Assembly: GCA_029260075.1 (NCBI GenBank)
Contig: JAJDDY010000028.1
Location: 62,001 to 126,000 of the forward strand
Length of the DNA: 64,000 nt
Source: Phycisphaerae bacterium
Lineage (GTDB): Bacteria; Planctomycetota; Phycisphaerae; UBA1845
Reading direction: 5' to 3'
Shown: piece after piece, positions 1 to 64,000 of the stretch
Layout: each line of letters begins with the position of its first letter
Position numbering within the stretch: the first letter of the stretch is position 1
Made by a program: the position numbers and the translations under genes
Notes under the pieces: generated by a model
The model's input: only the letters and a program-made list of their open reading frames with translations
Told to the model about the DNA's origin: nothing
The model's database searches: none

Positions 1-2
1 CG

Positions 3-416
3 TTAGCCGTCGCCGCCGACTTCGCAATAACTGAACTCGGAGGCGATGGCTTCGCGCCAAACATTGAGTTGCTGATGCATCTGAGCGCCGACACGGTGGA
101 GCTGACGCTCGATGGCCTGATAGAAGCCGGCGCCAGAACGGTGTTTACGCACAAGGCAAGTTGCACACGCGTCTGCGTGGGTCACTTGCCGGCTGACGCG
201 GATCAGGACGGTCGAAGCGAACCGTCCGATGTTGCGGCCATCGTGAACAACCTTGAGGGGACGTGGCAGCCGCCCATGCAGATGTGGCAATGCGACGCGA
301 ACCGAAACGGTGGTTGCAGTGCGTTGGATATTCTTTCCGTGATCGACCTGCTCAACGGTGGCGGCGTGAACGCTCCGTGGAACGGCCGGTCATTGCCCGC
401 ATGCCCGCCTGAGTAG
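3..416 (+). CDS. Dockerin-type secreted protein, C-terminal part (5' end outside window)
   Basis: The frame is open from the first bases of the window, so this is the C-terminal 137 codons of a longer gene. The visible part ends in a calcium-binding, EF-hand-like dockerin pair: DADQDGRSEPSDV, then CDANRNGGCSALDILSVIDLLNGGG, each with the D-x-(D/N)-x-(D/N)-G pattern. The tail after LNGGG contains WNGRSLPACP and closely matches the C-terminus of the exported protein that ends at 4033. In planctomycetes such domains sit at the C-terminus of large exported proteins whose partners are mostly unknown. The function of the main body cannot be judged from this fragment. Confidence 0.75.
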   Translation, partial: LAVAADFAITELGGDGFAPNIELLMHLSADTVELTLDGLIEAGARTVFTHKASCTRVCVGHLPADADQDGRSEPSDVAAIVNNLEGTWQPPMQMWQCDANRNGGCSALDILSVIDLLNGGGVNAPWNGRSLPACPPE

Positions 417-640
417 CTGTACGCTGCACGTCCTGCTCCTGCCGCCGGTCGGTCGGCAGGCCCAACAGTACCTCCCTTGCTCGCATTGCCGCGAGAATCT
501 TGCGCACTATCAGGGTGGGCGTGACTCTGTTACATTGCGTTCCGCGACGCAGTCGTGGCGGTCCGACGTACGCCTAAGCCGTCGTTTGACGAGTTGGCAA
601 AAAGTGAAGCGTAGAAATTGTCCACGGGAGACAGCCGAAG

Positions 641-1432
641 ATGAATGCGATGGATTGGGGGATGAGCAATCGGCTCGCCGGAATCATCAAGCCCGACAGC
701 GGGCGGTGTGTGATGCTGGCGATCGATCACGGATATTTTCAAGGCCCGACCACCGGGTTGGAGCGGCCTGGCGAGACGGTGGCGCCGCTGCTCGATCACG
801 CGGACGCCCTGATGCTGACGCGCGGGGTTTTGCGGAACACGATCGACACCGCTCGGCGTATTCCGATCGTCCTGCGCGTGTCCGGTGGGACGAGCATTCT
901 GAAGGACGACCTCTCGCAGGAAGATCTTACGGTCTCGATCGAAGATGCGATTCGGCTCAATGCGTCGGCGCTGGCGATCTCGGTGTTTGTGGGTTCGGAC
1001 AACGAAAAGCAGACGCTCACGAACCTGTCGCGTTTGGTTGATGACGGTCAGCGGTATGGCCTGCCTGTGCTTGCGGTGACGGCGGTGGGTAAGGACATGG
1101 TTCGCGAGGCGCGGTACCTCGGATTGGCTTGCCGCATTGCGGCGGAGCTCGGTGCCCAAGTGGTTAAAACGTACTACTGCGAGGGTTTCGAAAAGGTAGT
1201 CGCTGGATGCCCGGTGCCGATCGTGATTGCCGGTGGTAAGAAGATTGAGGAGCGGGACGCGCTTCGTTTGGCTCATCGGGCGGTGTCGGAAGGTGCGGCC
1301 GGCGTGGACATGGGGCGGAACATTTTTCAATCGCGATGGCCTGTGCAGATGATTCAGGCCGTGCGGAGCATAGTACACGAAGGCTTGACCGACGCCCAAG
1401 CGTGGGAGCGGTTTGAGCAGGCCATCGGCTGA
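641..1432 (+). CDS. lsrF: LsrF-like aldolase/thiolase (DhnA-type class I aldolase)
   Basis: 263 residues resembling E. coli LsrF over the whole length, including MDWGM..RL, the [15 protein letters not shown] block, [35 protein letters not shown] and [11 protein letters not shown]. LsrF is a TIM-barrel enzyme that uses a Schiff-base Lys and transfers an acetyl group from 3-hydroxy-5-phosphonooxypentane-2,4-dione to CoA. The matching Lys is K176 in VVKTYYC. The E. coli N-terminal extension of about 30 residues is missing. ATG 641 follows GGGAGAC; ATG 650 is an alternative. The gene is followed after 13 bp by the YciI-like gene and the aldolase-SDR fusion. No lsrK, lsrG, lsrR or lsr transporter is present, so a role in AI-2 breakdown is not shown; a related phosphosugar is equally possible. 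Confidence 0.85.
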
Positions 1433-1445
1433 TTGGAGACGGGCG

Positions 1446-1742
1446 ATGGCGACGTTTGTCATGATCGGCTGGGACGGTCTCGAGGGTCCGGATCGCCGCG
1501 ATGTCCATCGGCGCGCTCACGTGGATCACATCACTTCGCTCGATCGAAGCGGTCGAATCGTCTTTGCCGGGCCGATTCGTGACGACACCGGCGCCAAGTC
1601 TATCGGTGCGGTCATCGTCTTCGGCGCCGACGATCTGGACGAAGCGCGGCGCACCGTCGACAGCGATCCTTACGTTGCGGGCGGTGTGTTCAAGACGGTA
1701 TCGGTGTCGCCCTTCAAGACCGTACTTCCGGAATCGAAATGA
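1446..1742 (+). CDS. YciI-like (YCII domain) protein
   Basis: 98 residues, one ferredoxin-like YCII domain. The pattern is FVMIGWDGLEGPDRRDVHRRAHVDHI, then GRIVFAGPIRDD, GAVIVF and ADDLDEARRTVDSDPYV, with the conserved His (H25 in RRAHVDH) and an Asp near DDLDEAR that usually line the presumed active site. YciI-like proteins are small dimers, in a few cases dehydrochlorinases; most are uncharacterised. ATG 1446 was chosen because it lies 13 bp after the LsrF-like gene and follows GGAGAC; an in-frame GTG/ATG at 1413 would overlap that gene. The stop overlaps the next start as ATGA, which suggests translational coupling and a shared pathway. Confidence 0.75.
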   Translation: MATFVMIGWDGLEGPDRRDVHRRAHVDHITSLDRSGRIVFAGPIRDDTGAKSIGAVIVFGADDLDEARRTVDSDPYVAGGVFKTVSVSPFKTVLPESK

Positions 1743-3871
1743 ACGATCGATGGTTGGATCAGGACGCCGCTTCTGCGATTGAGCGATGGGGCGACGTACA
1801 TGGCAAAGAGTTCGCCTTGCGTCTCTACACGGCGCGGCTGATCGGTTCTGACCCGAGTCTTGTGCTTCATGGCGGCGGCAACGTGTCGCTCAAGGGTCGA
1901 ACCCAGACGATTCTTGGCGACGTAATTGATACGATTTTCGTCAAAGGCTCTGGTGGCGATCTGGCCACGATCGATTCGACGGGTATGCCCGGTCTCGATC
2001 TTTCGAGGCTTCGGAGGTTCTCCTCGCTGACCTCGCTAAGTGACGAGGATATGACACTGGCCGTGCGGTCCTGTCTGCTCGACCCGTCGTCAGTCACCCC
2101 TTCGATTGAGACGTTCGTTCATGCGATCGTGCCGCACGCCTACGTCGATCATTCCCATGCCGACGCTGTCTTGGCCGTGACCAACCATGCGAACGGCCGG
2201 GCGCTGTCGCTTGAGGCGATGGGCGAGCGTGTGGCGGTGATCGATTACGTTCGCCCTGGTTTTGAGCTCGCGCTGGCCGTGGCGGCGGCGATCGAAGCTC
2301 ATCCGGAGGTCGTGGGCTTCGTGCTGCTCCACCACGGATTGATTACATTCGGTCCGGACGCGCGGACGTCGTACAGTCGGCACGTGCAGTTGGTCGGTGC
2401 ATGCGAAAAACTCGTCGCGAGTCGAATCACCACGGGTAAGCCAAGTGAATCGTGTGGCGCGGGAAAATCGCCCGCGGCGTCTTCCTCTGTAGACACCGAC
2501 GTTGCAGATGAACGGGTTGTGCAGGCGGCGCCGATTCTGCGCGGGCTCTTGGCGCGACCTACGGGCGACGAAGACCAGCCGTACGACCGACCCGTATTGG
2601 AATGGCGTGGCGGTGCCGAAATTTTGGCACTTTCCAATGGCGATTCGGCTCGTGAGCTCGCGACGGGTGGGCCGTTGACCGGCGACCATCTCATTCGCAC
2701 CAAGCCGCACATGATGTATGTGGCCGATCCAAACTGGTGCGACGATGATGCACTTCGCAGGCAGTTGACCGACGCGGTCGATGCGTTTCGTACTGACTAT
2801 GAGTCCTACGTTCGTCGCCATGGCGACCTGCCGGAACCGTGCGATACGGCGCCGCGCGTGGTTCTGTTGCCCGGCGCGGGGTTGCTCGCGTGGGGGTCGA
2901 CCAAGCGGGCGGCGTGCATCGCAGCCGACATCGCGGAGCACACATTAACGACCAAGGCGCGGGCTGCGGCGCTGGGCGATTACACGCCGTTATCCGAAGA
3001 ACATCTTTTCGACATGGAGTTTCGCAGTCAGCAGCAGGAAAAACTAGCGGCCGCACCCGCCGGCGTGCTCGCGGGGCAGGTCGTAATTATCAGCGGCGCG
3101 GCCGGCGCCATTGGCTCAAGCGTGGCGGAGGTTTGCGCCGAAGCCGGAGCGCATGTCGCCCTGTCGGACGTGGACGAAGAGCGACTTTCGTCCGTCACGA
3201 AACGTCTCGCGCAGCGCTTCGGCGACGACGTGGTGATGGGTGTGGTGGCCGATGTGACCGATGAGGCCAGCGTACGTGTTGCGTATGAGCGAACCGTGCG
3301 TCATTTCGGCGGCGTCGATGTGATCGTGCCGAACGCGGGCGTGGCGCATGTGGCGGCGGTGGGTGAGTTGGCCGTGTCAGACTTCCGGCGGGTGATGGAG
3401 ATCAACGCCACGGGATACCTCCTGTTAATGCAACAGGGGATCGCGGTGTTGAAGCGGCAGGGGTTGGGTGGAAGTATCGTTATCAACGCGAGCAAGAACG
3501 TGTTCGGTCCCGGTAAGGACTTCGGGGCGTATAGTGCGTCGAAAGCGGCTGCCCACCAACTCGGCAAGGTGGCGGCCATCGAGTTGGCTGTGGATCAAAT
3601 CCGTGTGAACATGATCAACGCCGACGCGATCTTCGGCGACGAGCGCACGCCGTCGGGATTATGGGCGTCTGTCGGTCCGAAGCGTGCGAAGGTTCGCGGC
3701 ATTAGTGAGGCCGAGCTTCCGGAGTACTATCGCGGGCGCAACCTGTTGCACGCCCGGGTGACCGGTCGTCATGTCGGTAACGCCGTCGTGTTTTTCGCGA
3801 GCAACGCCACGCCCACAACCGGCGCGACGCTTCCGGTGGACGGTGGCGTGGTTGATGCGTTTCCGAGGTAG
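1739..3871 (+). CDS. Bifunctional class II aldolase / short-chain dehydrogenase
   Basis: 710 residues. Residues about 1-400 form a class II aldolase/adducin-type domain with the Zn-binding His cluster in HAIVPHAYVDHSHADAV and a later HHGLITFG. Residues about 430-708 form a short-chain dehydrogenase with the nucleotide-binding GAAGAIGSSVAE, PNAGVAHV, and the catalytic Ser/Tyr/Lys region ending YSASKAAAH. The fusion matches the family of bifunctional rhamnulose-1-phosphate aldolase/lactaldehyde dehydrogenases (RhaEW type) and relatives of unknown specificity. The start overlaps the YciI-like gene by 4 bp (ATGA). With the LsrF-like enzyme it would split a ketose phosphate and oxidise or reduce the aldehyde product (inference). 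The substrate cannot be read from the sequence. Confidence 0.82.
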   Translation: MNDRWLDQDAASAIERWGDVHGKEFALRLYTARLIGSDPSLVLHGGGNVSLKGRTQTILGDVIDTIFVKGSGGDLATIDSTGMPGLDLSRLRRFSSLTSLSDEDMTLAVRSCLLDPSSVTPSIETFVHAIVPHAYVDHSHADAVLAVTNHANGRALSLEAMGERVAVIDYVRPGFELALAVAAAIEAHPEVVGFVLLHHGLITFGPDARTSYSRHVQLVGACEKLVASRITTGKPSESCGAGKSPAASSSVDTDVADERVVQAAPILRGLLARPTGDEDQPYDRPVLEWRGGAEILALSNGDSARELATGGPLTGDHLIRTKPHMMYVADPNWCDDDALRRQLTDAVDAFRTDYESYVRRHGDLPEPCDTAPRVVLLPGAGLLAWGSTKRAACIAADIAEHTLTTKARAAALGDYTPLSEEHLFDMEFRSQQQEKLAAAPAGVLAGQVVIISGAAGAIGSSVAEVCAEAGAHVALSDVDEERLSSVTKRLAQRFGDDVVMGVVADVTDEASVRVAYERTVRHFGGVDVIVPNAGVAHVAAVGELAVSDFRRVMEINATGYLLLMQQGIAVLKRQGLGGSIVINASKNVFGPGKDFGAYSASKAAAHQLGKVAAIELAVDQIRVNMINADAIFGDERTPSGLWASVGPKRAKVRGISEAELPEYYRGRNLLHARVTGRHVGNAVVFFASNATPTTGATLPVDGGVVDAFPR

Positions 3872-3963
3872 CAGCGCGTGGAACAAGGCCGGTATCGAAG
3901 CAAGTCGCCCTGAACCCGTTCGTGACAACGGGCGGCGTCTTCGTCAAGAGGCGGAGGTCGCTC

Positions 3964-4003
3964 ATGGATCACGGGCTGGAAGCCGGTGCCACACTTTTTC
4001 AAC
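3964..4003 (-). repeat. Family B palindromic repeat (copy 1)
   Basis: Reverse-oriented copy of the core GTGTGGCACCGGCTTCCAG plus CCGGTGATCCAT. CCGGCTTCCAGCCGG can fold on itself. Other copies are at 20743, 22741, 24607, 26351, 44349 and 52911. Confidence 0.8.
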
Positions 4004-4032
4004 ATGCTGATAAGGGGCGGCGCCGTATTTCG

Positions 4033-6333
4033 TTACGGGCAGGTCGTGCCTCCGGTTGGAAGGGCGGTTGTGTTCCATCGACGCAAGTCGCCGCCGCCGT
4101 TGAGTAGGTCGATCGTGCCGAGGATGTCGATCGGCGTGAAGCGTCCGCTATGGTTGATATCGACGCTGAACTGTCCCCACGGCGGAACGAGCATACCGCG
4201 TAGAAACAGAACCAAACTCCAGACGTCCGCCGCGCGGGCTCGGGTGTTGGCGTTGGTGTTGCTCGGGTGAACGGTGAAAGTCGCCCGCGTGGTCAGGCCA
4301 TTGTCGTCGGTATAGGTGATTGTCGTGACCGCGGCGGCGGTGGCGGGTCGGTCCAGCGTCAGCGTTACGTTGCCGGTGTTTGCATCCCGAATAACGGCGG
4401 TGATTGTGTTGGCTGCACCATCCATGGACGTCTCGCAGAGTGTCCAACATTCCAATTTGTCTGAGCCCGCCGGCGCTTCGAAGATGATCGTGTCGATGCC
4501 TTGTCTGAAGGCTGCGTTGTACGGCGGATGAGGCCTTCGGGCGTCGACGACGCCGTTCGGCGGGTCCACGGCGGCGACGGCGCCGGGTGGACATACCGGT
4601 TCGCGGCAAAGGTCGGCGCATTGAATGTCAGCGCCGCAACTGCGGTCGTTGTTACTCGTGGCGCAGCCGACGTCCCACTCGACCTCACAGCAAAACGGAT
4701 CGCAGGCGCACACGGCTGCACAACACGTTGCATCGGAACAGAACGGCGTGCCGGTCCCCAGGTCGGAGCAGCAATCGCCGGCGAACGGATTGCCGCATTC
4801 GGCGCACGCATCTTGGCAAAGCAGAGCGGCGCCGCAGCCTGACCCTTGGAAACCAAACGTTGCACACCCCGCGTCCCACCTGTCGCTACAGCAAAATGGA
4901 TCGCACGCGCACACCGTTGCACAACATGCGTCGTCGCTACATCCGGGAGTCGTCGTGCCCGCGACGTCGCAACAGTCGCCGGCCAGCGCGTCACAACCGC
5001 CGGTCGCCGGTGGACCGCACGTGATATCGATCCGTCCGGTGCCGCGATTTGCGCCGGGGAACCGTCCGACCCGGATCATGTACTGTGAACCAGCCGTGGC
5101 GTCGAATATCACCATCGATTGTTTGGGCCTTCCGAGTTCGCCGCACAAGTCGTCGTTAGCCCCTAAGAGAATGTTCTCACCGGGCGGGCACACGCTGCAA
5201 CCTTCGTACACGGCGACGATCGTATCGACACTGGTTTGACCACACGTGCGCACGAAGACTTTGTCCGTACACGGTGACGTGAAGCAATACCACACGTCGC
5301 TGTCGATCCGTGGGCCTTGCGGCGCGGCGCACGGCGTGAGCACCATGCCGTCCGTTGTGGCGAGGTTGATGTTGAAGTCGAACAAGCCCGCAGCGTCGAT
5401 GGGCCTTGCGTTCACGCAGTCGTCGTTGGCCGGTCGCGCCGGTTCGGTGAGTGGAAGATCGATACAGAACGCCGCGTCTTCGGGGAGTGCTTCGTTGGCC
5501 GTATATCCATCGAGGATGGCTGCGAACATACCGTCTTGATACGTCAAACCATTGCCCTCGCCCGCCTCCCAAACCCACGAGCAGCTACTGGGGGAAATGT
5601 CGTTTGTGATTTCGACCCAATATCTTTGACCGGCCACCACCGGTACGGGACCGTGGCTGCTGGAGTAGGAAATCTCCGTCGCGATGTCTGCGAGTCGATC
5701 GCATGTCGGCGTCTTGGCGTCGATGGTGACCGTTCCGGCGATCTGTACGAAGATGGCGATCGTGTTACCGGGGATGCCGTTATTGTCGGCGTAGTACCTG
5801 ATGAGGAAGTTGTCCTGCGGAGCGGCTGCGCAACCGACCGCCGTGGCGGCGCTGAAGTCCATGTATGCGCCGCGCCAACAGAGACTGGTGATGTCGCCGG
5901 ATACGGCAGGAACGAAGTCGTCTGCGATGGTGAATAGCGCGGTTCGATCGCTGGTGAACACCGAGTTGATGTCATTGCGCTGGCAGTTCTCGCCCGGCTG
6001 CTGGCAAGTTGCGCCCGCAGTTTGGCCGTTGGTCGTTACGCCGGTTGATTGCAGCGTCCACGGTTTGGTTTGTCGGGTAGATGTGCGGGGTATGCGGACG
6101 CCGGCGTCATAAGTGTCCGTAACACTTTGGCGTGATCCGCGCCGCGTATCGCCGAGTTTCGGAGATATGCCGACCGCGTCCGACGAGATGGTGGTCAAGC
6201 CTCGCGCCGGGTCTGCCTCCTGGGCGGACGCGTTCCACGATACGAACAGGGTCAACGAGAGCGCCGCAGCGACCCTACGAATTGCAGATTGGCCGGGCCG
6301 TCTGCGCGTTGTGAATCTTCTTAGTGATGCCAT
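4033..6333 (-). CDS. Exported Cys-rich protein with dockerin-like C-terminus
   Basis: 766 residues from ATG 6333, which follows the Shine-Dalgarno GGGGAAGG; a longer in-frame start at 6657 lacks both this and a sensible N-terminus. Order: Arg-rich n-region and signal peptide ending ...SWNASAQ; a beta-rich region with TIADDFVPA and a second unit from PANDDCVNARPI to DVWYCFTSPC (pre-peptidase/proprotein-convertase-like modules common in planctomycete surface proteins, tentative); two Cys-rich repeats with CDPFCC and W-D-x-G-C-A; then an Ig-like stretch and a dockerin-like DINHSGRFTPIDILGTIDLLNGGG. The protein is probably on the surface or in a matrix. The C-terminal LNGGG...WN...LP...CP block is shared with the partial gene at 3-416. 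No enzymatic motif seen. Confidence 0.78.
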   Translation of the reverse strand: MASLRRFTTRRRPGQSAIRRVAAALSLTLFVSWNASAQEADPARGLTTISSDAVGISPKLGDTRRGSRQSVTDTYDAGVRIPRTSTRQTKPWTLQSTGVTTNGQTAGATCQQPGENCQRNDINSVFTSDRTALFTIADDFVPAVSGDITSLCWRGAYMDFSAATAVGCAAAPQDNFLIRYYADNNGIPGNTIAIFVQIAGTVTIDAKTPTCDRLADIATEISYSSSHGPVPVVAGQRYWVEITNDISPSSCSWVWEAGEGNGLTYQDGMFAAILDGYTANEALPEDAAFCIDLPLTEPARPANDDCVNARPIDAAGLFDFNINLATTDGMVLTPCAAPQGPRIDSDVWYCFTSPCTDKVFVRTCGQTSVDTIVAVYEGCSVCPPGENILLGANDDLCGELGRPKQSMVIFDATAGSQYMIRVGRFPGANRGTGRIDITCGPPATGGCDALAGDCCDVAGTTTPGCSDDACCATVCACDPFCCSDRWDAGCATFGFQGSGCGAALLCQDACAECGNPFAGDCCSDLGTGTPFCSDATCCAAVCACDPFCCEVEWDVGCATSNNDRSCGADIQCADLCREPVCPPGAVAAVDPPNGVVDARRPHPPYNAAFRQGIDTIIFEAPAGSDKLECWTLCETSMDGAANTITAVIRDANTGNVTLTLDRPATAAAVTTITYTDDNGLTTRATFTVHPSNTNANTRARAADVWSLVLFLRGMLVPPWGQFSVDINHSGRFTPIDILGTIDLLNGGGDLRRWNTTALPTGGTTCP

Positions 6334-6748
6334 CAGTGGTGTGCCTTCCCCAATAGGTTTTCGACCACGAACGATTCGTGATCCGGGCAAGCCCGAAGCC
6401 GGTCGTCGTGGTGCTAGCGCACGAACGCCAAACCATTCCAGTAGGGTGACGGATTCGGAATTGTCGCGCAGCGCGACGGATTGTTGAACCCCATCCCCCA
6501 ATGCACGCCTTTCATGCCCCCCGGCATGAACGTCAGGGCGTACACGCGCGACCTGCTTATCGGCCGAACCCCTGCCGAACAGACCGCACCGAAAGACTAT
6601 ATGCGATGTCGATCGCGGTTTCAAGGTACGCCAGAATGCGATGGACCGATAGTTCATCCTTCCAACGCATCGCTAGCCTCATGCGGCCGTTGGAATTCGC
6701 ATCGTGAGGTGTGCCACTGTTCTTGTGCGGCGCTTGTGAGCGTGACGC
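6334..6748. other. Intergenic region, no gene seen
   Basis: Leader of the Cys-rich dockerin gene and 3' flank of the c-di-GMP gene, both on the minus strand. A short GC palindrome (TCGCGCAGCGCGA near 6465) is the only structure noticed. Reading frames here have no recognisable product. Confidence 0.5.
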
Positions 6749-9430
6749 TCAGGAGGATCGGGCGTTTTCAAGGTCGCTGACGTTGGCGGCGGCGGTCGCT
6801 GTACCTGAACGATCAGCGTTGTTCGGGCAGGGGGATTCAGTCGGAGTCGGACGTTTGTTGCTGAGTGTTTTGAACTCCCGTTCATGTCGCATGAACGCTT
6901 CGACAATGGCGGGGTCGAACTGCGTTCCTGACGACTTCAGGGTAATGGCTACGGCTTCTTCGTGGCTCAGGGCCTCTTTGTAGGGGCGCTTGGACGTCAC
7001 CGCATCGTACACATCGGCGACGGCGACGATGCGTGCGGAAAGCGGAATGTCGTCGCCGCTTAGCCCATCTGGGTAACCCGTCCCGTCGAACCATTCGTGA
7101 TGGGAAAATGCGATGTCCTCCGCCATCTTGAGCATGCTGAGGCCCGGTGCTCGCTCGCGAACTGTCCGGATAGTTTCGGCGCCGATTTCTGCGTGCGTCC
7201 GCATCACGGTCGTTTCCTGGCTCGTAAGGCGTCCGGGCTTTCGCAAGATGCCGTCGGGGACGGCGATTTTTCCGATATCGTGAAGTGGTACGGAGCGTTC
7301 AAAGTCGTACATGAATGCGTCATCGATCGTGGAATAGAACGTACTCTGTTTGCGTAGATCTTCCGCGAGGATGAGACAATACTGCGTGATATGATCTACG
7401 TGCATACGAGTATGGCCGTCGCGGTTTTCTGCCAGCTTGGCGAACGCAACCATAATTGCGTCGCGCGCATCGTCGCGCGCTCGACGTGCGAGGATGCTTT
7501 GGACCGCGGTCCCAGCGATACCGGCGATCATCTCGACCGATTCCAACTCGCGGGGTTCGAACGGTTGCTTGCCCACTCGGTCGGTGGCGTTGAGCACGCC
7601 GACAATGTGCTCGGCCGATCCGAGTGCCGTGCAGATGAGCGGCGTGGAACTGAAGTAGGGTGAGTCGTAGCGGTTGCCGTTCGGGCCGATTTCTTGGTCG
7701 CTGTTGATGACAATGGGATGTCCGGATTCGAGGACGCGACCGGCGATGGATTCACCGATGGGGACACTTGCTTCTGCTGCGGTTTCTTGGTCGATACCGA
7801 TCGACGTGGCGACGGTCAAGACTTCCCGGTTCACGTCGGGAAGCATAATCGAAATCCGGCGACAGCCGGTCAGTGCGGCCGCGGCGGCGATCGTCTGTTC
7901 GAGTGCCTGTTCCAAGGTTTCGGCGTTGCCAAGCATGCGGCATAGATCGAGGAGGATGTTGAGCACGCGCGTTTGTTCACCGCGCACCTCGTAGCCGCCG
8001 AGCAAGGCCAGGCGATCGCTTCGGCGCTTGGCCATCGACCGCACGCGCAAGGCAAGCTCTGCAGGTTTGATTGGCTTGGTCAGGTATTCGTCGGCGCCGG
8101 CTTCAAGACCGGCCTGGATGTCTGTCGTATCCGCGCGGGCGCTGACAATGATAATCGGAATGTCCTGCGTTTCGCGGTTCGCACGGAGCAAACGCGTACA
8201 CTGCAGCCCGTCCATTACCGGCATCATGACGTCCATCAGGATGACGGACGGATGTTCCCTGGCCACTTCATTGAGGGCGGCGCGTCCGTCGACTGCTTCG
8301 CGTATGTGGTACCCCGCGTGCTCGAGTGATCGTCGACATACGATCCGGTTCGTGGCGTTGTCATCCACAATCAACACGGTAGTTCGATCTTCATTCGCAT
8401 CGGCGCTTACGCTCGTGGTCAGGGTTGCATCACCTTGGCGTGCGATCAGTGTGTCTTCGCGCTCGGGCGGCGCAACGGAGTCGGCACACACGGTGTTTCG
8501 TCCGGTCTCCTTTGCAGTGTAGAGCGCCTCATCGGCTCTCCTAAGCACGTCTTCCCAGGAGTCGCCGTCCCAGTTGGCCACGCCGAGGCTTGCCGTCACT
8601 TGATCGGCGATCGAGCTTGCGGGGTGCGGTATGTCTAGATCGGCGATGGCCTGTCGTATCCGCTCGGCAAGCCCGATTGCGTGTTCGGTGTCCGTGTCAG
8701 GTGCGAGGACGACGAATTCCTCGCCTCCATAACGTCCAACGACATCGGTTGCTCTGCATGCAGAGTCGATTCGTTCCGCTACGCGCTCCAAGCAGTCATC
8801 ACCGGCCTGGTGTCCTTGTGAATCGTTGAACGACTTGAAGTAGTCCACATCGAGCATTACGATGCTGTAGACGCTGCCACGACGCAGACAGCGGTCGTGT
8901 TCTTTCGTGACAAAGTCTTCCCACGCCCGCCGGTTGTACAGCTTTGTGAGGGGATCGATACGCGCTTGCACGGCCAGTTCGACGTTCGACGCCGCGACGA
9001 TCTTGGACATTTCCTCAAGTTGTTTGTTTCTCTCGTCGGCCTCGCGTTGGGCTCGTCGCAGTTGGAGGTGAACGGAAACACGCGCCTTGATCTCGCTCAT
9101 CTTGAACGGTTTCGTGAGGTAGTCACACCCTCCAAGTGCAAACGCTCGTTCAAGATCCTCGGTCTCCGACTTGGCCGTCAGGAAAATGATCGGAACGGCC
9201 AGTGTTGCGTCGTCCGACTTTAGGATGCGACACACTTCGAAGCCATCCCGCTCCGGCATCATGATGTCCAGAAGGACAAGGTCAGGTGCGTGGGACGCGG
9301 CCAGGTCTACGGCTTCGAACCCGTCTCGAGCCTCGATCATGTCGTAGCCCATCTTCCCCAAGGATCTGACGAGGATGCGCCGGTTGGTCGTGTTGTCATC
9401 GACCACCAGGATGCGTTGTGCTGTGTCCAT
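6749..9430 (-). CDS. Dual response regulator with GGDEF and HD-GYP domains (c-di-GMP synthesis and breakdown)
   Basis: 893 residues, cytoplasmic. Order: REC1 (about 5-125, phospho-acceptor D55 in LVLLDIMMPE); GGDEF (about 155-320, active-site GGEEF preceded by RATD at the spacing of an inhibitory I-site); REC2 (about 340-465, VILMDVMMPVMDG); GAF (about 490-635); HD-GYP phosphodiesterase (about 650-850) with HDIGK, HHEWFDGTGYPDG and a DVYDA metal site. It can in principle both make c-di-GMP from GTP and hydrolyse it, each activity set by phosphorylation or GAF ligand. It is the last gene of a three-gene minus-strand operon, 9 bp after the Hpt-bearing kinase, so the upstream kinases are its likely phosphate donors. 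Confidence 0.93.
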   Translation of the reverse strand: MDTAQRILVVDDNTTNRRILVRSLGKMGYDMIEARDGFEAVDLAASHAPDLVLLDIMMPERDGFEVCRILKSDDATLAVPIIFLTAKSETEDLERAFALGGCDYLTKPFKMSEIKARVSVHLQLRRAQREADERNKQLEEMSKIVAASNVELAVQARIDPLTKLYNRRAWEDFVTKEHDRCLRRGSVYSIVMLDVDYFKSFNDSQGHQAGDDCLERVAERIDSACRATDVVGRYGGEEFVVLAPDTDTEHAIGLAERIRQAIADLDIPHPASSIADQVTASLGVANWDGDSWEDVLRRADEALYTAKETGRNTVCADSVAPPEREDTLIARQGDATLTTSVSADANEDRTTVLIVDDNATNRIVCRRSLEHAGYHIREAVDGRAALNEVAREHPSVILMDVMMPVMDGLQCTRLLRANRETQDIPIIIVSARADTTDIQAGLEAGADEYLTKPIKPAELALRVRSMAKRRSDRLALLGGYEVRGEQTRVLNILLDLCRMLGNAETLEQALEQTIAAAAALTGCRRISIMLPDVNREVLTVATSIGIDQETAAEASVPIGESIAGRVLESGHPIVINSDQEIGPNGNRYDSPYFSSTPLICTALGSAEHIVGVLNATDRVGKQPFEPRELESVEMIAGIAGTAVQSILARRARDDARDAIMVAFAKLAENRDGHTRMHVDHITQYCLILAEDLRKQSTFYSTIDDAFMYDFERSVPLHDIGKIAVPDGILRKPGRLTSQETTVMRTHAEIGAETIRTVRERAPGLSMLKMAEDIAFSHHEWFDGTGYPDGLSGDDIPLSARIVAVADVYDAVTSKRPYKEALSHEEAVAITLKSSGTQFDPAIVEAFMRHEREFKTLSNKRPTPTESPCPNNADRSGTATAAANVSDLENARSS

Positions 9431-9439
9431 GCGCGTACC

Positions 9440-12316
9440 CTAATCGTCGTCCAGCAACTCAGCCGTAGCCCGCAGTTGTTCGAGATGTTTGCCAAGGTCG
9501 GTCACGGCTGCGTCTACGTTCGTGAGATCGTGCCTCCTCCCCATTTCTTCCAAGAGTTGAGCGACGCGCCGTACGGGCTCCGCGCAGATGTTGGAGGCTG
9601 CCCCCTTAATACTGTGCGCCGCAGACCGAAGCTTGTCGTTGTCCCCGCTCGACACGGCGGAGCGAACGTCTGCCAGCAACGCCGGCGCGGTTTCCACGAA
9701 GAGGTTGAGAACTTCCAAGAGCACCTCGCGATCATCGTCCAATTGCTGTAGCGCTTTCTCGATGTCTATGGTGGCTCGGCTAGGTGTAATCGAGGTTGTG
9801 CCCAGGGATGGATCCACAGGTGTTTCCGTGAGGGGTAAGAGCTCGCTATGTGCTGCGCCGTCGGCGACGGACGACGTCGAGGTCTGGCGATCTTCATGGC
9901 GAGTGGGGCGACGATCGTATTCCAGCGGCGTGCGGAAGCAGAATGTACTACCGCGTTCCGGCTCGCTCTCTACCCAGATTTCCCCGCCCATCAAGTCGAG
10001 AATTTGCTTGCACATCGCCAGGCCCAGACCAGTTCCACCGTACCTGCGCGCGGCCGTGCCATCAGCCTGCGCGAATCGATCGAAGATGCCCGAGTGTCGA
10101 TCTTGGGGAATACCAATTCCCGTATCCGAAACGGAAACGAACAACGAATCTCCGCGTTTGGGACAGGCCTCGACCCGGACGTCGATGGTCATTTCGCCGT
10201 GATCCGTGAACTTGATCGCGTTGTCGACCAGGTTGACGAGCACTTGACGCAACCGTCCCGGATCGCCGCGTAGGATACGCGGTACGGAAGGATCTACAAT
10301 CGAGTTCAGCTTCAGACCTTTCCCTTCTGCACGTTGCGCCAGAATGTCCACGACACCGTTTACGGTCGCGACGAGGTCGAAGTCTCTTGTTTCCAGCTCC
10401 ACGTTGCCGCCCTCAATCTTCGAGAAGTCGAGGATATTGTTGAGGAGTTTCGATAGTGAGTCGGAGCATTCCATCACCGTGTCGAGGTACTCGCGCTGTT
10501 CAGCGTTCAGGTCCGTGTCGAGGGCTAGCGCGCACATGCCGACGATGCCGTTCATGGGCGTCTGGAATTCGTGGCTTATGTTAGATAGGAATTCGCTTTT
10601 GGCGAGATTGGCGGCCTCGGAGCGGGCATGGGCTTCCCGCAATTGATCCTCCGCGTTGCTACGCTCGATGGCGTCCGCCAGAACATTAGCTACGGCGCTT
10701 AGAAAGTGCGTGTCCTCGCGACTGAATTTTCGCCGCGCCGTGGTATGCACGCCCAGAACACCGAAGGGGCGGTCTTTGCCGCAAATCACCGTGCTCATAC
10801 CGCTAACGACTCCATGTTCGCTGAGCAGTTTCGGCCCACTGAAACGAGTCTCTGCGCGCAGGTCATCCACGATAACCGGTTCGTTCGACACTAGCGTGTA
10901 CCCCGCTTGTGAGTCGGCGCCGGTATCCACCGTCGCGTTTCCGACTAGGCCTGGCTTCCAGCCAACGCCGGTTCGAAGAAGTAGTTCGTTGCGTTCAGGG
11001 AGCAGTTCCAGAACCTTGCAGTAATCCATGTCGAGTGTTTCGGCAACAACCGCGACAGCATGATCCAGGAGCGTTTCGAGTCGCTCGCCCCCCAGCGCGC
11101 GGTGACCAAGTTCTGCGATGGCGGCTTGCTGTCGGACACGCAACCTGAGCGTCTTCTCCGCCTCTTTGCGGTCACTGATGTCGCGAATGATGCTGGTGAA
11201 TATTCGCCCGGTACCAAGTCGTACTTCTGAAACGCCGAGATCCAGGGGTACTGTCGTACCGTCCGTACGAAGGCCAATCGTTTCCCTCTGTGAACCGATG
11301 ATTGTCTTTTCGTCCGTATCGAGATACCTACGAATGTAACCGTCGAGTCTTTCTCGCTCTGGAGTCGGCATCAGTAGAGTGACACTCTTACCGACGACTT
11401 CGGCGGCTGAGTATCCAAATATCTCTTCTGCGGCGGCGTTGAATAGTTCAATACACCCATGCTCGTTAATCGTGATGACACCGTCGGCGGCATTGTCGAG
11501 AATTGCGCTGAAGCGCGCAGCCAGATCGCGGTTTTCGCTATTGGATTGCTCGGTATGTGTTCTTGCGGCGTCCAGGTGGTCAACGAAAGTCGCGATCGCC
11601 CGCGCGACTTCCACGATTTCAGTCGGAGCTTTCTTGTATTGGCCCAGCGGCGTCTGTCCCAAGGCGTCCGTTCGAGCTTGCTTGCTGAGCGAGCGAAGCG
11701 GTCTCACTACGGAATAGCATGCCCACCGCCACACGACAAAGACCACGGCCAAGTAGACTCCGCCAAACACCCATGCCGTCGTCGCCAACCGCGTTCGTTG
11801 AGCGTCGACAGAAGTCTTCGCGTTCGCAAGACGCTGCGATGTGCGCTTCGCAAGCGCATCCAGGGCGCCCACCGCCTTCGTGGACTCGGCGTCCAAACGC
11901 TCGGACAATTTGGCGAAAAGGGATGCGCGCTCCGGTCCGGACGCCATGGATGCGGTTTCGACGGCTTGGGCAATCGTACCGACGCTATGGGAGATGACGG
12001 TCAGTTCGTTCCTGCCAACGCGTTGAGTGATGGCCGCGCGCAGTGCCGAAAGAAGATTTTCGATCCGGTCTGCCTGGAGGGCCACACTTCTTGCTGCAGA
12101 TGTTTCGCCAGGCGCGACGAGCGAGTCGCAGGACGCACTCCACTCACTGACGAGTGTTTTGAGCTTATCCAATTCGCGCATAACAAGTGAATCTTCACCG
12201 ACGTGGGCTGACTCATTCGCGAGGTTTCTGTAACCGCGCGCAAGCCCCACCGACAGGCACGCGCCACCCAGCGAGCACACCAGAACTACGATAAGAATGT
12301 GGCGGTCGATGTTCAT
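9440..12316 (-). CDS. Membrane sensor histidine kinase with PAS, GAF and Hpt domains
   Basis: 958 residues. TM1 at the N-terminus (ILIVVLVCSLGGACLSVGLA), a helical extracytoplasmic sensor of about 150 residues, TM2 (WVFGGVYLAVVFVVWRWAC), a HAMP-like linker, PAS (AILDNAADGVITIN, IFGYSAAEVVG), GAF, HisKA (SHEFQTPMNG), HATPase_c (N-box DNAIKFTD, GTGLGLAM), and a C-terminal Hpt domain with AHSIKGAASN. There is no receiver domain between kinase and Hpt, so phosphoryl transfer must pass through a separate REC protein; the neighbours on both sides carry RECs. PAS, kinase and Hpt parts are close in sequence to the next gene upstream, suggesting a duplication within the operon. Confidence 0.92.
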   Translation of the reverse strand: MNIDRHILIVVLVCSLGGACLSVGLARGYRNLANESAHVGEDSLVMRELDKLKTLVSEWSASCDSLVAPGETSAARSVALQADRIENLLSALRAAITQRVGRNELTVISHSVGTIAQAVETASMASGPERASLFAKLSERLDAESTKAVGALDALAKRTSQRLANAKTSVDAQRTRLATTAWVFGGVYLAVVFVVWRWACYSVVRPLRSLSKQARTDALGQTPLGQYKKAPTEIVEVARAIATFVDHLDAARTHTEQSNSENRDLAARFSAILDNAADGVITINEHGCIELFNAAAEEIFGYSAAEVVGKSVTLLMPTPERERLDGYIRRYLDTDEKTIIGSQRETIGLRTDGTTVPLDLGVSEVRLGTGRIFTSIIRDISDRKEAEKTLRLRVRQQAAIAELGHRALGGERLETLLDHAVAVVAETLDMDYCKVLELLPERNELLLRTGVGWKPGLVGNATVDTGADSQAGYTLVSNEPVIVDDLRAETRFSGPKLLSEHGVVSGMSTVICGKDRPFGVLGVHTTARRKFSREDTHFLSAVANVLADAIERSNAEDQLREAHARSEAANLAKSEFLSNISHEFQTPMNGIVGMCALALDTDLNAEQREYLDTVMECSDSLSKLLNNILDFSKIEGGNVELETRDFDLVATVNGVVDILAQRAEGKGLKLNSIVDPSVPRILRGDPGRLRQVLVNLVDNAIKFTDHGEMTIDVRVEACPKRGDSLFVSVSDTGIGIPQDRHSGIFDRFAQADGTAARRYGGTGLGLAMCKQILDLMGGEIWVESEPERGSTFCFRTPLEYDRRPTRHEDRQTSTSSVADGAAHSELLPLTETPVDPSLGTTSITPSRATIDIEKALQQLDDDREVLLEVLNLFVETAPALLADVRSAVSSGDNDKLRSAAHSIKGAASNICAEPVRRVAQLLEEMGRRHDLTNVDAAVTDLGKHLEQLRATAELLDDD

Positions 12317-12424
12317 ATTGATCGCGACTTAGGCGAAGCCTGTTCCTCGGACGTGACAAGAACTGTGAGGGATGTCACTTCCGAGGCTCGAACGACGTTG
12401 CGCGGTCCCGTCATTCACAGTCCA

Positions 12425-15400
12425 TTACCCTTGCCGCCACGTCGCGGCGAATCGTCTTACGTGATCGAGCGCGGTTTCCAATTCCGCCACCGCGGAACTG
12501 ACGTCTGTTAACTCGCCGCGCTCGCCCATTTCCTCTAGTCGTTGCGCGACACGACGAACCGGCTCAGCGCAGATGTTGGCGGCTGATCCCTTGAAGCTGT
12601 GTGCAGCCGATTCCAGCTTGTGGTGATCCCCCGTCGCCGCAGCCGATTGAATGTTCTCCAGAAGCGCCGGAAAGGTCTCGACGAACAGGGCTACGACTTC
12701 ATGCAAGAGCGCGCGATCGCCGTCTAGCTGGATCAACGCCTTTTCTATGTCGATGGCCGCTTGGTCCAGATCGTCGGGATTATCGATTGCCTCCGGAGCG
12801 GATCGTTCAAGCCCGTTCGTTTCGTTCTTGACTGGTTCGCTGCCGGCCCATTTTTCGATCATGCGGCGCACTTCTTCGAACTTGATGGGTTTGGATATGT
12901 AGTCGTCCATTCCGGCGTTCAGGCAGCGCTCACGATCGCCCTTCATGACGTGGGCCGTCATCGCGACCACGGGCAAGTTGCGCCATCGTTCCTCGGCGCG
13001 GATTCGGCGTGTTGCTTCGAAGCCGTCCATTTCCGGCATTTGCACGTCCATAAACACGAGGTCGAACGACATCTCTTCCAGCACCTCTAGCGCGCGTCGA
13101 CCGTTCTCTGCCGTGGTCACGTCGCAACCGGTTTTCTCCAGAACCTTCGTCGCAAGCTTTTGGTTGACCGGGTTGTCCTCTACGACGAGCACGCGCGCTA
13201 CAAATCGTCGGCGCTCTTGCTCCGGACCGGACGGCGCGGTGTCCAAAGCCATTGCGTCGGCCGTGTTTGGAGAGAAGACCGATACGAGCGTGTTCATCAA
13301 CACGGATTGCTTGATTGGTTTGGTCAGGAAGGCTGCGCACCGTTCGCCTACGGCGGCGTCAAAGTCCCTTCGATAACCTAAGGAACTGAGGATTACTACG
13401 GTTGGGCGGCCGTAGGATGGATCATCGTGAACCGTCTGCTCCACTTCGAAACCGTCCATCTCGGGCATTTGAACGTCTAGGAGAACCAGATCCAACGGCT
13501 GTCCATGATTGCGGCCCGTCCGGAGCATCTCCAGCGCTTCCGAGCCGCTCGCCGCGAGCTCGACGCCAAACCCCCAAGTCGTGAGCAAGAGTTGAAGAAC
13601 TCGTCGATTCGTCGCGTTGTCGTCAACGACAAGCACGCGTTTTCCTTGCATGAGGTCATTCAAATCGGCGGCTTCCAGATTCGCGTTGACATCCTCATGA
13701 CCTGGCGTCTCTTGCTGTTGTAGCGTCACGCGGAAGCTGAATGTGGACCCTTCCTCCGTTTCGCTCTCGACCCAGATCTTGCCGTCCATCAGTTCGATGA
13801 TCTGTTTGGAGATTGTGAGTCCGAGGCCGGTACCCCCGTACTTGCGCGTTGTCGACCCATCGGCCTGCGCGAACGATCCAAAGATGGCGGCCTGCCGGTC
13901 CTTTGCAATACCGATTCCGGTATCGCGTATCGCAAACACGAGCGTAGCGTATTCGCCCGCCAGCTTCTCAAGTTTCACGCTGACCGCTACTTCGCCCCGT
14001 TCGGTGAACTTGATCGCATTGCCCACGAGGTTGACCAGCACTTGACGCAGGCGAGTCGGATCGCCGCGCAGCCAACGAGGTACGTCGGGATGGACGCTGC
14101 AGATCAACTCGAGCCCCGCATTCGCGGCGCGGTGAGCAAGGATGTCCCCGGTACTCTCCATGCATTCGACCAAGTCGAAGTCGATCGTCTCTAGATCAAA
14201 CTTTCCGGACTCGATCTTGGAGAGGTCTAGAATGTCGTTAAGGAGTGTCAGCAGCGAGTTTGAGCATTCGAGTATGGTGTCAAGATACTCTCGCTGTTCT
14301 TCACTAGGATCGCCGCCGAGGGCCAACTCACTCATACCGATGATGCCGTTCATCGGTGTGCGAATTTCATGGCTCATATTCGCTAGGAACTCACTCTTAG
14401 CGCGATTCGCTGCTTCCGTCTCCTCCTTCGCCTTTTCCAATGCTTCGTTGGTGTGCTCGAGTTGGGCGGCATACGCCCTTAGCGCTTCCTCGGCTCGTTT
14501 GCTCTCGCTGATGTCTCGAACGATCCCTGTAAACGATCGGTTGTCACCAAGACGCACTTCCGTCACGCTCAGGTCCATGGCGAACGTGGTGCCGTCCTTC
14601 CGTCGGCCGATCACCTCTCTGCGCATGTCGAGGATTTTCCTTACGTCCGTTCTCACGTAATCGCTCAGGTAGCGGTCGTGTTCGTCGCTGTACGGCGAAG
14701 GCATCAGCACGGACACGTTGCCGCCGACGACCTCAGTCGCCGTGTATCCGAATATCCGTTCCGCCGCGCCGTTGAACGATAGAACGATTCCCTCGTCGTC
14801 GATCGTGACCATCCCATCGGCGGCGGTTTCGACGATGGCGCGGGTTTGGGCCTCGCTTTCAGCGAGCGCGACGGTACGCTCCTCGACACGCCGCTCAAGC
14901 GAGGATCGCGATTTGTGCAGTGCGTCGGCCATGTCGTTAAACGTGCGGCCCATTTCGCCGAGTTCATCGCGGGCGCTGTCCTGGATTCGGAATTCAGAGT
15001 CTGGGTCCGCGGCCACGCGCCGCATGACGTCGGCCGCAGATTGAATTCGACGGTTTACCAACTTCTGGAAGAGGTAGTAGATAACGAGCACGAGAACGAC
15101 CGTGAGCGCGGCGAACGAGCCCAAGACGGTCTTCATCATCATCGCCCGCCCACTCTGCAGGTCCGACGTGGGGACGGAGATCATCACGGCGCTGACCACA
15201 TCGCCGACGCGCCAGCCATAACCGTGCTCGCGGCCGTATCGAGCCACGACCGCCGGCGGAGCGTTCTCCGGTTGGTCGTGACACTTCAGGCACTTCGCTT
15301 CCACGACGATCGGGCGCGCAGAGTAGAACACCTCTTGCCCGTTCACCGTTCGGTATCCACTCACCTCCTCAAGGCTTCGATCGGCATCGAGTGCGGCGAG

Positions 15401-15757
15401 GAAGTCCAACTCGAATGCGTCCGCTTTGTTTTCCAAGTTCAGCGGATTGATCGTCGGTTGCCGGTAGGAGTACTCCGGCATTTTTTCGTTGAAATACTTG
15501 ATGATCCCCGCCGTGACGAACGTAGAGGACATGGCCTCGAAAATCATTTCGTCGGTGTGGGCCCGAACCGCGGGGCGGAGGACTTTCTTGGCGTACGTTC
15601 GACACGCCTGCCCGAAACTAAGCACGATCTCGCTACGGTTGTGCGCTTCCCTCTCGAACGCTTCCGTCTGCTTGCGATTGAGGTGCCACGCGCCTGCAGT
15701 CATTACTACGGCCAAACAGGCTACCGTCGTCAAGATGAACCTAGTTCGTAGGGACAT
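12425..15757 (-). CDS. Hybrid sensor kinase with Tll0287-like c-type heme sensor
   Basis: 1110 residues from ATG 15757 (GGAGCGG just upstream, followed directly by a TM helix). A longer in-frame start at 15976 would put about 73 basic residues before TM1. Order: TM1 (7-24); extracytoplasmic Tll0287/DUF3365-like domain (about 50-200) with one heme c site CLKCH at 156-160; TM2 (about 210-230); HAMP; PAS (about 300-420); HisKA H463 in SHEIRTPMNG; HATPase_c; REC1 (D761); REC2 (D904); Hpt (H1053 in AAHSFKGSAAN). A covalent heme outside the membrane suggests sensing of redox state or a gas ligand. It heads the operon with the second kinase and the c-di-GMP protein. Confidence 0.93.
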   Translation of the reverse strand: MSLRTRFILTTVACLAVVMTAGAWHLNRKQTEAFEREAHNRSEIVLSFGQACRTYAKKVLRPAVRAHTDEMIFEAMSSTFVTAGIIKYFNEKMPEYSYRQPTINPLNLENKADAFELDFLAALDADRSLEEVSGYRTVNGQEVFYSARPIVVEAKCLKCHDQPENAPPAVVARYGREHGYGWRVGDVVSAVMISVPTSDLQSGRAMMMKTVLGSFAALTVVLVLVIYYLFQKLVNRRIQSAADVMRRVAADPDSEFRIQDSARDELGEMGRTFNDMADALHKSRSSLERRVEERTVALAESEAQTRAIVETAADGMVTIDDEGIVLSFNGAAERIFGYTATEVVGGNVSVLMPSPYSDEHDRYLSDYVRTDVRKILDMRREVIGRRKDGTTFAMDLSVTEVRLGDNRSFTGIVRDISESKRAEEALRAYAAQLEHTNEALEKAKEETEAANRAKSEFLANMSHEIRTPMNGIIGMSELALGGDPSEEQREYLDTILECSNSLLTLLNDILDLSKIESGKFDLETIDFDLVECMESTGDILAHRAANAGLELICSVHPDVPRWLRGDPTRLRQVLVNLVGNAIKFTERGEVAVSVKLEKLAGEYATLVFAIRDTGIGIAKDRQAAIFGSFAQADGSTTRKYGGTGLGLTISKQIIELMDGKIWVESETEEGSTFSFRVTLQQQETPGHEDVNANLEAADLNDLMQGKRVLVVDDNATNRRVLQLLLTTWGFGVELAASGSEALEMLRTGRNHGQPLDLVLLDVQMPEMDGFEVEQTVHDDPSYGRPTVVILSSLGYRRDFDAAVGERCAAFLTKPIKQSVLMNTLVSVFSPNTADAMALDTAPSGPEQERRRFVARVLVVEDNPVNQKLATKVLEKTGCDVTTAENGRRALEVLEEMSFDLVFMDVQMPEMDGFEATRRIRAEERWRNLPVVAMTAHVMKGDRERCLNAGMDDYISKPIKFEEVRRMIEKWAGSEPVKNETNGLERSAPEAIDNPDDLDQAAIDIEKALIQLDGDRALLHEVVALFVETFPALLENIQSAAATGDHHKLESAAHSFKGSAANICAEPVRRVAQRLEEMGERGELTDVSSAVAELETALDHVRRFAATWRQG

Positions 15758-16457
15758 TACCGCTCCATTGAAACCGCTGACCCCGACGTTGCGGACTCCG
15801 GCAGTCCGGAGGCCATGGTGCGACCGCGACATATGTTCTTTCCTCTCCAGCCCCTTCGACCCCAGGAGCGGCATGCACCTGCGGACCGACTGCAAGGTGT
15901 GTTTGGTCGCGCTGCTCGTGGGGGACGCGCGCGGCCATAACCGCTTCTCGGCTTCATCGACCGTTGGGGAAGTCACCTAAAGACCCTGGAATCGCCGCTT
16001 TGGGGCAATAATCCAACGCTTCCGATAAGTTCGTTCCGGATGCTCAGGATTCGGTCGATGTGCGAACGCAGGCCCTGCCGCGCATTGAAGTACAGTTTAT
16101 TCCTCGCCCCGCCTCGCTCTTCGTGCGCCGCGCGTGCGGTTGACGCCACGCTTGATCTGGCCTCTCGAAGTCCCGTCCCCGTTCCACGGCGCGCGACGAC
16201 ATGGGAATGTGATCATGCCCAGGGACCGATTGCCCGGATGACTGACGCGAGTTGCTTCGATAGCACGTGAGAACCGGCTCGTCTGGCGAATGAATCGCGA
16301 ATGTAAGAAATCCTAATGACCCCTGTCAATCTGCTATACTGGTCGGCATGTGGCGGTACGGTTCGGTGCGTCGCGCGACGGCGGGGCGAGGTTGCCGATG
16401 AAATCGCCAACCTACCGAGCGTCTCGGTTTCCTTTTTCAAGTCCAGGAGTTGGTTTC
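15758..16457. other. Divergent promoter region between the signalling operon and the beta-propeller gene
   Basis: About 700 bp with no recognisable gene. It holds upstream sequences of both divergent units, including the extended -10 at 16332 for the plus-strand gene. Confidence 0.5.
16332..16340 (+). promoter_or_regulatory. Extended -10 promoter element TGCTATACT
   Basis: TG-C-TATACT, a good extended -10, about 118 bp upstream of the beta-propeller start. No clear -35 hexamer at 17 bp. The same nonamer stands before the DUF2892 gene at 22864. Confidence 0.45.
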
Positions 16458-19400
16458 ATGGTCGACAGTCGAGCACTACGTAACGTATTCGCATCGCTAC
16501 TCGCGGTCATCGTCATCGCCGCGTCAGCCGCAGTGTCTGGAGCGGCAGCCAACCGTCCGGCTCCCCCGCCCGGTACGGAGTTGGCCCCACAAGACGCCAA
16601 GTCCGACGCCGGGCCGAGTGATGCGGTAGACGCTCCCGCGCCTGACGGCAAAGGGGATTCCAGCGAGTCGGCAGATGATGCGGCCCCGGACACAGTGAAG
16701 GAAGCCGACGCGGAGAAGCCGGCGACCTCTGACGGCGCGTCCTCAGTTACACCCTCCTTGCCCAAGGAGTGGGTGGATACGCTGAAGTGGCGGTGCATCG
16801 GACCCGCGAACATGGGCGGACGCATTACGTCGCTGGCTGTCTTCGCGGATGACCCGAGCGTGTATTGGGTGGCGACAGCGTCCGGCGGTCTGCTCAAGAC
16901 GATCAACAACGGCATTACCTTCGAGCACCAGTTTGACCATGAGGCTACGGTATCTATCGGTGACGTGGCTGTGGCACCGTCGGATCAAAACGTCGTCTGG
17001 GTGGGAACGGGCGAAGCCAATCCGCGAAACAGCGTGTCGTGGGGCAACGGCGTCTACAAGTCTGTCGACGGCGGCAAGACTTGGAAGCACATGGGTCTTG
17101 AGAAAACGTTTCAGATCGCCCGCGTGGTTATTCATCCTACCGATCCCGACATCGTTTATGTTGGCGCCCTGGGCCGACTGTGGGGTGCGAACGAGCAACG
17201 CGGCCTCTACAAGACTGAAGACGGCGGCGAGAACTGGGAGAAAGTGTTGTACGTCGACGACGAAACCGGTGTCATTGATGCCCAGATGAAGCCCGGTGAT
17301 CCCGACACGCTTCTGGTGGGGACGTATCAGCGTCAGCGTGATGGATTCGATACGAACGCGCCAGCGGTCAAGTTCGGCCCGGGCAGCGGACTGTATCGAA
17401 CAACGGACGCTGGGGCTTCGTTCACGAAACTCACCGCCGGTCTTCCTTCGTGCGATCTCGGTCGCATCGGTATCGATTATTATGCCAAGGATCCCGACAC
17501 GGTTTTCGTTGTGCTTGAGTCCGAACATATCGCCAACGAGCCGGACGACGCGCCGTACGCCGGCATTCGGGGCGAGGATGTCGAGGTCGGCGCGCGCATA
17601 ACGGAGATTGTCGAAGACGGTCCCGCCAGCAAGACCGATCTCAAGGTTGGTGACATCGTCGTACGCGTGTGTGATGCCACAACCCTGTCATACGCGGATA
17701 TGGTCGGTGAATTCCGAAAGCATTCGGCAGGGGACACGGCCATACTTGAAGTTTCTCGCGACAAGACAAGTGTCCTTATCGAGTTGGCGTTTGGCCATCG
17801 TCCGGAAACCAAAGAGGAAGAGGCTGAGGACATTCCGGATACCCGTCGCCGCCCAAAACGTACGCCGTTCGCTTCTATGCTCGGCGGGCAGCGTGAAAAC
17901 CTTCAGGAGCAACAAGGGGACGACGGGCACGAATACGGCGGCGTCTACAAGTCAACCGACGGCGGCGAGAACTGGAAGCGTATCAACACCATCAACCCGC
18001 GCCCGATGTATTTTAGCGAGGTCCGCGTTGATCCGAGTGACGAGCAACATATGTTCGTGTTGGGCATTTCCCTATACCGCTCCAAGGACGCCGGTAAGAC
18101 GTTTACTTCCGACGGCGGTCGCGGCGTTCACTCGGACCATCACGCCCTTTGGATCGATCCGAAGGACGGTCGACACATGATCCTCGGTGGCGACGGTGGA
18201 CTCTATGTGACGCACGACCGAATGGAGAAGTGGGACCATCTCAACCACATGGCCATCGGACAGTTCTATGACGTGGGTGTCGGCCCGCGGCGCAACTACC
18301 GCGTCTATGGCGGATTGCAAGACAACGGCAGTTGGGGCGGACCGAGCCGGGCGCGCTCCGGTGGCGGACCGATCAATGAGGACTGGTTTCGCGTCGGCGG
18401 TGGCGACGGATTCGTCTGCCGCGTGGATCCGAACAACGCCGACTTGGTCTACTACGAAAGTCAAAACGGCAACATCGGTCGCGTGAACCTGCGCACCGGC
18501 AAGCGAGGCATTTCGCGTCCACGTCCGCCGAAGGGAACGAAATATCGCTTCAACTGGAAGACGCCGTTCTTACTTTCGCATCACAACTCGAAGATTTACT
18601 ACGCGGCCGGTAGCGTCGTATTGAAGTCGCTCGATCGGGGCAATGGGCTGAAGAGCATCTCCCCGGAAATCACGAGAACCGATCGCGGTAGCGCGACAGC
18701 GCTGGCTGAGTCGCCGGTCGACGCGGACGTGCTCTACGTGGGTACGGACGACGGCGCACTGTGGGGTTCCAAGAACGGCGGGCACGAATGGACCAAGCTG
18801 ATCGGCTTCCCCGGTGATCCCGATGACGACGATAAGGCTAGCAATGAATCGGAAGAGGGTGAGGCGACCGACGCCGCGAGCGATTCATCCGGCACGTCCG
18901 AATCAGCAGATACCGGTGTATCCGAACCGACGGCGAGCGATCGCGCGTCGCGACGCAGTGCAGCAGGCGCTGGCGACATGGTCGCTCGAATCATGAAACG
19001 CGACGCCAACGGTGACGGCAAGATTCAAGAAAGCGAAGCGCCCAAGCGAATGAAACCCATGTTCGGCCGTATCGACGCTGACGGTGATGGCGGGATCGAC
19101 CGGTCGGAGTTGGCGGTGATGGCCGAACGCATGGGCCGCCGTGGACGGGGCGATCATCAGGCTCCGCCGCCGGGCGATCGCGCTAAGAACGGTCACGCGA
19201 GGAGTGGCCATGGAGACGCCGAACCCGCGCGCAAGAAATCGAACACGGTCGCGAGCGCGAGTGACAAGACGGAGTCGCCCGAGTCGACAAAGCACGTCGC
19301 CTCCGGGTCGGCGTCAGATCCGCACGTGGCTGACGCCCAGTCCGAACCCGCGCCCCAGCCGTCTGCTGTCGAAGCTAACGACCCGCTGACCGGCGAGTGG

Positions 19401-20702
19401 TCCGCCCACGCCCTCATCGAAGGCGCCTCAGGTGGTGACGATGGATTCGCCTTGTCGTTCAAGATCGACGACGACGGCAAAGTCACCGGCACGATGGACT
19501 CGCAAATGGGTAACGGTCCGATCTCTGATGCATCGTTCAAACCGAAAACGGGTAAGCTTCGGTTCACGTTTGAAAGCGAAATGGCCGGCATGGAGTTTAC
19601 CGCGACCGTCAGCTCCGGGTCGATGAACGGATTCGCCGACATCGGCAACGGCATGTTCACCTTCGATTTCACTGCGAAACGAACAAGCGGGCGCGACGGT
19701 TCGGATGTCGCAGACGCCGGCGACGAAGCGTACGAGTGGAAGTCATTGACGGAGCTACTTCCCGGACCGCGCTGGGTCAGCTCGATCGAAGCCTCGCGCT
19801 ACGCCGAGGGTCGTTGCTATGTCACCTTGGATGGCCACCGCAGCAACGACGACGAACCCTATGTCTTCCTAACCGAAAACCATGGCGAGACGTGGCGATC
19901 CATTCGCGCCAGCCTGCCCACGTCCGCTGGTTCCACGCGCGTCTTGCGAGAGGACATCGAAAACGAAAACCTGCTCTATCTCGGGACCGAGTTCGGCGCG
20001 TGGGTCAGCATCGATCGCGGACGCAGTTGGACCCGGTTCAACAGCAACCTGCCCACCGTGGCCATCCACGAGTTTGCGATTCATCCCACCGCCGGAGAAA
20101 TCGTGGCCGCAACACATGGTAGAAGCTTGTGGGTCTTGGACGTCACGCCGCTTCGGCAGATGGCCAAGCAGGTGCTCGACGACGCGGCCACGCTTTACAA
20201 ACCGAGCGTCGCGATCTATTGGCAGCCGCGACCCGGTCGCGGCGGTGGCGGGGCACGTAGCTACACCGGGGAAAACCCTTCGGGCCAAGCACAGATTTTC
20301 TACTCGCTTAGTCAATCAGCCGGCAACATCGAACTGCGTGTGGCTGATCTATCCGGTCGAACCATCCGAGAGTTGGAAGTTGATTCAGCGCCCGGTCTTC
20401 ATAACACAGAATGGAACCTCCGCCGCAAACCCCGTAAGCGTGGCAGCAGAGATCGATCCCGCGGTGGGCGAGGCGGCGGCGGTCACGATCGTTTCAACAG
20501 GGGACGCCTCGTCGAGTCGGGCAAGTACCTCGTCGAACTCATGGTTGACGATGAGATTTTCACGCAGTTCCTCAGCGTAGAAACCGACCCAGAGAATCCC
20601 GACTACCGCCCGTGGGAACTCGAAGAAGAGGAGACGTGGCTATACCTGACCCGACCGGGAAGGGACGAAAAGCGGGACGAGTCTCTCGATCGTCCGGAAT
20701 AG
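16458..20702 (+). CDS. Exported VPS10/BNR beta-propeller protein with PDZ and EF-hand inserts
   Basis: 1414 residues from ATG 16458, with AGGAG 8 bp upstream and a signal peptide ending ...AVSGAAA. After an acidic Pro/Ala linker come sortilin/BNR-type repeats with the Asp-box-like S-T-D-G-G-x-x-W (YKSVDGGKTWKHM, YKTEDGGENWEKV, YKSTDGGENWKRI). They are interrupted at about 355-440 by a PDZ-like domain (GARITEIVEDGPASKTDLKVGD). Later inserts are an acidic linker, an EF-hand pair (DANGDGKIQESE, DADGDGGIDRSE) and a beta-sandwich unit starting DPLTGEWSA. Propeller repeats then resume (HGETWRSI, DRGRSWTRF). Such proteins are often labelled glycosyl hydrolases by similarity to GH74, but no catalytic pair was identified. 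Binding or scaffolding outside the cell is likely. Confidence 0.85.
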   Translation: MVDSRALRNVFASLLAVIVIAASAAVSGAAANRPAPPPGTELAPQDAKSDAGPSDAVDAPAPDGKGDSSESADDAAPDTVKEADAEKPATSDGASSVTPSLPKEWVDTLKWRCIGPANMGGRITSLAVFADDPSVYWVATASGGLLKTINNGITFEHQFDHEATVSIGDVAVAPSDQNVVWVGTGEANPRNSVSWGNGVYKSVDGGKTWKHMGLEKTFQIARVVIHPTDPDIVYVGALGRLWGANEQRGLYKTEDGGENWEKVLYVDDETGVIDAQMKPGDPDTLLVGTYQRQRDGFDTNAPAVKFGPGSGLYRTTDAGASFTKLTAGLPSCDLGRIGIDYYAKDPDTVFVVLESEHIANEPDDAPYAGIRGEDVEVGARITEIVEDGPASKTDLKVGDIVVRVCDATTLSYADMVGEFRKHSAGDTAILEVSRDKTSVLIELAFGHRPETKEEEAEDIPDTRRRPKRTPFASMLGGQRENLQEQQGDDGHEYGGVYKSTDGGENWKRINTINPRPMYFSEVRVDPSDEQHMFVLGISLYRSKDAGKTFTSDGGRGVHSDHHALWIDPKDGRHMILGGDGGLYVTHDRMEKWDHLNHMAIGQFYDVGVGPRRNYRVYGGLQDNGSWGGPSRARSGGGPINEDWFRVGGGDGFVCRVDPNNADLVYYESQNGNIGRVNLRTGKRGISRPRPPKGTKYRFNWKTPFLLSHHNSKIYYAAGSVVLKSLDRGNGLKSISPEITRTDRGSATALAESPVDADVLYVGTDDGALWGSKNGGHEWTKLIGFPGDPDDDDKASNESEEGEATDAASDSSGTSESADTGVSEPTASDRASRRSAAGAGDMVARIMKRDANGDGKIQESEAPKRMKPMFGRIDADGDGGIDRSELAVMAERMGRRGRGDHQAPPPGDRAKNGHARSGHGDAEPARKKSNTVASASDKTESPESTKHVASGSASDPHVADAQSEPAPQPSAVEANDPLTGEWSAHALIEGASGGDDGFALSFKIDDDGKVTGTMDSQMGNGPISDASFKPKTGKLRFTFESEMAGMEFTATVSSGSMNGFADIGNGMFTFDFTAKRTSGRDGSDVADAGDEAYEWKSLTELLPGPRWVSSIEASRYAEGRCYVTLDGHRSNDDEPYVFLTENHGETWRSIRASLPTSAGSTRVLREDIENENLLYLGTEFGAWVSIDRGRSWTRFNSNLPTVAIHEFAIHPTAGEIVAATHGRSLWVLDVTPLRQMAKQVLDDAATLYKPSVAIYWQPRPGRGGGGARSYTGENPSGQAQIFYSLSQSAGNIELRVADLSGRTIRELEVDSAPGLHNTEWNLRRKPRKRGSRDRSRGGRGGGGHDRFNRGRLVESGKYLVELMVDDEIFTQFLSVETDPENPDYRPWELEEEETWLYLTRPGRDEKRDESLDRPE

Positions 20703-20742
20703 GCGCGCCGACCTAAAGAAGGTGTGGCATCGGCTGCGGTAG

Positions 20743-20786
20743 CAGCCTGTTGAACAAGTGTGGCACTGGCGTCCATCCGGTGATCC
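20743..20786 (+). repeat. Family B palindromic repeat (copy 2)
   Basis: CAGCCTGTTGAACAAGTGTG followed by GCACTGGCGTCCATCCGGTGATCC, in the gap between the convergent propeller and radical SAM genes. Confidence 0.8.
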
Positions 20787-20854
20787 TGTCGGCGCTTGTG
20801 TTTGCGCGGCGGATCAGCGGTCAGGGCGTCGCTGTCGCCGTCAAACGTGCGCGG

Positions 20855-22423
20855 CTACCCCTCAACCTTCGTGCGAAGCGGGGCGTTGAGCATTGGCGTG
20901 GCGGTTGACGCACGCATGTTCCATCGTCCGAAGAAGCTGCGGATGATGATGCCGATCCGGTGGCTATGACGTCGCCAGTCGAAGTTCCCGGAGAACAGCA
21001 TGAAGATCGACTTGGAGACGATCCCTGCACGCAGCAGGCGCAATTTGGTTTTCTCCGTGATGCCGAGCGTGGTGAGGTCGATTCCGAGGTAGTCTTTGTT
21101 GCGGTTCCAGTTATCCAAGACCTGATCGGCCGACTTGAACCCGTGGCGATCCACGATGTCCTGCAGCGGCGCGCCCGGCATCGGCGTGGCAATCGACCAC
21201 GTCATGTAGTTAACCCGTCCGAGTAGGAACTGCTTCCACACCCACCACAGCGAGTGACGTATCTCTTTCGGCGTCTCGAATTTCAGTTCCCCTTTGTCTT
21301 CCCAAAGCTGAAACGCCATCATAAACAGCAGCACACGCACCTTGTTCTTCTTCAGGAACTTGATGCACGCTTCGCTCTGCGCCACGGTGATCTTCTTTTG
21401 GATACCGTCCAGGACGCGATCGTTCGCACTTTCCACGCCAAGGTGTACAAGCCACATGTTCATCTGATTGAACAACCCAGCCAGCTCGTCGTCTACCTTG
21501 TCGGCGCGAAGATTGGACTGGAAGTAGAGGTCTTTGTGGCCGAGTTCCACAATCGCGCGGCAGACATCTTTCGCCCATGGCAGCGTGACGTTGATCTCGT
21601 CGGACACGATTTTGATCTCGCGTACGCCGAGCTGATACAGCCACTCGACCTCGAGTGCGATGTGCTCGGGCGTGCGCATCCGCACCCATGGCTTGGCGGC
21701 GCGCCACACAGGCAGCGAGCAGAACGTACACTTAAAGGGACAGCCGCGACTGATGACGATGCACATCTGCCGGTCGGACTTGCAGTAGTGCTGCCCGACG
21801 AATTTCGAGAAGTCGATCCGGTCCCATGCCATGAACGGCAGTGTGTCGAGGTCGTCGGTCGTACGCGGTTTGCCCGTATCGTGCGATCCATCGGGCGTAC
21901 GCAGCAATAGGCCGGGGATGTCGGAGAAATCGCTATCGCCACAGGCCATCTTGTTGACGATGTCAGCCAGCGTCATCTCACCTTCACCGATGCAAACGGC
22001 ATCCGCCGCGCAGTGGTCGAGCACGTGTTGTGGTACAGACGTGGGGTGTGGCCCGCCGGCGATAACGAAGACGTCGGGAAAGCGATCCTTGATGCGCGTG
22101 ATGGTTTCGTACGCGACGCGCTGCGTCAGGAACGCGAAGCTCAGGCCGTAGATTTTCGGACGCTGCTCTTCAATGATACGCAGGTGGTCCTCGGTCGTAT
22201 GGAACTGATCGAGGAAAACCACGTCGTCGCCGGAAAGCGGCGTCTCGCGCTCGACGTATGAGATCAACTGTAAAATGCCGAGGTTCGGGTAGGCTTTGTC
22301 GTAATCGTCATCCAGCGCCGGTGGATCAGCCAAGACGATTTTGAACGGGGCGATCGGGTTGCGTTGTGCTCGCGGTACCGCTCCGCTCGAAGATGGCGCG
22401 ATGGTTTTCAAGGCTACGGTCAC
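20855..22423 (-). CDS. B12-binding-domain radical SAM protein
   Basis: 522 residues. Start GTG 22423, seven bases after AGGAG. Residues about 27-160 are a cobalamin-binding-like Rossmann domain (PPALDDDYDKAYPNLGILQL, FVIAGGPHPTSVP), and about 195-420 a radical SAM barrel with the 4Fe-4S motif C-x3-C-x2-C in SRGCPFKCTFCSLPVW. A DELAGLFNQMNMWLVHLGVESAND stretch fits the SAM-binding strand. This architecture (BchE/HpnP/P-methylase-like) covers methyltransferases and cyclases acting on unactivated carbons, often in lipid or cofactor pathways. No pathway neighbours are present, so the substrate is unknown. It is convergent with the propeller gene and apparently monocistronic. Confidence 0.87.
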   Translation of the reverse strand: MTVALKTIAPSSSGAVPRAQRNPIAPFKIVLADPPALDDDYDKAYPNLGILQLISYVERETPLSGDDVVFLDQFHTTEDHLRIIEEQRPKIYGLSFAFLTQRVAYETITRIKDRFPDVFVIAGGPHPTSVPQHVLDHCAADAVCIGEGEMTLADIVNKMACGDSDFSDIPGLLLRTPDGSHDTGKPRTTDDLDTLPFMAWDRIDFSKFVGQHYCKSDRQMCIVISRGCPFKCTFCSLPVWRAAKPWVRMRTPEHIALEVEWLYQLGVREIKIVSDEINVTLPWAKDVCRAIVELGHKDLYFQSNLRADKVDDELAGLFNQMNMWLVHLGVESANDRVLDGIQKKITVAQSEACIKFLKKNKVRVLLFMMAFQLWEDKGELKFETPKEIRHSLWWVWKQFLLGRVNYMTWSIATPMPGAPLQDIVDRHGFKSADQVLDNWNRNKDYLGIDLTTLGITEKTKLRLLRAGIVSKSIFMLFSGNFDWRRHSHRIGIIIRSFFGRWNMRASTATPMLNAPLRTKVEG

Positions 22424-22863
22424 GTCAATACTCCTGTTCGTCGCTTGTCGGCGCTGCTGCGGTCAACAGTTCCAATCGTAGAACCGCCGCCCAAGTCGAA
22501 GCGGCATGCTTACGCAGTCTTCCACTCTTCGTGCGAAGGGACCGACCGCGCGTATCTACCACCGCATTGGTGATATATGGCTTATCGGAAGCGATCTGAG
22601 CGACCTGAAACACCAACCGGGAAGTGGTTCCACAAACGTGCCGTCAGCGCGCCGGTTGGCATCCTGCTTCTGCAGCGTGGTCGGTCGGCTGTCGCGGCGG
22701 TGCGATCGGATGGCTGTTGCGGAGGTATGGTTGGCGGATAGTTCAACAAGTGTGGAGCCGGCTTCCAGCCGGTGATCCATTAGCTCCTATCCTCGCGTCG
22801 CGTGCACGCCGCCTCGACCACGTGTCTCATTTGCAAACGCGCGATGCTGCGCCCGGCAAGATC
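22424..22863. other. Intergenic, repeat-bearing, no gene seen
   Basis: Upstream of the radical SAM gene. Apart from the family B copy at 22741 no element was recognised, and the reading frames look like shadows. Confidence 0.5.
22741..22780 (+). repeat. Family B palindromic repeat (copy 3)
   Basis: GTTCAACAAGTGTGGAGCCG followed by GCTTCCAGCCGGTGATCCAT. Confidence 0.8.
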
Positions 22864-22872
22864 TGCTATACT
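22864..22872 (+). promoter_or_regulatory. Extended -10 promoter element TGCTATACT
   Basis: TG-C-TATACT, 71 bp upstream of the DUF2892 start codon. Same element as at 16332. Confidence 0.4.
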
Positions 22873-22943
22873 CATGCGCGTGGTGCCAAGGTCGATTCGT
22901 TCGGCCCGCGTCTCACGGAATTGGATAACGCAGGGAATTCGCC

Positions 22944-23147
22944 ATGAGCTTAAAACCGAACATGGGCAAGGCACAGCGTATCGCGTACGTGATCCTCGGG
23001 TTGGCGATGATGGCCGCTCCGTTCGCCATAGAGCTGAAGGGTTGGATGCGCGCAGTCGTTCCGATGCTCGGCCTCGTCACACTCGTCGCCGGCGCGGTCG
23101 GCTTGTGAATGACCTTCAAGCTGCTCGGTCTGAGCGGGAAGAAATAA
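22944..23147 (+). CDS. DUF2892 (YgaP-type) small membrane protein with in-frame UGA at the conserved Cys
   Basis: ATG 22944 follows AGGG. Fifty-four residues lead to TGA 23106-23108. The N-terminus (NMGKAQRIAYVILGLAMMAAP) and two hydrophobic segments are typical of the DUF2892 family, the two-helix membrane module also fused to rhodaneses in YgaP. In family members the second helix ends G-x-C-P-L-Y-x-L-L-G. Here the same frame reads VGL-[UGA]-MTFKLLGLSGKK before TAA 23145. The UGA thus replaces exactly the conserved Cys, and the family-typical tail continues in frame, giving 67 codons with one UGA. Either selenocysteine is inserted, or the gene is truncated at residue 54 by a recent Cys-to-stop change. 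A candidate SECIS is listed separately. No selA, selB or selC is in the window. Confidence 0.7.
23121..23137 (+). promoter_or_regulatory. Candidate bacterial SECIS stem-loop
   Basis: Twelve bases after the UGA, CTGCTC (23121-23126) pairs over six base pairs (one G-U) with GAGCGG (23132-23137) around the loop GGTCT. The E. coli fdhF SECIS has its minimal stem 11 nt after the UGA and a loop containing GGUCU. The 18 nt from UGA to loop and the leading G of the loop fit general bacterial SECIS rules as I know them. It lies inside the coding tail, as bacterial SECIS elements do. Confidence 0.5.
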
Positions 23148-23183
23148 TCGTTGGGGACGCGTACGTTCAGTGGTTGGGGTCTG

Positions 23184-23246
23184 CTCGTGCTCTGTCACGC
23201 CTTAAGTGGTGCGTTCGTCCGAACCGAACCGAGCCGCGACCGTGAG
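23184..23246 (+). repeat. Family A MITE-like repeat, left half
   Basis: Left terminus CTCGTGCTCTGTCACGCC, a two-mismatch version of CTAGTGCTTTGTCAC, leading to the arm CCGAGCCGCGACCGTGAGGG. The right arm is absent; a family C repeat follows. Confidence 0.7.
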
Positions 23247-23284
23247 GGAGCGTTTTCGACCTGTCATGGCCGGATTTCAGACGT

Positions 23285-23371
23285 CGGGTGGCCCATGGCT
23301 TTAGCCGTGGGGGAGTCGAATCCAGCACCGATTCGAGTCCGCACCTCTGAAGAGGTGGGGCACCCAGGCAA
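23285..23371 (+). repeat. Family C hairpin repeat
   Basis: GTGGCCCATGGCTTTAGCCG, then TGGGGGAGTCGAATC, and after a short spacer GATTCGAGTCCGC and CACCTCTGAAGAGGTGGGGC. Internal inverted repeats (GAATC/GATTC, CACCTCT/AGAGGTG). Related copies near 24555 and 32311. Confidence 0.65.
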
Positions 23372-23534
23372 GACATGCCCGTGCCTTAGGCATGGCACCC
23401 CAAAGATGGAAGAAGCTATTCGAAAACGGCACAAGCTTCAGCGCTAGCCATCAACATACGCGGTCACCGGTGGCCACCCTCGCAACGCTACGCTGACCGG
23501 CATCGACGCGGCAAGTCGCTCTTCGAGTCTTGTC

Positions 23535-23837
23535 CTACGCATCCACCGACGCGAACATCATGTGGATGATGTCACCAGCCACCGCCATGATGTCTTTCGC
23601 CGCCGCTTTTCCTTCATCGCTGTTGAGCGCCGCGAACATCGTGTTCTTGTCTTCAAAGTAGAGCTCCGCCATCATGTAGAACTTCGGTTCGCCAGCCGGC
23701 GATCCATTCATGTGCGACACCTCAAGCTTCAGCAGCCCGTTCATTTTCTTCGCGAGCGGCAGATGCGTCTCTTGGTAATGTTTCTCGAACGCATCGACAT
23801 CATCCGGCTTCTTGTATAGCGCGACGAACTTAACCAC
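23535..23837 (-). CDS. EthD-family small protein
   Basis: 100 residues, one dimeric alpha/beta-barrel EthD domain: VKFVALYKKPDDVDAFEKHYQETHLPLAKK, then MAELYFEDKNTMFAALNSDEG and a C-terminal GDIIHMMFASVDA. The H-Y-x-E-T-H-x-P-L signature is typical of EthD and related quinone- or polyketide-binding proteins. The biochemical role of most members is unknown. It starts 2 bp after the stop of the thioesterase gene, so the two are co-transcribed and may act on one acyl or aromatic substrate (inference). Confidence 0.82.
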   Translation of the reverse strand: MVKFVALYKKPDDVDAFEKHYQETHLPLAKKMNGLLKLEVSHMNGSPAGEPKFYMMAELYFEDKNTMFAALNSDEGKAAAKDIMAVAGDIIHMMFASVDA

Positions 23838-23839
23838 AG

Positions 23840-24238
23840 CTAACTCCTTTCAATGTGTTTCTTCAAGTGATCCTTACCCATGACAATCTGCACCTGCCGG
23901 CCGCGAGCGAGCAGGCGATCACCGTCGTGGGCGGTCACATCGCAGACGACCTTGACGTGTCGACCTTGAACAACCTCAACCAGTTCGGCGCGGACGCGAA
24001 TCGTGCGTCCGATCGGACAAGGCGCCAGATGATCCACGCATACGTGGCTTCCGATTCCTTCCTCATAGTCTTCGAGAAAATCGACGAGCACCTTCCTCGC
24101 CGCCAGTTCAAAGTGGTGCGCGACGGACCAGGACGAGTAGCACCTGTGTACGATCACGCCGTCGAACGCGGGGCACATGGCCTCGGTCACCACGATCTCC
24201 AACTCGCGAACAACGCCGGGCGTCAATCCAGGTTTCAT
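23840..24238 (-). CDS. FlK-like hot-dog thioesterase
   Basis: 132 residues from ATG 24238 (AGGA just upstream). A longer in-frame start at 24388 would add 50 residues with no family similarity, running over a repeat-rich region. The fold is a hot-dog thioesterase: VVTEAMCPAF, SSWSVAHHFELAARKVLVDFLEDYEEGIG (with the central helix and the Glu/His positions used by FlK-type enzymes), VDHLAPCPIGRTIRVRAEL and ARGRQVQIV. Such enzymes hydrolyse small or toxic acyl-CoA esters. It is upstream of and coupled to the EthD gene. A link to the paa genes 35 kb away is possible but not shown. Confidence 0.75.
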   Translation of the reverse strand: MKPGLTPGVVRELEIVVTEAMCPAFDGVIVHRCYSSWSVAHHFELAARKVLVDFLEDYEEGIGSHVCVDHLAPCPIGRTIRVRAELVEVVQGRHVKVVCDVTAHDGDRLLARGRQVQIVMGKDHLKKHIERS

Positions 24239-24391
24239 AGTCCTATCTTTCGCGATCAACGTGATCGCAGGCGTCGCAACGGGTTTCAGAGTCTCAGAGC
24301 CACGCCCGCAAAGAGGCCGTCCGGTTTCCGGTGCGAGAACCGGACCCGGACCGTCACCGCTCGGTTCGAAGCATCCATTCCTAAGCACCGT

Positions 24392-24545
24392 CTAGTGCTT
24401 TGTCACAGCTAGAATGACGGGTTTGCCGAGCCGCGACTGTGAGGGAGTGGACCCTAGTCAAGCCTTACTCGCAGCGTCAAGACGCGCTCTAGCTGTCGGC
24501 GCCGGATCAAGGCACCCGTAACTCTCGGCGTGACAGGGGCACTAG
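24392..24545 (+). repeat. Family A MITE-like element, full copy with terminal inverted repeats
   Basis: 154 bp. The left end CTAGTGCTTTGTCAC matches the inverted right end (GTGACAGGGGCACTAG, 24530-24545). The left arm CCGAGCCGCGACTGTGAGGG follows, and an eroded right arm. No coding capacity. Confidence 0.75.
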
Positions 24546-24552
24546 AAAGATG

Positions 24553-24603
24553 GACCACCCACCGATTCGACTCCCCCACCTCCAAAGAGATGGGCCACCC
24601 GAC
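24553..24603 (-). repeat. Family C hairpin repeat (inverted copy)
   Basis: CCACCGATTCGACTCCCCCA then CCTCCAAAGAGATGGGCCACCC; the inverse order of the copy at 23285. Confidence 0.6.
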
Positions 24604-24606
24604 ACG

Positions 24607-24640
24607 CAAGTGTGGCACCGGCTTCCAGCCGGTCATCTTC
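24607..24640 (+). repeat. Family B palindromic repeat (copy 4)
   Basis: CAAGTGTGGCACCGGCTTCC then AGCCGGTCATCTTC. Confidence 0.8.
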
Positions 24641-24645
24641 TGCCG

Positions 24646-25166
24646 ATGTTCGCCTCTTGACGGGTTCGCAACTCGTCGTCAGGTGGGGGAGGTTACCGGA
24701 TCGAGCCGCAGATCGCCAGTGATTTCCGTATCGCGGGGCGAACGAGGCGTGCATCTACTGCGGCGGTGGTGAGTTCATTTTGCGACACTTCGGCTGGTTC
24801 GGGTGCCACGCCCAATCATCCGCGGCGACGCCCACGCGTCGCGTGCCATGCCCAAGCGCAGCGCGGGCATGCTGGGTGACCGTAACTATCGTATCCAGCT
24901 GAGAGGTCTGGCCACGCCGACATCGACTCATGACGTGAGCGTCTTTGAAGGCGTGGACACTGCACCCCGAACGACGCCGCAAAACATGGCCACTCCCGGT
25001 GAACATTGTGTCACAACAGATAGACTGACGGGTCGTGCCAGAATACGGAGTCGTCCACTGCGGCTTAGGAATTCGCTCGGTTCGACCGGCGCAACCGGTA
25101 CGCGAACGGCGTTTGGGGTCCGTTTCGTTCGGAAACACGGAGCCGTACTCTGGCACACGGAATGGA
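24646..25166. other. Intergenic, no gene seen; GCCATGCCCAAG-type repeat
   Basis: Contains near 24798-24872 a stretch built from GTGCCACGCCCAA and GTGCCATGCCCAAG words, also seen near 46710-46750. Nothing else recognised before the tRNA promoter. Confidence 0.5.
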
Positions 25167-25195
25167 TTGCACGTGATCGCGAAAGCCGCTATGAT
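25167..25195 (+). promoter_or_regulatory. tRNA-Pro promoter
   Basis: TTGCAC (25167-25172), 17 bp spacer, TATGAT (25190-25195). Places transcription start a few bases before the tRNA 5' end. Confidence 0.7.
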
Positions 25196-25208
25196 TCCCG
25201 CCGTCGTA

Positions 25209-25282
25209 CGGGGCGTAGCTCAGCCTGGTAGAGCGCAGCGTTCGGGACGCTGAGGCCGCAGGTTCAAATCCTGTCGCCCCGA
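25209..25282 (+). tRNA. tRNA-Pro (anticodon CGG)
   Basis: 74 nt cloverleaf. Acceptor CGGGGCG pairs with CGCCCCG; D arm GCTC...GAGC; anticodon stem CAGCG/CGCTG with loop TTCGGGA, anticodon CGG; T arm with GGTTCAAATCC; discriminator A. The 3' CCA is not encoded. It reads CCG proline codons. Confidence 0.95.
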
Positions 25283-26350
25283 TTCGACAGAAAGACTGCC
25301 GAACACGCAGCTTGCGTGTATCCAACGGCGTGCGATCGTGCGGGTCAGAAGGTACGCAAAGGCGGTACTTGGCCGCCTTTGCGCTTCGGAGACCGCCCCG
25401 TGTTCACGACGAACTCCCCCCGGATAGTTGCGTAATGTTTCCAAAGTCCCTCGCGACACGCTGTTGTCCGCCTCTGCGGAAGCTTCCTGACTCGTCAGGC
25501 GCGGAGCGAGCGGCGGCGTGGCGACTTCGCGCGTGTCGTTTCGGAAACGTTTGGTATCGCGGCGCTGGGATCCTCCTACTACTCCGACACCGATTATCTG
25601 AACATGTATGACGCGTCTCACTCTGCAGCGCAATTGACGTAGTCCGCTTGGAACCATTTGAACTGTAATTCATATGTGTTCACTTATTGTGTGCCGGAGT
25701 AGTAGCTCCTTGGCACTGACTTTACATAGCGGGTCATAAGCGTAATTGACGTTCTCCCCATTGTGAATCTGGACTTGTTCATCAGTATCCTCCTCCCGGC
25801 CGAAGGCCGGGCCTGATGACCAAAGTCTACCCGAAAACTCTCATTTTGAATGGATCAGGATATGGGGAGAACGTCAGTGTATGCGATGATGCGCGATGAC
25901 CTTCCCTTCGATGAGACCCGCATCGGTCGGATGGCCGCATGAATGACCCAAGACACGAAGCTCGAACCTCGGGAAACCCGTCCGCAGGTCCGACCTGCGG
26001 CCCACCCGGTCGCCCACTCGCTTCGCTCGAACAGGGCGAGCGACGGCCGACCGGGTCCCGAGCCGCAGTTCTCATCGGCCTCGTGTGGTGGCAGCACAAG
26101 GAACGCACGGCGGACGCGGTTCGCCGGCTTCGCAAGAGTCGTGAACTGAGTCAAGGAGACGGGACGCAACGGGTAGAGCCCGATCAACAGGATGGTCGCT
26201 AGAGACCGATTCAGCAGAATGGGCCTGCCTCGTAACAATCTCATGTGCCGCGACAGCCGACCGGCGTGATCCGGTCCAGCGTGAGCACGAATGGAAGTAT
26301 GGACGTCGCCGTCTGACATCAATCCCGCCCTTGACAAGGATACGCTCATG
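25283..26350. other. Repeat-rich intergenic region without a recognised gene
   Basis: About 1.1 kb. It holds the nested inverted repeat at 25744-25878 and an AC/GC-rich stretch near 25980-26130 whose frames look like shadows. No protein family was recognised on either strand. Confidence 0.5.
25744..25878. repeat. Nested inverted repeat with strong central hairpin
   Basis: Outer arms TTGACGTTCTCCCCAT (25745-) and ATGGGGAGAACGTCAG near 25863-25878 pair over 15 bases. Inside, GACTTGTTCATCAG and CTGATGACCAAAGTC pair imperfectly. The centre is CCCGGCC-GAA-GGCCGGG (25795-25811). Together a near-continuous hairpin of about 135 bp, a MITE or structured RNA candidate. Confidence 0.65.
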
Positions 26351-26490
26351 GAAGCCTGTTGAAAAAGTGTGGCACCGGCTTCCAGCCGGTGATCCATTAG
26401 CGACTTACGCCTCTTGACGCGGACAAGTCCCGTTGTTTCGGGCGGGTTCGCGGCGACGTGACTGAATACCAGCCTTGCTCAACAGGCTGC
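26351..26490 (+). repeat. Family B element, long copy with terminal inverted repeats
   Basis: Starts GAAGCCTGTTGAAAAAGTGT with the family B core, and ends CTTGCTCAACAGGCTGCTA, the inverse of the left end. The ends suggest a MITE-like unit of about 140 bp just upstream of recO. Confidence 0.65.
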
Positions 26491-26522
26491 TATCGGTGTC
26501 GGCATCGCGTACGATACCGCCC

Positions 26523-27428
26523 ATGGCGCAAATTCGTGATCAAGCTGTGGTGTTGTCGCGGCTGGACTATTCCGAGACGTCGCAAGTGCTGGTGCTGATG
26601 ACGCGCGAGCACGGGAAGGTGCGCGCGATCGCGAAGGGCATACGTAGGAGTACGAAGAAGCGATTCGCGGTCGGTATCGATCTCCTCGAAGTTGGTACGA
26701 TGGTCGCCACAATGCGCGACGACGGTACGGGCAACCTGGCGAACATCAGCGAGTGGACACAGAACGCGAGCTTGGGCGGACTCCGCGATGAGTTGTTTCG
26801 TCTCAACGGGGCTTTGTACGTCGCCGAGTTGACCACGCAACTAACCGCAGATCACGACCCGCACCCCGAACTGTTCGATGCGTTGATTGCGGTTTTGAAT
26901 GCGTTAGTGGAAGCCTCGGAACCCATCGGTCCAGTCGTTTGGTTTCAGTTTCGCATGCTCGTGGCCATCGGGTCGCTGCCGCGATTCGATGCCTGCGTGC
27001 GTTGCGAGAACCCGGATGACCTCACGCACTTCTCATCGCGGGAGGGCGGCATGATCTGCCGATCGTGTGTGCCGTCCACCATGGAGACACGCCCGGTAAC
27101 GCGTGCGACGATCGCGTCGTTGCAGGCGCGTGGCCCGAGTCTGTCCCGACCCGGCGATGTCCCCCACGCCGGCTCCCCCGAGATTACCGATACGCGTCAG
27201 CCCGATAACGTCGGTGATGCGCCACCCGATCAGGGTCGAGCCACAGCGACGGCGCCATCTTCTCCGGGGGGACAGGCGCCGGCGGATTCACCGGGCGATC
27301 CGGCGGCGGGACCGAGCCCGTTCACCGGCCCGTTTCGTTTGCTCGACTACCACATAAGTCATCTCATGGGTCGTCAACCCCGCCTGGCTGCTAAAATCGT
27401 TCCGAGCATTAGGCGACCCTCCGGTTGA
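26523..27428 (+). CDS. recO: DNA repair protein RecO
   Basis: 301 residues. ATG 26523 begins MAQIRDQAVVLSRLDYSETSQVL, the usual RecO start into its OB fold (about 1-80, EHGKVRAIAKGIRRS). The helical domain follows, with the four-Cys zinc motif CVRCENP...GGMICRSC at about 155-190. RecO loads RecA on SSB-coated single strands with RecR in the RecFOR pathway and can anneal strands. Between the zinc part and the final helices (FRLLDYHISHLMGRQPRLAAK) lies a stretch of about 75 residues rich in Pro, Ser, Gly and Ala that is longer than usual. The longer reading frame to 26475 runs into the family B element and was rejected. Confidence 0.88.
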   Translation: MAQIRDQAVVLSRLDYSETSQVLVLMTREHGKVRAIAKGIRRSTKKRFAVGIDLLEVGTMVATMRDDGTGNLANISEWTQNASLGGLRDELFRLNGALYVAELTTQLTADHDPHPELFDALIAVLNALVEASEPIGPVVWFQFRMLVAIGSLPRFDACVRCENPDDLTHFSSREGGMICRSCVPSTMETRPVTRATIASLQARGPSLSRPGDVPHAGSPEITDTRQPDNVGDAPPDQGRATATAPSSPGGQAPADSPGDPAAGPSPFTGPFRLLDYHISHLMGRQPRLAAKIVPSIRRPSG

Positions 27429-27661
27429 GTCTCTGCCGGAGGAACTTCTCGCAACGCATAGCCGGTACCGATGGCGCTCCCTCTGACGTTGGAACAGTCC
27501 CGTTCGGTTTGATCGACCGCTCGTTGGAACAGCGCGTCGACACGATGTCCGCGATCCAAGGTCAAGGTCTACAACCGCAGGCCCGATACTAAACCTACCG
27601 GTATCGAATACGTGAGCTTCGACCGGGCGGCGCGTCACTGATCAGTGCGACTTCGAGCAAT
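27429..27661. other. Intergenic, no gene seen
   Basis: Gap between recO and the ppdK promoter. Nothing recognised. Confidence 0.4.
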
Positions 27662-27689
27662 TTGACCGAGGGCGTCGCCAAACTATGAT
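27662..27689 (+). promoter_or_regulatory. ppdK promoter
   Basis: TTGACC (27662-27667), 16 bp spacer, TATGAT (27684-27689), 43 bp before the start codon. Confidence 0.65.
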
Positions 27690-27732
27690 CAGACCTGACT
27701 CAACGGCACATGATTCTTGAAGGGATCGTTTG

Positions 27733-30678
27733 ATGGCAACGACGCAGCGATGGGCGTATTACTTCGGCGATGGACGAGCGGACGGCACGGGGACCCAGCG
27801 CGAGCTGCTTGGTGGCAAGGGCGCCGGTCTTGCGGAAATGACTCGGATCGGTTTGCCGGTTCCGCGCGGGTTCACAATCACGACGGACGTTTGCGCACAA
27901 TACCAAAAGCGTGGCGGCAAGTGGCCTACAGGTTTGGAGAAGCAGGTCCGCCAGATGATCACCAAGATGGAGCGAGCTGGCAAGAAGAAACTCGGCGCGT
28001 CGCGCGACCCGCTACTCGTTTCCGTTCGCTCCGGCGCCGCTCGATCCATGCCCGGCATGATGGACACCATCCTCAACCTCGGTCTCAACGATCGATCGGT
28101 CGAGGGTCTCTCGGTGGCTTCCGGCAATCGCCGTTTCGCGTTCGACTCCTATCGCCGGTTCATACAAATGTATGGTGCGACGGCGAAGGGCATCAGTTCC
28201 GAGCTCTTCGAAGATGCGCTCGACAACCTCAAACAAACGGTGACCGCTTCGCGCCTCGCGTCGGAGGGTGATCGCGAAGTGGCTGACACCGACGTCAACG
28301 CCGACGAATTTCAGCAGCTTGTCGCCACGTTCAAGACCATCTATCAAGCCGAATGCGGCGAGGCGTTTCCTCAGGATCCGTTCCAACAACTCAAAGGCGC
28401 GATCGACGCCGTGTTCAATAGCTGGATGTCGGACAAGGCCGTAACCTACCGCCGCGTGGAAAACATCACCGGCCTAACGGGGACCGCCGTCAACATTTGC
28501 CAGATGGTGTTCGGCAACATGGGCGAAGACTGCGCGACCGGCGTCTGTTTTACGCGTGACCCGAGCACGGGTGAGGGCGTGTTCTACGGTGATATGTTGA
28601 TCAACGCTCAGGGCGAGGACGTCGTGGCTGGCATCCGGACCCCTATGAAACTGATCGAACTCAAGACTATCATGCCGGAAGTGTACGAGCAGCTCGAAGC
28701 CGTACGCGTCATTCTCGAAGTCCACTACCAGGAAATGCAGGATCTGGAATTCACCGTCGAGCGTGGGCAGTTGTACATGTTGCAATGTCGCACCGGCAAG
28801 CGCTCACCGGGGGCGGCGTTCAAGATTGCGGTCGATCAGGCGACGCGCGGGTTGATGACCAGCGCCGCCGCGCGAAGACTCGTGAAGAAACGATACCTGC
28901 CCAAGCGATATGCCTTGGCTGCGACCAAGCCGGTCATCACCAAAGACGAAGCCATCCAACGCATCACGGCCGCCGATGTCGAACGACTGTTCTATCCGGT
29001 CATCGATCCTGCGATCGCCATCGACGTGTCTCGTCGATTGGGTTCTGGGATCGGAGCCGTGCCCGGCGCCGCATGTGGTGAAGTCGTCTTTTCCGCTGAG
29101 GACGCCGAATCATGCTCGGCTGAGGGCAAGTCGGTTATTCTCGTACGCAAGGAAACGTCGCCTGAGGACGTCGGCGGTATGCACGTTGCGGTGGGTATTC
29201 TCACCGCCACCGGCGGCAAGACATCGCACGCAGCCGTGGTAGCTCGCGGCTGGGGTAAGTGTTGCATCGTCGGCTGCGACGCGCTGACCGTGGACTACGA
29301 TGCCAAGACCATGTCGCTCAATGGTCGAAAAGTTGGCGAAGGCGATATGCTAACGCTGAACGGAAGCACCGGCGAGATCATCGAGGGGGCGCTACCGCTT
29401 ATTCGACCCGAAGCGCCGGCTGAGTTCGAGACATTGATGGGCTGGTGCGACAAGCGTCGGACGCTCAAGGTTCGCGCCAACGCCGACACGCCGCCCGACG
29501 CCCTCAAAGCCGTCGAGCTCGGTGCCGAGGGCATCGGATTGTGTCGCACGGAGCACATGTTCTTCGATCCGTCTCAGCCCGAACGCCTCACAGCCATGCG
29601 CGAGATGATCCTCGCCGGCAGTGAAACCGCTCGTCGCGCCGCGCTCGACAAGCTGCTTCCGTTCCAGCGTGACGACTTCGAAGGCATTTTTGCAGCCATG
29701 CACGGCCTGCCCGTGACCGTCCGACTCGTCGATCCCCCGTTGCACGAATTTCTTCCAGCCCATGACAACGTTTCGGCACTCGAGGCTGTCGTGAGCGAGC
29801 TGAACGCATCAGCCGAGGCGGGGTCCGGTGAATGCGTCACAATCGATGACGTGCTGCAACGCATTGATCAACTGCACGAATCCAACCCCATGCTCGGACA
29901 CCGTGGTTGTCGACTGTGCATCACCTATCCCGAAATCCTCGAGATGCAGGTTCGGGCGATCATCGAAGCCGCCGTCGCCTGCCAAAAACGTGGCACCAAG
30001 GTGTTCCCGGAAATCATGATCCCGCTGAGCATCGACCCCAAAGAGCTCGCGATTCTCACTGACCGGGCACGCTGCGTGGCCAACGCCGTGCTGAAAGAGC
30101 AGGGGGCCAAGGTGAAGTATCTCGTCGGAACCATGGTCGAGACGCCGCGTGCGGCGCTGCTTGGCGGACCGATGGCTGATGTGGCTGAGTTCTTCAGCTT
30201 CGGCACCAACGATCTGACGCAGATGACTATGGGCCTGTCGCGCGACGACGCGGGACGTTTTCTTCCGGACTACGTCGACGAAGACAAGGCGGCTGTGTTC
30301 TCGCAAGATCCTTTCCAGTCGATCGATGTCGACGGCGTGGGCGCGCTCATGCGTTTCGCAGCCGCCGGCGCTCGCAACGTCAACCCGAAGTTCAAGCTCG
30401 GCATCTGCGGCGAGCACGGCGGTGATCCGGCGTCGATCCTCTTCTGTGAGCAAATCGCGCTCGACTACGTATCGTGCAGCCCGCCGCGTATCCCCATCGC
30501 CCGGCTCGCTGCGGCGCAGGCGGTCATCACTTCGCCGCGCATCCGTTCGCGAATCGTCAAGTCGAACTCAAAACCACGTGCCGCTGTGAAACCGAAACGA
30601 GGTCGCACGAAGACGACCGTGGCGTCCACGCGGAAGACGGCGGGCAAGAAGAAGGTGAAGCGCCGCAGCAAGGCGTAG
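27733..30678 (+). CDS. ppdK: Pyruvate, phosphate dikinase
   Basis: 981 residues; ATG 27733 follows AAGGGA at 8 bases. It interconverts pyruvate, ATP and phosphate with PEP, AMP and pyrophosphate. The N-terminal ATP-grasp domain has GGKGAGLAEMTRIGLPVPRGF and SVRSGAARSMPGMMDTILNLG; the swivelling phospho-His domain has GGKTSHAAVVARGWGK; the C-terminal PEP/pyruvate barrel has ANADTPPDALKAVELGAEGIGLCRTEHMF, GTNDLTQM and the active-site Cys in GICGEHGGDP. After the usual end at about residue 935 a very basic Lys/Arg/Thr/Ala tail of about 40 residues is added (KPKRGRTK, KKKVKRRSKA). Monocistronic behind its own promoter. Confidence 0.96.
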   Translation: MATTQRWAYYFGDGRADGTGTQRELLGGKGAGLAEMTRIGLPVPRGFTITTDVCAQYQKRGGKWPTGLEKQVRQMITKMERAGKKKLGASRDPLLVSVRSGAARSMPGMMDTILNLGLNDRSVEGLSVASGNRRFAFDSYRRFIQMYGATAKGISSELFEDALDNLKQTVTASRLASEGDREVADTDVNADEFQQLVATFKTIYQAECGEAFPQDPFQQLKGAIDAVFNSWMSDKAVTYRRVENITGLTGTAVNICQMVFGNMGEDCATGVCFTRDPSTGEGVFYGDMLINAQGEDVVAGIRTPMKLIELKTIMPEVYEQLEAVRVILEVHYQEMQDLEFTVERGQLYMLQCRTGKRSPGAAFKIAVDQATRGLMTSAAARRLVKKRYLPKRYALAATKPVITKDEAIQRITAADVERLFYPVIDPAIAIDVSRRLGSGIGAVPGAACGEVVFSAEDAESCSAEGKSVILVRKETSPEDVGGMHVAVGILTATGGKTSHAAVVARGWGKCCIVGCDALTVDYDAKTMSLNGRKVGEGDMLTLNGSTGEIIEGALPLIRPEAPAEFETLMGWCDKRRTLKVRANADTPPDALKAVELGAEGIGLCRTEHMFFDPSQPERLTAMREMILAGSETARRAALDKLLPFQRDDFEGIFAAMHGLPVTVRLVDPPLHEFLPAHDNVSALEAVVSELNASAEAGSGECVTIDDVLQRIDQLHESNPMLGHRGCRLCITYPEILEMQVRAIIEAAVACQKRGTKVFPEIMIPLSIDPKELAILTDRARCVANAVLKEQGAKVKYLVGTMVETPRAALLGGPMADVAEFFSFGTNDLTQMTMGLSRDDAGRFLPDYVDEDKAAVFSQDPFQSIDVDGVGALMRFAAAGARNVNPKFKLGICGEHGGDPASILFCEQIALDYVSCSPPRIPIARLAAAQAVITSPRIRSRIVKSNSKPRAAVKPKRGRTKTTVASTRKTAGKKKVKRRSKA

Positions 30679-30695
30679 CGTTCCGTTACGTCTGA

Positions 30696-30844
30696 GAACC
30701 TGTGTGAAATGCCTCTTACCGAGCCGCGCCCGTGAGGAAGCGATCCGGGCTTGCGGATGAAGACCGCTTCCTCACGGTCGCGGCTCTGTTCACTACGGTC
30801 GCGGCTCGGATCAGACGAACTCGTCTGAGTCGTGACAAAGCCTA
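30696..30844 (+). repeat. Family A MITE-like element
   Basis: Left arm CCGAGCCGCGCCCGTGAGGA, right arm TCCTCACGGTCGCGGCTC, then a duplicated right arm and the terminus GTGACAAAGCCTAG. The terminal CTA is also the stop codon of the PhnP-like gene on the other strand. Confidence 0.75.
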
Positions 30845-31660
30845 GAACGTGATCCGTTGACCGTCGTACGCCAAGGCCATGCCCTCGGGCAGTTCGTTAC
30901 AGGTCGCTTCGTGGGCGAGTCCGTGGGCGATGTGTGTGAAATATGTTGCGCGTGCGCCGATGCGATTGGCCATCTTCATCGCTTGCTCTAGGTTGAAGTG
31001 TGCGGGATGCGGCGCGCGACGTAGTGCATCAAGCACGAGCACGTTCACGCCGTCGAGCAAGCGTAACGAAGATTCCGGAATGTGGTTGCAATCGGTGCAG
31101 TAGGCGAATGCACGGAACCGAAACCCAAGCACGGGGAGCGGGCCATGCATGAGCGGTATGGGTGTGACGGTGACGCCGCCAATGACGAACGGTTCGGCGT
31201 CGATGGTACACAGATCGAGTTCCGGCCGGCTGTGGGGCGAGTCCGGGGCACGCTCGAACGCATAGAGAAACATTCGACGGACGTTCTCGAGCGTGCGCTG
31301 CGAACCGTACAGGGGCACGCTCTTTTTCATCAGCCAATTGAAACGGCGCAGGTCATCGAGACCAGCCACGTGGTCCGCGTGATGGTGCGTGAACAGGACA
31401 GCGTCCACGCGATCAATACCATTGTCGATGCATTGAACCCGAAGTTCGGGTGATGTGTCGATCAGCAAACGCTGCTCACCGACTTGGACGAATATGCTCG
31501 GTCGCGTGCGGCGATCGTGCGGATCGTCCGACGTGCATACGGCGCAGTCGCAGCCGATCATCGGTACGCCATGCGACGTACCGCTCCCCAGGATCACTAC
31601 TTCGTCAGTCGTTCGTTCTGGCAAAATGTCGGGGCCTCCAGCGAATTCGCAGCCTACCAT
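30842..31660 (-). CDS. PhnP-like metallo-beta-lactamase-fold phosphodiesterase
   Basis: 272 residues. After about 18 residues it reads EVVILGSGTSHGVPMIGCDCAVCTSDDPHDRRTRPS, then the metal motif THHHADHVAGLDDLRRF, later PLMHGP and a final FTHIAHGLAHEATC. This is the PhnP/phosphoribosyl 1,2-cyclic phosphodiesterase branch of the metallo-beta-lactamase fold, including the Cys-rich N-terminal loop that can bind a structural zinc. Similar proteins in planctomycetes stand apart from any phn operon and may act on other cyclic phosphodiesters. ATG 31660 is the only upstream start. Its TAG stop lies inside the end of a family A repeat. Confidence 0.87.
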   Translation of the reverse strand: MVGCEFAGGPDILPERTTDEVVILGSGTSHGVPMIGCDCAVCTSDDPHDRRTRPSIFVQVGEQRLLIDTSPELRVQCIDNGIDRVDAVLFTHHHADHVAGLDDLRRFNWLMKKSVPLYGSQRTLENVRRMFLYAFERAPDSPHSRPELDLCTIDAEPFVIGGVTVTPIPLMHGPLPVLGFRFRAFAYCTDCNHIPESSLRLLDGVNVLVLDALRRAPHPAHFNLEQAMKMANRIGARATYFTHIAHGLAHEATCNELPEGMALAYDGQRITF

Positions 31661-31732
31661 CCGCCACGTGGGCGGATTCTTCAGGTACGTCGCCTGTGCA
31701 CACGGCCTCCTGATCGGCCGGAGGGCGGTTCA

Positions 31733-31762
31733 TTGCATTCGAGACCCATTATGTCTTATAAT
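31733..31762 (+). promoter_or_regulatory. Promoter of the HTH gene
   Basis: TTGCAT (31733-31738), 18 bp spacer, consensus TATAAT (31757-31762), 64 bp before GTG 31826. Confidence 0.6.
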
Positions 31763-31825
31763 GCCACACCGCGACACCGCGGTGCCCGTCGCCGATTTCC
31801 ATTGGGTCTTTTCGGAGTCTAGGTC

Positions 31826-32140
31826 GTGCAAAAAACGAATTTTCTAGAAACACAGACTATTCTTCGTGCCCTCGAATATGCGTTGGCGAGGGGTGGGTTT
31901 GCAAGCAACGCCAGGCAAAAGCAAACAGCTTCGACGTTGATCAAGAGCATGAAGGGCAGCGCTTCGGCGAGCGGGCGGTATCGTCAACTCATGACCATGC
32001 TCAAGAAGGGCGCTACGCTCAAGCAACTCATGAAGACCGCCGGCAGCTCGCGGCGAACCATCTTCCGCTACCTGAACCATTTTGAGGATGCGGGCGTTAG
32101 TATCGTCCTCGAAGGCACGAAGTATCGTACGACTGATTGA
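31826..32140 (+). CDS. Small helix-turn-helix protein
   Basis: 104 residues, start GTG 31826 after GGAG. Residues 1-50 are a basic helical region (ILRALEYALARGGF, KQTASTLIKSMKG). About 52-100 is a helix-turn-helix of DeoR/winged type: LMTMLKKGATLKQLMKTAGSSRRTIFRYLNHFEDAG, then VSIVLEGTKYRTTD as a wing. It should bind DNA as a regulator; the target is unknown. It has its own strong-looking promoter and no co-directional partner within 180 bp. Confidence 0.7.
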   Translation: MQKTNFLETQTILRALEYALARGGFASNARQKQTASTLIKSMKGSASASGRYRQLMTMLKKGATLKQLMKTAGSSRRTIFRYLNHFEDAGVSIVLEGTKYRTTD

Positions 32141-32310
32141 ACGACGTGCGGTTGCTGCATTAGGTGTTCGACGCACGCTCTTGCTCCATTTCCGCACGTA
32201 TCTATGTCGCGTTCCGCGTAGGGTGGATACAGCGGCGCGACGCTGCTCCGTGCGAAGTCGGTTGTACTTCCGGCGGCGGGTTCAGTGAATCCGTCAATTG
32301 ACGAAGTAGG

Positions 32311-32345
32311 CGGCCCATGGCTTGTCTCGTGGGGGATTTGAATGG
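32311..32345 (+). repeat. Family C hairpin repeat, half copy
   Basis: CGGCCCATGGCTTGTCTCGT then GGGGGATTTGAATGG. It covers the first possible codons of the DUF2723 gene. Confidence 0.55.
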
Positions 32346-33998
32346 ACAACGCATACGGCGCGGCGGAACTCGTTGACGAACACACCACCAAGTAACCACG
32401 CAAGCGGTCCGGAAAACGCTCCGGCCAACGAACGGGACGAACCGACCGGCGGCGACCCCGTCGCCCCGAGCGCGCCGTGGCCGAAGCTTCGCCGAAGCGA
32501 ACTCGCCGCCATGGCCGCGCTCGCCACGGTGCTGACTGTCTTCGCCCTGCCACAATTGCCCCCGGGCGTCTGCTTCGGAGATCCCGGGGATATTCAACTC
32601 GCCAGCGCGACGTTGGGCATCATGCATCCGCCTGGATACGCCGGGTACACGACAATTGGTTACTTTCTGACGCTTATTCCAGCAGTAGATCCGGCCTACG
32701 TGATCAGTCTAGCCTGCCTGACGATAGGCATTGTTGGCCTTGTATTATGTCAACTCCTGCAAATGCGACTCGGCGTGAACGCTTGGCTCGCCGGCGCGCT
32801 TTGTCTGGCGTTGGCGTCGCACCATCGCATTTGGATCAACCTGGTCGCACCGGAGGTGTACGCACCGTCGCTGGCTTTACTGGCCGGTGCCATGTATTTG
32901 CTCGTGCGCTTCGGTCGGCGCGGACGCCGGATTGATCTTTGGGCCGCCACGCTGATGTATGGGATGACGCTGGCGAATCGTCCGAGCGTAGTATGGATGC
33001 TCCCGTTTTTCGTGGGTGCGTGGTGGCTCATCGAGCGTCGACGCCGTCCCAGCGGCCGTGCGTGGATCAACACCACTTCGCTCGTAGTGCTGTTCGGCGT
33101 GCTGCCGACGCTGTACTCGCTGACCTACTTGTGGGTGCGCGACCGTCCGGACATCCAATACAACTACATCGATCACCACAACGCCGAGTTTCATGAGCTA
33201 CCCCAAGCAGCCGACGGGATTGGCGCCAAGGTCGAGCGTATCATCTGGCAGGCGTCGGCGCAGGAATTTTCCTGGTACATGCACTACACGCTCCGCGGCG
33301 TGCGATCGCGCCTCGGTTGGCTTCACGCGGAATTCTTCCTCTACCGCATGGTCGACTTCATGGGTACGTCGCTTGTCGCGGGTCCGTACCTGTTTCCTAT
33401 CGTCTTGGTGTTGCTACTTTGCGGTGGCGCCATTGCGTACCGTCGATGTGCCGAGGCCTTCTGGCTTCTGGTCGGGTTGATCATCGGAAACATGGCCTTC
33501 GTCTGCACCTACAAGATTTACGGCTTGGCTGCCGATCTGTCCGCGATGATGTTGGCCGTGACGATACTCGTCGGTGTCGCTCTTTCGCGCGTCATGCCGG
33601 ACCGCGGGCGTGTTCGGTCGCAGGCTGCGGCCGTGCTCTGCTTTGGCGCGATGGTCCTCATTACTTGGATTGATGCGCCGTACCGTCAAGAACATCCGGG
33701 TCCCAGCGCGATCGAATATCTAAGTGACTTGGACATGGCGACGCTGCCGCGCGGCGCGGTGATTTGTTCTACGTGGCGGCAGTCACCGCCATTGTGGTAT
33801 GCCCAGCACGTCCTCACGCACCGCGACGACATCACCGTCGTCAACACCACTACGAGTCGGTGGGCGGGGCGACTCGCCGACTATCCCGACCGTCCGCTTT
33901 TCTCTGTGGCAGTATCGCACTGGCTCGAAGGGTTTGATGCGACGCCCTACAACAACATCTGGCGCTTGGTGCGAACCACGTCCGACGAATCACCGTGA
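32322..33998 (+). CDS. DUF2723 integral membrane protein (glycosyltransferase-like)
   Basis: Up to 558 residues, with about ten hydrophobic helices in the first 400. The N-terminal loop GDPGDIQLASATLGIMHPPGYAGYT with acidic residues and HPPG is the DUF2723 hallmark, related to the protein O-mannosyltransferase/GT-C fold. These proteins probably move sugars from lipid carriers on the outer face of the membrane. The C-terminal soluble part (ICSTWRQSPPLWYAQHVLTHRDDITVVN) is also family-typical. The start is uncertain: TTG 32322 lies inside a family C repeat, so TTG 32373 is at least as likely. A family A half-repeat begins 2 bp after the stop. Confidence 0.78.
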   Translation: MSRGGFEWTTHTARRNSLTNTPPSNHASGPENAPANERDEPTGGDPVAPSAPWPKLRRSELAAMAALATVLTVFALPQLPPGVCFGDPGDIQLASATLGIMHPPGYAGYTTIGYFLTLIPAVDPAYVISLACLTIGIVGLVLCQLLQMRLGVNAWLAGALCLALASHHRIWINLVAPEVYAPSLALLAGAMYLLVRFGRRGRRIDLWAATLMYGMTLANRPSVVWMLPFFVGAWWLIERRRRPSGRAWINTTSLVVLFGVLPTLYSLTYLWVRDRPDIQYNYIDHHNAEFHELPQAADGIGAKVERIIWQASAQEFSWYMHYTLRGVRSRLGWLHAEFFLYRMVDFMGTSLVAGPYLFPIVLVLLLCGGAIAYRRCAEAFWLLVGLIIGNMAFVCTYKIYGLAADLSAMMLAVTILVGVALSRVMPDRGRVRSQAAAVLCFGAMVLITWIDAPYRQEHPGPSAIEYLSDLDMATLPRGAVICSTWRQSPPLWYAQHVLTHRDDITVVNTTTSRWAGRLADYPDRPLFSVAVSHWLEGFDATPYNNIWRLVRTTSDESP

Positions 33999-34000
33999 GA

Positions 34001-34050
34001 ACGCTTCCTCACGGGCGCGGCTCGGTTTGTCGCGAACCGTCTGACACGCC
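34001..34050 (+). repeat. Family A repeat, right half
   Basis: ACGCTTCCTCACGGGCGCGG followed by CTCGG, the right arm, then GAACCGTCTGACACGCC. It separates convergent genes. Confidence 0.65.
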
Positions 34051-34065
34051 TTTTCATATACGCTC

Positions 34066-35346
34066 TTAGTCTCGAACGCTCAGAACGATCATCATGTCCA
34101 TCCCGTATTTTTCGACTTTCATCAAGACCGTCTCGGATTCTTGAAGTTTCCGCCGAACGAACTCATCGCTACGTGACTGGCTTGGCTTGGTTTCGAACTC
34201 CTTGATGCGATCGCCCGCTTTCAGCGGCGAGCGCGAGGCGGGTGATCCCGGAATGATGTAGGCGATGGTGAGGTCGGTCATGTGGCGAACAAAGACAACC
34301 CCGAACCGGCTGTGTGGGAAGAGGGAGATCGTATCCGGACCGGCGCGGGTCCAGCGAACGCGATGGTTCTTCTGATCGAACGTCAACGTGAACATCTTGA
34401 GCAACTCGTATCCGAACGAGGGACGCTCCTCGGTGTACGAAATGGGAAGACCGAGCAATTCGTGGCGACCGAGTTGAATGGGCGCGAAGGAGATGGGCGT
34501 GTCCGTGTCGAAATCGGCAACATGCCGGCGTCCCTTCTTCTTCTTGTTCGCTTGAATCGTACCGCTCTTCGGGTCGCCGAACGTCGATGACTGCATGGTA
34601 AAGGCATGCTTGGACTTCGTGCTAATGCAAATGGATCCGGCGAACGGTCCCGAGTCTAGGTTCAGCGCCGGGCAACCACGGCTGTCGGTGAAGGGGAGTA
34701 TGTCGTTCCCGTCGAGTGTCGGGAGTTCGCCCTGCTCAAGGATCAAGGTTCTGTTCGGATAGTCCAACGTCAAGAGACAGTCACGGAACATGGTAAACGG
34801 AACCGCGGCGTCATACCTTCGGAACCCGCCGGCCAGAATGTCGAGGTCGGCGGTCAGTGCGTTAAACCCGTGGAAGACGACCTGTCCGAGACCCAACGTA
34901 TCGATACGTACAGCCGTTCCAGGCAGCATGGGCCGAGGAAGATCGTCAAGTCGGGGTATGTCCACGGCCTTCAATCCGATTTCCTTAGCGACGTCGTCAT
35001 CGATTGTGAAACGCGTGGCGGTGGTGTCGACGAGCACCTTAAAGGGTCCTTTACCGTTGATGGTTCCGGAAACGATGACCCGCCGCAAGCTCACGTCCAT
35101 TTCGATGCGCGAGACGTCGCCTTTGAATTCCGTTCGCGAAGGTTGCGTCGTAAACGGATGCACGAATTGGAAACCCCATGTAGTGTCGCCCGCAGTACCA
35201 ATCGCCACGAACGCGATCAACCAACTCATTAGCTTGAAGCGGTGGTTGGTATGCGTGGGTCGGCGGACCGCGAAGCGTACGCGCGTGTCATCTTGGCGCG
35301 GTCGACGCTGATCGAGGGTGTCCGGTTCTGTTCTCTTGTCCGTCAT
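34066..35346 (-). CDS. Exported retropepsin-like aspartyl protease homologue with PDZ domain
   Basis: 426 residues from ATG 35346 (GGAG upstream); a longer frame to 35376 exists. A basic n-region precedes one TM/signal segment (LMSWLIAFVAIGTAGDTTWGF). Two aspartyl-protease-like lobes follow. In lobe 1 the expected D-T-G-A is VLVDTTATRFTIDDDVAKEIGL, so the Gly is Thr. Lobe 2 has a weak counterpart, LDSGPFAGSICIS, with D-S-G. The C-terminus is a PDZ-like domain (AYIIPGSPASRSPLKAGDRIKEFE). Planctomycetes carry many such proteins; proteolysis is possible but the lobe 1 change makes activity doubtful. A coupled partner gene is not seen. Confidence 0.78.
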   Translation of the reverse strand: MTDKRTEPDTLDQRRPRQDDTRVRFAVRRPTHTNHRFKLMSWLIAFVAIGTAGDTTWGFQFVHPFTTQPSRTEFKGDVSRIEMDVSLRRVIVSGTINGKGPFKVLVDTTATRFTIDDDVAKEIGLKAVDIPRLDDLPRPMLPGTAVRIDTLGLGQVVFHGFNALTADLDILAGGFRRYDAAVPFTMFRDCLLTLDYPNRTLILEQGELPTLDGNDILPFTDSRGCPALNLDSGPFAGSICISTKSKHAFTMQSSTFGDPKSGTIQANKKKKGRRHVADFDTDTPISFAPIQLGRHELLGLPISYTEERPSFGYELLKMFTLTFDQKNHRVRWTRAGPDTISLFPHSRFGVVFVRHMTDLTIAYIIPGSPASRSPLKAGDRIKEFETKPSQSRSDEFVRRKLQESETVLMKVEKYGMDMMIVLSVRD

Positions 35347-35581
35347 ATCGTACGACTCCATGCGTCGGTGGCTCAAGTGTTTCGACGTCGTTCCGGGTTG
35401 CTATCACGTGCCGTCCCCACGAACGAGATTCCATCTACGGTGTGTAGTTGGACGAAATTGGGGCTCCTTGGTGGGAACGCTACAATGGTACCAGCATAGC
35501 AAACCGTGGCGCGCAACGCCAGATATCGCACTGGAAGAAGCAGAGGGCGTGACCGATAACTAAGCCGCTGTCATCAGGTTC

Positions 35582-36241
35582 TCAGTTACCGCCAAGCGTG
35601 GCCAGGAACGCTTCCAGATCGGCAAGTTCTTGACTGGTGAAATCGAACATTATGGGGTGCGATGATCCGAGTATCAGGAATTCGTCGAGCAGGGTTACGT
35701 CCGCGTCGATGATGTTTGGCGCACTCAGAGCGCATCCGCCTGTCGCATCGGCACAGTGGCAACCGGCGCAACCGTTAGAGGTAAAGACAGCATCGCCGCT
35801 TGCGGCGTCGCCCAAAGGTCGATCGTCGCCATTCGTGGCGTCGGGTCCGCCGCCGTCGTCAACATTGGGGTCATCCTGCATATCGTCAGGATCAACGTCT
35901 ACGGGGCCGCTGTCGTCCGGCGTGCCGTTGTCATCTGGTGCGCCGGTGTCGCTGGGAACGTCTACACCAGCCAGTGCGTTTGCGAGTTGGGTAAGGCCGA
36001 TGTCAACGATGGTCCGACCGGTGGCGGCCCCGGCTTGGTAGACCACGTTCTCCAGATCGGTCCCGCACCCCGCGATCGCGACAAGCATCACGGTGCCAAG
36101 CACGCATGATCGCGGAAGCCTTCGAACGCTGGACCGGATCGGCGGGGAACACGGTCCGGATTCATCGACTCGGTCGCCATAGCCGCCTGCGATCTCCTGC
36201 GTATCCGTCGCCGTGCCGGTCAATGCATTCAGTTGCGCCAT
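35582..36241 (-). CDS. Monoheme cytochrome c lipoprotein
   Basis: 219 residues from ATG 36241; the start is uncertain because the lipoprotein signal (LPRSCVLGTVMLVAIAGCGTD, lipid-carrying Cys of the AGC box) begins only about residue 40. After the anchor comes a linker very rich in Asp, Pro and Gly (DDNGTPDDSGPVDVDPDD), then a small cytochrome c domain with the heme site CAGCH, the extra cysteines of CHCADATGGC, and a distal Met in HPIMF. The protein would be a tethered electron carrier. It lies at the edge of the multiheme island on the minus strand with the pentaheme gene upstream. Confidence 0.77.
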   Translation of the reverse strand: MAQLNALTGTATDTQEIAGGYGDRVDESGPCSPPIRSSVRRLPRSCVLGTVMLVAIAGCGTDLENVVYQAGAATGRTIVDIGLTQLANALAGVDVPSDTGAPDDNGTPDDSGPVDVDPDDMQDDPNVDDGGGPDATNGDDRPLGDAASGDAVFTSNGCAGCHCADATGGCALSAPNIIDADVTLLDEFLILGSSHPIMFDFTSQELADLEAFLATLGGN

Positions 36242-36302
36242 CGCTCAGTTCCTTCCACGTGCCATACCAGTGGTGCGTCACACCTTAATTTTCGGGTTGT
36301 CG

Positions 36303-36390
36303 CGCCAGCACGACCGGCACCAAGCGCGCGGGTCAGAGCCCACTGCGCTAGCGGTGGGACCAGTCCGCGGGCTGGCGCCCTCGGCTCTGA
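36303..36390. repeat. Family D inverted repeat
   Basis: TCAGAGCC (36333-36340) pairs with GGCTCTGA (36383-36390), with the inner hairpin CCCAC...GTGGG. GCGCCAGC (36303-36310) pairs with GCTGGCGC. A related element is at 61628. Confidence 0.55.
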
Positions 36391-36457
36391 TGCCCCACGA
36401 ACCGACGAGCCAATCCCAAAACCCACAAGAGGACGTGTGACCCTGCACTAGAGGCGG

Positions 36458-37036
36458 TCACTTCGGCTTAGTGTCTGCGGGTTGGGATCGTAGGAGCATG
36501 CCCTCACCGAAGTGCGGGTCGTGGCAAACGGTGCATCGGTTTGCCTGATCGCCCGCATGCGCCGGTTGACTCAGATCCTCTGCTTCCTCGTGGCATTCTA
36601 TGCACAGTTCCACCACGGGCATCTTGAGTAGGGCGGGATATTCGCTTCGGTGCATCTCATGGCACTCGACGCACTCACCAGCAGCCGCAGGGGCGTGGCC
36701 GACCTCCGGAGTGAAGAAGCGAGGGTGACATTCGGTGCAGGCGTCGACAAGCTCTTCGAGCACCTGCATCTGCTGTGACGAATCGTGGCAAGATTGGCAT
36801 TGGCGATTGAGGAACGGGGGATGTTGTGAGGCGAATCGGGGCGGCGGTAGCTCAAGCCCTGCACGCTGTGGGGCCTCGACCATTGAATCGGCTACAGTTA
36901 CCGGCGCCGCGTCGTTTTCGGGCAGTTCGAAGAACCAAGCCCGAAAACTTTCACGACCGGCGCTTGAGCACCCGACGGTGACGATCCAGAGCAATACGGT
37001 AATCGGAAGAAGTCTTCGCACGATCGATTCGCCCAA
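36458..37036 (-). CDS. Pentaheme cytochrome c lipoprotein
   Basis: 192 residues. Lipoprotein signal MGESIVRRLLPITVLLWIVTVGCSS, then five heme c sites: CQSCH, CTECH, CVECH, CIECH and CTVCH. Extra histidines (CHEMH, CHDPHFGEG) fit bis-His ligation of the cytochrome c3/NrfB-like type. It would sit in the periplasm on a lipid anchor and shuttle electrons. It is transcribed away from the beta-barrel/cytochrome operon that begins at 37549, sharing its upstream region, and is followed by the monoheme lipoprotein gene 216 bp on. Confidence 0.9.
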   Translation of the reverse strand: MGESIVRRLLPITVLLWIVTVGCSSAGRESFRAWFFELPENDAAPVTVADSMVEAPQRAGLELPPPRFASQHPPFLNRQCQSCHDSSQQMQVLEELVDACTECHPRFFTPEVGHAPAAAGECVECHEMHRSEYPALLKMPVVELCIECHEEAEDLSQPAHAGDQANRCTVCHDPHFGEGMLLRSQPADTKPK

Positions 37037-37548
37037 CCAGAAGAACGCGAGCAGACCAGGCCGCCGACGGGTACGATACCCGGTTCGCGCGGAAGATCAA
37101 CAGGTGGTTGCACAAGCGCTCTGACACACACCGAATGAAGGGTTTACCGAGCCGCACGCGTGAGCAAGCGGACGATTGAAAGCCGGTCGCGGCAGCTTGA
37201 CAGCGCTCCCTCACGGTCGCGGCTCGGATCGGACGAACTCGGGCTCAACTCATGGGACGTGGCACGCCAGCAGACTGAAGCGTGGCGACACGTGAGCACG
37301 ATCCGTTAACAGGAAACGTCGCGATGCGAGCGAGTCGACGACTTTTTGTGGCGAATCTCGGCGCGTCAACAACATGCGCTCGCGGAGATTGACGCGCGTT
37401 GAGGAGATTTTCCTTGTTGCTAGAGCCATCATACTGCCGTATAGAGAAGGGTGTCCAGCCAAAGCTGGACCGTCGGTCTGCGAACTCATCAGCCTGCGGA
37501 GGAGGAGGGGGAAGGATCGGCGAGCTCATTTTTTCGCAAAGGTGTGCG
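37037..37548. other. Divergent intergenic region with family A repeat
   Basis: About 510 bp between pentaheme gene and beta-barrel operon, with the family A copy at 37147. An in-frame extension of the barrel gene back to 37399 lacks a signal peptide and is probably not translated. No clear promoter hexamers. Confidence 0.45.
37147..37240. repeat. Family A MITE-like repeat
   Basis: Left arm CCGAGCCGCACGCGTGAGCA and right arm CTCCCTCACGGTCGCGGCTC with the GGATCGGACGAACTC extension. Confidence 0.7.
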
Positions 37549-39627
37549 ATGGTTGGCGCGGTCCGCACCCGACACTGCGGTTGCTTGGGATTTGTTACAC
37601 TGGTTTTCCTGTTTCTGGGAACGTCCGGGCGCGGCGTCTACGGACTCCAGCAGGAAGACCCTGAGGCGATCGCGCCGAAAGCGCCGTCCCAGTCGCGACT
37701 GCTCATCCTCAATCAGACCGATGCGTACTTGGAACTCCAAGGCGACTACACCCACCGCGAGGTGGATACCAACCGTCGCAGTGGAACGATCAGCCAACAG
37801 AACCGCGAGTGGCGCGTCCAGGAGCGCCTGGGGTTGACGCTCGGCGGCTCACTCATAGATCCACGTTTCATCAACTTCAACACCGACCTCAGTCTCGCCC
37901 TAACCCAGCAACGTTTCACTGAAGACTCGGATTTTGCCGATTTCGTCGACCGCGACAACGGCTACTTACTTCGCTACGACGCCCGGATGAATTTCTTCCA
38001 AGGGCAACCAGTCTCGGGTTCGGTGTATGGGCTCAGGCAGGAAGACCGAATCAGCCGGCGTTTCCAATCGACGTTGAACCAGCGGCGTACGGGGTTCGGT
38101 ACGAGTTGGCAGCACACGACCGACGCGCTGACCATGGAGTTGGCCTACGACTACCTCGAAACCGATCGCACCGGAAACGCCGACCCGCGCGATGACGAAC
38201 ATTTCACGGAAAGCAGACTTCGATACGGCGGGGACTGGCGCATCTCGGAACAACAGAAGCTGATTTTTTCCTACGAGAACGCCACGAGCAAGCAAGCGTA
38301 TCAGGGCTCGGCGGGCGACTTCGAAACCACGCGTGATCTGCTCTCTTTGGAACACGAATGGATGTTTGGTCCCGAGAATCGTCACGAGCTTCGTACAGTC
38401 CTGCACTGGCAGGAAGAGAGCGGCGACTTCGCCCGTGACTTTTTCGAGATCGGTCCACAGTTGACGTTGAAGCACAGCGACGACCTTGAAACCCTCTACA
38501 AATACCAGTTCAACCGCGAACGCTTTGAGGGGCTGGACGTGGAAACGCAGCGCCTCGACTTTCAGCTGGTTCATCAAGCGTATACCAACCTCACAACGAT
38601 CGTCGATGTGTTCGGTCTCTACGAAGACGTCGAGAACGACATCAACACGACGCAGTACGGCGCGTCGGTCGATTGGCAGTACAACCGCCGCAACCGCTTT
38701 GGCCATCTCTACGCCAACCTAGCGTTCGCCTACGATACCGAACAGGTCAGCGGCGACAACGGCGAGCGTGTTATCCTTGACGAGTCGCACACCTTTCGCG
38801 ATCCCGTCAATCCGGTGCTGCGAAATCGTAACGTGATCGTCCGAACGGTCGTCGTCACCGACCCGAGCAATCGACGCGTTTTTCTTAGGGGCGTCGACTA
38901 TCGCGTCGTCATACAGGGCAACGCCGTTCAGCTTGAGCGTATCGAGACCGGTCGAATCGCCGATGGGGATACGGTCTTGGTCGACTACCTCTTCCGCACG
39001 CCCGCCGACGGACAACTCGACACAATGCGAACGGACTTCACGATCGAGCAACGGTTTGCCAACGGTCTCACGCCTTACTATCGACTCTCCTTCCGCAATC
39101 AGGAGGACAATGGGTCGTCCGGTTTTCTTCGCCGCGCCGACCGAACGAACCACCATCGTCTCGGCGTCAACTATCAGGCCAAGCGCTATTCGCTGGGCTT
39201 CGAGTATGAGATTTTCGATGATACTGTGGATCCGTACGATGCGTTTCACGTTCGAGGTCGCTGGGGTCTCGTACGCAAGTCCGACGACACGCTGAATCTA
39301 GCGACGCGTTTCTCGCGATTGCTCTTCGAGGGCGGCGTGGACAGTCGCAACGTCAACCTGATGGACGTATCGCTCGATCGCCGTCGACGCCTGTCCGATT
39401 CGGTGTCCACGATCGAGCGCGCCGCGTTTCGCTGGGAAGATGATTCCGTCGCCGGAATGACCAAGGCGTGGGACGTCACCGCTGGTTTGGAGTTCGTCGT
39501 TGGCGATCTTCTCGGCGAGTTGACGGTCGAGTATGATCGTCTCAGTTTGCCGAAGTCCGAGGAAGACAACTTTGGCGTCTACGTACGCGTTCGCAGAGAG
39601 TTCACCAATGTTCTTCGTACGCAATAG
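37549..39627 (+). CDS. Outer-membrane beta-barrel of a cytochrome conduit (MtrB/PioB-like role)
   Basis: 692 residues from ATG 37549 (AAAGGTG upstream), signal peptide LGFVTLVFLFLGTSGRGVYG. The rest is a chain of amphipathic strands with alternating aromatic/polar residues (LYKYQFNRERFEG, FGHLYANLAFAYDTEQ, LGFEYEIFDDTVDPYDAFH), and it ends as a strand. I see no enzymatic motif. A short non-barrel insert near residues 390-470 (NPVLRNRNVIVRTVVVTD...VDYRVV) may be a plug or surface domain. It is the first gene of a five-gene operon with two NHL lipoproteins and two multiheme cytochromes, which suggests a porin sheath or export channel for cytochromes. Sequence identity to MtrB is not claimed. 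Confidence 0.75.
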   Translation: MVGAVRTRHCGCLGFVTLVFLFLGTSGRGVYGLQQEDPEAIAPKAPSQSRLLILNQTDAYLELQGDYTHREVDTNRRSGTISQQNREWRVQERLGLTLGGSLIDPRFINFNTDLSLALTQQRFTEDSDFADFVDRDNGYLLRYDARMNFFQGQPVSGSVYGLRQEDRISRRFQSTLNQRRTGFGTSWQHTTDALTMELAYDYLETDRTGNADPRDDEHFTESRLRYGGDWRISEQQKLIFSYENATSKQAYQGSAGDFETTRDLLSLEHEWMFGPENRHELRTVLHWQEESGDFARDFFEIGPQLTLKHSDDLETLYKYQFNRERFEGLDVETQRLDFQLVHQAYTNLTTIVDVFGLYEDVENDINTTQYGASVDWQYNRRNRFGHLYANLAFAYDTEQVSGDNGERVILDESHTFRDPVNPVLRNRNVIVRTVVVTDPSNRRVFLRGVDYRVVIQGNAVQLERIETGRIADGDTVLVDYLFRTPADGQLDTMRTDFTIEQRFANGLTPYYRLSFRNQEDNGSSGFLRRADRTNHHRLGVNYQAKRYSLGFEYEIFDDTVDPYDAFHVRGRWGLVRKSDDTLNLATRFSRLLFEGGVDSRNVNLMDVSLDRRRRLSDSVSTIERAAFRWEDDSVAGMTKAWDVTAGLEFVVGDLLGELTVEYDRLSLPKSEEDNFGVYVRVRREFTNVLRTQ

Positions 39628-39640
39628 CCATACCGACCGC

Positions 39641-40672
39641 ATGGCCGTTGCGCGATGGCGCCTGGCGCTGACGATCGCGCTGACGGTAGCGGTGTGTGGT
39701 TGTGGTCGTCCGCAGGGTAATCTTTTTCCGACGCTCGCATCGCCGCTGGTTTGGCCACCACCGCCCGACACGCCGCGCATTGAATTGGTGGGTGTGCTGT
39801 CCGGCAGCGACGACCTGCATGCGGCTGTTTCTGGAGCGGAATCGTTTCGCGCAGCCTTCCGAGGTCCGCGTCCGAGCATCGGATTTTCTAGCCCTCACGG
39901 AATCGCCATCACGCATGACGACCTGTTGGCCGTGGCGGACGGGGCAGCGGGCGCCGTTCATATCATCGATCTTCAGCAGCGGACGCACCGCCTCGTGTCC
40001 GGTTTTGACGACCAGCGCTTTGCGACACCGGTCGGCGTTGCGTGGGTCAACGAGCGACTGTTCGTCACCGACGCCGCCTTGGCTGAAGTCATCGAACTCA
40101 GCTCCGACGGTTCATTTCGTCGACGCTTCGGCAAAGGCATACTGTCTCGTCCGGTCGGCGTGGCCTATGCGGCGTCGACCGACCGGCTATACGTCGTGGA
40201 CGGCGGTGCTCATGCGCTCGTGGTTTTTGAGACAGATGGTTCGCGCTTGGCAACAATCGGAGAACGCGGTAGCAAGCCCGGTCAATTCAACTACCCGACG
40301 CATATAGCCGTCGCCGGAGATAACCTGCTCGTGGCGGACAGCGCCAATTTTCGTGTACAGTTGCTCACGCTCGACGGCGAGTGCGTGCGAATGTTCGGGC
40401 AGAAGGGCGATGGGGCGGGCGATCTTTCTCTACCCAAAGGCGTGGCCGCCGATGCGGATGGCAACATCTACATCGTGGATGCGCATTTCGAAAATGTTCA
40501 GATGTTCAAACCCGACGGGCAACTGCTCATGGCCTTCGGGCGTGAGGGTAGCGAGCCCGGTGCGTTTTCGCTTCCGGCGGGGATCGCAATCGATCGACTC
40601 GATCGGATTTGGGTGGCGGACGGCGGGAACCGACGCCTACAAGTATTTGTGAGAATGAGGGCCACATCATGA
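39641..40672 (+). CDS. NHL-repeat beta-propeller lipoprotein
   Basis: 343 residues from ATG 39641; ATG 39608 in frame would overlap the barrel gene by 20 bp. Signal MAVARWRLALTIALTVAVCGCGR with lipobox. Six NHL-type blades follow: SPHGIAITHDDLLAVADGAAGAVHII, TPVGVAWVNERLFVTDAALAEVIEL, RPVGVAYAASTDRLYVVDGGAHALVVF, YPTHIAVAGDNLLVADSANFRVQLL, LPKGVAADADGNIYIVDAHFENVQMF and LPAGIAIDRLDRIWVADGGNRRLQVF. Propellers of this type bind partners; in cytochrome loci they may help assembly or secretion (inference). The stop overlaps the next start (ATGA). Confidence 0.85.
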   Translation: MAVARWRLALTIALTVAVCGCGRPQGNLFPTLASPLVWPPPPDTPRIELVGVLSGSDDLHAAVSGAESFRAAFRGPRPSIGFSSPHGIAITHDDLLAVADGAAGAVHIIDLQQRTHRLVSGFDDQRFATPVGVAWVNERLFVTDAALAEVIELSSDGSFRRRFGKGILSRPVGVAYAASTDRLYVVDGGAHALVVFETDGSRLATIGERGSKPGQFNYPTHIAVAGDNLLVADSANFRVQLLTLDGECVRMFGQKGDGAGDLSLPKGVAADADGNIYIVDAHFENVQMFKPDGQLLMAFGREGSEPGAFSLPAGIAIDRLDRIWVADGGNRRLQVFVRMRATS

Positions 40673-42498
40673 GCACTAGGAATCGTCATTATGGCCTCGC
40701 GCCGTGGTCGGCGCCGATCTTTGCCGGTGCGCTGGCACTGCTAGTGATCGGAAGCCACGCGGCGTTGGCGGAAGATTCCGTGGTCCACTCCAAGCACGAT
40801 CTGTCGGCACAGGGTCCGGGACCGATTCGCGGCGTTCACGAGAACGAGATTTGCATCTTCTGCCACGCCCCGCACAACGCAGCACCGCAGACCCCACTTT
40901 GGAACCGCGAGAACCCGATCACGCACTATCGAATCTACGAGAGTTCTACGATCGACGCCCGTATCGATCAGCCGTCCGGGGCATCGAAAATGTGCCTCAG
41001 TTGTCACGACGGGTCCATGGCGCTGGGCAATGTGCTCTCGCGGCCGTCGACGCACCCGTTCGTAATGACCGCGCGGACCATCCCACCGGGCACGGCCGAC
41101 CTGACCAACGATCTTTCCGACGATCATCCGATCGGTTTTCGGTACGACCGGGCCTTGTCCAATATCGATCGACAACTTCGAGCGCCGGAGGTCGTTACCG
41201 AGGAGTTGCCGCTCGGCAGGCACGGTGAAATGCATTGCACTACGTGTCACGACCCGCACAACAACCAGCTCGGTGATTTTCTTCGCGTGACCGATCGTAT
41301 GGGGATGGTTTGCTTGAGCTGTCACGACCGCGACGGGTGGAAGCACGCTGCGCACGCCGTGAGCAATAAGCGGACCAGCGGGCGTGTCGTCGATCCGAGT
41401 GAACGCCTGAAGTACGCCACGGTATCGGGTAACGGATGCCTGAGCTGCCACAAGATTCACTCGGCCCCCAAGCGCGAACGATTGCTGCGTTTTCGCCGGG
41501 AGGAGGAAGGTTGTTTGAACTGCCACAGCGGCGCGGTGGCTGCGTTCAACATTGCCTCGGAGATTAACAAGCGGTCAGGCCACGACGACCGTAGGCTTAC
41601 CGGCGTACATGACCCAGCCGAGAACCCGTTCACCATGCGTCGCCACGTCGAGTGCGTTGACTGCCACAACCCCCACGCCGCCGAGCCGAACCACATCGGC
41701 GTGGTCCGTGGCACGCTGGGCCCGACCGTCAAAGGGCCGAACCTGCACGTCTCCGGCGTCACTATTTCCGGCCGTGAGATCGACCAGGCGAAGTTCGGCT
41801 ATGAGATTTGCTTGAAGTGCCACGCCGACAGCGTCACACGCGAACAGGACGACACGCCCCGGCAGGTTTCACAATCAAACACGCGGCTTCAGTTTCAAAC
41901 ATCGAACCCGTCGTTTCATCCGGTTGCCGGTCCGCGACGCAACCGGGATGTGGTCAGCCTGATCCCACCGCTCCGTGTCGGCAGTATGATCACGTGTACG
42001 GACTGCCACAACAGTGACAACGCCCGATTCATGGGCGGGTCCGGTCCCAATGGTCCACACGGTTCGATTTTTGAACCGCTCTTGGTGCGCAACTACGAGA
42101 CCGACGACCTGACGTCGGAAAGCGCCGAAGCTTTTGCGCTGTGTTATGGCTGCCATAGTCGAGAGAGCATACTCGGTGACGACAGCTTCTCGTTGCATCG
42201 TCGCCATATCGTCGGCAGCGGCGCTCCGTGCAGCGCTTGCCATACCGCGCATGGCGTTTCTCGCAGTCAGGGCAACAGCACCAACCATTCAAGCCTCATC
42301 AACTTCGACCTGTCGATTGTGTTCCCCGCAGATTCACCGAATGGTCGGCGTATCGAGTATATGGACACGGGACGACTAGCGGGCAATTGTACGTTGACTT
42401 GCCACGGTTTGACCCATGTCAGCTTCCCCTACAACAACCGAACCACCGGCGCCAGTCGTGTTCAATCCAAACGCGAAGGGAAGAGAGGCCGAAGATGA
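40669..42498 (+). CDS. Dodecaheme cytochrome c
   Basis: 609 residues from ATG 40669. Signal peptide ends ...GSHAALAED. Eleven CxxCH sites (CIFCH, CLSCH, CTTCH, CLSCH, CLSCH, CLNCH, CVDCH, CLKCH, CTDCH, CYGCH, CSACH) and one CxxxCH (CTLTCH, near the C-terminus) make up to twelve hemes. Several sites continue as CHxPH (CHAPH, CHDPH, CHNPH), providing distal His ligands. No catalytic domain is seen, so it looks like an electron wire or conduit. Translationally coupled to both neighbours by 4-bp overlaps. The C-terminal tail is basic (SKREGKRGRR). Confidence 0.92.
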   Translation: MSTRNRHYGLAPWSAPIFAGALALLVIGSHAALAEDSVVHSKHDLSAQGPGPIRGVHENEICIFCHAPHNAAPQTPLWNRENPITHYRIYESSTIDARIDQPSGASKMCLSCHDGSMALGNVLSRPSTHPFVMTARTIPPGTADLTNDLSDDHPIGFRYDRALSNIDRQLRAPEVVTEELPLGRHGEMHCTTCHDPHNNQLGDFLRVTDRMGMVCLSCHDRDGWKHAAHAVSNKRTSGRVVDPSERLKYATVSGNGCLSCHKIHSAPKRERLLRFRREEEGCLNCHSGAVAAFNIASEINKRSGHDDRRLTGVHDPAENPFTMRRHVECVDCHNPHAAEPNHIGVVRGTLGPTVKGPNLHVSGVTISGREIDQAKFGYEICLKCHADSVTREQDDTPRQVSQSNTRLQFQTSNPSFHPVAGPRRNRDVVSLIPPLRVGSMITCTDCHNSDNARFMGGSGPNGPHGSIFEPLLVRNYETDDLTSESAEAFALCYGCHSRESILGDDSFSLHRRHIVGSGAPCSACHTAHGVSRSQGNSTNHSSLINFDLSIVFPADSPNGRRIEYMDTGRLAGNCTLTCHGLTHVSFPYNNRTTGASRVQSKREGKRGRR

Positions 42499-43163
42499 AG
42501 AGAAAACGTCGAAATGCTGAAACGTCGAGACGTCGAAATGTCGAAACGTCTGAACGTCGCCCTCTTCTGTTAGATTTTTCGATTTTTCGACGTTTCGACA
42601 TCTTGCTCGTCGCGTCGCTGGTTGTGTTCGTTGGTGGTTGGGCCGCTGGTGGTCTCGAAGGGTCGAAGCATGACTTCCGCAGTCAAGAGTGGGCCGGCAA
42701 CGACGGTTGCACCGCTTGCCACACACCGGAGCGTGACGAGCCGCCGACCGAGGCGCCGCTGTGGGATCCGAACGCCGACTTGAATCGTACGTTCGGCACG
42801 TCCCTGGCGCAATCGAAGTCAGCCGGTTTGGGAACGAACATGTGTCTTCGCTGCCACGACGGTACGATCGCACGCGACAACATTCCCGTCCCACGCAAAG
42901 TGCGATTCGTCAACACGGGCAACCCCGGACTGTTCTCTTCAGCCCACGGCGGCAGTGACCATCCCGTGGCCGTTGAGTATCCGAAGTTCGATCCGGATTT
43001 TCGCCCGGCGCCATCCGTGGTCGCCGGGCGTGCGGTTCTTCTTCCTGAGGGCAGGGTGGAATGTTCGTCCTGCCACGATCCGCACAACATGACGGGCGAG
43101 CGTTTTATGCTCGTCCGCAGCAACGCCCGTAGCGCGCTGTGCTTGACGTGCCACCGCAAGTGA
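42495..43163 (+). CDS. Tetraheme cytochrome c with repeat-derived N-terminal extension
   Basis: 222 residues from ATG 42495 (ATGA overlap with the 12-heme gene). Four heme sites: CTACH, CLRCH, CSSCH, CLTCH. Their order and the words between them (APLWDPNADL, GLGTNMCLRCHDGTIA, HPVAVEYPKFD, ECSSCHDPHN) match the first four hemes of the 12-heme protein, so it is a truncated paralogue. Before the hydrophobic segment FDILLVASLVVFVGGWAAGG lies a very basic stretch with the repeated word RRN(A/V)ETS, encoded by a direct and inverted DNA repeat. The helix may be an uncleaved anchor. Confidence 0.85.
   Translation: MKRKRRNAETSRRRNVETSERRPLLLDFSIFRRFDILLVASLVVFVGGWAAGGLEGSKHDFRSQEWAGNDGCTACHTPERDEPPTEAPLWDPNADLNRTFGTSLAQSKSAGLGTNMCLRCHDGTIARDNIPVPRKVRFVNTGNPGLFSSAHGGSDHPVAVEYPKFDPDFRPAPSVVAGRAVLLPEGRVECSSCHDPHNMTGERFMLVRSNARSALCLTCHRK
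42507..42603 (+). repeat. Tandem and inverted CGTCGAAA-type repeat inside a gene
   Basis: Words such as ACGTCGAAATGTCGAAACGT repeat with period about 12-21 near 42507-42557, and GACGTTTCGACATC at 42590-42603 is their inverse. The gene stays open through it. Confidence 0.7.
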
Positions 43164-44311
43164 CACAACTCACTACCGCCGACCCGTCATTCTCCGACTG
43201 TGACGTTCGCGCGCAGGCGTATCCGTCGCACCGGGTGACGAGCGTCATCCGTGGCGTGCATAGACTATTATTCCGGTGTTCCGTGATCGTCGTGACCGTA
43301 GGGCCGGTCGGTTGCGTGTCCTCGACGCCGCAATTCGACGCAATCTATTTTCCAAGCCCGGCCGCACCTGCGCACGCCGTGTTTCTTGCGTCCTTCGATC
43401 GACTGGCCGACATCGCCCCAAGGTCAAGATCGTTTGTCGACATGGTTCGCGGCGGGGCGGTAAGCCCATACATCGGGAGACCGGCGGGCATCGCATACCG
43501 AAACGGTTTGTTTTATGTGTGCGACGGCGGGCTGAACGTGGTTCATGTGTGGGATCTCAAGACGGGTCTCGCGCAGCGCTTCGGTGAAACCGGTGACGTC
43601 ATACTCGCCGAGCCCGTCGCTGTCGCAGTCGATGAGCACGGACGAGTCTACGTCGCGGATGCGTCGCGCGGCGAGGTGATCGAGTTCGACGCTTCAGGTC
43701 AGGTGTTGAATCGCTACCGCGTAGACGGCGACAAGCATTATCGCCCCGTGGCCGTCGCTGTTCGCTCAGGCTTGTTGTACGTGGCTGACATCGCGCGTCA
43801 CTCCGTGGATGTGTTCGCGCTTGACGAAGGGCGAGCGACGGGCGAAGGCGCGCGGCGATCAGTGCCAGGTGAGTTTCACTTTCCGATGGGGTTGGCGCTG
43901 GACGACGCCGGATCGCTCTACGTCGCCGACGCTATGAACGCACGCGTCCACGTCTTTGATACGACGCTCACTCCGGTACGAACATTCGGCCAACCGGGCA
44001 ACCGCTACGGAGACTTGGGAAAACCCCGCCACCTTGCGATCGGTCCCGATGGCGTGGTATTCATCGCCGACCCCGAGTTCGCCCACGTCCACTTGTTCAA
44101 CGCACGCGGTCAGCTGCTGATGATGCTCGGCGGTCGAGAAGACCGACCGGGCGGCACGCCGCTACCGCTCGGCGTAGCAATCGCGCGATCTCTGCCGCAG
44201 CGATTGACCGGGATGGTCCCCTCTGACTTTCGCGCCGACTACTTCCTGTTCGTAAGTGACGGTATCGCATCCAAGAGCATTAGCCTATACGCCATCGGCG
44301 TCGGGCGCTGA
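43160..44311 (+). CDS. NHL-repeat beta-propeller lipoprotein (second copy)
   Basis: 383 residues from GTG 43160, which overlaps the tetraheme stop as GTGA. This start gives a long n-region; GTG 43235 would give a compact signal VTSVIRGVHRLLFRCSVIVVTVGPVGC with a lipobox and is a real alternative. NHL-like blades follow: RPAGIAYRNGLFYVCDGGLNVVHVW, EPVAVAVDEHGRVYVADASRGEVIEF, RPVAVAVRSGLLYVADIARHSVDVF, FPMGLALDDAGSLYVADAMNARVHVF and KPRHLAIGPDGVVFIADPEFAHVHLF. Paralogous to the propeller gene at 39641; the two flank the cytochrome genes. Last gene of the operon. Confidence 0.85.
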   Translation: MTQLTTADPSFSDCDVRAQAYPSHRVTSVIRGVHRLLFRCSVIVVTVGPVGCVSSTPQFDAIYFPSPAAPAHAVFLASFDRLADIAPRSRSFVDMVRGGAVSPYIGRPAGIAYRNGLFYVCDGGLNVVHVWDLKTGLAQRFGETGDVILAEPVAVAVDEHGRVYVADASRGEVIEFDASGQVLNRYRVDGDKHYRPVAVAVRSGLLYVADIARHSVDVFALDEGRATGEGARRSVPGEFHFPMGLALDDAGSLYVADAMNARVHVFDTTLTPVRTFGQPGNRYGDLGKPRHLAIGPDGVVFIADPEFAHVHLFNARGQLLMMLGGREDRPGGTPLPLGVAIARSLPQRLTGMVPSDFRADYFLFVSDGIASKSISLYAIGVGR

Positions 44312-44348
44312 ACGCGATGGAATTACCACTTCGAACTGTTAGAAGCCC

Positions 44349-44390
44349 GTGGAACAGGTGTGGCACCGGCGTCCAGCCGGTGATCCATCG
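44349..44390 (+). repeat. Family B palindromic repeat (copy 6)
   Basis: GTGGAACAGGTGTGGCACCG then GCGTCCAGCCGGTGATCCATCG, joined directly to a family A element. Confidence 0.8.
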
Positions 44391-44395
44391 GCGGG

Positions 44396-44520
44396 TTTAC
44401 CGAGCCGCGACCGTGAGGGAGCGGACCCTTGTTAACCCTCAATCATAGCGTTAAGACGCGCCCTAGCTGTCGCCGCTCGGATCAGACGTACGCGAAAATT
44501 TAAGCGTGACAAAGCACTAG
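44396..44520 (+). repeat. Family A MITE-like element lacking its left terminus
   Basis: From TTTACCGAGCCGCGACCGTG to the terminus GTGACAAAGCACTAG. Interior words (GCGTTAAGACGCGCCCTAGC) match the full copy at 24392. Its left end is replaced by the family B repeat. Confidence 0.75.
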
Positions 44521-44584
44521 CGCGATTTAGAACTTGCCCTGTTCAGCAAACCGCGCGGCCACATGAATGGATTCGCAGAGACGT

Positions 44585-46648
44585 CTATTCGCGAAGCAGT
44601 TCGGCGTAACGCGGGCTCAATCGTGCTGCGGCTTGGAAATGTTCTGTCGCCTCACGTTGCTTACCGCCGCCGTTCAGAATAACGCCCAGATTGAAATGAG
44701 CGTCGGCGTTATCGGGGTCGATGGTCAGCGCGCGCTCCAGGGTCGCTCGTGCTTCGTTCAGATTGCCGACCCGCATCAGCGCGAATCCCAGGTTATTGTT
44801 GACCTCGGCGTCGTCGGCGTTCGCCCCAAGGGCTTTGCGGTAGTGTGGTATGGCCTCCTCGAACCGGCCGAGGTGGGCCAGTATCGTTCCCAAATTGTAT
44901 TGGGCGCGCTCGATCGCCGGGTTCAGGGCGACGGCTTGGCTAAGGCTCGTGACCGCGTCGTCGAGTCGTCCCATCTCCGCCAACACGCCCCCCAGTGCAG
45001 CGTGCGCTGCGACCGACGAACGATCGAGTACAAGCGCCTGTCGCAATTCGTTTTCGGCTGTGGAGAAGTCCCCTAGCTGCGCGGACAACGATCCCAGCGC
45101 GGCGTACGCGGAGACAAGGTCGCCCTGATGAATTCCATCCGTATCAATCCAGTGGTCAACGACAAACTGAAAGTGTACGCGGGCTTCGCGCGGGCGATTC
45201 AACGCGAGCAGCGCCCGACCCACCGTGATGCGCACGCCGGAGTCCCACGGATTCCGTTCGATGAACCGTTCCGCCCGCTCGCTGAGATCGTCGAATCGCT
45301 CCAACTTCGCCAAGACCGTAATGAGGCCTCGCTCGACGCGCGGATTGGAAAGCAGACCCCATCGCTCAACCGTGCCGAGGGCCGTTACCGCGTACGTTGC
45401 CGCCGACGCTCGCTCGTCGGGCGATGACGTCACCGATGCACGGTCCAATGCACGAAGTCCTGTATATTCGTGGTATCGAATGAACGCGCTGTGCGCGATC
45501 AACAGCGTCAGCAGCGCGAAGCCGCCTTGAAACAACCGTCCGGCGAGTTGGACGTGCCCTCTCTTCTTGAGCGCAAAACCCGCGAGCTTGGCGTTCGGGC
45601 TCTTGGGTAACCGAAGTGCGACGACCGCCAAGAACGCAATCATCGCTCCGGAAGCCAGCGACAGAAGAAAAGGCAGTCGACCGTACAGACCGCGCAGGGT
45701 AAGGACGACAGCCAGCATGACCACACCCATCAACGTGTCTTCCGCGAGTGAAAAATCGTAGGGCAGTCCGAACCGGCCGTTGTTGCGGAAGGATTTCCCA
45801 AGCGATGGTCTACCGAACCCATACCGAAGTGCGTTCTCCGGGCACACGCCGACGCAATCGAGATCCTTCAGGCAAGCGTTGTTGACGACCATGCCGAATT
45901 GCTTGACCTCTTCATGAACGCGGACCCCGCTCGTACACACGGCCGTGCATTTGCCGCACTGCTTGCACGCATCCGACACACGAATTCGACCCGGAGCCAA
46001 CCGATCGGCGAGTCCGAACACCGCGCCGTAGGGACAGACATAGGTGCAGAACGTTCTCGAACCCAGAAGGTAGACGATGGCTACGCCACAAACGACGAAC
46101 GTGAGTATGGTGATAGGAACAGACGGTAAGTTGCGCCAGAAATTGACCGTCGTGAACGACGCCCATCCGTCTGCGTCGGTGGCAAAGTGAAATGTCGGGA
46201 ACGCGCCTTCTCGCCAAACGCGAAGAAGTTGAGGCCACACAAACATGTATAGGGCGGTGATCGGTGGAATGAAGAGCAGGACGCGGGATCGAACGGCTTT
46301 GCGTTGGATTCCGAGCTTTCGAAACAACCACGCACACCCGTCCTGAAGCACCATGATGTGGCAAGTCCAGGAACAGAAGAATCGCCCGAAGATCATGGTG
46401 CCAAAAACCAGACACAGCATGAACAGGCAACCGGCGGTAACGACGCCCAACTCAAGTGTATACATGACTTCGTTGAGTTCGAGCGGTGCAAGCGTTTTTC
46501 CGGCGAGTCGCCAATGAATGATGTGGACGGCGAAGGCGACATAGACGAGCGATAACGACAACGCCCGCCATTTGGCGAAGCGATTCCTCGGATGTGCTTC
46601 GCCTTCGGAGCGATTCGGTGGCGTAGTCGAGACCTTCTTACCCCTCAT
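44585..46648 (-). CDS. NapH/CcoG-like 4Fe-4S membrane protein with TPR domain
   Basis: 687 residues from ATG 46648 (GGTGAG upstream). The first half has about six TM helices and the polyferredoxin pattern of NapH/NosR/CcoG proteins: FCSWTCHIMVLQD and FCTYVCPYGAVFG at helix ends, then cytoplasmic clusters CKQCGKCTAVC and CLKDLDCVGVCP. The second half, after two more TM segments (about 345-410), is six or more TPRs (AAHAALGGVLAEMGRLDDAV, AQYNLGTILAHLGRFEEAI, VNNNLGFALMRVGNLNEA, AHFNLGVILNGGGKQREA), probably periplasmic or cytoplasmic scaffolding. Proteins of this kind pass electrons from the quinol pool. Its position beside the cytochrome operon suggests it feeds that chain (inference). Confidence 0.85.
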   Translation of the reverse strand: MRGKKVSTTPPNRSEGEAHPRNRFAKWRALSLSLVYVAFAVHIIHWRLAGKTLAPLELNEVMYTLELGVVTAGCLFMLCLVFGTMIFGRFFCSWTCHIMVLQDGCAWLFRKLGIQRKAVRSRVLLFIPPITALYMFVWPQLLRVWREGAFPTFHFATDADGWASFTTVNFWRNLPSVPITILTFVVCGVAIVYLLGSRTFCTYVCPYGAVFGLADRLAPGRIRVSDACKQCGKCTAVCTSGVRVHEEVKQFGMVVNNACLKDLDCVGVCPENALRYGFGRPSLGKSFRNNGRFGLPYDFSLAEDTLMGVVMLAVVLTLRGLYGRLPFLLSLASGAMIAFLAVVALRLPKSPNAKLAGFALKKRGHVQLAGRLFQGGFALLTLLIAHSAFIRYHEYTGLRALDRASVTSSPDERASAATYAVTALGTVERWGLLSNPRVERGLITVLAKLERFDDLSERAERFIERNPWDSGVRITVGRALLALNRPREARVHFQFVVDHWIDTDGIHQGDLVSAYAALGSLSAQLGDFSTAENELRQALVLDRSSVAAHAALGGVLAEMGRLDDAVTSLSQAVALNPAIERAQYNLGTILAHLGRFEEAIPHYRKALGANADDAEVNNNLGFALMRVGNLNEARATLERALTIDPDNADAHFNLGVILNGGGKQREATEHFQAAARLSPRYAELLRE

Positions 46649-47026
46649 ATCGATCTCACCGATCAGCCGATTCCAAGAAGGTACTTCAGTCGTTCGGTAC
46701 CGTGCGTCGCGTGCCACACCCAAGCTGTTTGCATGCCATGCCCAAGCCGAAGGCGCCGGCCTGTGTTGACGTAGTAGCACATGGTCGCGCTGTACTTGGC
46801 CATGGCACGCAATAACCATGGCACCCGATGCTGCGGCGACCGACTCCGGGTGCTACGAAAACTCGATCAACTCCAATGAGACCGCCACTAGACTATCGAA
46901 GCGATACACCCATAAGTCAAGGGAGATATGGGTGATAGGCGAATCGGCGTGCGTAGACCCGGCGACCGCGAGGACGTACCCTCCAGGCGAACGATTATCA
47001 GACGCGTCAGTATTATCGCACTCGGA
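46649..47026. other. Intergenic with GCCATGCCCAAG-type repeats, no gene seen
   Basis: GCGTGCCACACCCAAGC and GCCATGCCCAAGC near 46706-46745, and CCATGGCACGC/CCATGGCACCC near 46800-46825. Same words as near 24798-24872 and 23390. Confidence 0.45.
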
Positions 47027-48928
47027 TTATGATGTGATGCGTTCGCCAGGGACGAAGAACACGTGTACGCGTGTTCCTCCACGGGGTTCGGAGTCCACCA
47101 AGGCGACCGCACCGTGTTGGCGAAGAATACCCAGAACGGCCGCCATCCCCAGACCATGCCCGTCCGGTTTGGTCGTGAAGAACGGATCAAACATGCGCCG
47201 CACTGTTTCTGGATCCATACCACATCCCGAGTCTTCGACAAGCAGCTCGACGTAGTGCCCCGGGTTGGCATTGTAGGGCACGGACCGATCGGCCCCGGCC
47301 GTGGTCAATTCGGAGACCAGCGTGCTCAGTCTGATCGCACCACCCTTCGGCATGGCGTCTTTGGCATTGAGGCAGAGATTGATGAGTATTTGTTCGATTT
47401 GGCTTCGATCGGCGACAATTTCGGGCAGGTGACTTGCAAGTTGAATGTCGAGCGCGTGCTCAACGCCGATGGCCGATCGAATCAGTTTCGTAGCGTCGCG
47501 AACTACGGCGTTGAGATCGGTCGGTTGGGGATTGTGTCGACCGGTTCTCGCATACGTCAGCAAGTGCCTGATGAGCAATTCGGCTCGAGACCCGGCCTGC
47601 TCGATCAACTCAATATGGTCGAGCGCTGATTTCGGTAGACCCTCGGCCGAGCGCAGCAGCGCCGTGTTCCCCAAGATCACCATCAACGAACTATTGAAAT
47701 CGTGGGCGATCCCACCCGTGAGGACGCCTAAGCTTTCCAAACGCTGAGCGTCACGAATGCGCGCCTCCATGGCCGACCGCTCAGAAACATCCATCGCCAT
47801 CGACGCGACACCCCGCACCTTTCCGGAACCGTCTCGAAGCGGCGCGTTGAACCACTCGCAAATGATCGGCCTACCGTCGCTGCACACGTTGGCGTTGATG
47901 GCGTGGCTGTGTGTCTGTCCGTCCAGCAATCGCCGCCACATGAGCCCGGCGTTCTCTCTGGCATCCGCAGGAATGATCAGGTCAAAGGCGTGGCGACCTG
48001 TGGCTTCCTCTCGGCAATATCCGAACACACGCTCAGCCGCGCGGTTCCATTCCACGGCTTTGAATTCTGTATCCCAAACGATGCACGCGAGCGGCATACG
48101 ATCGAAGTGAAACGTCAACCGCTGGAGCGCGTCGTTGAGACGCTCCGTCACCGCGATGTGTTCCGTGATATCGCGCATCACGGCCGTGAAGATACGGTCG
48201 TCGTGCTGCCAGCCAACGCCGACGGACACCTCTATCGACACCTCGCTTCCGTCTTTTCTCAGACCCTGCGTCTGAAACGATCGATAGAAGGACGGATCGC
48301 TCGGCCCGTCCACGTGGCGTGCGAATCCGAATAGGTGTCTGTTTCTGCTGCGATGCGGAATCAGCATGGTGATGGGTTGGCCAATGGCTTCGTCCGCCGC
48401 ATGGCCAAATAGGTCTTGGGCCCCGCGATTCCAAGACCGGATTCGTCCGTCGGCCCCTGCCGAAATAACGCCCGCTTGGCAGAGGTCGACCAGCGTGCTG
48501 TAGGCGTCAAGCGACCGCTGGGTCGCCTCGTGCGCTTTGGTCCGATCGGAAATGTCCCGCAGGACGGTCTGAAACGAACCATCACCCAGCGCGACGGCGT
48601 GGGCCTCTACCCGTACATGGCTTCCGTCTTTGCGACGCAGCATCCGGTCTCGACGGGACCAGCCCGCGCGACGCAGAAGATCAAGTCGCTCGGAGGACAA
48701 CTGTCGTTCCTCGTCGATGGCGAGATCCCCCACGCGCATCTCAAGGATTTCCTCGCGCGTGTAGCCCGTCAGTTGGCAGGCGGCGGGATTGGCGGCGATG
48801 TAGCCGCCCCGTGCGTCGACGACAAGAACAGCATCCAGAGCGTGTTCAAACAGACGGAAGTAGTCCACGGCTGGCGTTGAGTCGGTCGATTGATTCTTGG
48901 GAGCGGCGCGGGTCACGGGCACACGCAC
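47027..48928 (-). CDS. Soluble three-PAS sensor histidine kinase
   Basis: 633 residues, no TM segment. PAS1 (about 22-135, ALDAVLVVDARGGYIAANPAACQLTGY), PAS2 (about 140-265, SWNRGAQDLFGHAADEAIG), PAS3 (about 270-390, EWNRAAERVFGYCREEATG), then a HisKA helix with the phospho-His in GGIAHDFNSSLMVILGN and a HATPase_c domain (NLCLNAKDAM, VEDSGCGMD, FFTTKPDGHGLGM). The family is NtrB-like, with cytoplasmic sensing of a ligand or redox state through PAS. No cofactor-binding residues could be assigned. Start GTG 48928 is the furthest upstream and uncertain. No response regulator lies next to it. Confidence 0.88.
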   Translation of the reverse strand: MRVPVTRAAPKNQSTDSTPAVDYFRLFEHALDAVLVVDARGGYIAANPAACQLTGYTREEILEMRVGDLAIDEERQLSSERLDLLRRAGWSRRDRMLRRKDGSHVRVEAHAVALGDGSFQTVLRDISDRTKAHEATQRSLDAYSTLVDLCQAGVISAGADGRIRSWNRGAQDLFGHAADEAIGQPITMLIPHRSRNRHLFGFARHVDGPSDPSFYRSFQTQGLRKDGSEVSIEVSVGVGWQHDDRIFTAVMRDITEHIAVTERLNDALQRLTFHFDRMPLACIVWDTEFKAVEWNRAAERVFGYCREEATGRHAFDLIIPADARENAGLMWRRLLDGQTHSHAINANVCSDGRPIICEWFNAPLRDGSGKVRGVASMAMDVSERSAMEARIRDAQRLESLGVLTGGIAHDFNSSLMVILGNTALLRSAEGLPKSALDHIELIEQAGSRAELLIRHLLTYARTGRHNPQPTDLNAVVRDATKLIRSAIGVEHALDIQLASHLPEIVADRSQIEQILINLCLNAKDAMPKGGAIRLSTLVSELTTAGADRSVPYNANPGHYVELLVEDSGCGMDPETVRRMFDPFFTTKPDGHGLGMAAVLGILRQHGAVALVDSEPRGGTRVHVFFVPGERITS

Positions 48929-49343
48929 AGATTTCGGTCCATCAGATCTTTCCCCAATCAGTCACCATCATAGCCTCGAATCGGTCTGTTGAAAAAGCCC
49001 GTGGAAATCGCTCCGCGCACTCAGGCGGGTGACCAGAAACCATGGCACGCCAAGGGCAGGGCCGTTGCCACCTCCTTGTTTCGCCACTGCGGCGTGTGAA
49101 ATCTGCCCTACCGTGTGTAGTCGACCGAACGTGACGCCAAGAATGGGGTACCGCTACCGCGTTTGGCGCCGGCCAAGCCGTCATGCGCCTTTGGCGGCGG
49201 TATTCTGGGAAATTCAGTTGCCCGCCGGACGCTTTTGAGATAAGCTAAAAGCGCTGCTGTGGGTGTATCCACAGAGCCGTCTGGGCCGTGAGCGACCGCC
49301 ATGGAGGGCGGGCGTACCTGGGCACATGGAGGTACCCGAATCG
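48929..49343. other. Intergenic, partial family B word, no gene seen
   Basis: GGTCTGTTGAAAAAGCCCGT near 48981 resembles the left end of family B without its core. It holds the leader of smc. Confidence 0.45.
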
Positions 49344-52300
49344 ATGTTCCTAAAACGTATCACCATTTGCGGCTTCAAGAGCTTCCCCGATAAGGTCGAT
49401 TTTGAGTTCGGCCCGGGCGTGACGTGCATCGTCGGACCCAACGGCTGCGGCAAGAGCAACTTGGTCGACGCCTTCAAGTGGGTTCTCGGTGAACAGTCCG
49501 CACGCTCGCTTCGCGGTCACCAAATGGGTGATATGATCTTCGCCGGTTCCGCCACGCGCCGCGCTAGCAGCGTGGCCCAAGTCGACCTCGTGTTCGACAA
49601 CGCCGATCGCTCACTGTCGTTGGACTTCGACGAAATCACCGTCACGCGCAAGCTCTACCGTTCCGGTGAGAGCGAATACCAGATCAACCAAGATGTCGCT
49701 CGCCTCCGCGACATCAAGGAACTGTTCATGGATACCGGTGTGGGCATCGACGCCTACTCGGTCGTCGAGCAGGGTCGCGTCGACGGTCTCCTGCAAAGCA
49801 GTCCGACCGAACGACGCCTCATTTTTGAAGAGGCCGCCGGCGTCAGCAAATACAAAGCGCGCCGCAAAGAGGCCGAGCGCAAGCTCGATCGCACACAGCA
49901 AAACCTACTTCGCGTCACGGACGTGATTGAAGAACTCGAGAAGCGTCTGCGCAGCGTCAAACTCCAAGCCGGGAAGGCCCGCAACTACAAGGAATACGAG
50001 GCACGCCTTAACGGGCTTCGCTCCAGTTTCGCCATGGCGGAGTACCATCGATTCTCCAACGACATCGACCGACTGGTTGCGGAAGTCGAACGACAGACGG
50101 ATGACGTCGGAGGTGTCAAAGCCGAAATCCTTCGCAAAGAGTCTGACGAATCGCGCATCACTACGGAACTTGATCGAGTGGCCGAACAGATCAACGAAGC
50201 CGACAGCGTCTTCGTTCAAACCAAATCGGAACTGCTCGCGCAAGAAGAACGCATGGAAGCCGCCGCCAAACGTGCTGAGGAACAGCGAACGCTGTTGCAG
50301 CGAGCGAGCGAACGCCAGGAGACAGACTGTCGGCGCGTCGAAGAAGCAAGCGTCGAACTTCGGCGCGTTCAGGAAACCGCCGAAGCGCTTCAGGCCCAAA
50401 CGCGAGCATTGCACGATCGCGTCGACGAACTCATGGAACGCGATCGCAAATTCGCACGCACGCTGACCGAATCGCAGGCGGTGCTTCAGGAAGAAAAAGC
50501 CGGGATCATCGAACTGCTTCGCGCCAGTGCCCAACGACACAACGAAGTCGTCCGGCTCAACACCCACCGTGAATCGTTGGTCGGTCAGTCCGGTCGCCTC
50601 GCCTCGCGGGGTACGCAGATTGAATCGGAGTTGGCCACGGCCATGGAGCTGAAAGCGCGTCGCGAGCAGCGAGTTCGCGAGCTCGATGCGCTGATGGCCG
50701 AGCAGACTCAATCGCTCGAGGATAAGCAAGCCGAAACCGCCCGCGTCAACGAAGTTCGTCAGCGCCTTGTTGACGATCTCGCCCACGCCAAGGAGCAACG
50801 CAGTGCGATGGTCTCGCGTCGTGAGCTTCTTGAGGATTTGGAACGCCGCATGGAGGGCGTCGGAACCGCGGCTCGCCAACTCCTGGAACGCCAAAAGGCC
50901 GCACCGACTCCGACGGCGGTCGAAGGCATTGTCGGTCTCGTGGCTGACGTGTTCGAAACTGACGTCGCTCATGCCCCGGTGATCGAAGCTGCTTTGGATG
51001 CCGCCGCCCAACACTTGATTGTCGAACGGGGCGATACCTTCTTGCAACATCCGGACGAGTTCGCGAATCTTCCCGGTCGCCTGACGACGATCTGTCTCGA
51101 TCGACTGCCCCCACGCGTCAATCAGCGCGACTTCGCCGGGTGCGAGGGTTTCGTTGCTCGCGCGGTGGACTTGGTGCGATTCTCCGATCGCTACGAGCAG
51201 TTGGCCACGCACCTGTTGGGTACGACGATCGTTCTACAGACGTTTGACCATGCGTGTGCAGCCGCAGCCGACGATGTTTCAGGCCATCGTTTCGTAACGC
51301 TTCAGGGCGAAGTGGTCGAGCCCGACGGTCGCATCTGCCTCGGTCCGGCCAGCTCTTCCGGCGGACTGATTTCTCGCAAGAGCGAATTGCGCGATCTCGA
51401 TACCCGCGAGACGGAACTTGGTCAACGTATTTCGACGCTCAGCGATCAACTCAATCGTACGCAAGCCGAAACAGATAATCTCGAGCGTGAGCAGTCCGAA
51501 CTCCGCAGCGCGATGTACGACACCAATACGGAAAAGGTCGAAGCCAACGCCGCCAACCGCAACGTTCAGGAAACTGTCGAGCGTCTCTCCGCTGAACAGC
51601 CTCTGATCGCTCAGGAAGTCGCACTCATCGAACAGCAGATCGACGAAGTTCTCGCACAGACCGCCGAGAGCACAAGATTGCTTGAAGGGATGGAGCGGGA
51701 AAACGTCGAACGCGAGCAGCGCGTCGAAGAACAGCAGGAAGCCATCGATCAAGTCGTCAACGAGCGGCGACACGTGCAGGACGACCTGACCGCAACCAAG
51801 GTTCAGGTGGGGCAACTGACCGAAAAACGCGCAGCCGCCACCGAGACCATTAACACGCTCGGGCGCACAATCCACGAACTGCAAAACGCCTTGGCTGAAG
51901 CCAAGCGCGACGTCGAGCAGTGTCGCGGGCGCATCGAAGATGCCGAAACCACTGTTACGCAGAGTCGCGAACGGGCTGCATCGCTCGCCAAGAGCATCCA
52001 CGATCTCGAAGCTCGATGCGCCGAGGTTCGCAGAACACGCGACGATCTGCGGGTCGAGTCTGAGCAACTCACCACGTCCATCAGGGAAGGGCGTTTGCGT
52101 CTTGAGAAGCTTGAGCACGAACTCCACGAACGAGAAATGTCTCTCGCCGAAGTGAACGTCCGGCGGGACACGCTCGTAACGCGTGTGGCTGAGGAACTGG
52201 ATATTGACTTGTCCTTGCGCTACGCCGAGTACGAGCACAAAGACCAGAATTGGGAAGACGTCGAAACGGAGATTTCCGAACTACGCCGCAAGATGGACCG

Positions 52301-52910
52301 TCTAGGCAACGTGAATCTTGACGCCATCGATGAGCTAGAAGAGTTGGCTGAGCGTCACGAATTCCTCACCAAGCAGCGTGATGACCTCAACGACTCGAAC
52401 AGACAGCTACAGCAATTGATCGAGCAGCTCAACGTCGAATCCCGTGAGCGCTTTCAGACTACGTTCACTCAGATACGCGACCACTTCCGCGCCCTGTTCC
52501 GCAAGCTGTTTGGCGGTGGACGGGCCGATATCGTGCTTGAAGATCCGGAGGACATCTTGGAATGTGGAATTGAGATTCTCGCTCAACCGCCGGGCAAAGA
52601 GTTGCAATCCATCTCGCTCATGTCCGGTGGCGAGAAGTCCATGACCGCGATCGCCCTGTTAATGAGTATTTTCAGCTGCCGCCCCGCGCCGTTTGCCATC
52701 ATGGACGAAGTGGATGCCGCCCTCGACGAAGCCAACAACGACCGTTTCAATCGCATCGTTCAGGAATTTGTTGCGATGTCGCAGTTCCTGGTCATCACGC
52801 ACTCTAAGTGGACGATGGGAATCGGCGACCGGCTGTACGGTATCACCATGCAGGAGCCCGGCGTGTCGACGCGCGTCAGCGTCGAACTAACCGGCGCCAA
52901 CGTCGCCTAA
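49344..52910 (+). CDS. smc: Chromosome partition protein SMC
   Basis: 1188 residues. ATG 49344 follows GGAGGT at 10 bases and begins MFLKRITICGFKSFPDK, the SMC start; upstream in-frame ATGs are not needed. Walker A GPNGCGKSNL, Q-loop region, then coiled coil (about 170-500), hinge (about 520-660, EGIVGLVADVFE... AGSSAS-like GPASSSGGLISRKSE), second coiled coil (about 670-1020), and the C-terminal head with signature LMSGGEKSMTAIALLMSIF and Walker B PFAIMDEVDAALDEAN. SMC forms the condensin-like loop extruder with ScpA/ScpB, which are not in the window. A family B repeat starts at the stop codon. Confidence 0.96.
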   Translation: MFLKRITICGFKSFPDKVDFEFGPGVTCIVGPNGCGKSNLVDAFKWVLGEQSARSLRGHQMGDMIFAGSATRRASSVAQVDLVFDNADRSLSLDFDEITVTRKLYRSGESEYQINQDVARLRDIKELFMDTGVGIDAYSVVEQGRVDGLLQSSPTERRLIFEEAAGVSKYKARRKEAERKLDRTQQNLLRVTDVIEELEKRLRSVKLQAGKARNYKEYEARLNGLRSSFAMAEYHRFSNDIDRLVAEVERQTDDVGGVKAEILRKESDESRITTELDRVAEQINEADSVFVQTKSELLAQEERMEAAAKRAEEQRTLLQRASERQETDCRRVEEASVELRRVQETAEALQAQTRALHDRVDELMERDRKFARTLTESQAVLQEEKAGIIELLRASAQRHNEVVRLNTHRESLVGQSGRLASRGTQIESELATAMELKARREQRVRELDALMAEQTQSLEDKQAETARVNEVRQRLVDDLAHAKEQRSAMVSRRELLEDLERRMEGVGTAARQLLERQKAAPTPTAVEGIVGLVADVFETDVAHAPVIEAALDAAAQHLIVERGDTFLQHPDEFANLPGRLTTICLDRLPPRVNQRDFAGCEGFVARAVDLVRFSDRYEQLATHLLGTTIVLQTFDHACAAAADDVSGHRFVTLQGEVVEPDGRICLGPASSSGGLISRKSELRDLDTRETELGQRISTLSDQLNRTQAETDNLEREQSELRSAMYDTNTEKVEANAANRNVQETVERLSAEQPLIAQEVALIEQQIDEVLAQTAESTRLLEGMERENVEREQRVEEQQEAIDQVVNERRHVQDDLTATKVQVGQLTEKRAAATETINTLGRTIHELQNALAEAKRDVEQCRGRIEDAETTVTQSRERAASLAKSIHDLEARCAEVRRTRDDLRVESEQLTTSIREGRLRLEKLEHELHEREMSLAEVNVRRDTLVTRVAEELDIDLSLRYAEYEHKDQNWEDVETEISELRRKMDRLGNVNLDAIDELEELAERHEFLTKQRDDLNDSNRQLQQLIEQLNVESRERFQTTFTQIRDHFRALFRKLFGGGRADIVLEDPEDILECGIEILAQPPGKELQSISLMSGGEKSMTAIALLMSIFSCRPAPFAIMDEVDAALDEANNDRFNRIVQEFVAMSQFLVITHSKWTMGIGDRLYGITMQEPGVSTRVSVELTGANVA

Positions 52911-52958
52911 CAGCCTGGTGAACAAGTGTGGCACCGGCTTCCATCCGGTGTTCTTCGG
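52911..52958 (+). repeat. Family B palindromic repeat (copy 7)
   Basis: CAGCCTGGTGAACAAGTGTG then GCACCGGCTTCCATCCGGTG, directly after smc. Confidence 0.75.
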
Positions 52959-53011
52959 CTGATCGCAGATCTTGGACGAGCGCGCCACGCGCCCGCGCAT
53001 CTAATGGAAAA

Positions 53012-53055
53012 CGACCCGTGGCCGATACCTGTGCGTATCGAAGGTCCACGGGTCG
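53012..53055 (-). terminator. Terminator of the coiled-coil gene (possibly bidirectional)
   Basis: CGACCCGTGG (53012-53021) pairs perfectly with CCACGGGTCG (53046-53055), with an inner GATAC/GTATC stem. On the minus strand the stem is followed by TTTT. Confidence 0.65.
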
Positions 53056-53096
53056 CCTCTTCCACAATCCCCTCCTGGAGTTTGGGAGGTGGAGAA

Positions 53097-53363
53097 CTAC
53101 TGCGATGAATTGTTGTCCTCCAACATCTTGCGAAGCTGGTCGTTCTCTCGGCGTGTGGCTTCCAGATCGAACAGCATGTACTTAATACTCAAACGCACGA
53201 AATCGATGCTCTCCTGCAAGCTGGTGACGGTCTTCTTAAGCTGACGATGGCGCTCACGTGTCTGCTCCGCAAGAAGTTCCAGCTTGTCACGCTCGCCGGC
53301 TGGCAGCGTTCCGATTTCTGCGATCAATTCAGTCAGCTTCCTCTGAAAAGTTTCTTCGTTCAT
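53097..53363 (-). CDS. Conserved small coiled-coil protein
   Basis: 88 residues from ATG 53363, which follows GGGGGAAG; a frame extended to 53597 has no family-like sequence. MNEETFQRKLTELIAEIGTLP is followed by heptad-rich helices (ERDKLELLAEQTRERHRQLKKTVTSLQESIDFVRLSIKYMLFDLEATRRENDQLRKML), predicting a short coiled-coil dimer. From memory, near-identical short proteins recur in planctomycete genomes; no function is known to me. It is convergent with smc and shares the terminator at 53012. Confidence 0.8.
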   Translation of the reverse strand: MNEETFQRKLTELIAEIGTLPAGERDKLELLAEQTRERHRQLKKTVTSLQESIDFVRLSIKYMLFDLEATRRENDQLRKMLEDNNSSQ

Positions 53364-53714
53364 CGTGTCTTCCCCCCGTTTGGTCGCGTGCCCCAATCGC
53401 TTCGTATTGGGACGAAATATCCAGTCCGGCACCTCGCAGGCAACGGCCTGCACACCGGGTGTGATGCACTGGGCGTACCTATGGCACGGCTGGCATGGCA
53501 TATTCCGCATGGGATCGTAACGTGCTATCGCATAGGGGGTTACGTAGTTCGATCCGATTCGGCGCGACGCATTCGATCGGCCGGTCTGTGCCGACATGTT
53601 TCAAGAAAACCACGTCAGATGGGAACGGATTCACCACAGAAGTAGGGCAAGGTCCGAAAACGACCACACGGCGTGCGAGTTCGATGTCCGAGAAACTGGG
53701 CACCAGCGCGCGAC

Positions 53715-53862
53715 GCTAGGAACGTGTGTGAGAAGACGTACCAGAGGGTTGGCGACGAACCGATGGTCGGCGACTGACCGAAACGCGCCCGTGAGGAAGC
53801 GGTCTGGCTCGGAGTGCGAAAACCGCTCCCTGGCAGTCGCGGCTGGGTTCGAAGCACGCCTC
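53715..53862 (+). repeat. Family A-type element with a different left terminus
   Basis: Left end CTAGGAACGTGTGTGAGAAG, then a GCGCCCGTGAGGAAGCGG arm and a degenerate right arm (CCGCTCCCTGGCAGTCGCGG). It occupies much of the 517 bp between the coiled-coil gene and murA, which otherwise shows nothing. Confidence 0.65.
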
Positions 53863-53880
53863 CCGATACACCCTCTACGA

Positions 53881-55146
53881 TCATTCCTGCAAACGACGGA
53901 TGTTCGCACCAACGCCGGCGAGTTTCTTTTCGATCTGCTCATACCCGCGATCAATGTGGTAGACGCGGTGGATGCGCGTGGTGCCCTTGGCTACGAGACC
54001 GCCGAGCACCAGCGCAGCCGACGCCCGTAGGTCTGACGCCATGACCTGCGCTCCGACAAGGCGCTTCACGCCTTCGATGATTACGGTTGGCCCCTCCTTG
54101 CGCAGCATCGCCCCCATACGGTTGAGTTCGCCGACGTGAAGAAAGCGGTCGGGGAAGACCTTCTCGGTGATCATGCTGTTGCCGTCCGCCAAACACAGCA
54201 GGACCATGAGTTGCGCCTGCAGATCGGTCGGGAAGCCCGGATAGGGTTGGGTGGTGGCTTGCACCGGTTCGAGCCGGCGCGATGAGGATACGGATATGCC
54301 TTGTTCGGCGCGTTCGATGATCACGCCGACGCGGCGCAAACGATCGACGACGGCTTGCAAGTGATCGATTCGCGCGTTGCGGACTTCGACGTCACCGTTT
54401 GTGATCGCCGCGGCAATCATGTATGTGCCGGCTTCGATGCGGTCGGCCACGATGGAGTGTTCCGTACCGGTCAGTGACTCAACACCTTCGATGACGATCT
54501 GTGGCGTGCCCTGACCGGAAATTCTCGCGCCGCAGGCGTTGAGGAACGCAGCCAGGTCGACGATTTCGGGCTCGCAAGCCGCCGAATCGATCACGGTTCG
54601 CCCCGTCGCCAGCGTCGCGGCCATCATCACGTTGGCGGTCGCGGTGACGGACGAACCGAACGGACCGCCAAGGAAAATATCCGTCCCGGTAAGTTTCTTC
54701 GCGCGCAATATGACGTCACCGTTAACCAGGTCATGATCAGCGCCGAGCCCTTCGAGCCCGCGAACGTGCAGGTCGATCGGTCGATCACCGATCGCGCATC
54801 CGCCGGGCATGGATACCTGAGCCCGCTTACGTTTCGCAAGCAGCGGTCCCATTACGCAGACGCTCGCACGCATCTTGTTCACAAGGTTGTATTCAGCACA
54901 GACGTTCATCTCGTCCTTGACACAGAGTCGCATGACGCCCTCGTCGTCGCGCTCCGCTTTGACACCAAGACGGGTCAGCAGCAGTTGCATCTGCCGGACA
55001 TCGGCGAGGTCCGGGACGTTGTGCAGCGTCGTTTCTCCGTCCACCAGAATGGAAGCGGCCATGATGGGTAGTGCTGCATTCTTGGCACCGCTGATATCAA
55101 TCGTGCCCTTGAGTCGCGCCCCGCCGACAATTTCAAGAAACTCCAT
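53881..55146 (-). CDS. murA: UDP-N-acetylglucosamine 1-carboxyvinyltransferase MurA
   Basis: 421 residues, full length. Transfers enolpyruvate from PEP to UDP-GlcNAc, the first committed step of peptidoglycan synthesis, in the cytoplasm. Family motifs: [23 protein letters not shown], the active-site loop with the fosfomycin-target Cys in [16 protein letters not shown], the conserved [28 protein letters not shown], and [18 protein letters not shown] 55146 has a weak AGGG upstream. It is followed upstream (same strand) by prmC with an 86 bp gap, so the two may be co-transcribed. Confidence 0.96.
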
Positions 55147-55232
55147 AGTTCAGCCCTATCAATCCGTTGATTATGCGTATCGCAGACAATGCTTATCGCA
55201 GGCTTCCAGCCTGCCCGCTAAGTCCTGTGCGC

Positions 55233-56147
55233 CTACTCGTCAGCGCCGCGTTGCCCAAACATGAGAACCCGATCACGACCGACGGTCCGGTCTTTCCACG
55301 TCGCGTGATGAACGATTGAGCCCCCGGTTTCGACCGCATCGATCACGGCGTCGGCTCGCCCGTCGTCGATCTCCACAAACACCACGCCCCGCGATTGTAA
55401 AAGGTTGGACGCTTCGGCGCCAATCGTGCGGTAGAACGACAACCCGTCGCCGCCGTCGCCCAGCGCCAGATGGGGTTCGAAGTCCTTGACCGCAGCATCC
55501 AAGTCAGCCATTCGGTCCGACGGGATGTACGGCGGGTTGGACATCAGCACGTCGAACCCGCCGGGTGGTACGCACTCCGCCGGTAGGGTCAGGCGGTCGG
55601 CTTCCACGAAGCGGCAGCGATCCGACACGCCATGTCGCGCGGCATTCTCGAGTGCGATCGCCAACGCATCGGGCGCGATATCAGCCGCCACCATGGTGGC
55701 TTCCTTAAGCTGCGTCAACAGTGCAATGGCGATGCACCCGCTTCCGGTTCCGACATCGAGCAACTTCGCCGCGGCGAGTGCAACGCTACGGCAATGATCG
55801 ATCACGCATTCAACGAGCACTTCGGTTTCCGGGCGGGGGATGAGCACGTCGCGGCTGACGCGGAACGTCAGCGAGAAGAATTCCTTTTGCCCAACGAGGT
55901 AAGCCGTCGGTTCGTGGTCCGCCGCCCGTTGCACCAGCTCACGAAAGCGTGTTCGCGGCTCAGCGTCCACTTCGCTTTCGAAACGCGCGTAGAGATCGAT
56001 GCGGCGGGTGGATAGGACGTGCGCCAAGAGCACTTCGGCGGACAATCGGGCGTCGGGCACGCCCTTGTCAGCCAGGTATTTCGACGTCCAGCCGATCAAC
56101 CGCCCGATGGTCCACTCGCATTCATGCACCTGCTCCGAAGCGCTCAT
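55233..56147 (-). CDS. prmC: Release factor glutamine methyltransferase PrmC
   Basis: 304 residues. Methylates the Gln of the GGQ motif in release factors RF1 and RF2. N-terminal helical domain (RLIGWTSKYLADKGVPDARLSAEVLLAHVL), the linker YLVGQKEFFSLTFRVSRDVLIPRPETE, the SAM motif I DVGTGSGCIAIAL and the catalytic NPPY in MSNPPYIPSD. No prfA lies next to it here; it is upstream of murA on the same strand. A few extra residues follow the usual C-terminus. Confidence 0.94.
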   Translation of the reverse strand: MSASEQVHECEWTIGRLIGWTSKYLADKGVPDARLSAEVLLAHVLSTRRIDLYARFESEVDAEPRTRFRELVQRAADHEPTAYLVGQKEFFSLTFRVSRDVLIPRPETEVLVECVIDHCRSVALAAAKLLDVGTGSGCIAIALLTQLKEATMVAADIAPDALAIALENAARHGVSDRCRFVEADRLTLPAECVPPGGFDVLMSNPPYIPSDRMADLDAAVKDFEPHLALGDGGDGLSFYRTIGAEASNLLQSRGVVFVEIDDGRADAVIDAVETGGSIVHHATWKDRTVGRDRVLMFGQRGADE

Positions 56148-56202
56148 GCGCCCGTTATATCAGAGATGATGCCGCGATGCGACGCATGGAATAGTGCGTG
56201 CG

Positions 56203-56270
56203 AGAAGGGATTCACGCACGAGCAAGAAGGGATTCACGCGCTGGGACGTGATTCCTATCTCGTCCCCGGG
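56203..56270 (+). repeat. Tandem GAGAAGGGATTCACGC words plus CTGGGACGTGATTCC
   Basis: Two copies of AGAAGGGATTCACGC followed by GCTGGGACGTGATTCCTATC. Related words at 57688-57772 and 57977-58023. Confidence 0.6.
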
Positions 56271-56367
56271 TGGATGAGGACCAACAAGAACGGCACCGGT
56301 CGTCAACCCGCGTACTCCGCGGGTGACGACCAGTGCCGCATCGATCGGTCGTTGGCGTAGCCGGGTG

Positions 56368-56694
56368 CTAGTGGCTGCCGACCGGGCAACCGCCCGTGTG
56401 CTGATGCTCTTCGCCGCCGTAGACTTCGTGTTTCGGTCGACCAGCCAGGATTTGCTCTTTGCCCCAGTTGGCTACATTCTTGAACGTGTCCGATGCGATG
56501 AACGCGTCGAACGCCGGCTTGCTGTTCCACTGCGAAACGATCAGATATTGGTGGGCGTCGTTGATCTGGCGGTACATGAATGTCTCGCCATGCCCCTCAA
56601 TTCCCTCCATCGCAGCGACGACCTTGTTGAAGGCGTTTTCGAATGTTTCTTCCTTGCCAGGTAGCACCTGGTAATTCATGCCAATCGTAACCAC
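56368..56694 (-). CDS. ABM-fold small monooxygenase-like protein
   Basis: 108 residues. Start GTG 56694 with GAGGAG seven bases upstream; the nearby ATG is out of frame. A single antibiotic-biosynthesis-monooxygenase/IsdG-like ferredoxin fold: VTIGMNYQVLPGKEETFENAFNKVV, TFMYRQINDAHQYLIVSQWNSKPAFDAFIASDTF, then a His/Cys-rich tail (EEHQHTGGCPVGSH) that could bind a metal or heme. Function unknown; such proteins act on quinones or heme. It stands alone between prmC and the divergent methyltransferase. Confidence 0.75.
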   Translation of the reverse strand: MVTIGMNYQVLPGKEETFENAFNKVVAAMEGIEGHGETFMYRQINDAHQYLIVSQWNSKPAFDAFIASDTFKNVANWGKEQILAGRPKHEVYGGEEHQHTGGCPVGSH

Positions 56695-56895
56695 GTCATT
56701 TCTCCTCTTTGCGAATTTGTGCGGTAGCGCCGTTCATCAATGCGGATCGGCGCCAACTGTTGCGAAGCCCAAGTACCGTAGTCTCTACTATGTTCGGACG
56801 ATTCGCAACAAGACTGTGCCAATCCGTACCCGGCGATGGCGGCGCCGCGAACTCGACCGTTGATCTTACGGCGCACTTCGTGCAAACTGACCCGG

Positions 56896-57672
56896 ATGCG
56901 AAGCAAGAAAAGCGACGAAACGGACCCCGCTTCCATTTTCAACAGGGCGGAGTGGTATGACCGCGGCATCAATTGGACCGCGCGGCTGGATCGGGAAATC
57001 CCTGTACTCACCGAGGTGTTCGGACCACCGGGAGAGGGTGGGATTCTCGACGCCGGGTGTGGCCCCGGGCGGCAGGCGTCGGCCCTGGCCAAAATGGGCT
57101 ATCGTGTGACCGGCGCTGATGCGAGCGAGGATATGCTCTCGATCGCACGGCGTGATGCGTCCGGCGGCGGTCCGAACTACGTCCTGGCCAGATACGATCA
57201 GATCAGCGAGCAAGTCGCGGACGGATTCGACGGAATCTACTGCCTGGGTAACGCCTTGGCGGCCGCTGGTTCGCGCGATGCCGTCAGAGATGCCCTGGCG
57301 CAATTCTCGCGATGCCTACGCGATCGTGGACGACTCTTTTTCCAGGTGCTCAACTTCCCACGAATGCGGACGGAACAGCCATGCACTAGGGGTCCGCGCG
57401 TGGCGTCGGTTGACGGCGTCGATTACATCTCCGTACGGCACTTTCATTTTGGCGAAGACGTCTGCCAGGTGACGAACGTCACGCTGTTCAACGCTGATGC
57501 GTGGACCATGCGTAGCCACAGTGGAACGCTCTATCCCGTCACGATTGACGAGCTGCGCGAATGGGCGGACGAGTTCTCGTTGCGTATTGATGACCTCTGG
57601 GGAAGCTACAAGCGAGAACCGTTCACGGCCGATCAATCCCCCGAAGTACTCTTGTTCGCAACGCGCGTTTGA
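56896..57672 (+). CDS. Class I SAM-dependent methyltransferase
   Basis: 258 residues from ATG 56896; an upstream in-frame start at 56836 gives a basic stretch without family character. Motif I is GILDAGCGPGRQASALAKMG, followed by VTGADASEDMLSIARR, GIYCLGNALAAAG and GRLFFQVLNFPRM. It is a small-molecule methyltransferase of the Methyltransf_25/11 type with a C-terminal beta-rich half. The substrate is not evident. The last 23 bases before the stop recur exactly at 58034-58056. Confidence 0.85.
   Translation: MRSKKSDETDPASIFNRAEWYDRGINWTARLDREIPVLTEVFGPPGEGGILDAGCGPGRQASALAKMGYRVTGADASEDMLSIARRDASGGGPNYVLARYDQISEQVADGFDGIYCLGNALAAAGSRDAVRDALAQFSRCLRDRGRLFFQVLNFPRMRTEQPCTRGPRVASVDGVDYISVRHFHFGEDVCQVTNVTLFNADAWTMRSHSGTLYPVTIDELREWADEFSLRIDDLWGSYKREPFTADQSPEVLLFATRV
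57647..57669 (+). repeat. 23-bp word at methyltransferase 3' end, first copy
   Basis: TACTCTTGTTCGCAACGCGC plus GTT; an exact second copy at 58034-58056. Confidence 0.8.
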
Positions 57673-57687
57673 CTGCACAGTCCCAAG

Positions 57688-57759
57688 CCTGCGTGTGCTG
57701 GGACGTGATCGCCTGCGTGTGCTGGGACGTGATTCCCTGTGTGTGCTGGGACGTGATTC
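57688..57759 (+). repeat. Three 24-bp tandem repeats
   Basis: Units at 57688-57711, 57712-57735 and 57736-57759, core CTGGGACGTGAT, with only two or three differing bases between units. The downstream words match those at 56241. Confidence 0.85.
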
Positions 57760-57785
57760 CCATCTCGTCCCCGACGCATTTTTTT

Positions 57786-57920
57786 GCGTGTGTGAGAAGA
57801 GGTATTTGACGGTTTGCGATGAACCGAGCCGCGCCCGTGAGGAAGCGGTTTGCGCCAGCGAGCCTGGTCGCTTCCCCACGGGCGCGGCTCGGATAGAGGC
57901 TTCTCACACACGTTCTAAGG
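57786..57920 (+). repeat. Family A-type element with AACGTGTGTGAGAAG termini
   Basis: Left GCGTGTGTGAGAAG (57786-) and right CTTCTCACACACGTTC near the end are inverted. Inside, CCGAGCCGCGCCCGTGAGGA pairs with CCCCACGGGCGCGGCTCGG. Confidence 0.8.
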
Positions 57921-58063
57921 ATTTCGATCCCGCACTACTTCGGGGCTAGGTGATCTGCGAAGAGCACGCTGGGGGTGCGAGAAAGGATTCACGCACCAGC
58001 AGCCGAGAAAGGTTCACGCACCAGCAACCGGACTACTCTTGTTCGCAACGCGCGTTGGACCGA
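57921..58063. other. Repeat-filled gap downstream of paaD
   Basis: Contains two copies of CGAGAAAGG(A)TTCACGCACCA near 57977-58018 and the second copy of the methyltransferase 3' word. No gene. Confidence 0.5.
58034..58056 (+). repeat. 23-bp word, second copy
   Basis: Identical to 57647-57669, seven bases before the 3' end of paaD. Confidence 0.8.
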
Positions 58064-58645
58064 TCAAAGCTCCACGGTCTTGAAATGCTCGAAGGACTGA
58101 AGGCACTTGTTGCAGTAGTGAATCGATCGGCATAGCGTAGGACCGAATAGCGATTCCACGACCGTTTCCGTCGAATCGCAAAAGGGGCAGGGCACGGTTT
58201 CGGCCGGTGGCATGACCGAGCTGGAAGTGCGGCCAATTTGATTCCCGCACGTCGACGCCAGCGGCGGCGCCAGGCCGAATTCCTTAAGCTTGCGACGCCC
58301 TGTCTCCGTCAGTCGATCTGAAGTCCACGGCGGGTCGAACACCGTGTTGACCGTCACATCGTCTTCGCCCGCGCGTTCGACAGCCGAGCGAATCTCGTCA
58401 CAGATCATCTCGACCGCCGGGCAGCCGACGAACGTTGGTGTTACATCGACCACGACGCAAGTCCCGCCGATCCGTACGCCGGCAACAATACCCAGATCGA
58501 CGATGCTGAGCACCGGGATTTCCGGATCGGTTACACTCGCGACCGCCTGCCACACAGCCTCAAGACGCCCCGCGTCGGCGGATGTGTCGGCGGTCCCCCG
58601 GTCGGGGCCATATTGCGCTCGTCGCTCGGCGTCGCTATTGGCCAT
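58064..58645 (-). CDS. paaD: Phenylacetyl-CoA epoxidase accessory protein PaaD
   Basis: 193 residues from ATG 58645; GTG/ATG 58657 overlapping paaC is possible. MIP18/DUF59 domain (DPEIPVLSIVDLGIVAGV, VTPTFVGCPAVEMI), then a C-terminal zinc-finger-like unit CPFCDSTETVVESLFGPTLCRSIHYCNKC. PaaD is needed for a functional PaaABCE ring-epoxidising complex, probably in Fe centre or Fe-S maturation. Typical PaaD proteins are about 165 residues; the extra part is an N-terminal polar leader. Last gene of the paa operon; paaE does not follow. Confidence 0.92.
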   Translation of the reverse strand: MANSDAERRAQYGPDRGTADTSADAGRLEAVWQAVASVTDPEIPVLSIVDLGIVAGVRIGGTCVVVDVTPTFVGCPAVEMICDEIRSAVERAGEDDVTVNTVFDPPWTSDRLTETGRRKLKEFGLAPPLASTCGNQIGRTSSSVMPPAETVPCPFCDSTETVVESLFGPTLCRSIHYCNKCLQSFEHFKTVEL

Positions 58646-58650
58646 GGGAT

Positions 58651-59439
58651 TCACCATTTCGCAGCGGGGTCGATTTTGTACACGATTTGCATATCGTTGA
58701 GTAACGAGGTCAGCGATTCCGGGTGATGCCCCACACGACCGCCGTACGCCGCTTGGGCGGTCTCCGGTTGTTCGAGCCCGGCGTCCGCAAGCACCGGCGC
58801 CACGGCCGATTCCCACTGACGGCGCAACTCCTCCTCGCGAGGACAGATGCCCGCGAGCGTTAGCGGCTCATCCGCTGCCGTAGGTTCAAACAACCCGAGG
58901 GCGTGGGGGTAGGCTTCGTACAACGCCGTTTGCATTCGCTCATGGCTTTCGTCGGTCGCGTTGCCAAGTCGCAGAACCCAACTTCGCCCGTGCATCAGAT
59001 GATACTTTTCTTCGGATCGAATTTTTCGCGCAGCCTGCGCCAGCGGCACGAGCGTTCCTTCGCACAGTGCCGTGAGGCGCACGGTTTCAGAGGCGTCGTA
59101 GAGGAACTGTCGAAGCAGGCAAAAGGCCCAGTTCTTGTCGTTGGCCAAACTGACCAGCGACGCGCAGCGGTATTCGCGAGGCTTACGTGAAAAAGCGATC
59201 GTATCGGGATCGGGTTCGCCCAGTGCATGCAGCATTTGATAGTAGACTTGCGCATGTCCCATCTCGTCTTGGGCCATGGAGGAAAACGCGATGTCTTCCT
59301 CCAGAATTGGCGCCAAACCGGTCCACTCGGAGTTGCGGTGTCCCAGGACCAGCTCGTCATCGCCAAGGCGATAGAGCAGGTCGACCAAGGCATCGCGGGT
59401 TACGGTCGTCAGGTCATCAAACGACTCGATTGGTTTCAT
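58651..59439 (-). CDS. paaC: Phenylacetyl-CoA epoxidase structural subunit PaaC
   Basis: 262 residues, ATG 59439 overlapping the paaB stop (ATGA). Ferritin-like helical protein: DLLYRLGDDELVLGHRNSEWTGLAPILEEDIAFSSMAQDEMGHAQVYY, LLRQFLYDASETVRL and KIRSEEKYHLMHGRSW. PaaC pairs with PaaA in the 1,2-phenylacetyl-CoA epoxidase but has lost full di-iron activity in known systems, acting as the structural partner. Its end is followed directly by paaD. Confidence 0.94.
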   Translation of the reverse strand: MKPIESFDDLTTVTRDALVDLLYRLGDDELVLGHRNSEWTGLAPILEEDIAFSSMAQDEMGHAQVYYQMLHALGEPDPDTIAFSRKPREYRCASLVSLANDKNWAFCLLRQFLYDASETVRLTALCEGTLVPLAQAARKIRSEEKYHLMHGRSWVLRLGNATDESHERMQTALYEAYPHALGLFEPTAADEPLTLAGICPREEELRRQWESAVAPVLADAGLEQPETAQAAYGGRVGHHPESLTSLLNDMQIVYKIDPAAKW

Positions 59440-59744
59440 GATGATTGATCCTGATCGACGTCCTTCGATCGAATGGTTTTTGGCGTCTTGTATCCCCACG
59501 ACTCGCGGTAGCTCTTGTCCGTTTCGTGCGCGAACATGTCGGCGTCTTCATAGTCGCTGGCGGTGATGGCTTCGACCGGCACGACCCAAAGATTGACGCA
59601 CGCCTGTCGTCGGGCGTACTGCTCTTTCGCAAGAAGCAGCGCCATCTCCGGGTCCGTCGCGTGGACCGAGCCCACATACATGTGCGGATCGCCCCTCGCC
59701 TGCTGATGAAACACTTCGTAGATAGGCCACTGTGTGTCGGTCAT
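59436..59744 (-). CDS. paaB: Phenylacetyl-CoA epoxidase subunit PaaB
   Basis: 102 residues from ATG 59744; the frame continues to 59951 but the family begins at MTDTQWPIYEVFHQQARGDPHMYVGSVHA. The conserved ATDPEMALLLAKEQYARRQACVNLWVVP follows. PaaB bridges PaaAC dimers in the epoxidase. The C-terminus (KTPKTIRSKDVDQDQSS) is longer than the core. It lies 37 bp downstream of paaA and is coupled to paaC. Confidence 0.93.
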   Translation of the reverse strand: MTDTQWPIYEVFHQQARGDPHMYVGSVHATDPEMALLLAKEQYARRQACVNLWVVPVEAITASDYEDADMFAHETDKSYRESWGYKTPKTIRSKDVDQDQSS

Positions 59745-59781
59745 GGTTTCATGCTCGTTCGTTCTTTGCTTGTCGTGTTGA

Positions 59782-60768
59782 TCAGTTTGCTGAGGGCATC
59801 GGAACGGATCGCCCAGCCGCAGCAGCGGCAAGCGCCTCGCGCACCCATTGGCCGTTTTCATGGGCCATACGCCGTGTGGCGATTCGGTCGCGCGACATCG
59901 GTCCGCCGCCGCGAACCACACGTACGAATTCCTCCCAATCCGGTTCGGCATAGTGCCAATGGTTTGTCTCTTTGTCGTGCCGGATGCTCTTGTCGGGGAC
60001 GGTAAGCTTGAGGTCGAAAATCTTCGGCACGAACTGGTTGAGAAACTGCTGACGCTGCTCGTCGTTCGTCTTGAGTTTGATCCGCCAGCGAACCAGAAGC
60101 TTGGTATGTGTGGAGACCTTATCCGACGGTCCGTGGAACATCATGATCGGCGCCCACCAACGGTCCAGCGCCTCTTGAAGCATTTCATGCTGCGCCCGCG
60201 TGCCGGTCGCCATGGTGAAGCACATTTCATACCCGTGCTTCATGTGAAATGCCTCTTCGTAGCAAATACGCTTCAACGCTCGTGCGTATGGGCCGTACGA
60301 GCCCTCCGACATCATCGCTTGGTTGATGATCGCGGCGCCGTCAATCAGCCACGCGATGATCGCCACGTCTGCCCACGTTTCCGACGGATAGTGAAACACA
60401 TTGGAAAACTTACTCTTGCCGGCGATGAGTGACTCGATCAATTCCTCACGACTCGGTCCCAGTGTTTCGGCCGCGCGATAGAGTAGCTGCGCATGACCCA
60501 CTTCGTCCTGCACCTTCGCAACCAACGCCATTTTCCGCTTGAACGTCGGCGCGTGCGGTATCCACTTACCCTCGGGCAGAGCGCCGCAGATTTCGCTGTT
60601 GGCGTGTACGTGAATCAGGCGAATGAGCTGCTGTCGGTATTGATCGGGCATCCAGTCAGCCGGTTCGATCTTTTCACCGCGGTTGATTCGGGCTTCGAAC
60701 TCAGCCAACCGGTGATCGTATTCCTGCGGCGATAGGCCGTTGAGTTCGTTTGCTACTGCCGTAACCAT
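59782..60768 (-). CDS. paaA: Phenylacetyl-CoA epoxidase catalytic subunit PaaA
   Basis: 328 residues, full length. Di-iron carboxylate oxygenase that epoxidises the aromatic ring of phenylacetyl-CoA with O2 and electrons from PaaE. Iron ligands come from E-x-x-H pairs: [17 protein letters not shown] and [15 protein letters not shown]. The conserved [45 protein letters not shown] segment is present. First gene of paaABCD, 114 bp after the tetR gene on the same strand. Confidence 0.95.
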
Positions 60769-60882
60769 GTCACCATCCTATGTGTTGCAGAATTTCTCGA
60801 ACAACGCCTCATCGTGTTACGCGACCATATGACTCCGCCGTTGTCACACGCGGCTGACGATCGCGCTCGGTTATTCAATCCG

Positions 60883-61467
60883 TCACGGTCCCGCACGACG
60901 CAGTCCGTCGAACAGCATGTTGGTCATCTTTCGCGCGATCTGATCCGGCGCCATGGAACCGCCTGCGCGATACCACAGATAGATCCAATTGATCGACGAG
61001 AGAATCAGCAGCGTGGCGAATTTTTCATCTAAGTCAGCGAAGGTGCCGTCGCGAATACATGCCCGGACCAACGATCGAAAGAGTTGTTCATAGGCGTCGC
61101 GCCGAGCGGCGAATTCGCCGCGCCGCGGCTGGCTTAGGTGTCGCCACTGTGTGGAATAGACTGACGCCGCCGTAACGTTGGCTGTGACTACTTCGACGTG
61201 CCCGACGATCGCCCGGCGCAGTTTTTCCGTCGGCAGCAAGTCGGCGTCCACGATTGGTTCGATCATCGCAAAGAATCGATCCGCCGCGTTGCCCACACTT
61301 TCCCACAGCAGGTCTTCTTTGGTCTCGATGTGCGTATATAGGCTTCCGGCTTTGATGCCCAACGCGTCGGCGATTTCGCGAACGCTCGTGGCTTGGAATC
61401 CGCGATCGGCAAAGAGCAACTCCGCCGTCGTCAACACCTGCTCACGTCTATGTGTGGTTGCGTCCAT
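60883..61467 (-). CDS. TetR/AcrR-family regulator
   Basis: 194 residues. N-terminal TetR HTH: TAELLFADRGFQATSVREIADALGIKAGSLYTHIETKEDLLW. C-terminal ligand domain of the type seen in regulators of acyl-CoA pathways (AASVYSTQWRHLSQPRRGEFAARRDAYEQLFRSLVR, INWIYLWYRAGGSMAPDQIARKMTNMLFDGL). Lying upstream of paaABCD on the same strand with a dyad operator 9 bp before its start, it probably represses itself and perhaps the paa genes, with an acyl-CoA as inducer (inference). Confidence 0.9.
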   Translation of the reverse strand: MDATTHRREQVLTTAELLFADRGFQATSVREIADALGIKAGSLYTHIETKEDLLWESVGNAADRFFAMIEPIVDADLLPTEKLRRAIVGHVEVVTANVTAASVYSTQWRHLSQPRRGEFAARRDAYEQLFRSLVRACIRDGTFADLDEKFATLLILSSINWIYLWYRAGGSMAPDQIARKMTNMLFDGLRRAGP

Positions 61468-61476
61468 TGCTAAATC

Positions 61477-61496
61477 CCTAACAAGCGCTTGCTAGG
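61477..61496. promoter_or_regulatory. TetR operator candidate
   Basis: CCTAACAAGCGCTTGCTAGG, a 20-bp dyad with one mismatched pair around CAAGCGCTTG, just upstream of the regulator start codon. Not found upstream of paaA. Confidence 0.7.
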
Positions 61497-62019
61497 TGAA
61501 GCATACATCATGCAGAGGCACTTGGCAATCCGCGCCGTAGAAGTCTCGTGCTTGGGCGTGCATGACACTATTGGCGGCTTGCGAATCATCGAACCTGTGC
61601 GCGATTCAGTCCGCGCCGTAGCTCTTGTCAGAGCCCCGAGCGCAAGCGAGCGGGTCGCGACACGTTTGATTGACCGCCCAAGACCCGGCGCTGGTGTTTC
61701 GGGCTCTGAAAGCTGCCCGCCGATTGTGTCACGAACCCCGTGCTTGGTTCGGATCTGTTCGGGCCGTAGGTCTACTCAGCCGCCAGCGTACGTCGGTGAC
61801 ACGGAAGTGGCACTGGATGCGTCGATGATCCACCGTGCGGACATATTCGAACTTGGCGTGACCGGTGCCCCACTAACGGTACCAAACCCTTGGGCTTCGG
61901 ATCCCCGAATACCCTGCAAGACGACGATGATACGCAATATTCGGATAATTCATTGTTTTTCCTTGAACTCGGCGACCGGTCATGGGATACTCTCAACTAT
62001 CGGCCCCGGAGACTTACCT
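61497..62019. other. Intergenic with family D inverted repeat, no gene seen
   Basis: The frame open upstream of 62020 is not a plausible protein. Holds the element at 61628. Confidence 0.5.
61628..61709. repeat. Family D inverted repeat
   Basis: TCAGAGCCC (61628-61636) pairs with GGGCTCTGA (61701-61709). Interior AGCGCAAGCGAGCGGG. Related to 36303-36390. Confidence 0.6.
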
Positions 62020-62548
62020 ATGAACACCAGCGCCAGAGGTGTCACGCTGTTCGTCGTGGCGGGTTTTTTCGTACTCCCACATGTCGCGCTTGCCCAGGTG
62101 AATCCGCTTCGGATCATTGCTGATACGGATACGATTGTTCCCGGTCAGGTGGTTCCCTTCCAGATTTTTGCGCAGCTTCAGGGCGTGGACCCTGCTATCA
62201 GCGGGCGCAACATCGTCTTCGGTGCTTGCTGCCCCACGGGGATCTATGGCTGGTTCGACGACGAACTTCGTGTCATTGTCAATACCAACTCGACGTTTCC
62301 TGGTTCGGGCAATCCGCTGGGATTTGATCTGGCGTCGGGTAGCAGTCCCTCGATCAGCGGACGCAACGTGGCCTTCTCGTAATGTTCCCATGGAACACAC
62401 GATCGACGGAATCTACGGGCGCATCATCGATCCACCGGTACCGGCAACTTCTACGTGGTCGTTGATTGTGTTGACCGTGATGTTGCTAGGAGTAGGCACC
62501 TTCGTTGTCATACGGAGGGGCGCTCGCACGAGTCGAACAGACGACTGA
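62020..62548 (+). pseudogene. Frameshifted exported protein with CTERM-type sorting tail
   Basis: ATG 62020 after GGAG; signal peptide VTLFVVAGFFVLPHVALAQ. The body has a repeat of the form ISGRNIVFGACCPTGIYGWFDDELR and a second SISGRNVAFS that stops at TAA 62380-62382. Skipping one base (T 62380) continues NVPMEHTIDGIYGRI, matching the first repeat, and then VPATSTWSLIVLTVMLLGVGTFVVIRRG, a PEP/IPTL-CTERM-like tail of hydrophobic helix plus Arg cluster. The intact protein would be about 175 residues. With the frameshift only 120 residues are made and the sorting tail is lost. Confidence 0.7.
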
Positions 62549-62586
62549 GGAATTTCAAACGAACCTCGAATACAGGAGAGACCGAA

Positions 62587-62970
62587 ATGGCAACGTATAT
62601 GTACGGATCGGTGAGGAAGCAGTCGACACGAGGGCATCATAGCGGACGCTTGCTCGCGGTTGTTCTGTGGTCGTCGGCGCTCATAGCCGCGTCGTCCACG
62701 ACGGCGCTGGGGCAGGGTGCGTGGGTCGATTTTGAAGAAGACGCATCGAGAATTGTCGGCGGCGTGGACCCAAGTGGACGCCCGGTCATCAACGACGCGC
62801 CCTGCGATTCGGCATGCACCGATGCATGCGTTGCCGCCAATAGTTGTCAGTGCGCGTGCGAGAAAGACATCGCCGTCGGAGATTTGGACGGGAGCCTCTC
62901 TGGACTCGCTGACCTTATTGGAGCCTCTCTGGACTCGCTGACCTTATTATTGTTCGCAAGCAGCCCATGA
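62587..62970 (+). CDS. FG-GAP/VCBS-repeat exported protein, 5' part (frameshifted)
   Basis: ATG 62587 after AGGAG. Signal peptide (LLAVVLWSSALIAASSTTALGQ), then a Cys-rich stretch (CDSACTDACVAANSCQCACE) and the start of an FG-GAP repeat, IAVGDLDGSLSGLADLI. Here a 29-bp tandem duplication shifts the frame and translation ends at TGA 62970 after 127 residues. Removing one copy of the 29 bp joins ...LADLIIVRKQPMM... to the next open frame, so this and the following entry were one gene. Confidence 0.75.
   Translation: MATYMYGSVRKQSTRGHHSGRLLAVVLWSSALIAASSTTALGQGAWVDFEEDASRIVGGVDPSGRPVINDAPCDSACTDACVAANSCQCACEKDIAVGDLDGSLSGLADLIGASLDSLTLLLFASSP
62891..62948 (+). repeat. 29-bp tandem duplication causing a frameshift
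   Basis: Two exact adjacent copies, 62891-62919 and 62920-62948, beginning GGAGCCTCTCTGG. Twenty-nine is not a multiple of three. Confidence 0.95.
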
Positions 62971-64000
62971 TGAGAACTGGCGGCGTGTCGAACCTTCTCT
63001 TTATGAACGAAAACGGTACGATGGTCGAACGCACGGCGGATTTCTCCCCCTGCTTGCAGGATCCGACGCAGGACCGCGATGTAGTGATCAAAGATATTAA
63101 CGGTGATGAGCGTCCTGACGTTATCACCGCGCCGACGTTCGGCGAACATCCCCGGGTTTACATAAATCTAGGTGACGACTCGCAGGGCAACTGGCGCGGG
63201 TTGTGTTTGTGCTACGACACCCAGACCGACACCTGCCACGATGTGTCCTATTTGAGCACGAACGCCGTTTGCTATGAGGATGCGACGGACAACTGCTTCG
63301 TCAACATTCCAGCCTTGAACGACGAGCTTCGCATTCCCACCTTCCCGAATCCTCCGCATTTCTGCGGCGTGGCTGCGGGAGACGTTGACGATGACGATTG
63401 CCCAGATTTGTATTTCACCGACTACGAATGCGACGCCCCCACGTGCGCTCAGCCGCCTACCCCGCGTTTGTTCGACCGGTTGCTACTCAATACAAAGGTA
63501 GGCGGCGTCTGTACCGGATTTTTTACCGACGTGACCAACACGCCGTCCACGCGTCTGTGCCCTAACGGTTCGCCCTGTTTCTACGAAACCGGATTCGGTA
63601 CGGGTGCCCAGATAATCGATATGAACAACGACGGCGTGAACGACATCGTACGCGCGGAGGATAAGAAACTTGATATCATGTACAACGATGAGAACAACGT
63701 CGGACACTTCGACGTGATTCACCACCTGCACGACGAGTTTCTGAATTTGAACAAATCGTATATGTTCGCGGCCGGCGATATGAACCAGGACTTGGGTAAC
63801 GATTTGTACGTGGTCAAGACAAACCAGGATGCTTTTCTCATCAACATGTGCGTCGATCCTCAAGGGCAATCCATCGACTGCGATCGGGGCGATGGGACGG
63901 TGCAGTTTGTTGCGCCGGTGGCAGTTAGCAACAGTCCAGAGACGATGTACAACGGAGGCAACGCCGGTCTGATCGATCTGAACAACGACACGTTGCTCGA
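62967..64000 (+). CDS. FG-GAP/VCBS-repeat exported protein, 3' part (runs off the window)
   Basis: Open from ATG 62967 (itself not a likely start) to the window end. Contains repeated calcium-type FG-GAP/VCBS words: DINGDERPDVITAP, GDVDDDDCPDLYF, DMNNDGVNDIVRAE, DMNQDLGNDLYVV and DLNNDT, each followed by a short strand, plus several Cys pairs. These form beta-propeller blades of surface or matrix proteins. Continuous with the 5' part once the 29-bp duplication is removed. The C-terminus and any sorting signal lie outside the window. Confidence 0.75.
   Translation, partial: MMRTGGVSNLLFMNENGTMVERTADFSPCLQDPTQDRDVVIKDINGDERPDVITAPTFGEHPRVYINLGDDSQGNWRGLCLCYDTQTDTCHDVSYLSTNAVCYEDATDNCFVNIPALNDELRIPTFPNPPHFCGVAAGDVDDDDCPDLYFTDYECDAPTCAQPPTPRLFDRLLLNTKVGGVCTGFFTDVTNTPSTRLCPNGSPCFYETGFGTGAQIIDMNNDGVNDIVRAEDKKLDIMYNDENNVGHFDVIHHLHDEFLNLNKSYMFAAGDMNQDLGNDLYVVKTNQDAFLINMCVDPQGQSIDCDRGDGTVQFVAPVAVSNSPETMYNGGNAGLIDLNNDTLL

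Follow-up and report, generated by a model that had tools for sequence, protein, structure and literature searches.

Organization of the locus

The window, by which we mean the whole stretch of 64,000 nucleotides of Phycisphaerae DNA that was analysed, contains a frame that opens with the ATG at position 22944, comprises 54 codons and meets a TGA at 23106-23108 as codon 55. In the list of open reading frames it stands as an ORF of 54 amino acids (22944..23108). Past this TGA the same frame goes on for 12 further codons, MTFKLLGLSGKK, before it ends with the TAA at 23145-23147. The continuation had been pointed out in the initial annotation and was confirmed by translation and by the ORF list. 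Likewise, the stem of six base pairs with the loop GGUCU at 23121-23137, which had been placed 12 bases past the UGA, was found exactly as described there. Its strands CUGCUC (23121-23126) and GAGCGG (23132-23137) enclose the loop at 23127-23131; the hairpin model of the family has seven pairs, the seventh (outer) one of which is unpaired at this site. The following features were assigned to the locus:

22932..22936, plus strand: AGGGA, a putative ribosome-binding site seven bases 5' of the ATG, proposed from the sequence
22944..23147, plus strand: candidate selenoprotein gene, YgaP-like TM family (PF11127/DUF2892), 67 codons including Sec55, followed by TAA 23145-23147; translated with TGA as U
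22968..23027, plus strand: predicted transmembrane helix 1, residues 9-28 (AlphaFold2 model with Cys for Sec, mean pLDDT 73.2)
23046..23099, plus strand: predicted transmembrane helix 2, residues 35-52, with Sec55 three residues past its end (AlphaFold2 model)
23106..23108, plus strand: UGA codon 55, very probably read as selenocysteine; TGA at this column in 31 homologues, other homologues mostly Cys, one clade Ser
23121..23137, plus strand: putative SECIS hairpin, six pairs, loop GGUCU; pairs visible in the sequence, covariation in 31 sequences, 31.4 bits at 23106-23141 with the Acidobacteria-only model R2

With the Pfam family PF11127 (YgaP-like TM), whose older name we take to be DUF2892, the read-through protein scored 41.2 bits as against 29.8 bits for the truncated one, so that it exceeds the curated cut-off of 25.3 bits with or without its tail. 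The C-terminal peptide after Sec55 reads MTFKLLGLSGK. A rhodanese domain was not matched in the 67 amino acids of the read-through protein, which is not YgaP proper (rhodanese plus TM).

Within the window the gene seems to be isolated. Its upstream neighbour, a B12/radical-SAM gene (20855-22423, minus strand), is divergent, and the downstream neighbour, an EthD-domain gene (23535-23837, minus strand), faces it. Scanning 22424-23540 revealed neither a promoter nor a terminator, and no Rfam family was assigned at the site of the UGA and the hairpin; an Rfam match to the ClpQY promoter at 23175-23189 was set aside, since it reached 16.1 bits as compared to a gathering score of 42. Elsewhere in the window, an FlK-like protein (fluoroacetyl-CoA thioesterase family, PF22636; 23840-24388, minus strand) adjoins the EthD-domain protein, and a frame of 1450 residues (16350-20702, plus strand) contains repeats that, as we presume, resemble a sortilin/VPS10-type propeller.

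On its own, the stem in the window is not striking and proves little, because at least six of the seven pairs form in the same register after 27 of the 1925 TGA triplets on both strands of the window, 15 of these 27 also having a G as the first or second base of the loop. Therefore, the case must rest on relatives.

Relatives with UGA at the same column

Altogether, 31 homologues with an in-frame UGA at the Sec55 column were gathered, 15 from Planctomycetota and 16 from a class of Acidobacteria, the label of the latter resting on the loci L064 and L065 and the class searched being that of one of them. A protein search of 150 genomes, the window's own included, yielded 15 genomes with a match. 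Thirteen of them had exactly one internal stop, a TGA at the same column, and the other two gave weak matches without a stop. The class-wide search (397 genomes) resulted in 22 matching genomes with nine UGA forms, none beyond those already found, and the phylum-wide search (392 Planctomycetota genomes) in 22 matching genomes with three UGA forms, two of which were new. The search of the Acidobacteria class (399 genomes) gave 47 matching genomes and 16 UGA matches. As the 31 forms were gathered for having UGA, the telling point is the identity of the stop codon among all match rows. Among the match rows (E<=0.001) of the searches of 150, 397, 399 and 392 genomes, all in-frame stops were TGA, and none was TAA or TAG. 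PF11127 was matched at E<=0.01 by all 31 UGA forms, and the tail past the UGA is conserved among the relatives; in L126 the contig ends ahead of the final stop. Where the initial annotation had left the decision to relatives, these carry UGA together with a covarying stem (see below), and not TAA/TAG or decayed tails.

The GTDB contigs were scanned with a DNA pattern that consisted of UGA, a Cys codon three codons further on and the hairpin core, and that cannot catch members lacking this Cys, the window's own among them. Out of 15 stretches obtained, 12 are family members, ten from planctomycetes and two from Acidobacteria; eleven of the 12 were translated, while L060 was matched to L021 via its contig. 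Three stretches, two Mycobacterium contigs of one genome and one from an alphaproteobacterium, are out of the family and were dropped as chance. The upstream part of L021 reads N; the alignment of the 31 forms contains just the readable portion of this sequence, and the tree was calculated without L021.

The initial annotation had aligned the end of the frame with a family end G-x-C-P-L-Y-x-L-L-G, placing the UGA at the Cys. In one point the sequences deviate from this: 10 of the 13 UGA forms in the first planctomycete set of relatives read U-x-x-C, a motif present in 18 of all 31 forms, and the window protein reads U-M-T-F, without UxxC and without a second Cys. In non-UGA homologues the Sec55 column is mostly occupied by Cys and in one clade by Ser. 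It is Cys in a rhodanese-fused YgaP homologue as well as in plain PF11127 proteins, which supports the earlier proposal that Sec would replace the Cys of a YgaP-type module. One genome (G428) was seen to possess both a UGA form (L124) and a Cys form (L080) on separate contigs.

Conservation and covariation of the hairpin

The 36 bases starting with the UGA align without gaps in all 31 sequences, and in each of them a hairpin with five to seven of the seven pairs follows the UGA, three hairpins having only five. The family hairpin lies just downstream of the UGA and has a G in its small apical loop; a passage in PMC1088965 describes a small, guanosine-containing apical loop as a common feature of SECIS elements. 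In 30 distinct rows, 91.4% of the cells of the seven-pair helix are paired, compared to 30.0-48.1% when the partners were slid by one to three columns. Changes on both sides were detected in five of the seven pairs (25 cells in total), and the stem variants GUGCUC/GAGCAC, GUGUUA/UAACAC, CUGUUC/GAACAG and CUGCCC/GGGCAG were found. The covariation score amounted to 0.385 versus at most 0.114, and none of 500 shuffles reached it. Furthermore, the hairpin codons 60-64 have the same third base in 9, 9, 8, 9 and 9 of nine rows, as against a mean of 5.4 of nine before the UGA, this comparison comprising the nine rows of equal layout among the 15 planctomycete rows.

The model R2, built from the 16 Acidobacteria sequences only, was applied to the window and the 14 loci with the other planctomycete sites (106,674 bases). 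All 15 planctomycete sites ranked first, with 39.1 to 16.6 bits, and the site in the window gave 31.4 bits (E 2.6e-6). The weakest of them, in L103 (16.6 bits, E 0.03), lies near the best match elsewhere, which had 15.3 bits and fell on the complementary strand of one such hairpin. With a model of all 31 sequences, whose training set contains the window, the window site was the best in the window's genome (40.6 bits; next, 16.7) among the 150 of 2634 first-look candidates that were scored.

As a control, 31 hand-picked non-UGA homologues were inspected. They form 3.2 of the seven pairs on average, compared to 6.4 in the 31 UGA forms; the ranges of 0-5 and 5-7 pairs touch at five, a value reached by four of the 31 non-UGA homologues, and the folding energies of the two groups overlap in part. 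In most non-UGA homologues the hairpin is absent. Searching 29 non-UGA loci with the 31-sequence model disclosed weak traces at the Cys codon in L078:1663-1698 (15.1 bits, E 0.13) and L080:1504-1539 (14.0 bits, E 0.25), which may be remnants of a lost SECIS. Taken together, the stem, the homology to either side of the UGA and their repeated occurrence in 31 genomes go far beyond what chance would produce.

Selenocysteine machinery and genetic code

The genome to which the window belongs (4.92 Mb, 96.9% complete) was searched for the Sec machinery, as the initial annotation had suggested, and all parts of this machinery were recovered: SelA (475.6 bits), SelB (337.7 bits, cut-off 242.25), which adjoins SelA on contig 4, SelD (370.2 bits) and a tRNA-Sec with the anticodon TCA (69.4 bits, gathering score 47). 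All four are above their curated cut-offs. SelD of this genome is very likely a selenoprotein itself, because the sole stop within its match is a TGA, in SCAG-U-AGK. By eye, the in-frame TGA of this gene (L033:1501-2424) is seen to be followed by a hairpin GCUUCC-GGU-GGAAGC. UGA is also used as a normal stop, as it ends selB and, in the window, 10 of the 26 ORFs of at least 300 amino acids, a set that may include spurious frames. Since UGA ends selB, the code is not altered genome-wide.

Clear SelA matches were obtained in 25 of the 31 UGA genomes (9 of 13 and 2 of 2 planctomycete genomes, 14 of 16 Acidobacteria genomes). Those without one are G005, G017, G062, G103 and G974, which are MAGs of 63-80% completeness, and G764, an assembly of 1.6 Mb. 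Among the 13 UGA genomes of the 150 relatives, nine have a clear SelA, one (G017) gave a weak partial match of 27.4 bits, which is counted as a family match, and three gave none, the latter four being MAGs of 63-80% completeness. In planctomycetes, co-occurrence with SelA was ruled out as strong evidence, because SelA is common anyway (family match in 109 of the 150 relatives). As to the 31 matching non-UGA Acidobacteria genomes, SelA is present in 21; six of the 31 have Ser forms, and SelA was found in one of these six. The SelA gene L152 (G038:C353) contains one in-frame TGA at a Gly codon, which looks like a point change or an assembly error, not Sec.

Reading of the UGA codon

From the comparison of sequences we regard it as highly probable that the gene encodes a membrane protein of 67 residues, which is called short at the UGA and is read through with selenocysteine. 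A recent nonsense mutation or an assembly error in a single genome, with tail and stem as chance leftovers, is a rival reading: nonsense-like TGAs do occur in such MAGs, as in the SelA gene of G038, and a comparable stem follows 27 of 1925 TGA triplets in the window. The same TGA with a covarying stem is found, however, in 31 genomes of two phyla, and the tail is conserved, which leaves this explanation a negligible probability. A recent nonsense change with chance structure had been retained as the alternative in the initial annotation; the recurrence of the UGA in two phyla rules it out for practical purposes.

The UGA might also be the true stop of a 54-residue protein, with the hairpin being an untranslated regulatory element or a terminator. 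Although the 54-residue form does pass the PF11127 cut-off (29.8 vs 25.3 bits), the tail fits the profile and adds 11 bits, the in-frame stops in the match rows are all TGA and never TAA/TAG, the hairpin is missing in most non-UGA homologues and no terminator-like site was detected in 22424-23540; we therefore consider a true stop very improbable. Even less probable is a reading of the UGA as another residue, such as Trp, by a genome-wide code change or by general read-through. Low-level read-through at UGA occurs in bacteria, but in this genome UGA terminates selB and 10 of the 26 long window ORFs (some maybe spurious), the full Sec machinery is present, and the family column is mostly Cys, with Ser in one clade.

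Gene neighbourhood

Within the stretches examined, an ICMT-like methyltransferase is encoded near the gene in 7 of the 16 Acidobacteria UGA loci. Its best NCBIfam kin are isoprenylcysteine methyltransferase and MddA, both far under the cut-offs. An ICMT/PEMT-like membrane methyltransferase and a TPR protein are located downstream in L134:6614-8411, L136:6366-8247 and L138:297-2532. Clustering of the neighbours of 20 loci disclosed neighbours common to at least three loci among Acidobacteria loci only; none was common to at least three of the nine planctomycete loci.

At two loci, L137:5012-8560 (G560) and L139:5728-9258 (G778), sdhA and sdhB flank the gene, which also comes after an sdhC-like gene, in an sdhCAB operon. 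SdhA and SdhB pass the NCBIfam cut-offs, while SdhC of L137 reached 82.2 bits vs 96. This position would agree with a selenoprotein that has a structural or assembly role beside a respiratory complex (succinate dehydrogenase) and is not engaged in thiol or sulfur chemistry. The setting is, however, confined to 2 of the 31 UGA loci, within stretches of mostly about 1.5 kb on each side, and the frames flanking the window gene are not sdh genes, so that we hold such a role to be clearly unlikely.

Sec, Cys and Ser forms

A tree was calculated from 56 rows and 70 columns. Its bootstrap is unsettled, with about half of the forks weak, and we relied only on the Ser clade (support 100/96) and on its grouping with Cys and Sec forms (99/94). 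The Ser clade at the Sec/Cys column consists of L082-L085, L088 and L089; these six Ser forms, five close Cys forms and two Sec forms, L064 and L065, make up the larger grouping. The Sec forms do not make up one group on the tree, which needs four changes, at least two of them forced by well-supported branches. In Acidobacteria, where two Cys forms also show the weak hairpin traces, Sec, Cys and Ser forms have one gene slot in common, beside the ICMT/PEMT-like methyltransferase and/or the TPR protein. Slot sharing and tree fit a replacement of Sec by Cys and by Ser, a direction that we infer. The three forms in one slot provide a natural experiment on the gain and loss of selenocysteine.

Predicted structure and proposed function

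In an AlphaFold2 model calculated with Cys for Sec (mean pLDDT 73.2, a middling confidence), helices comprise residues 9-28 and 35-52, and a two-helix topology of the window protein is thus predicted. Foldseek gave no match of this model in the PDB at E<=0.001, and a profile of the 31 UGA forms retrieved no PDB sequence at E<=1. A planctomycete rhodanese-TM fusion matches the structure of the YgaP TM domain, 2MPN, and the Cys of the fusion aligns with Sec55. The 2MPN chain has a Ser at the aligned position, presumably a construct change. Judged by these alignments, the residue homologous to Sec55 is probably Cys159 of YgaP. According to a passage in PMC4730233, F158, C159 and G160 of YgaP constitute the C-terminus of TMH2, where the binding of thiocyanate tightens the helix packing of the dimer.

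We propose that the gene product is a small selenoprotein of the inner membrane, which has two helices and belongs to the YgaP-like TM family. Binding of the hairpin by SelB with Sec-tRNA to insert Sec at UGA is an established pathway. In the window, tRNA-Sec and SelB would decode the UGA at 23106-23108 as Sec, with SelB reading the in-coding hairpin 23121-23137, and translation would end at the TAA at 23145; Sec decoding and the hairpin are supported at the level of sequence comparison. Sec55 would reside just past TM helix 2, at the place of YgaP Cys159 and, by analogy with YgaP, probably on the cytosolic side. The membrane-anchored selenol may there attack or carry sulfur species or disulfides, and the Cys present at this column in homologues may be redox-active. 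Thiol redox or sulfane-sulfur handling is a possible chemistry, which we put forward tentatively. Because both a second Cys and UxxC are missing from the window protein, a thioredoxin-like cycle within one chain is impossible for it; with U-M-T-F and no Cys, it would therefore need a partner thiol or a dimer. A selenol at the membrane interface could also work with partner enzymes, the ICMT-like methyltransferase in some Acidobacteria and succinate dehydrogenase in others, forming a selenium-based redox or methyl-acceptor link in which Sec, Cys and Ser are kept in the same slot, a notion that we consider rather doubtful.

A probable new family and its comparison with known systems

NCBIfam release 20 contains no fitting model for any of the 31 members; five single-member matches (E 0.01-0.07) carried unrelated names. 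PF11127/DUF2892/YgaP-TM is absent from the 119 prokaryotic selenoprotein families and subfamilies given in Table 1 of PMC13188914 (2026). The passages searched in PMC12013277 and PMC9312934 contain no 'YgaP' and, among the DUF names shown there, no DUF2892. Among the open-access papers searched, no relevant one tying DUF2892 or YgaP to a selenoprotein or selenocysteine was found, and nothing relevant on selenoproteins of Planctomycetota, a comparison made without the supplementary list of PMC4807772. As far as database and literature searches reach, this is very probably a new selenoprotein family. It would add a family that is built on a very small membrane protein with two predicted helices and that spans two phyla. 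Standard bacterial gene calling would truncate the protein at the UGA, and no NCBIfam model covers the family. Moreover, it draws attention to the conserved Cys of DUF2892/YgaP-TM proteins, which are poorly understood, as their functional atom.

We take the hairpin of the window to be similar to the SECIS of E. coli fdhF in that both have a small apical loop with GGUCU, and presumably it differs from the latter by a shorter stem and a different spacing. Like known bacterial UxxC selenoproteins (PMC13188914), the family has a UGA very probably decoded as Sec, a hairpin directly downstream and UxxC in 18 of the 31 forms; unlike them, the window protein itself reads UMTF. Dsui_0042 of Azospira suillum, a DUF2892 protein, is reported in a passage of PMC5358917 to be about 10-fold up under sulfide oxidation with a minor effect of the mutant; it is likened here by its DUF2892 name, and selenium does not figure in the passage. 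Among the closest systems is the TM domain of E. coli YgaP (2MPN; PF11127), with which the window protein has in common the two-helix hairpin, predicted here, and the column of Sec55, at which the Cys of the rhodanese-TM fusion is placed. Unlike E. coli YgaP, the window protein comprises just 67 residues, is devoid of the rhodanese domain and would carry Sec in place of Cys.
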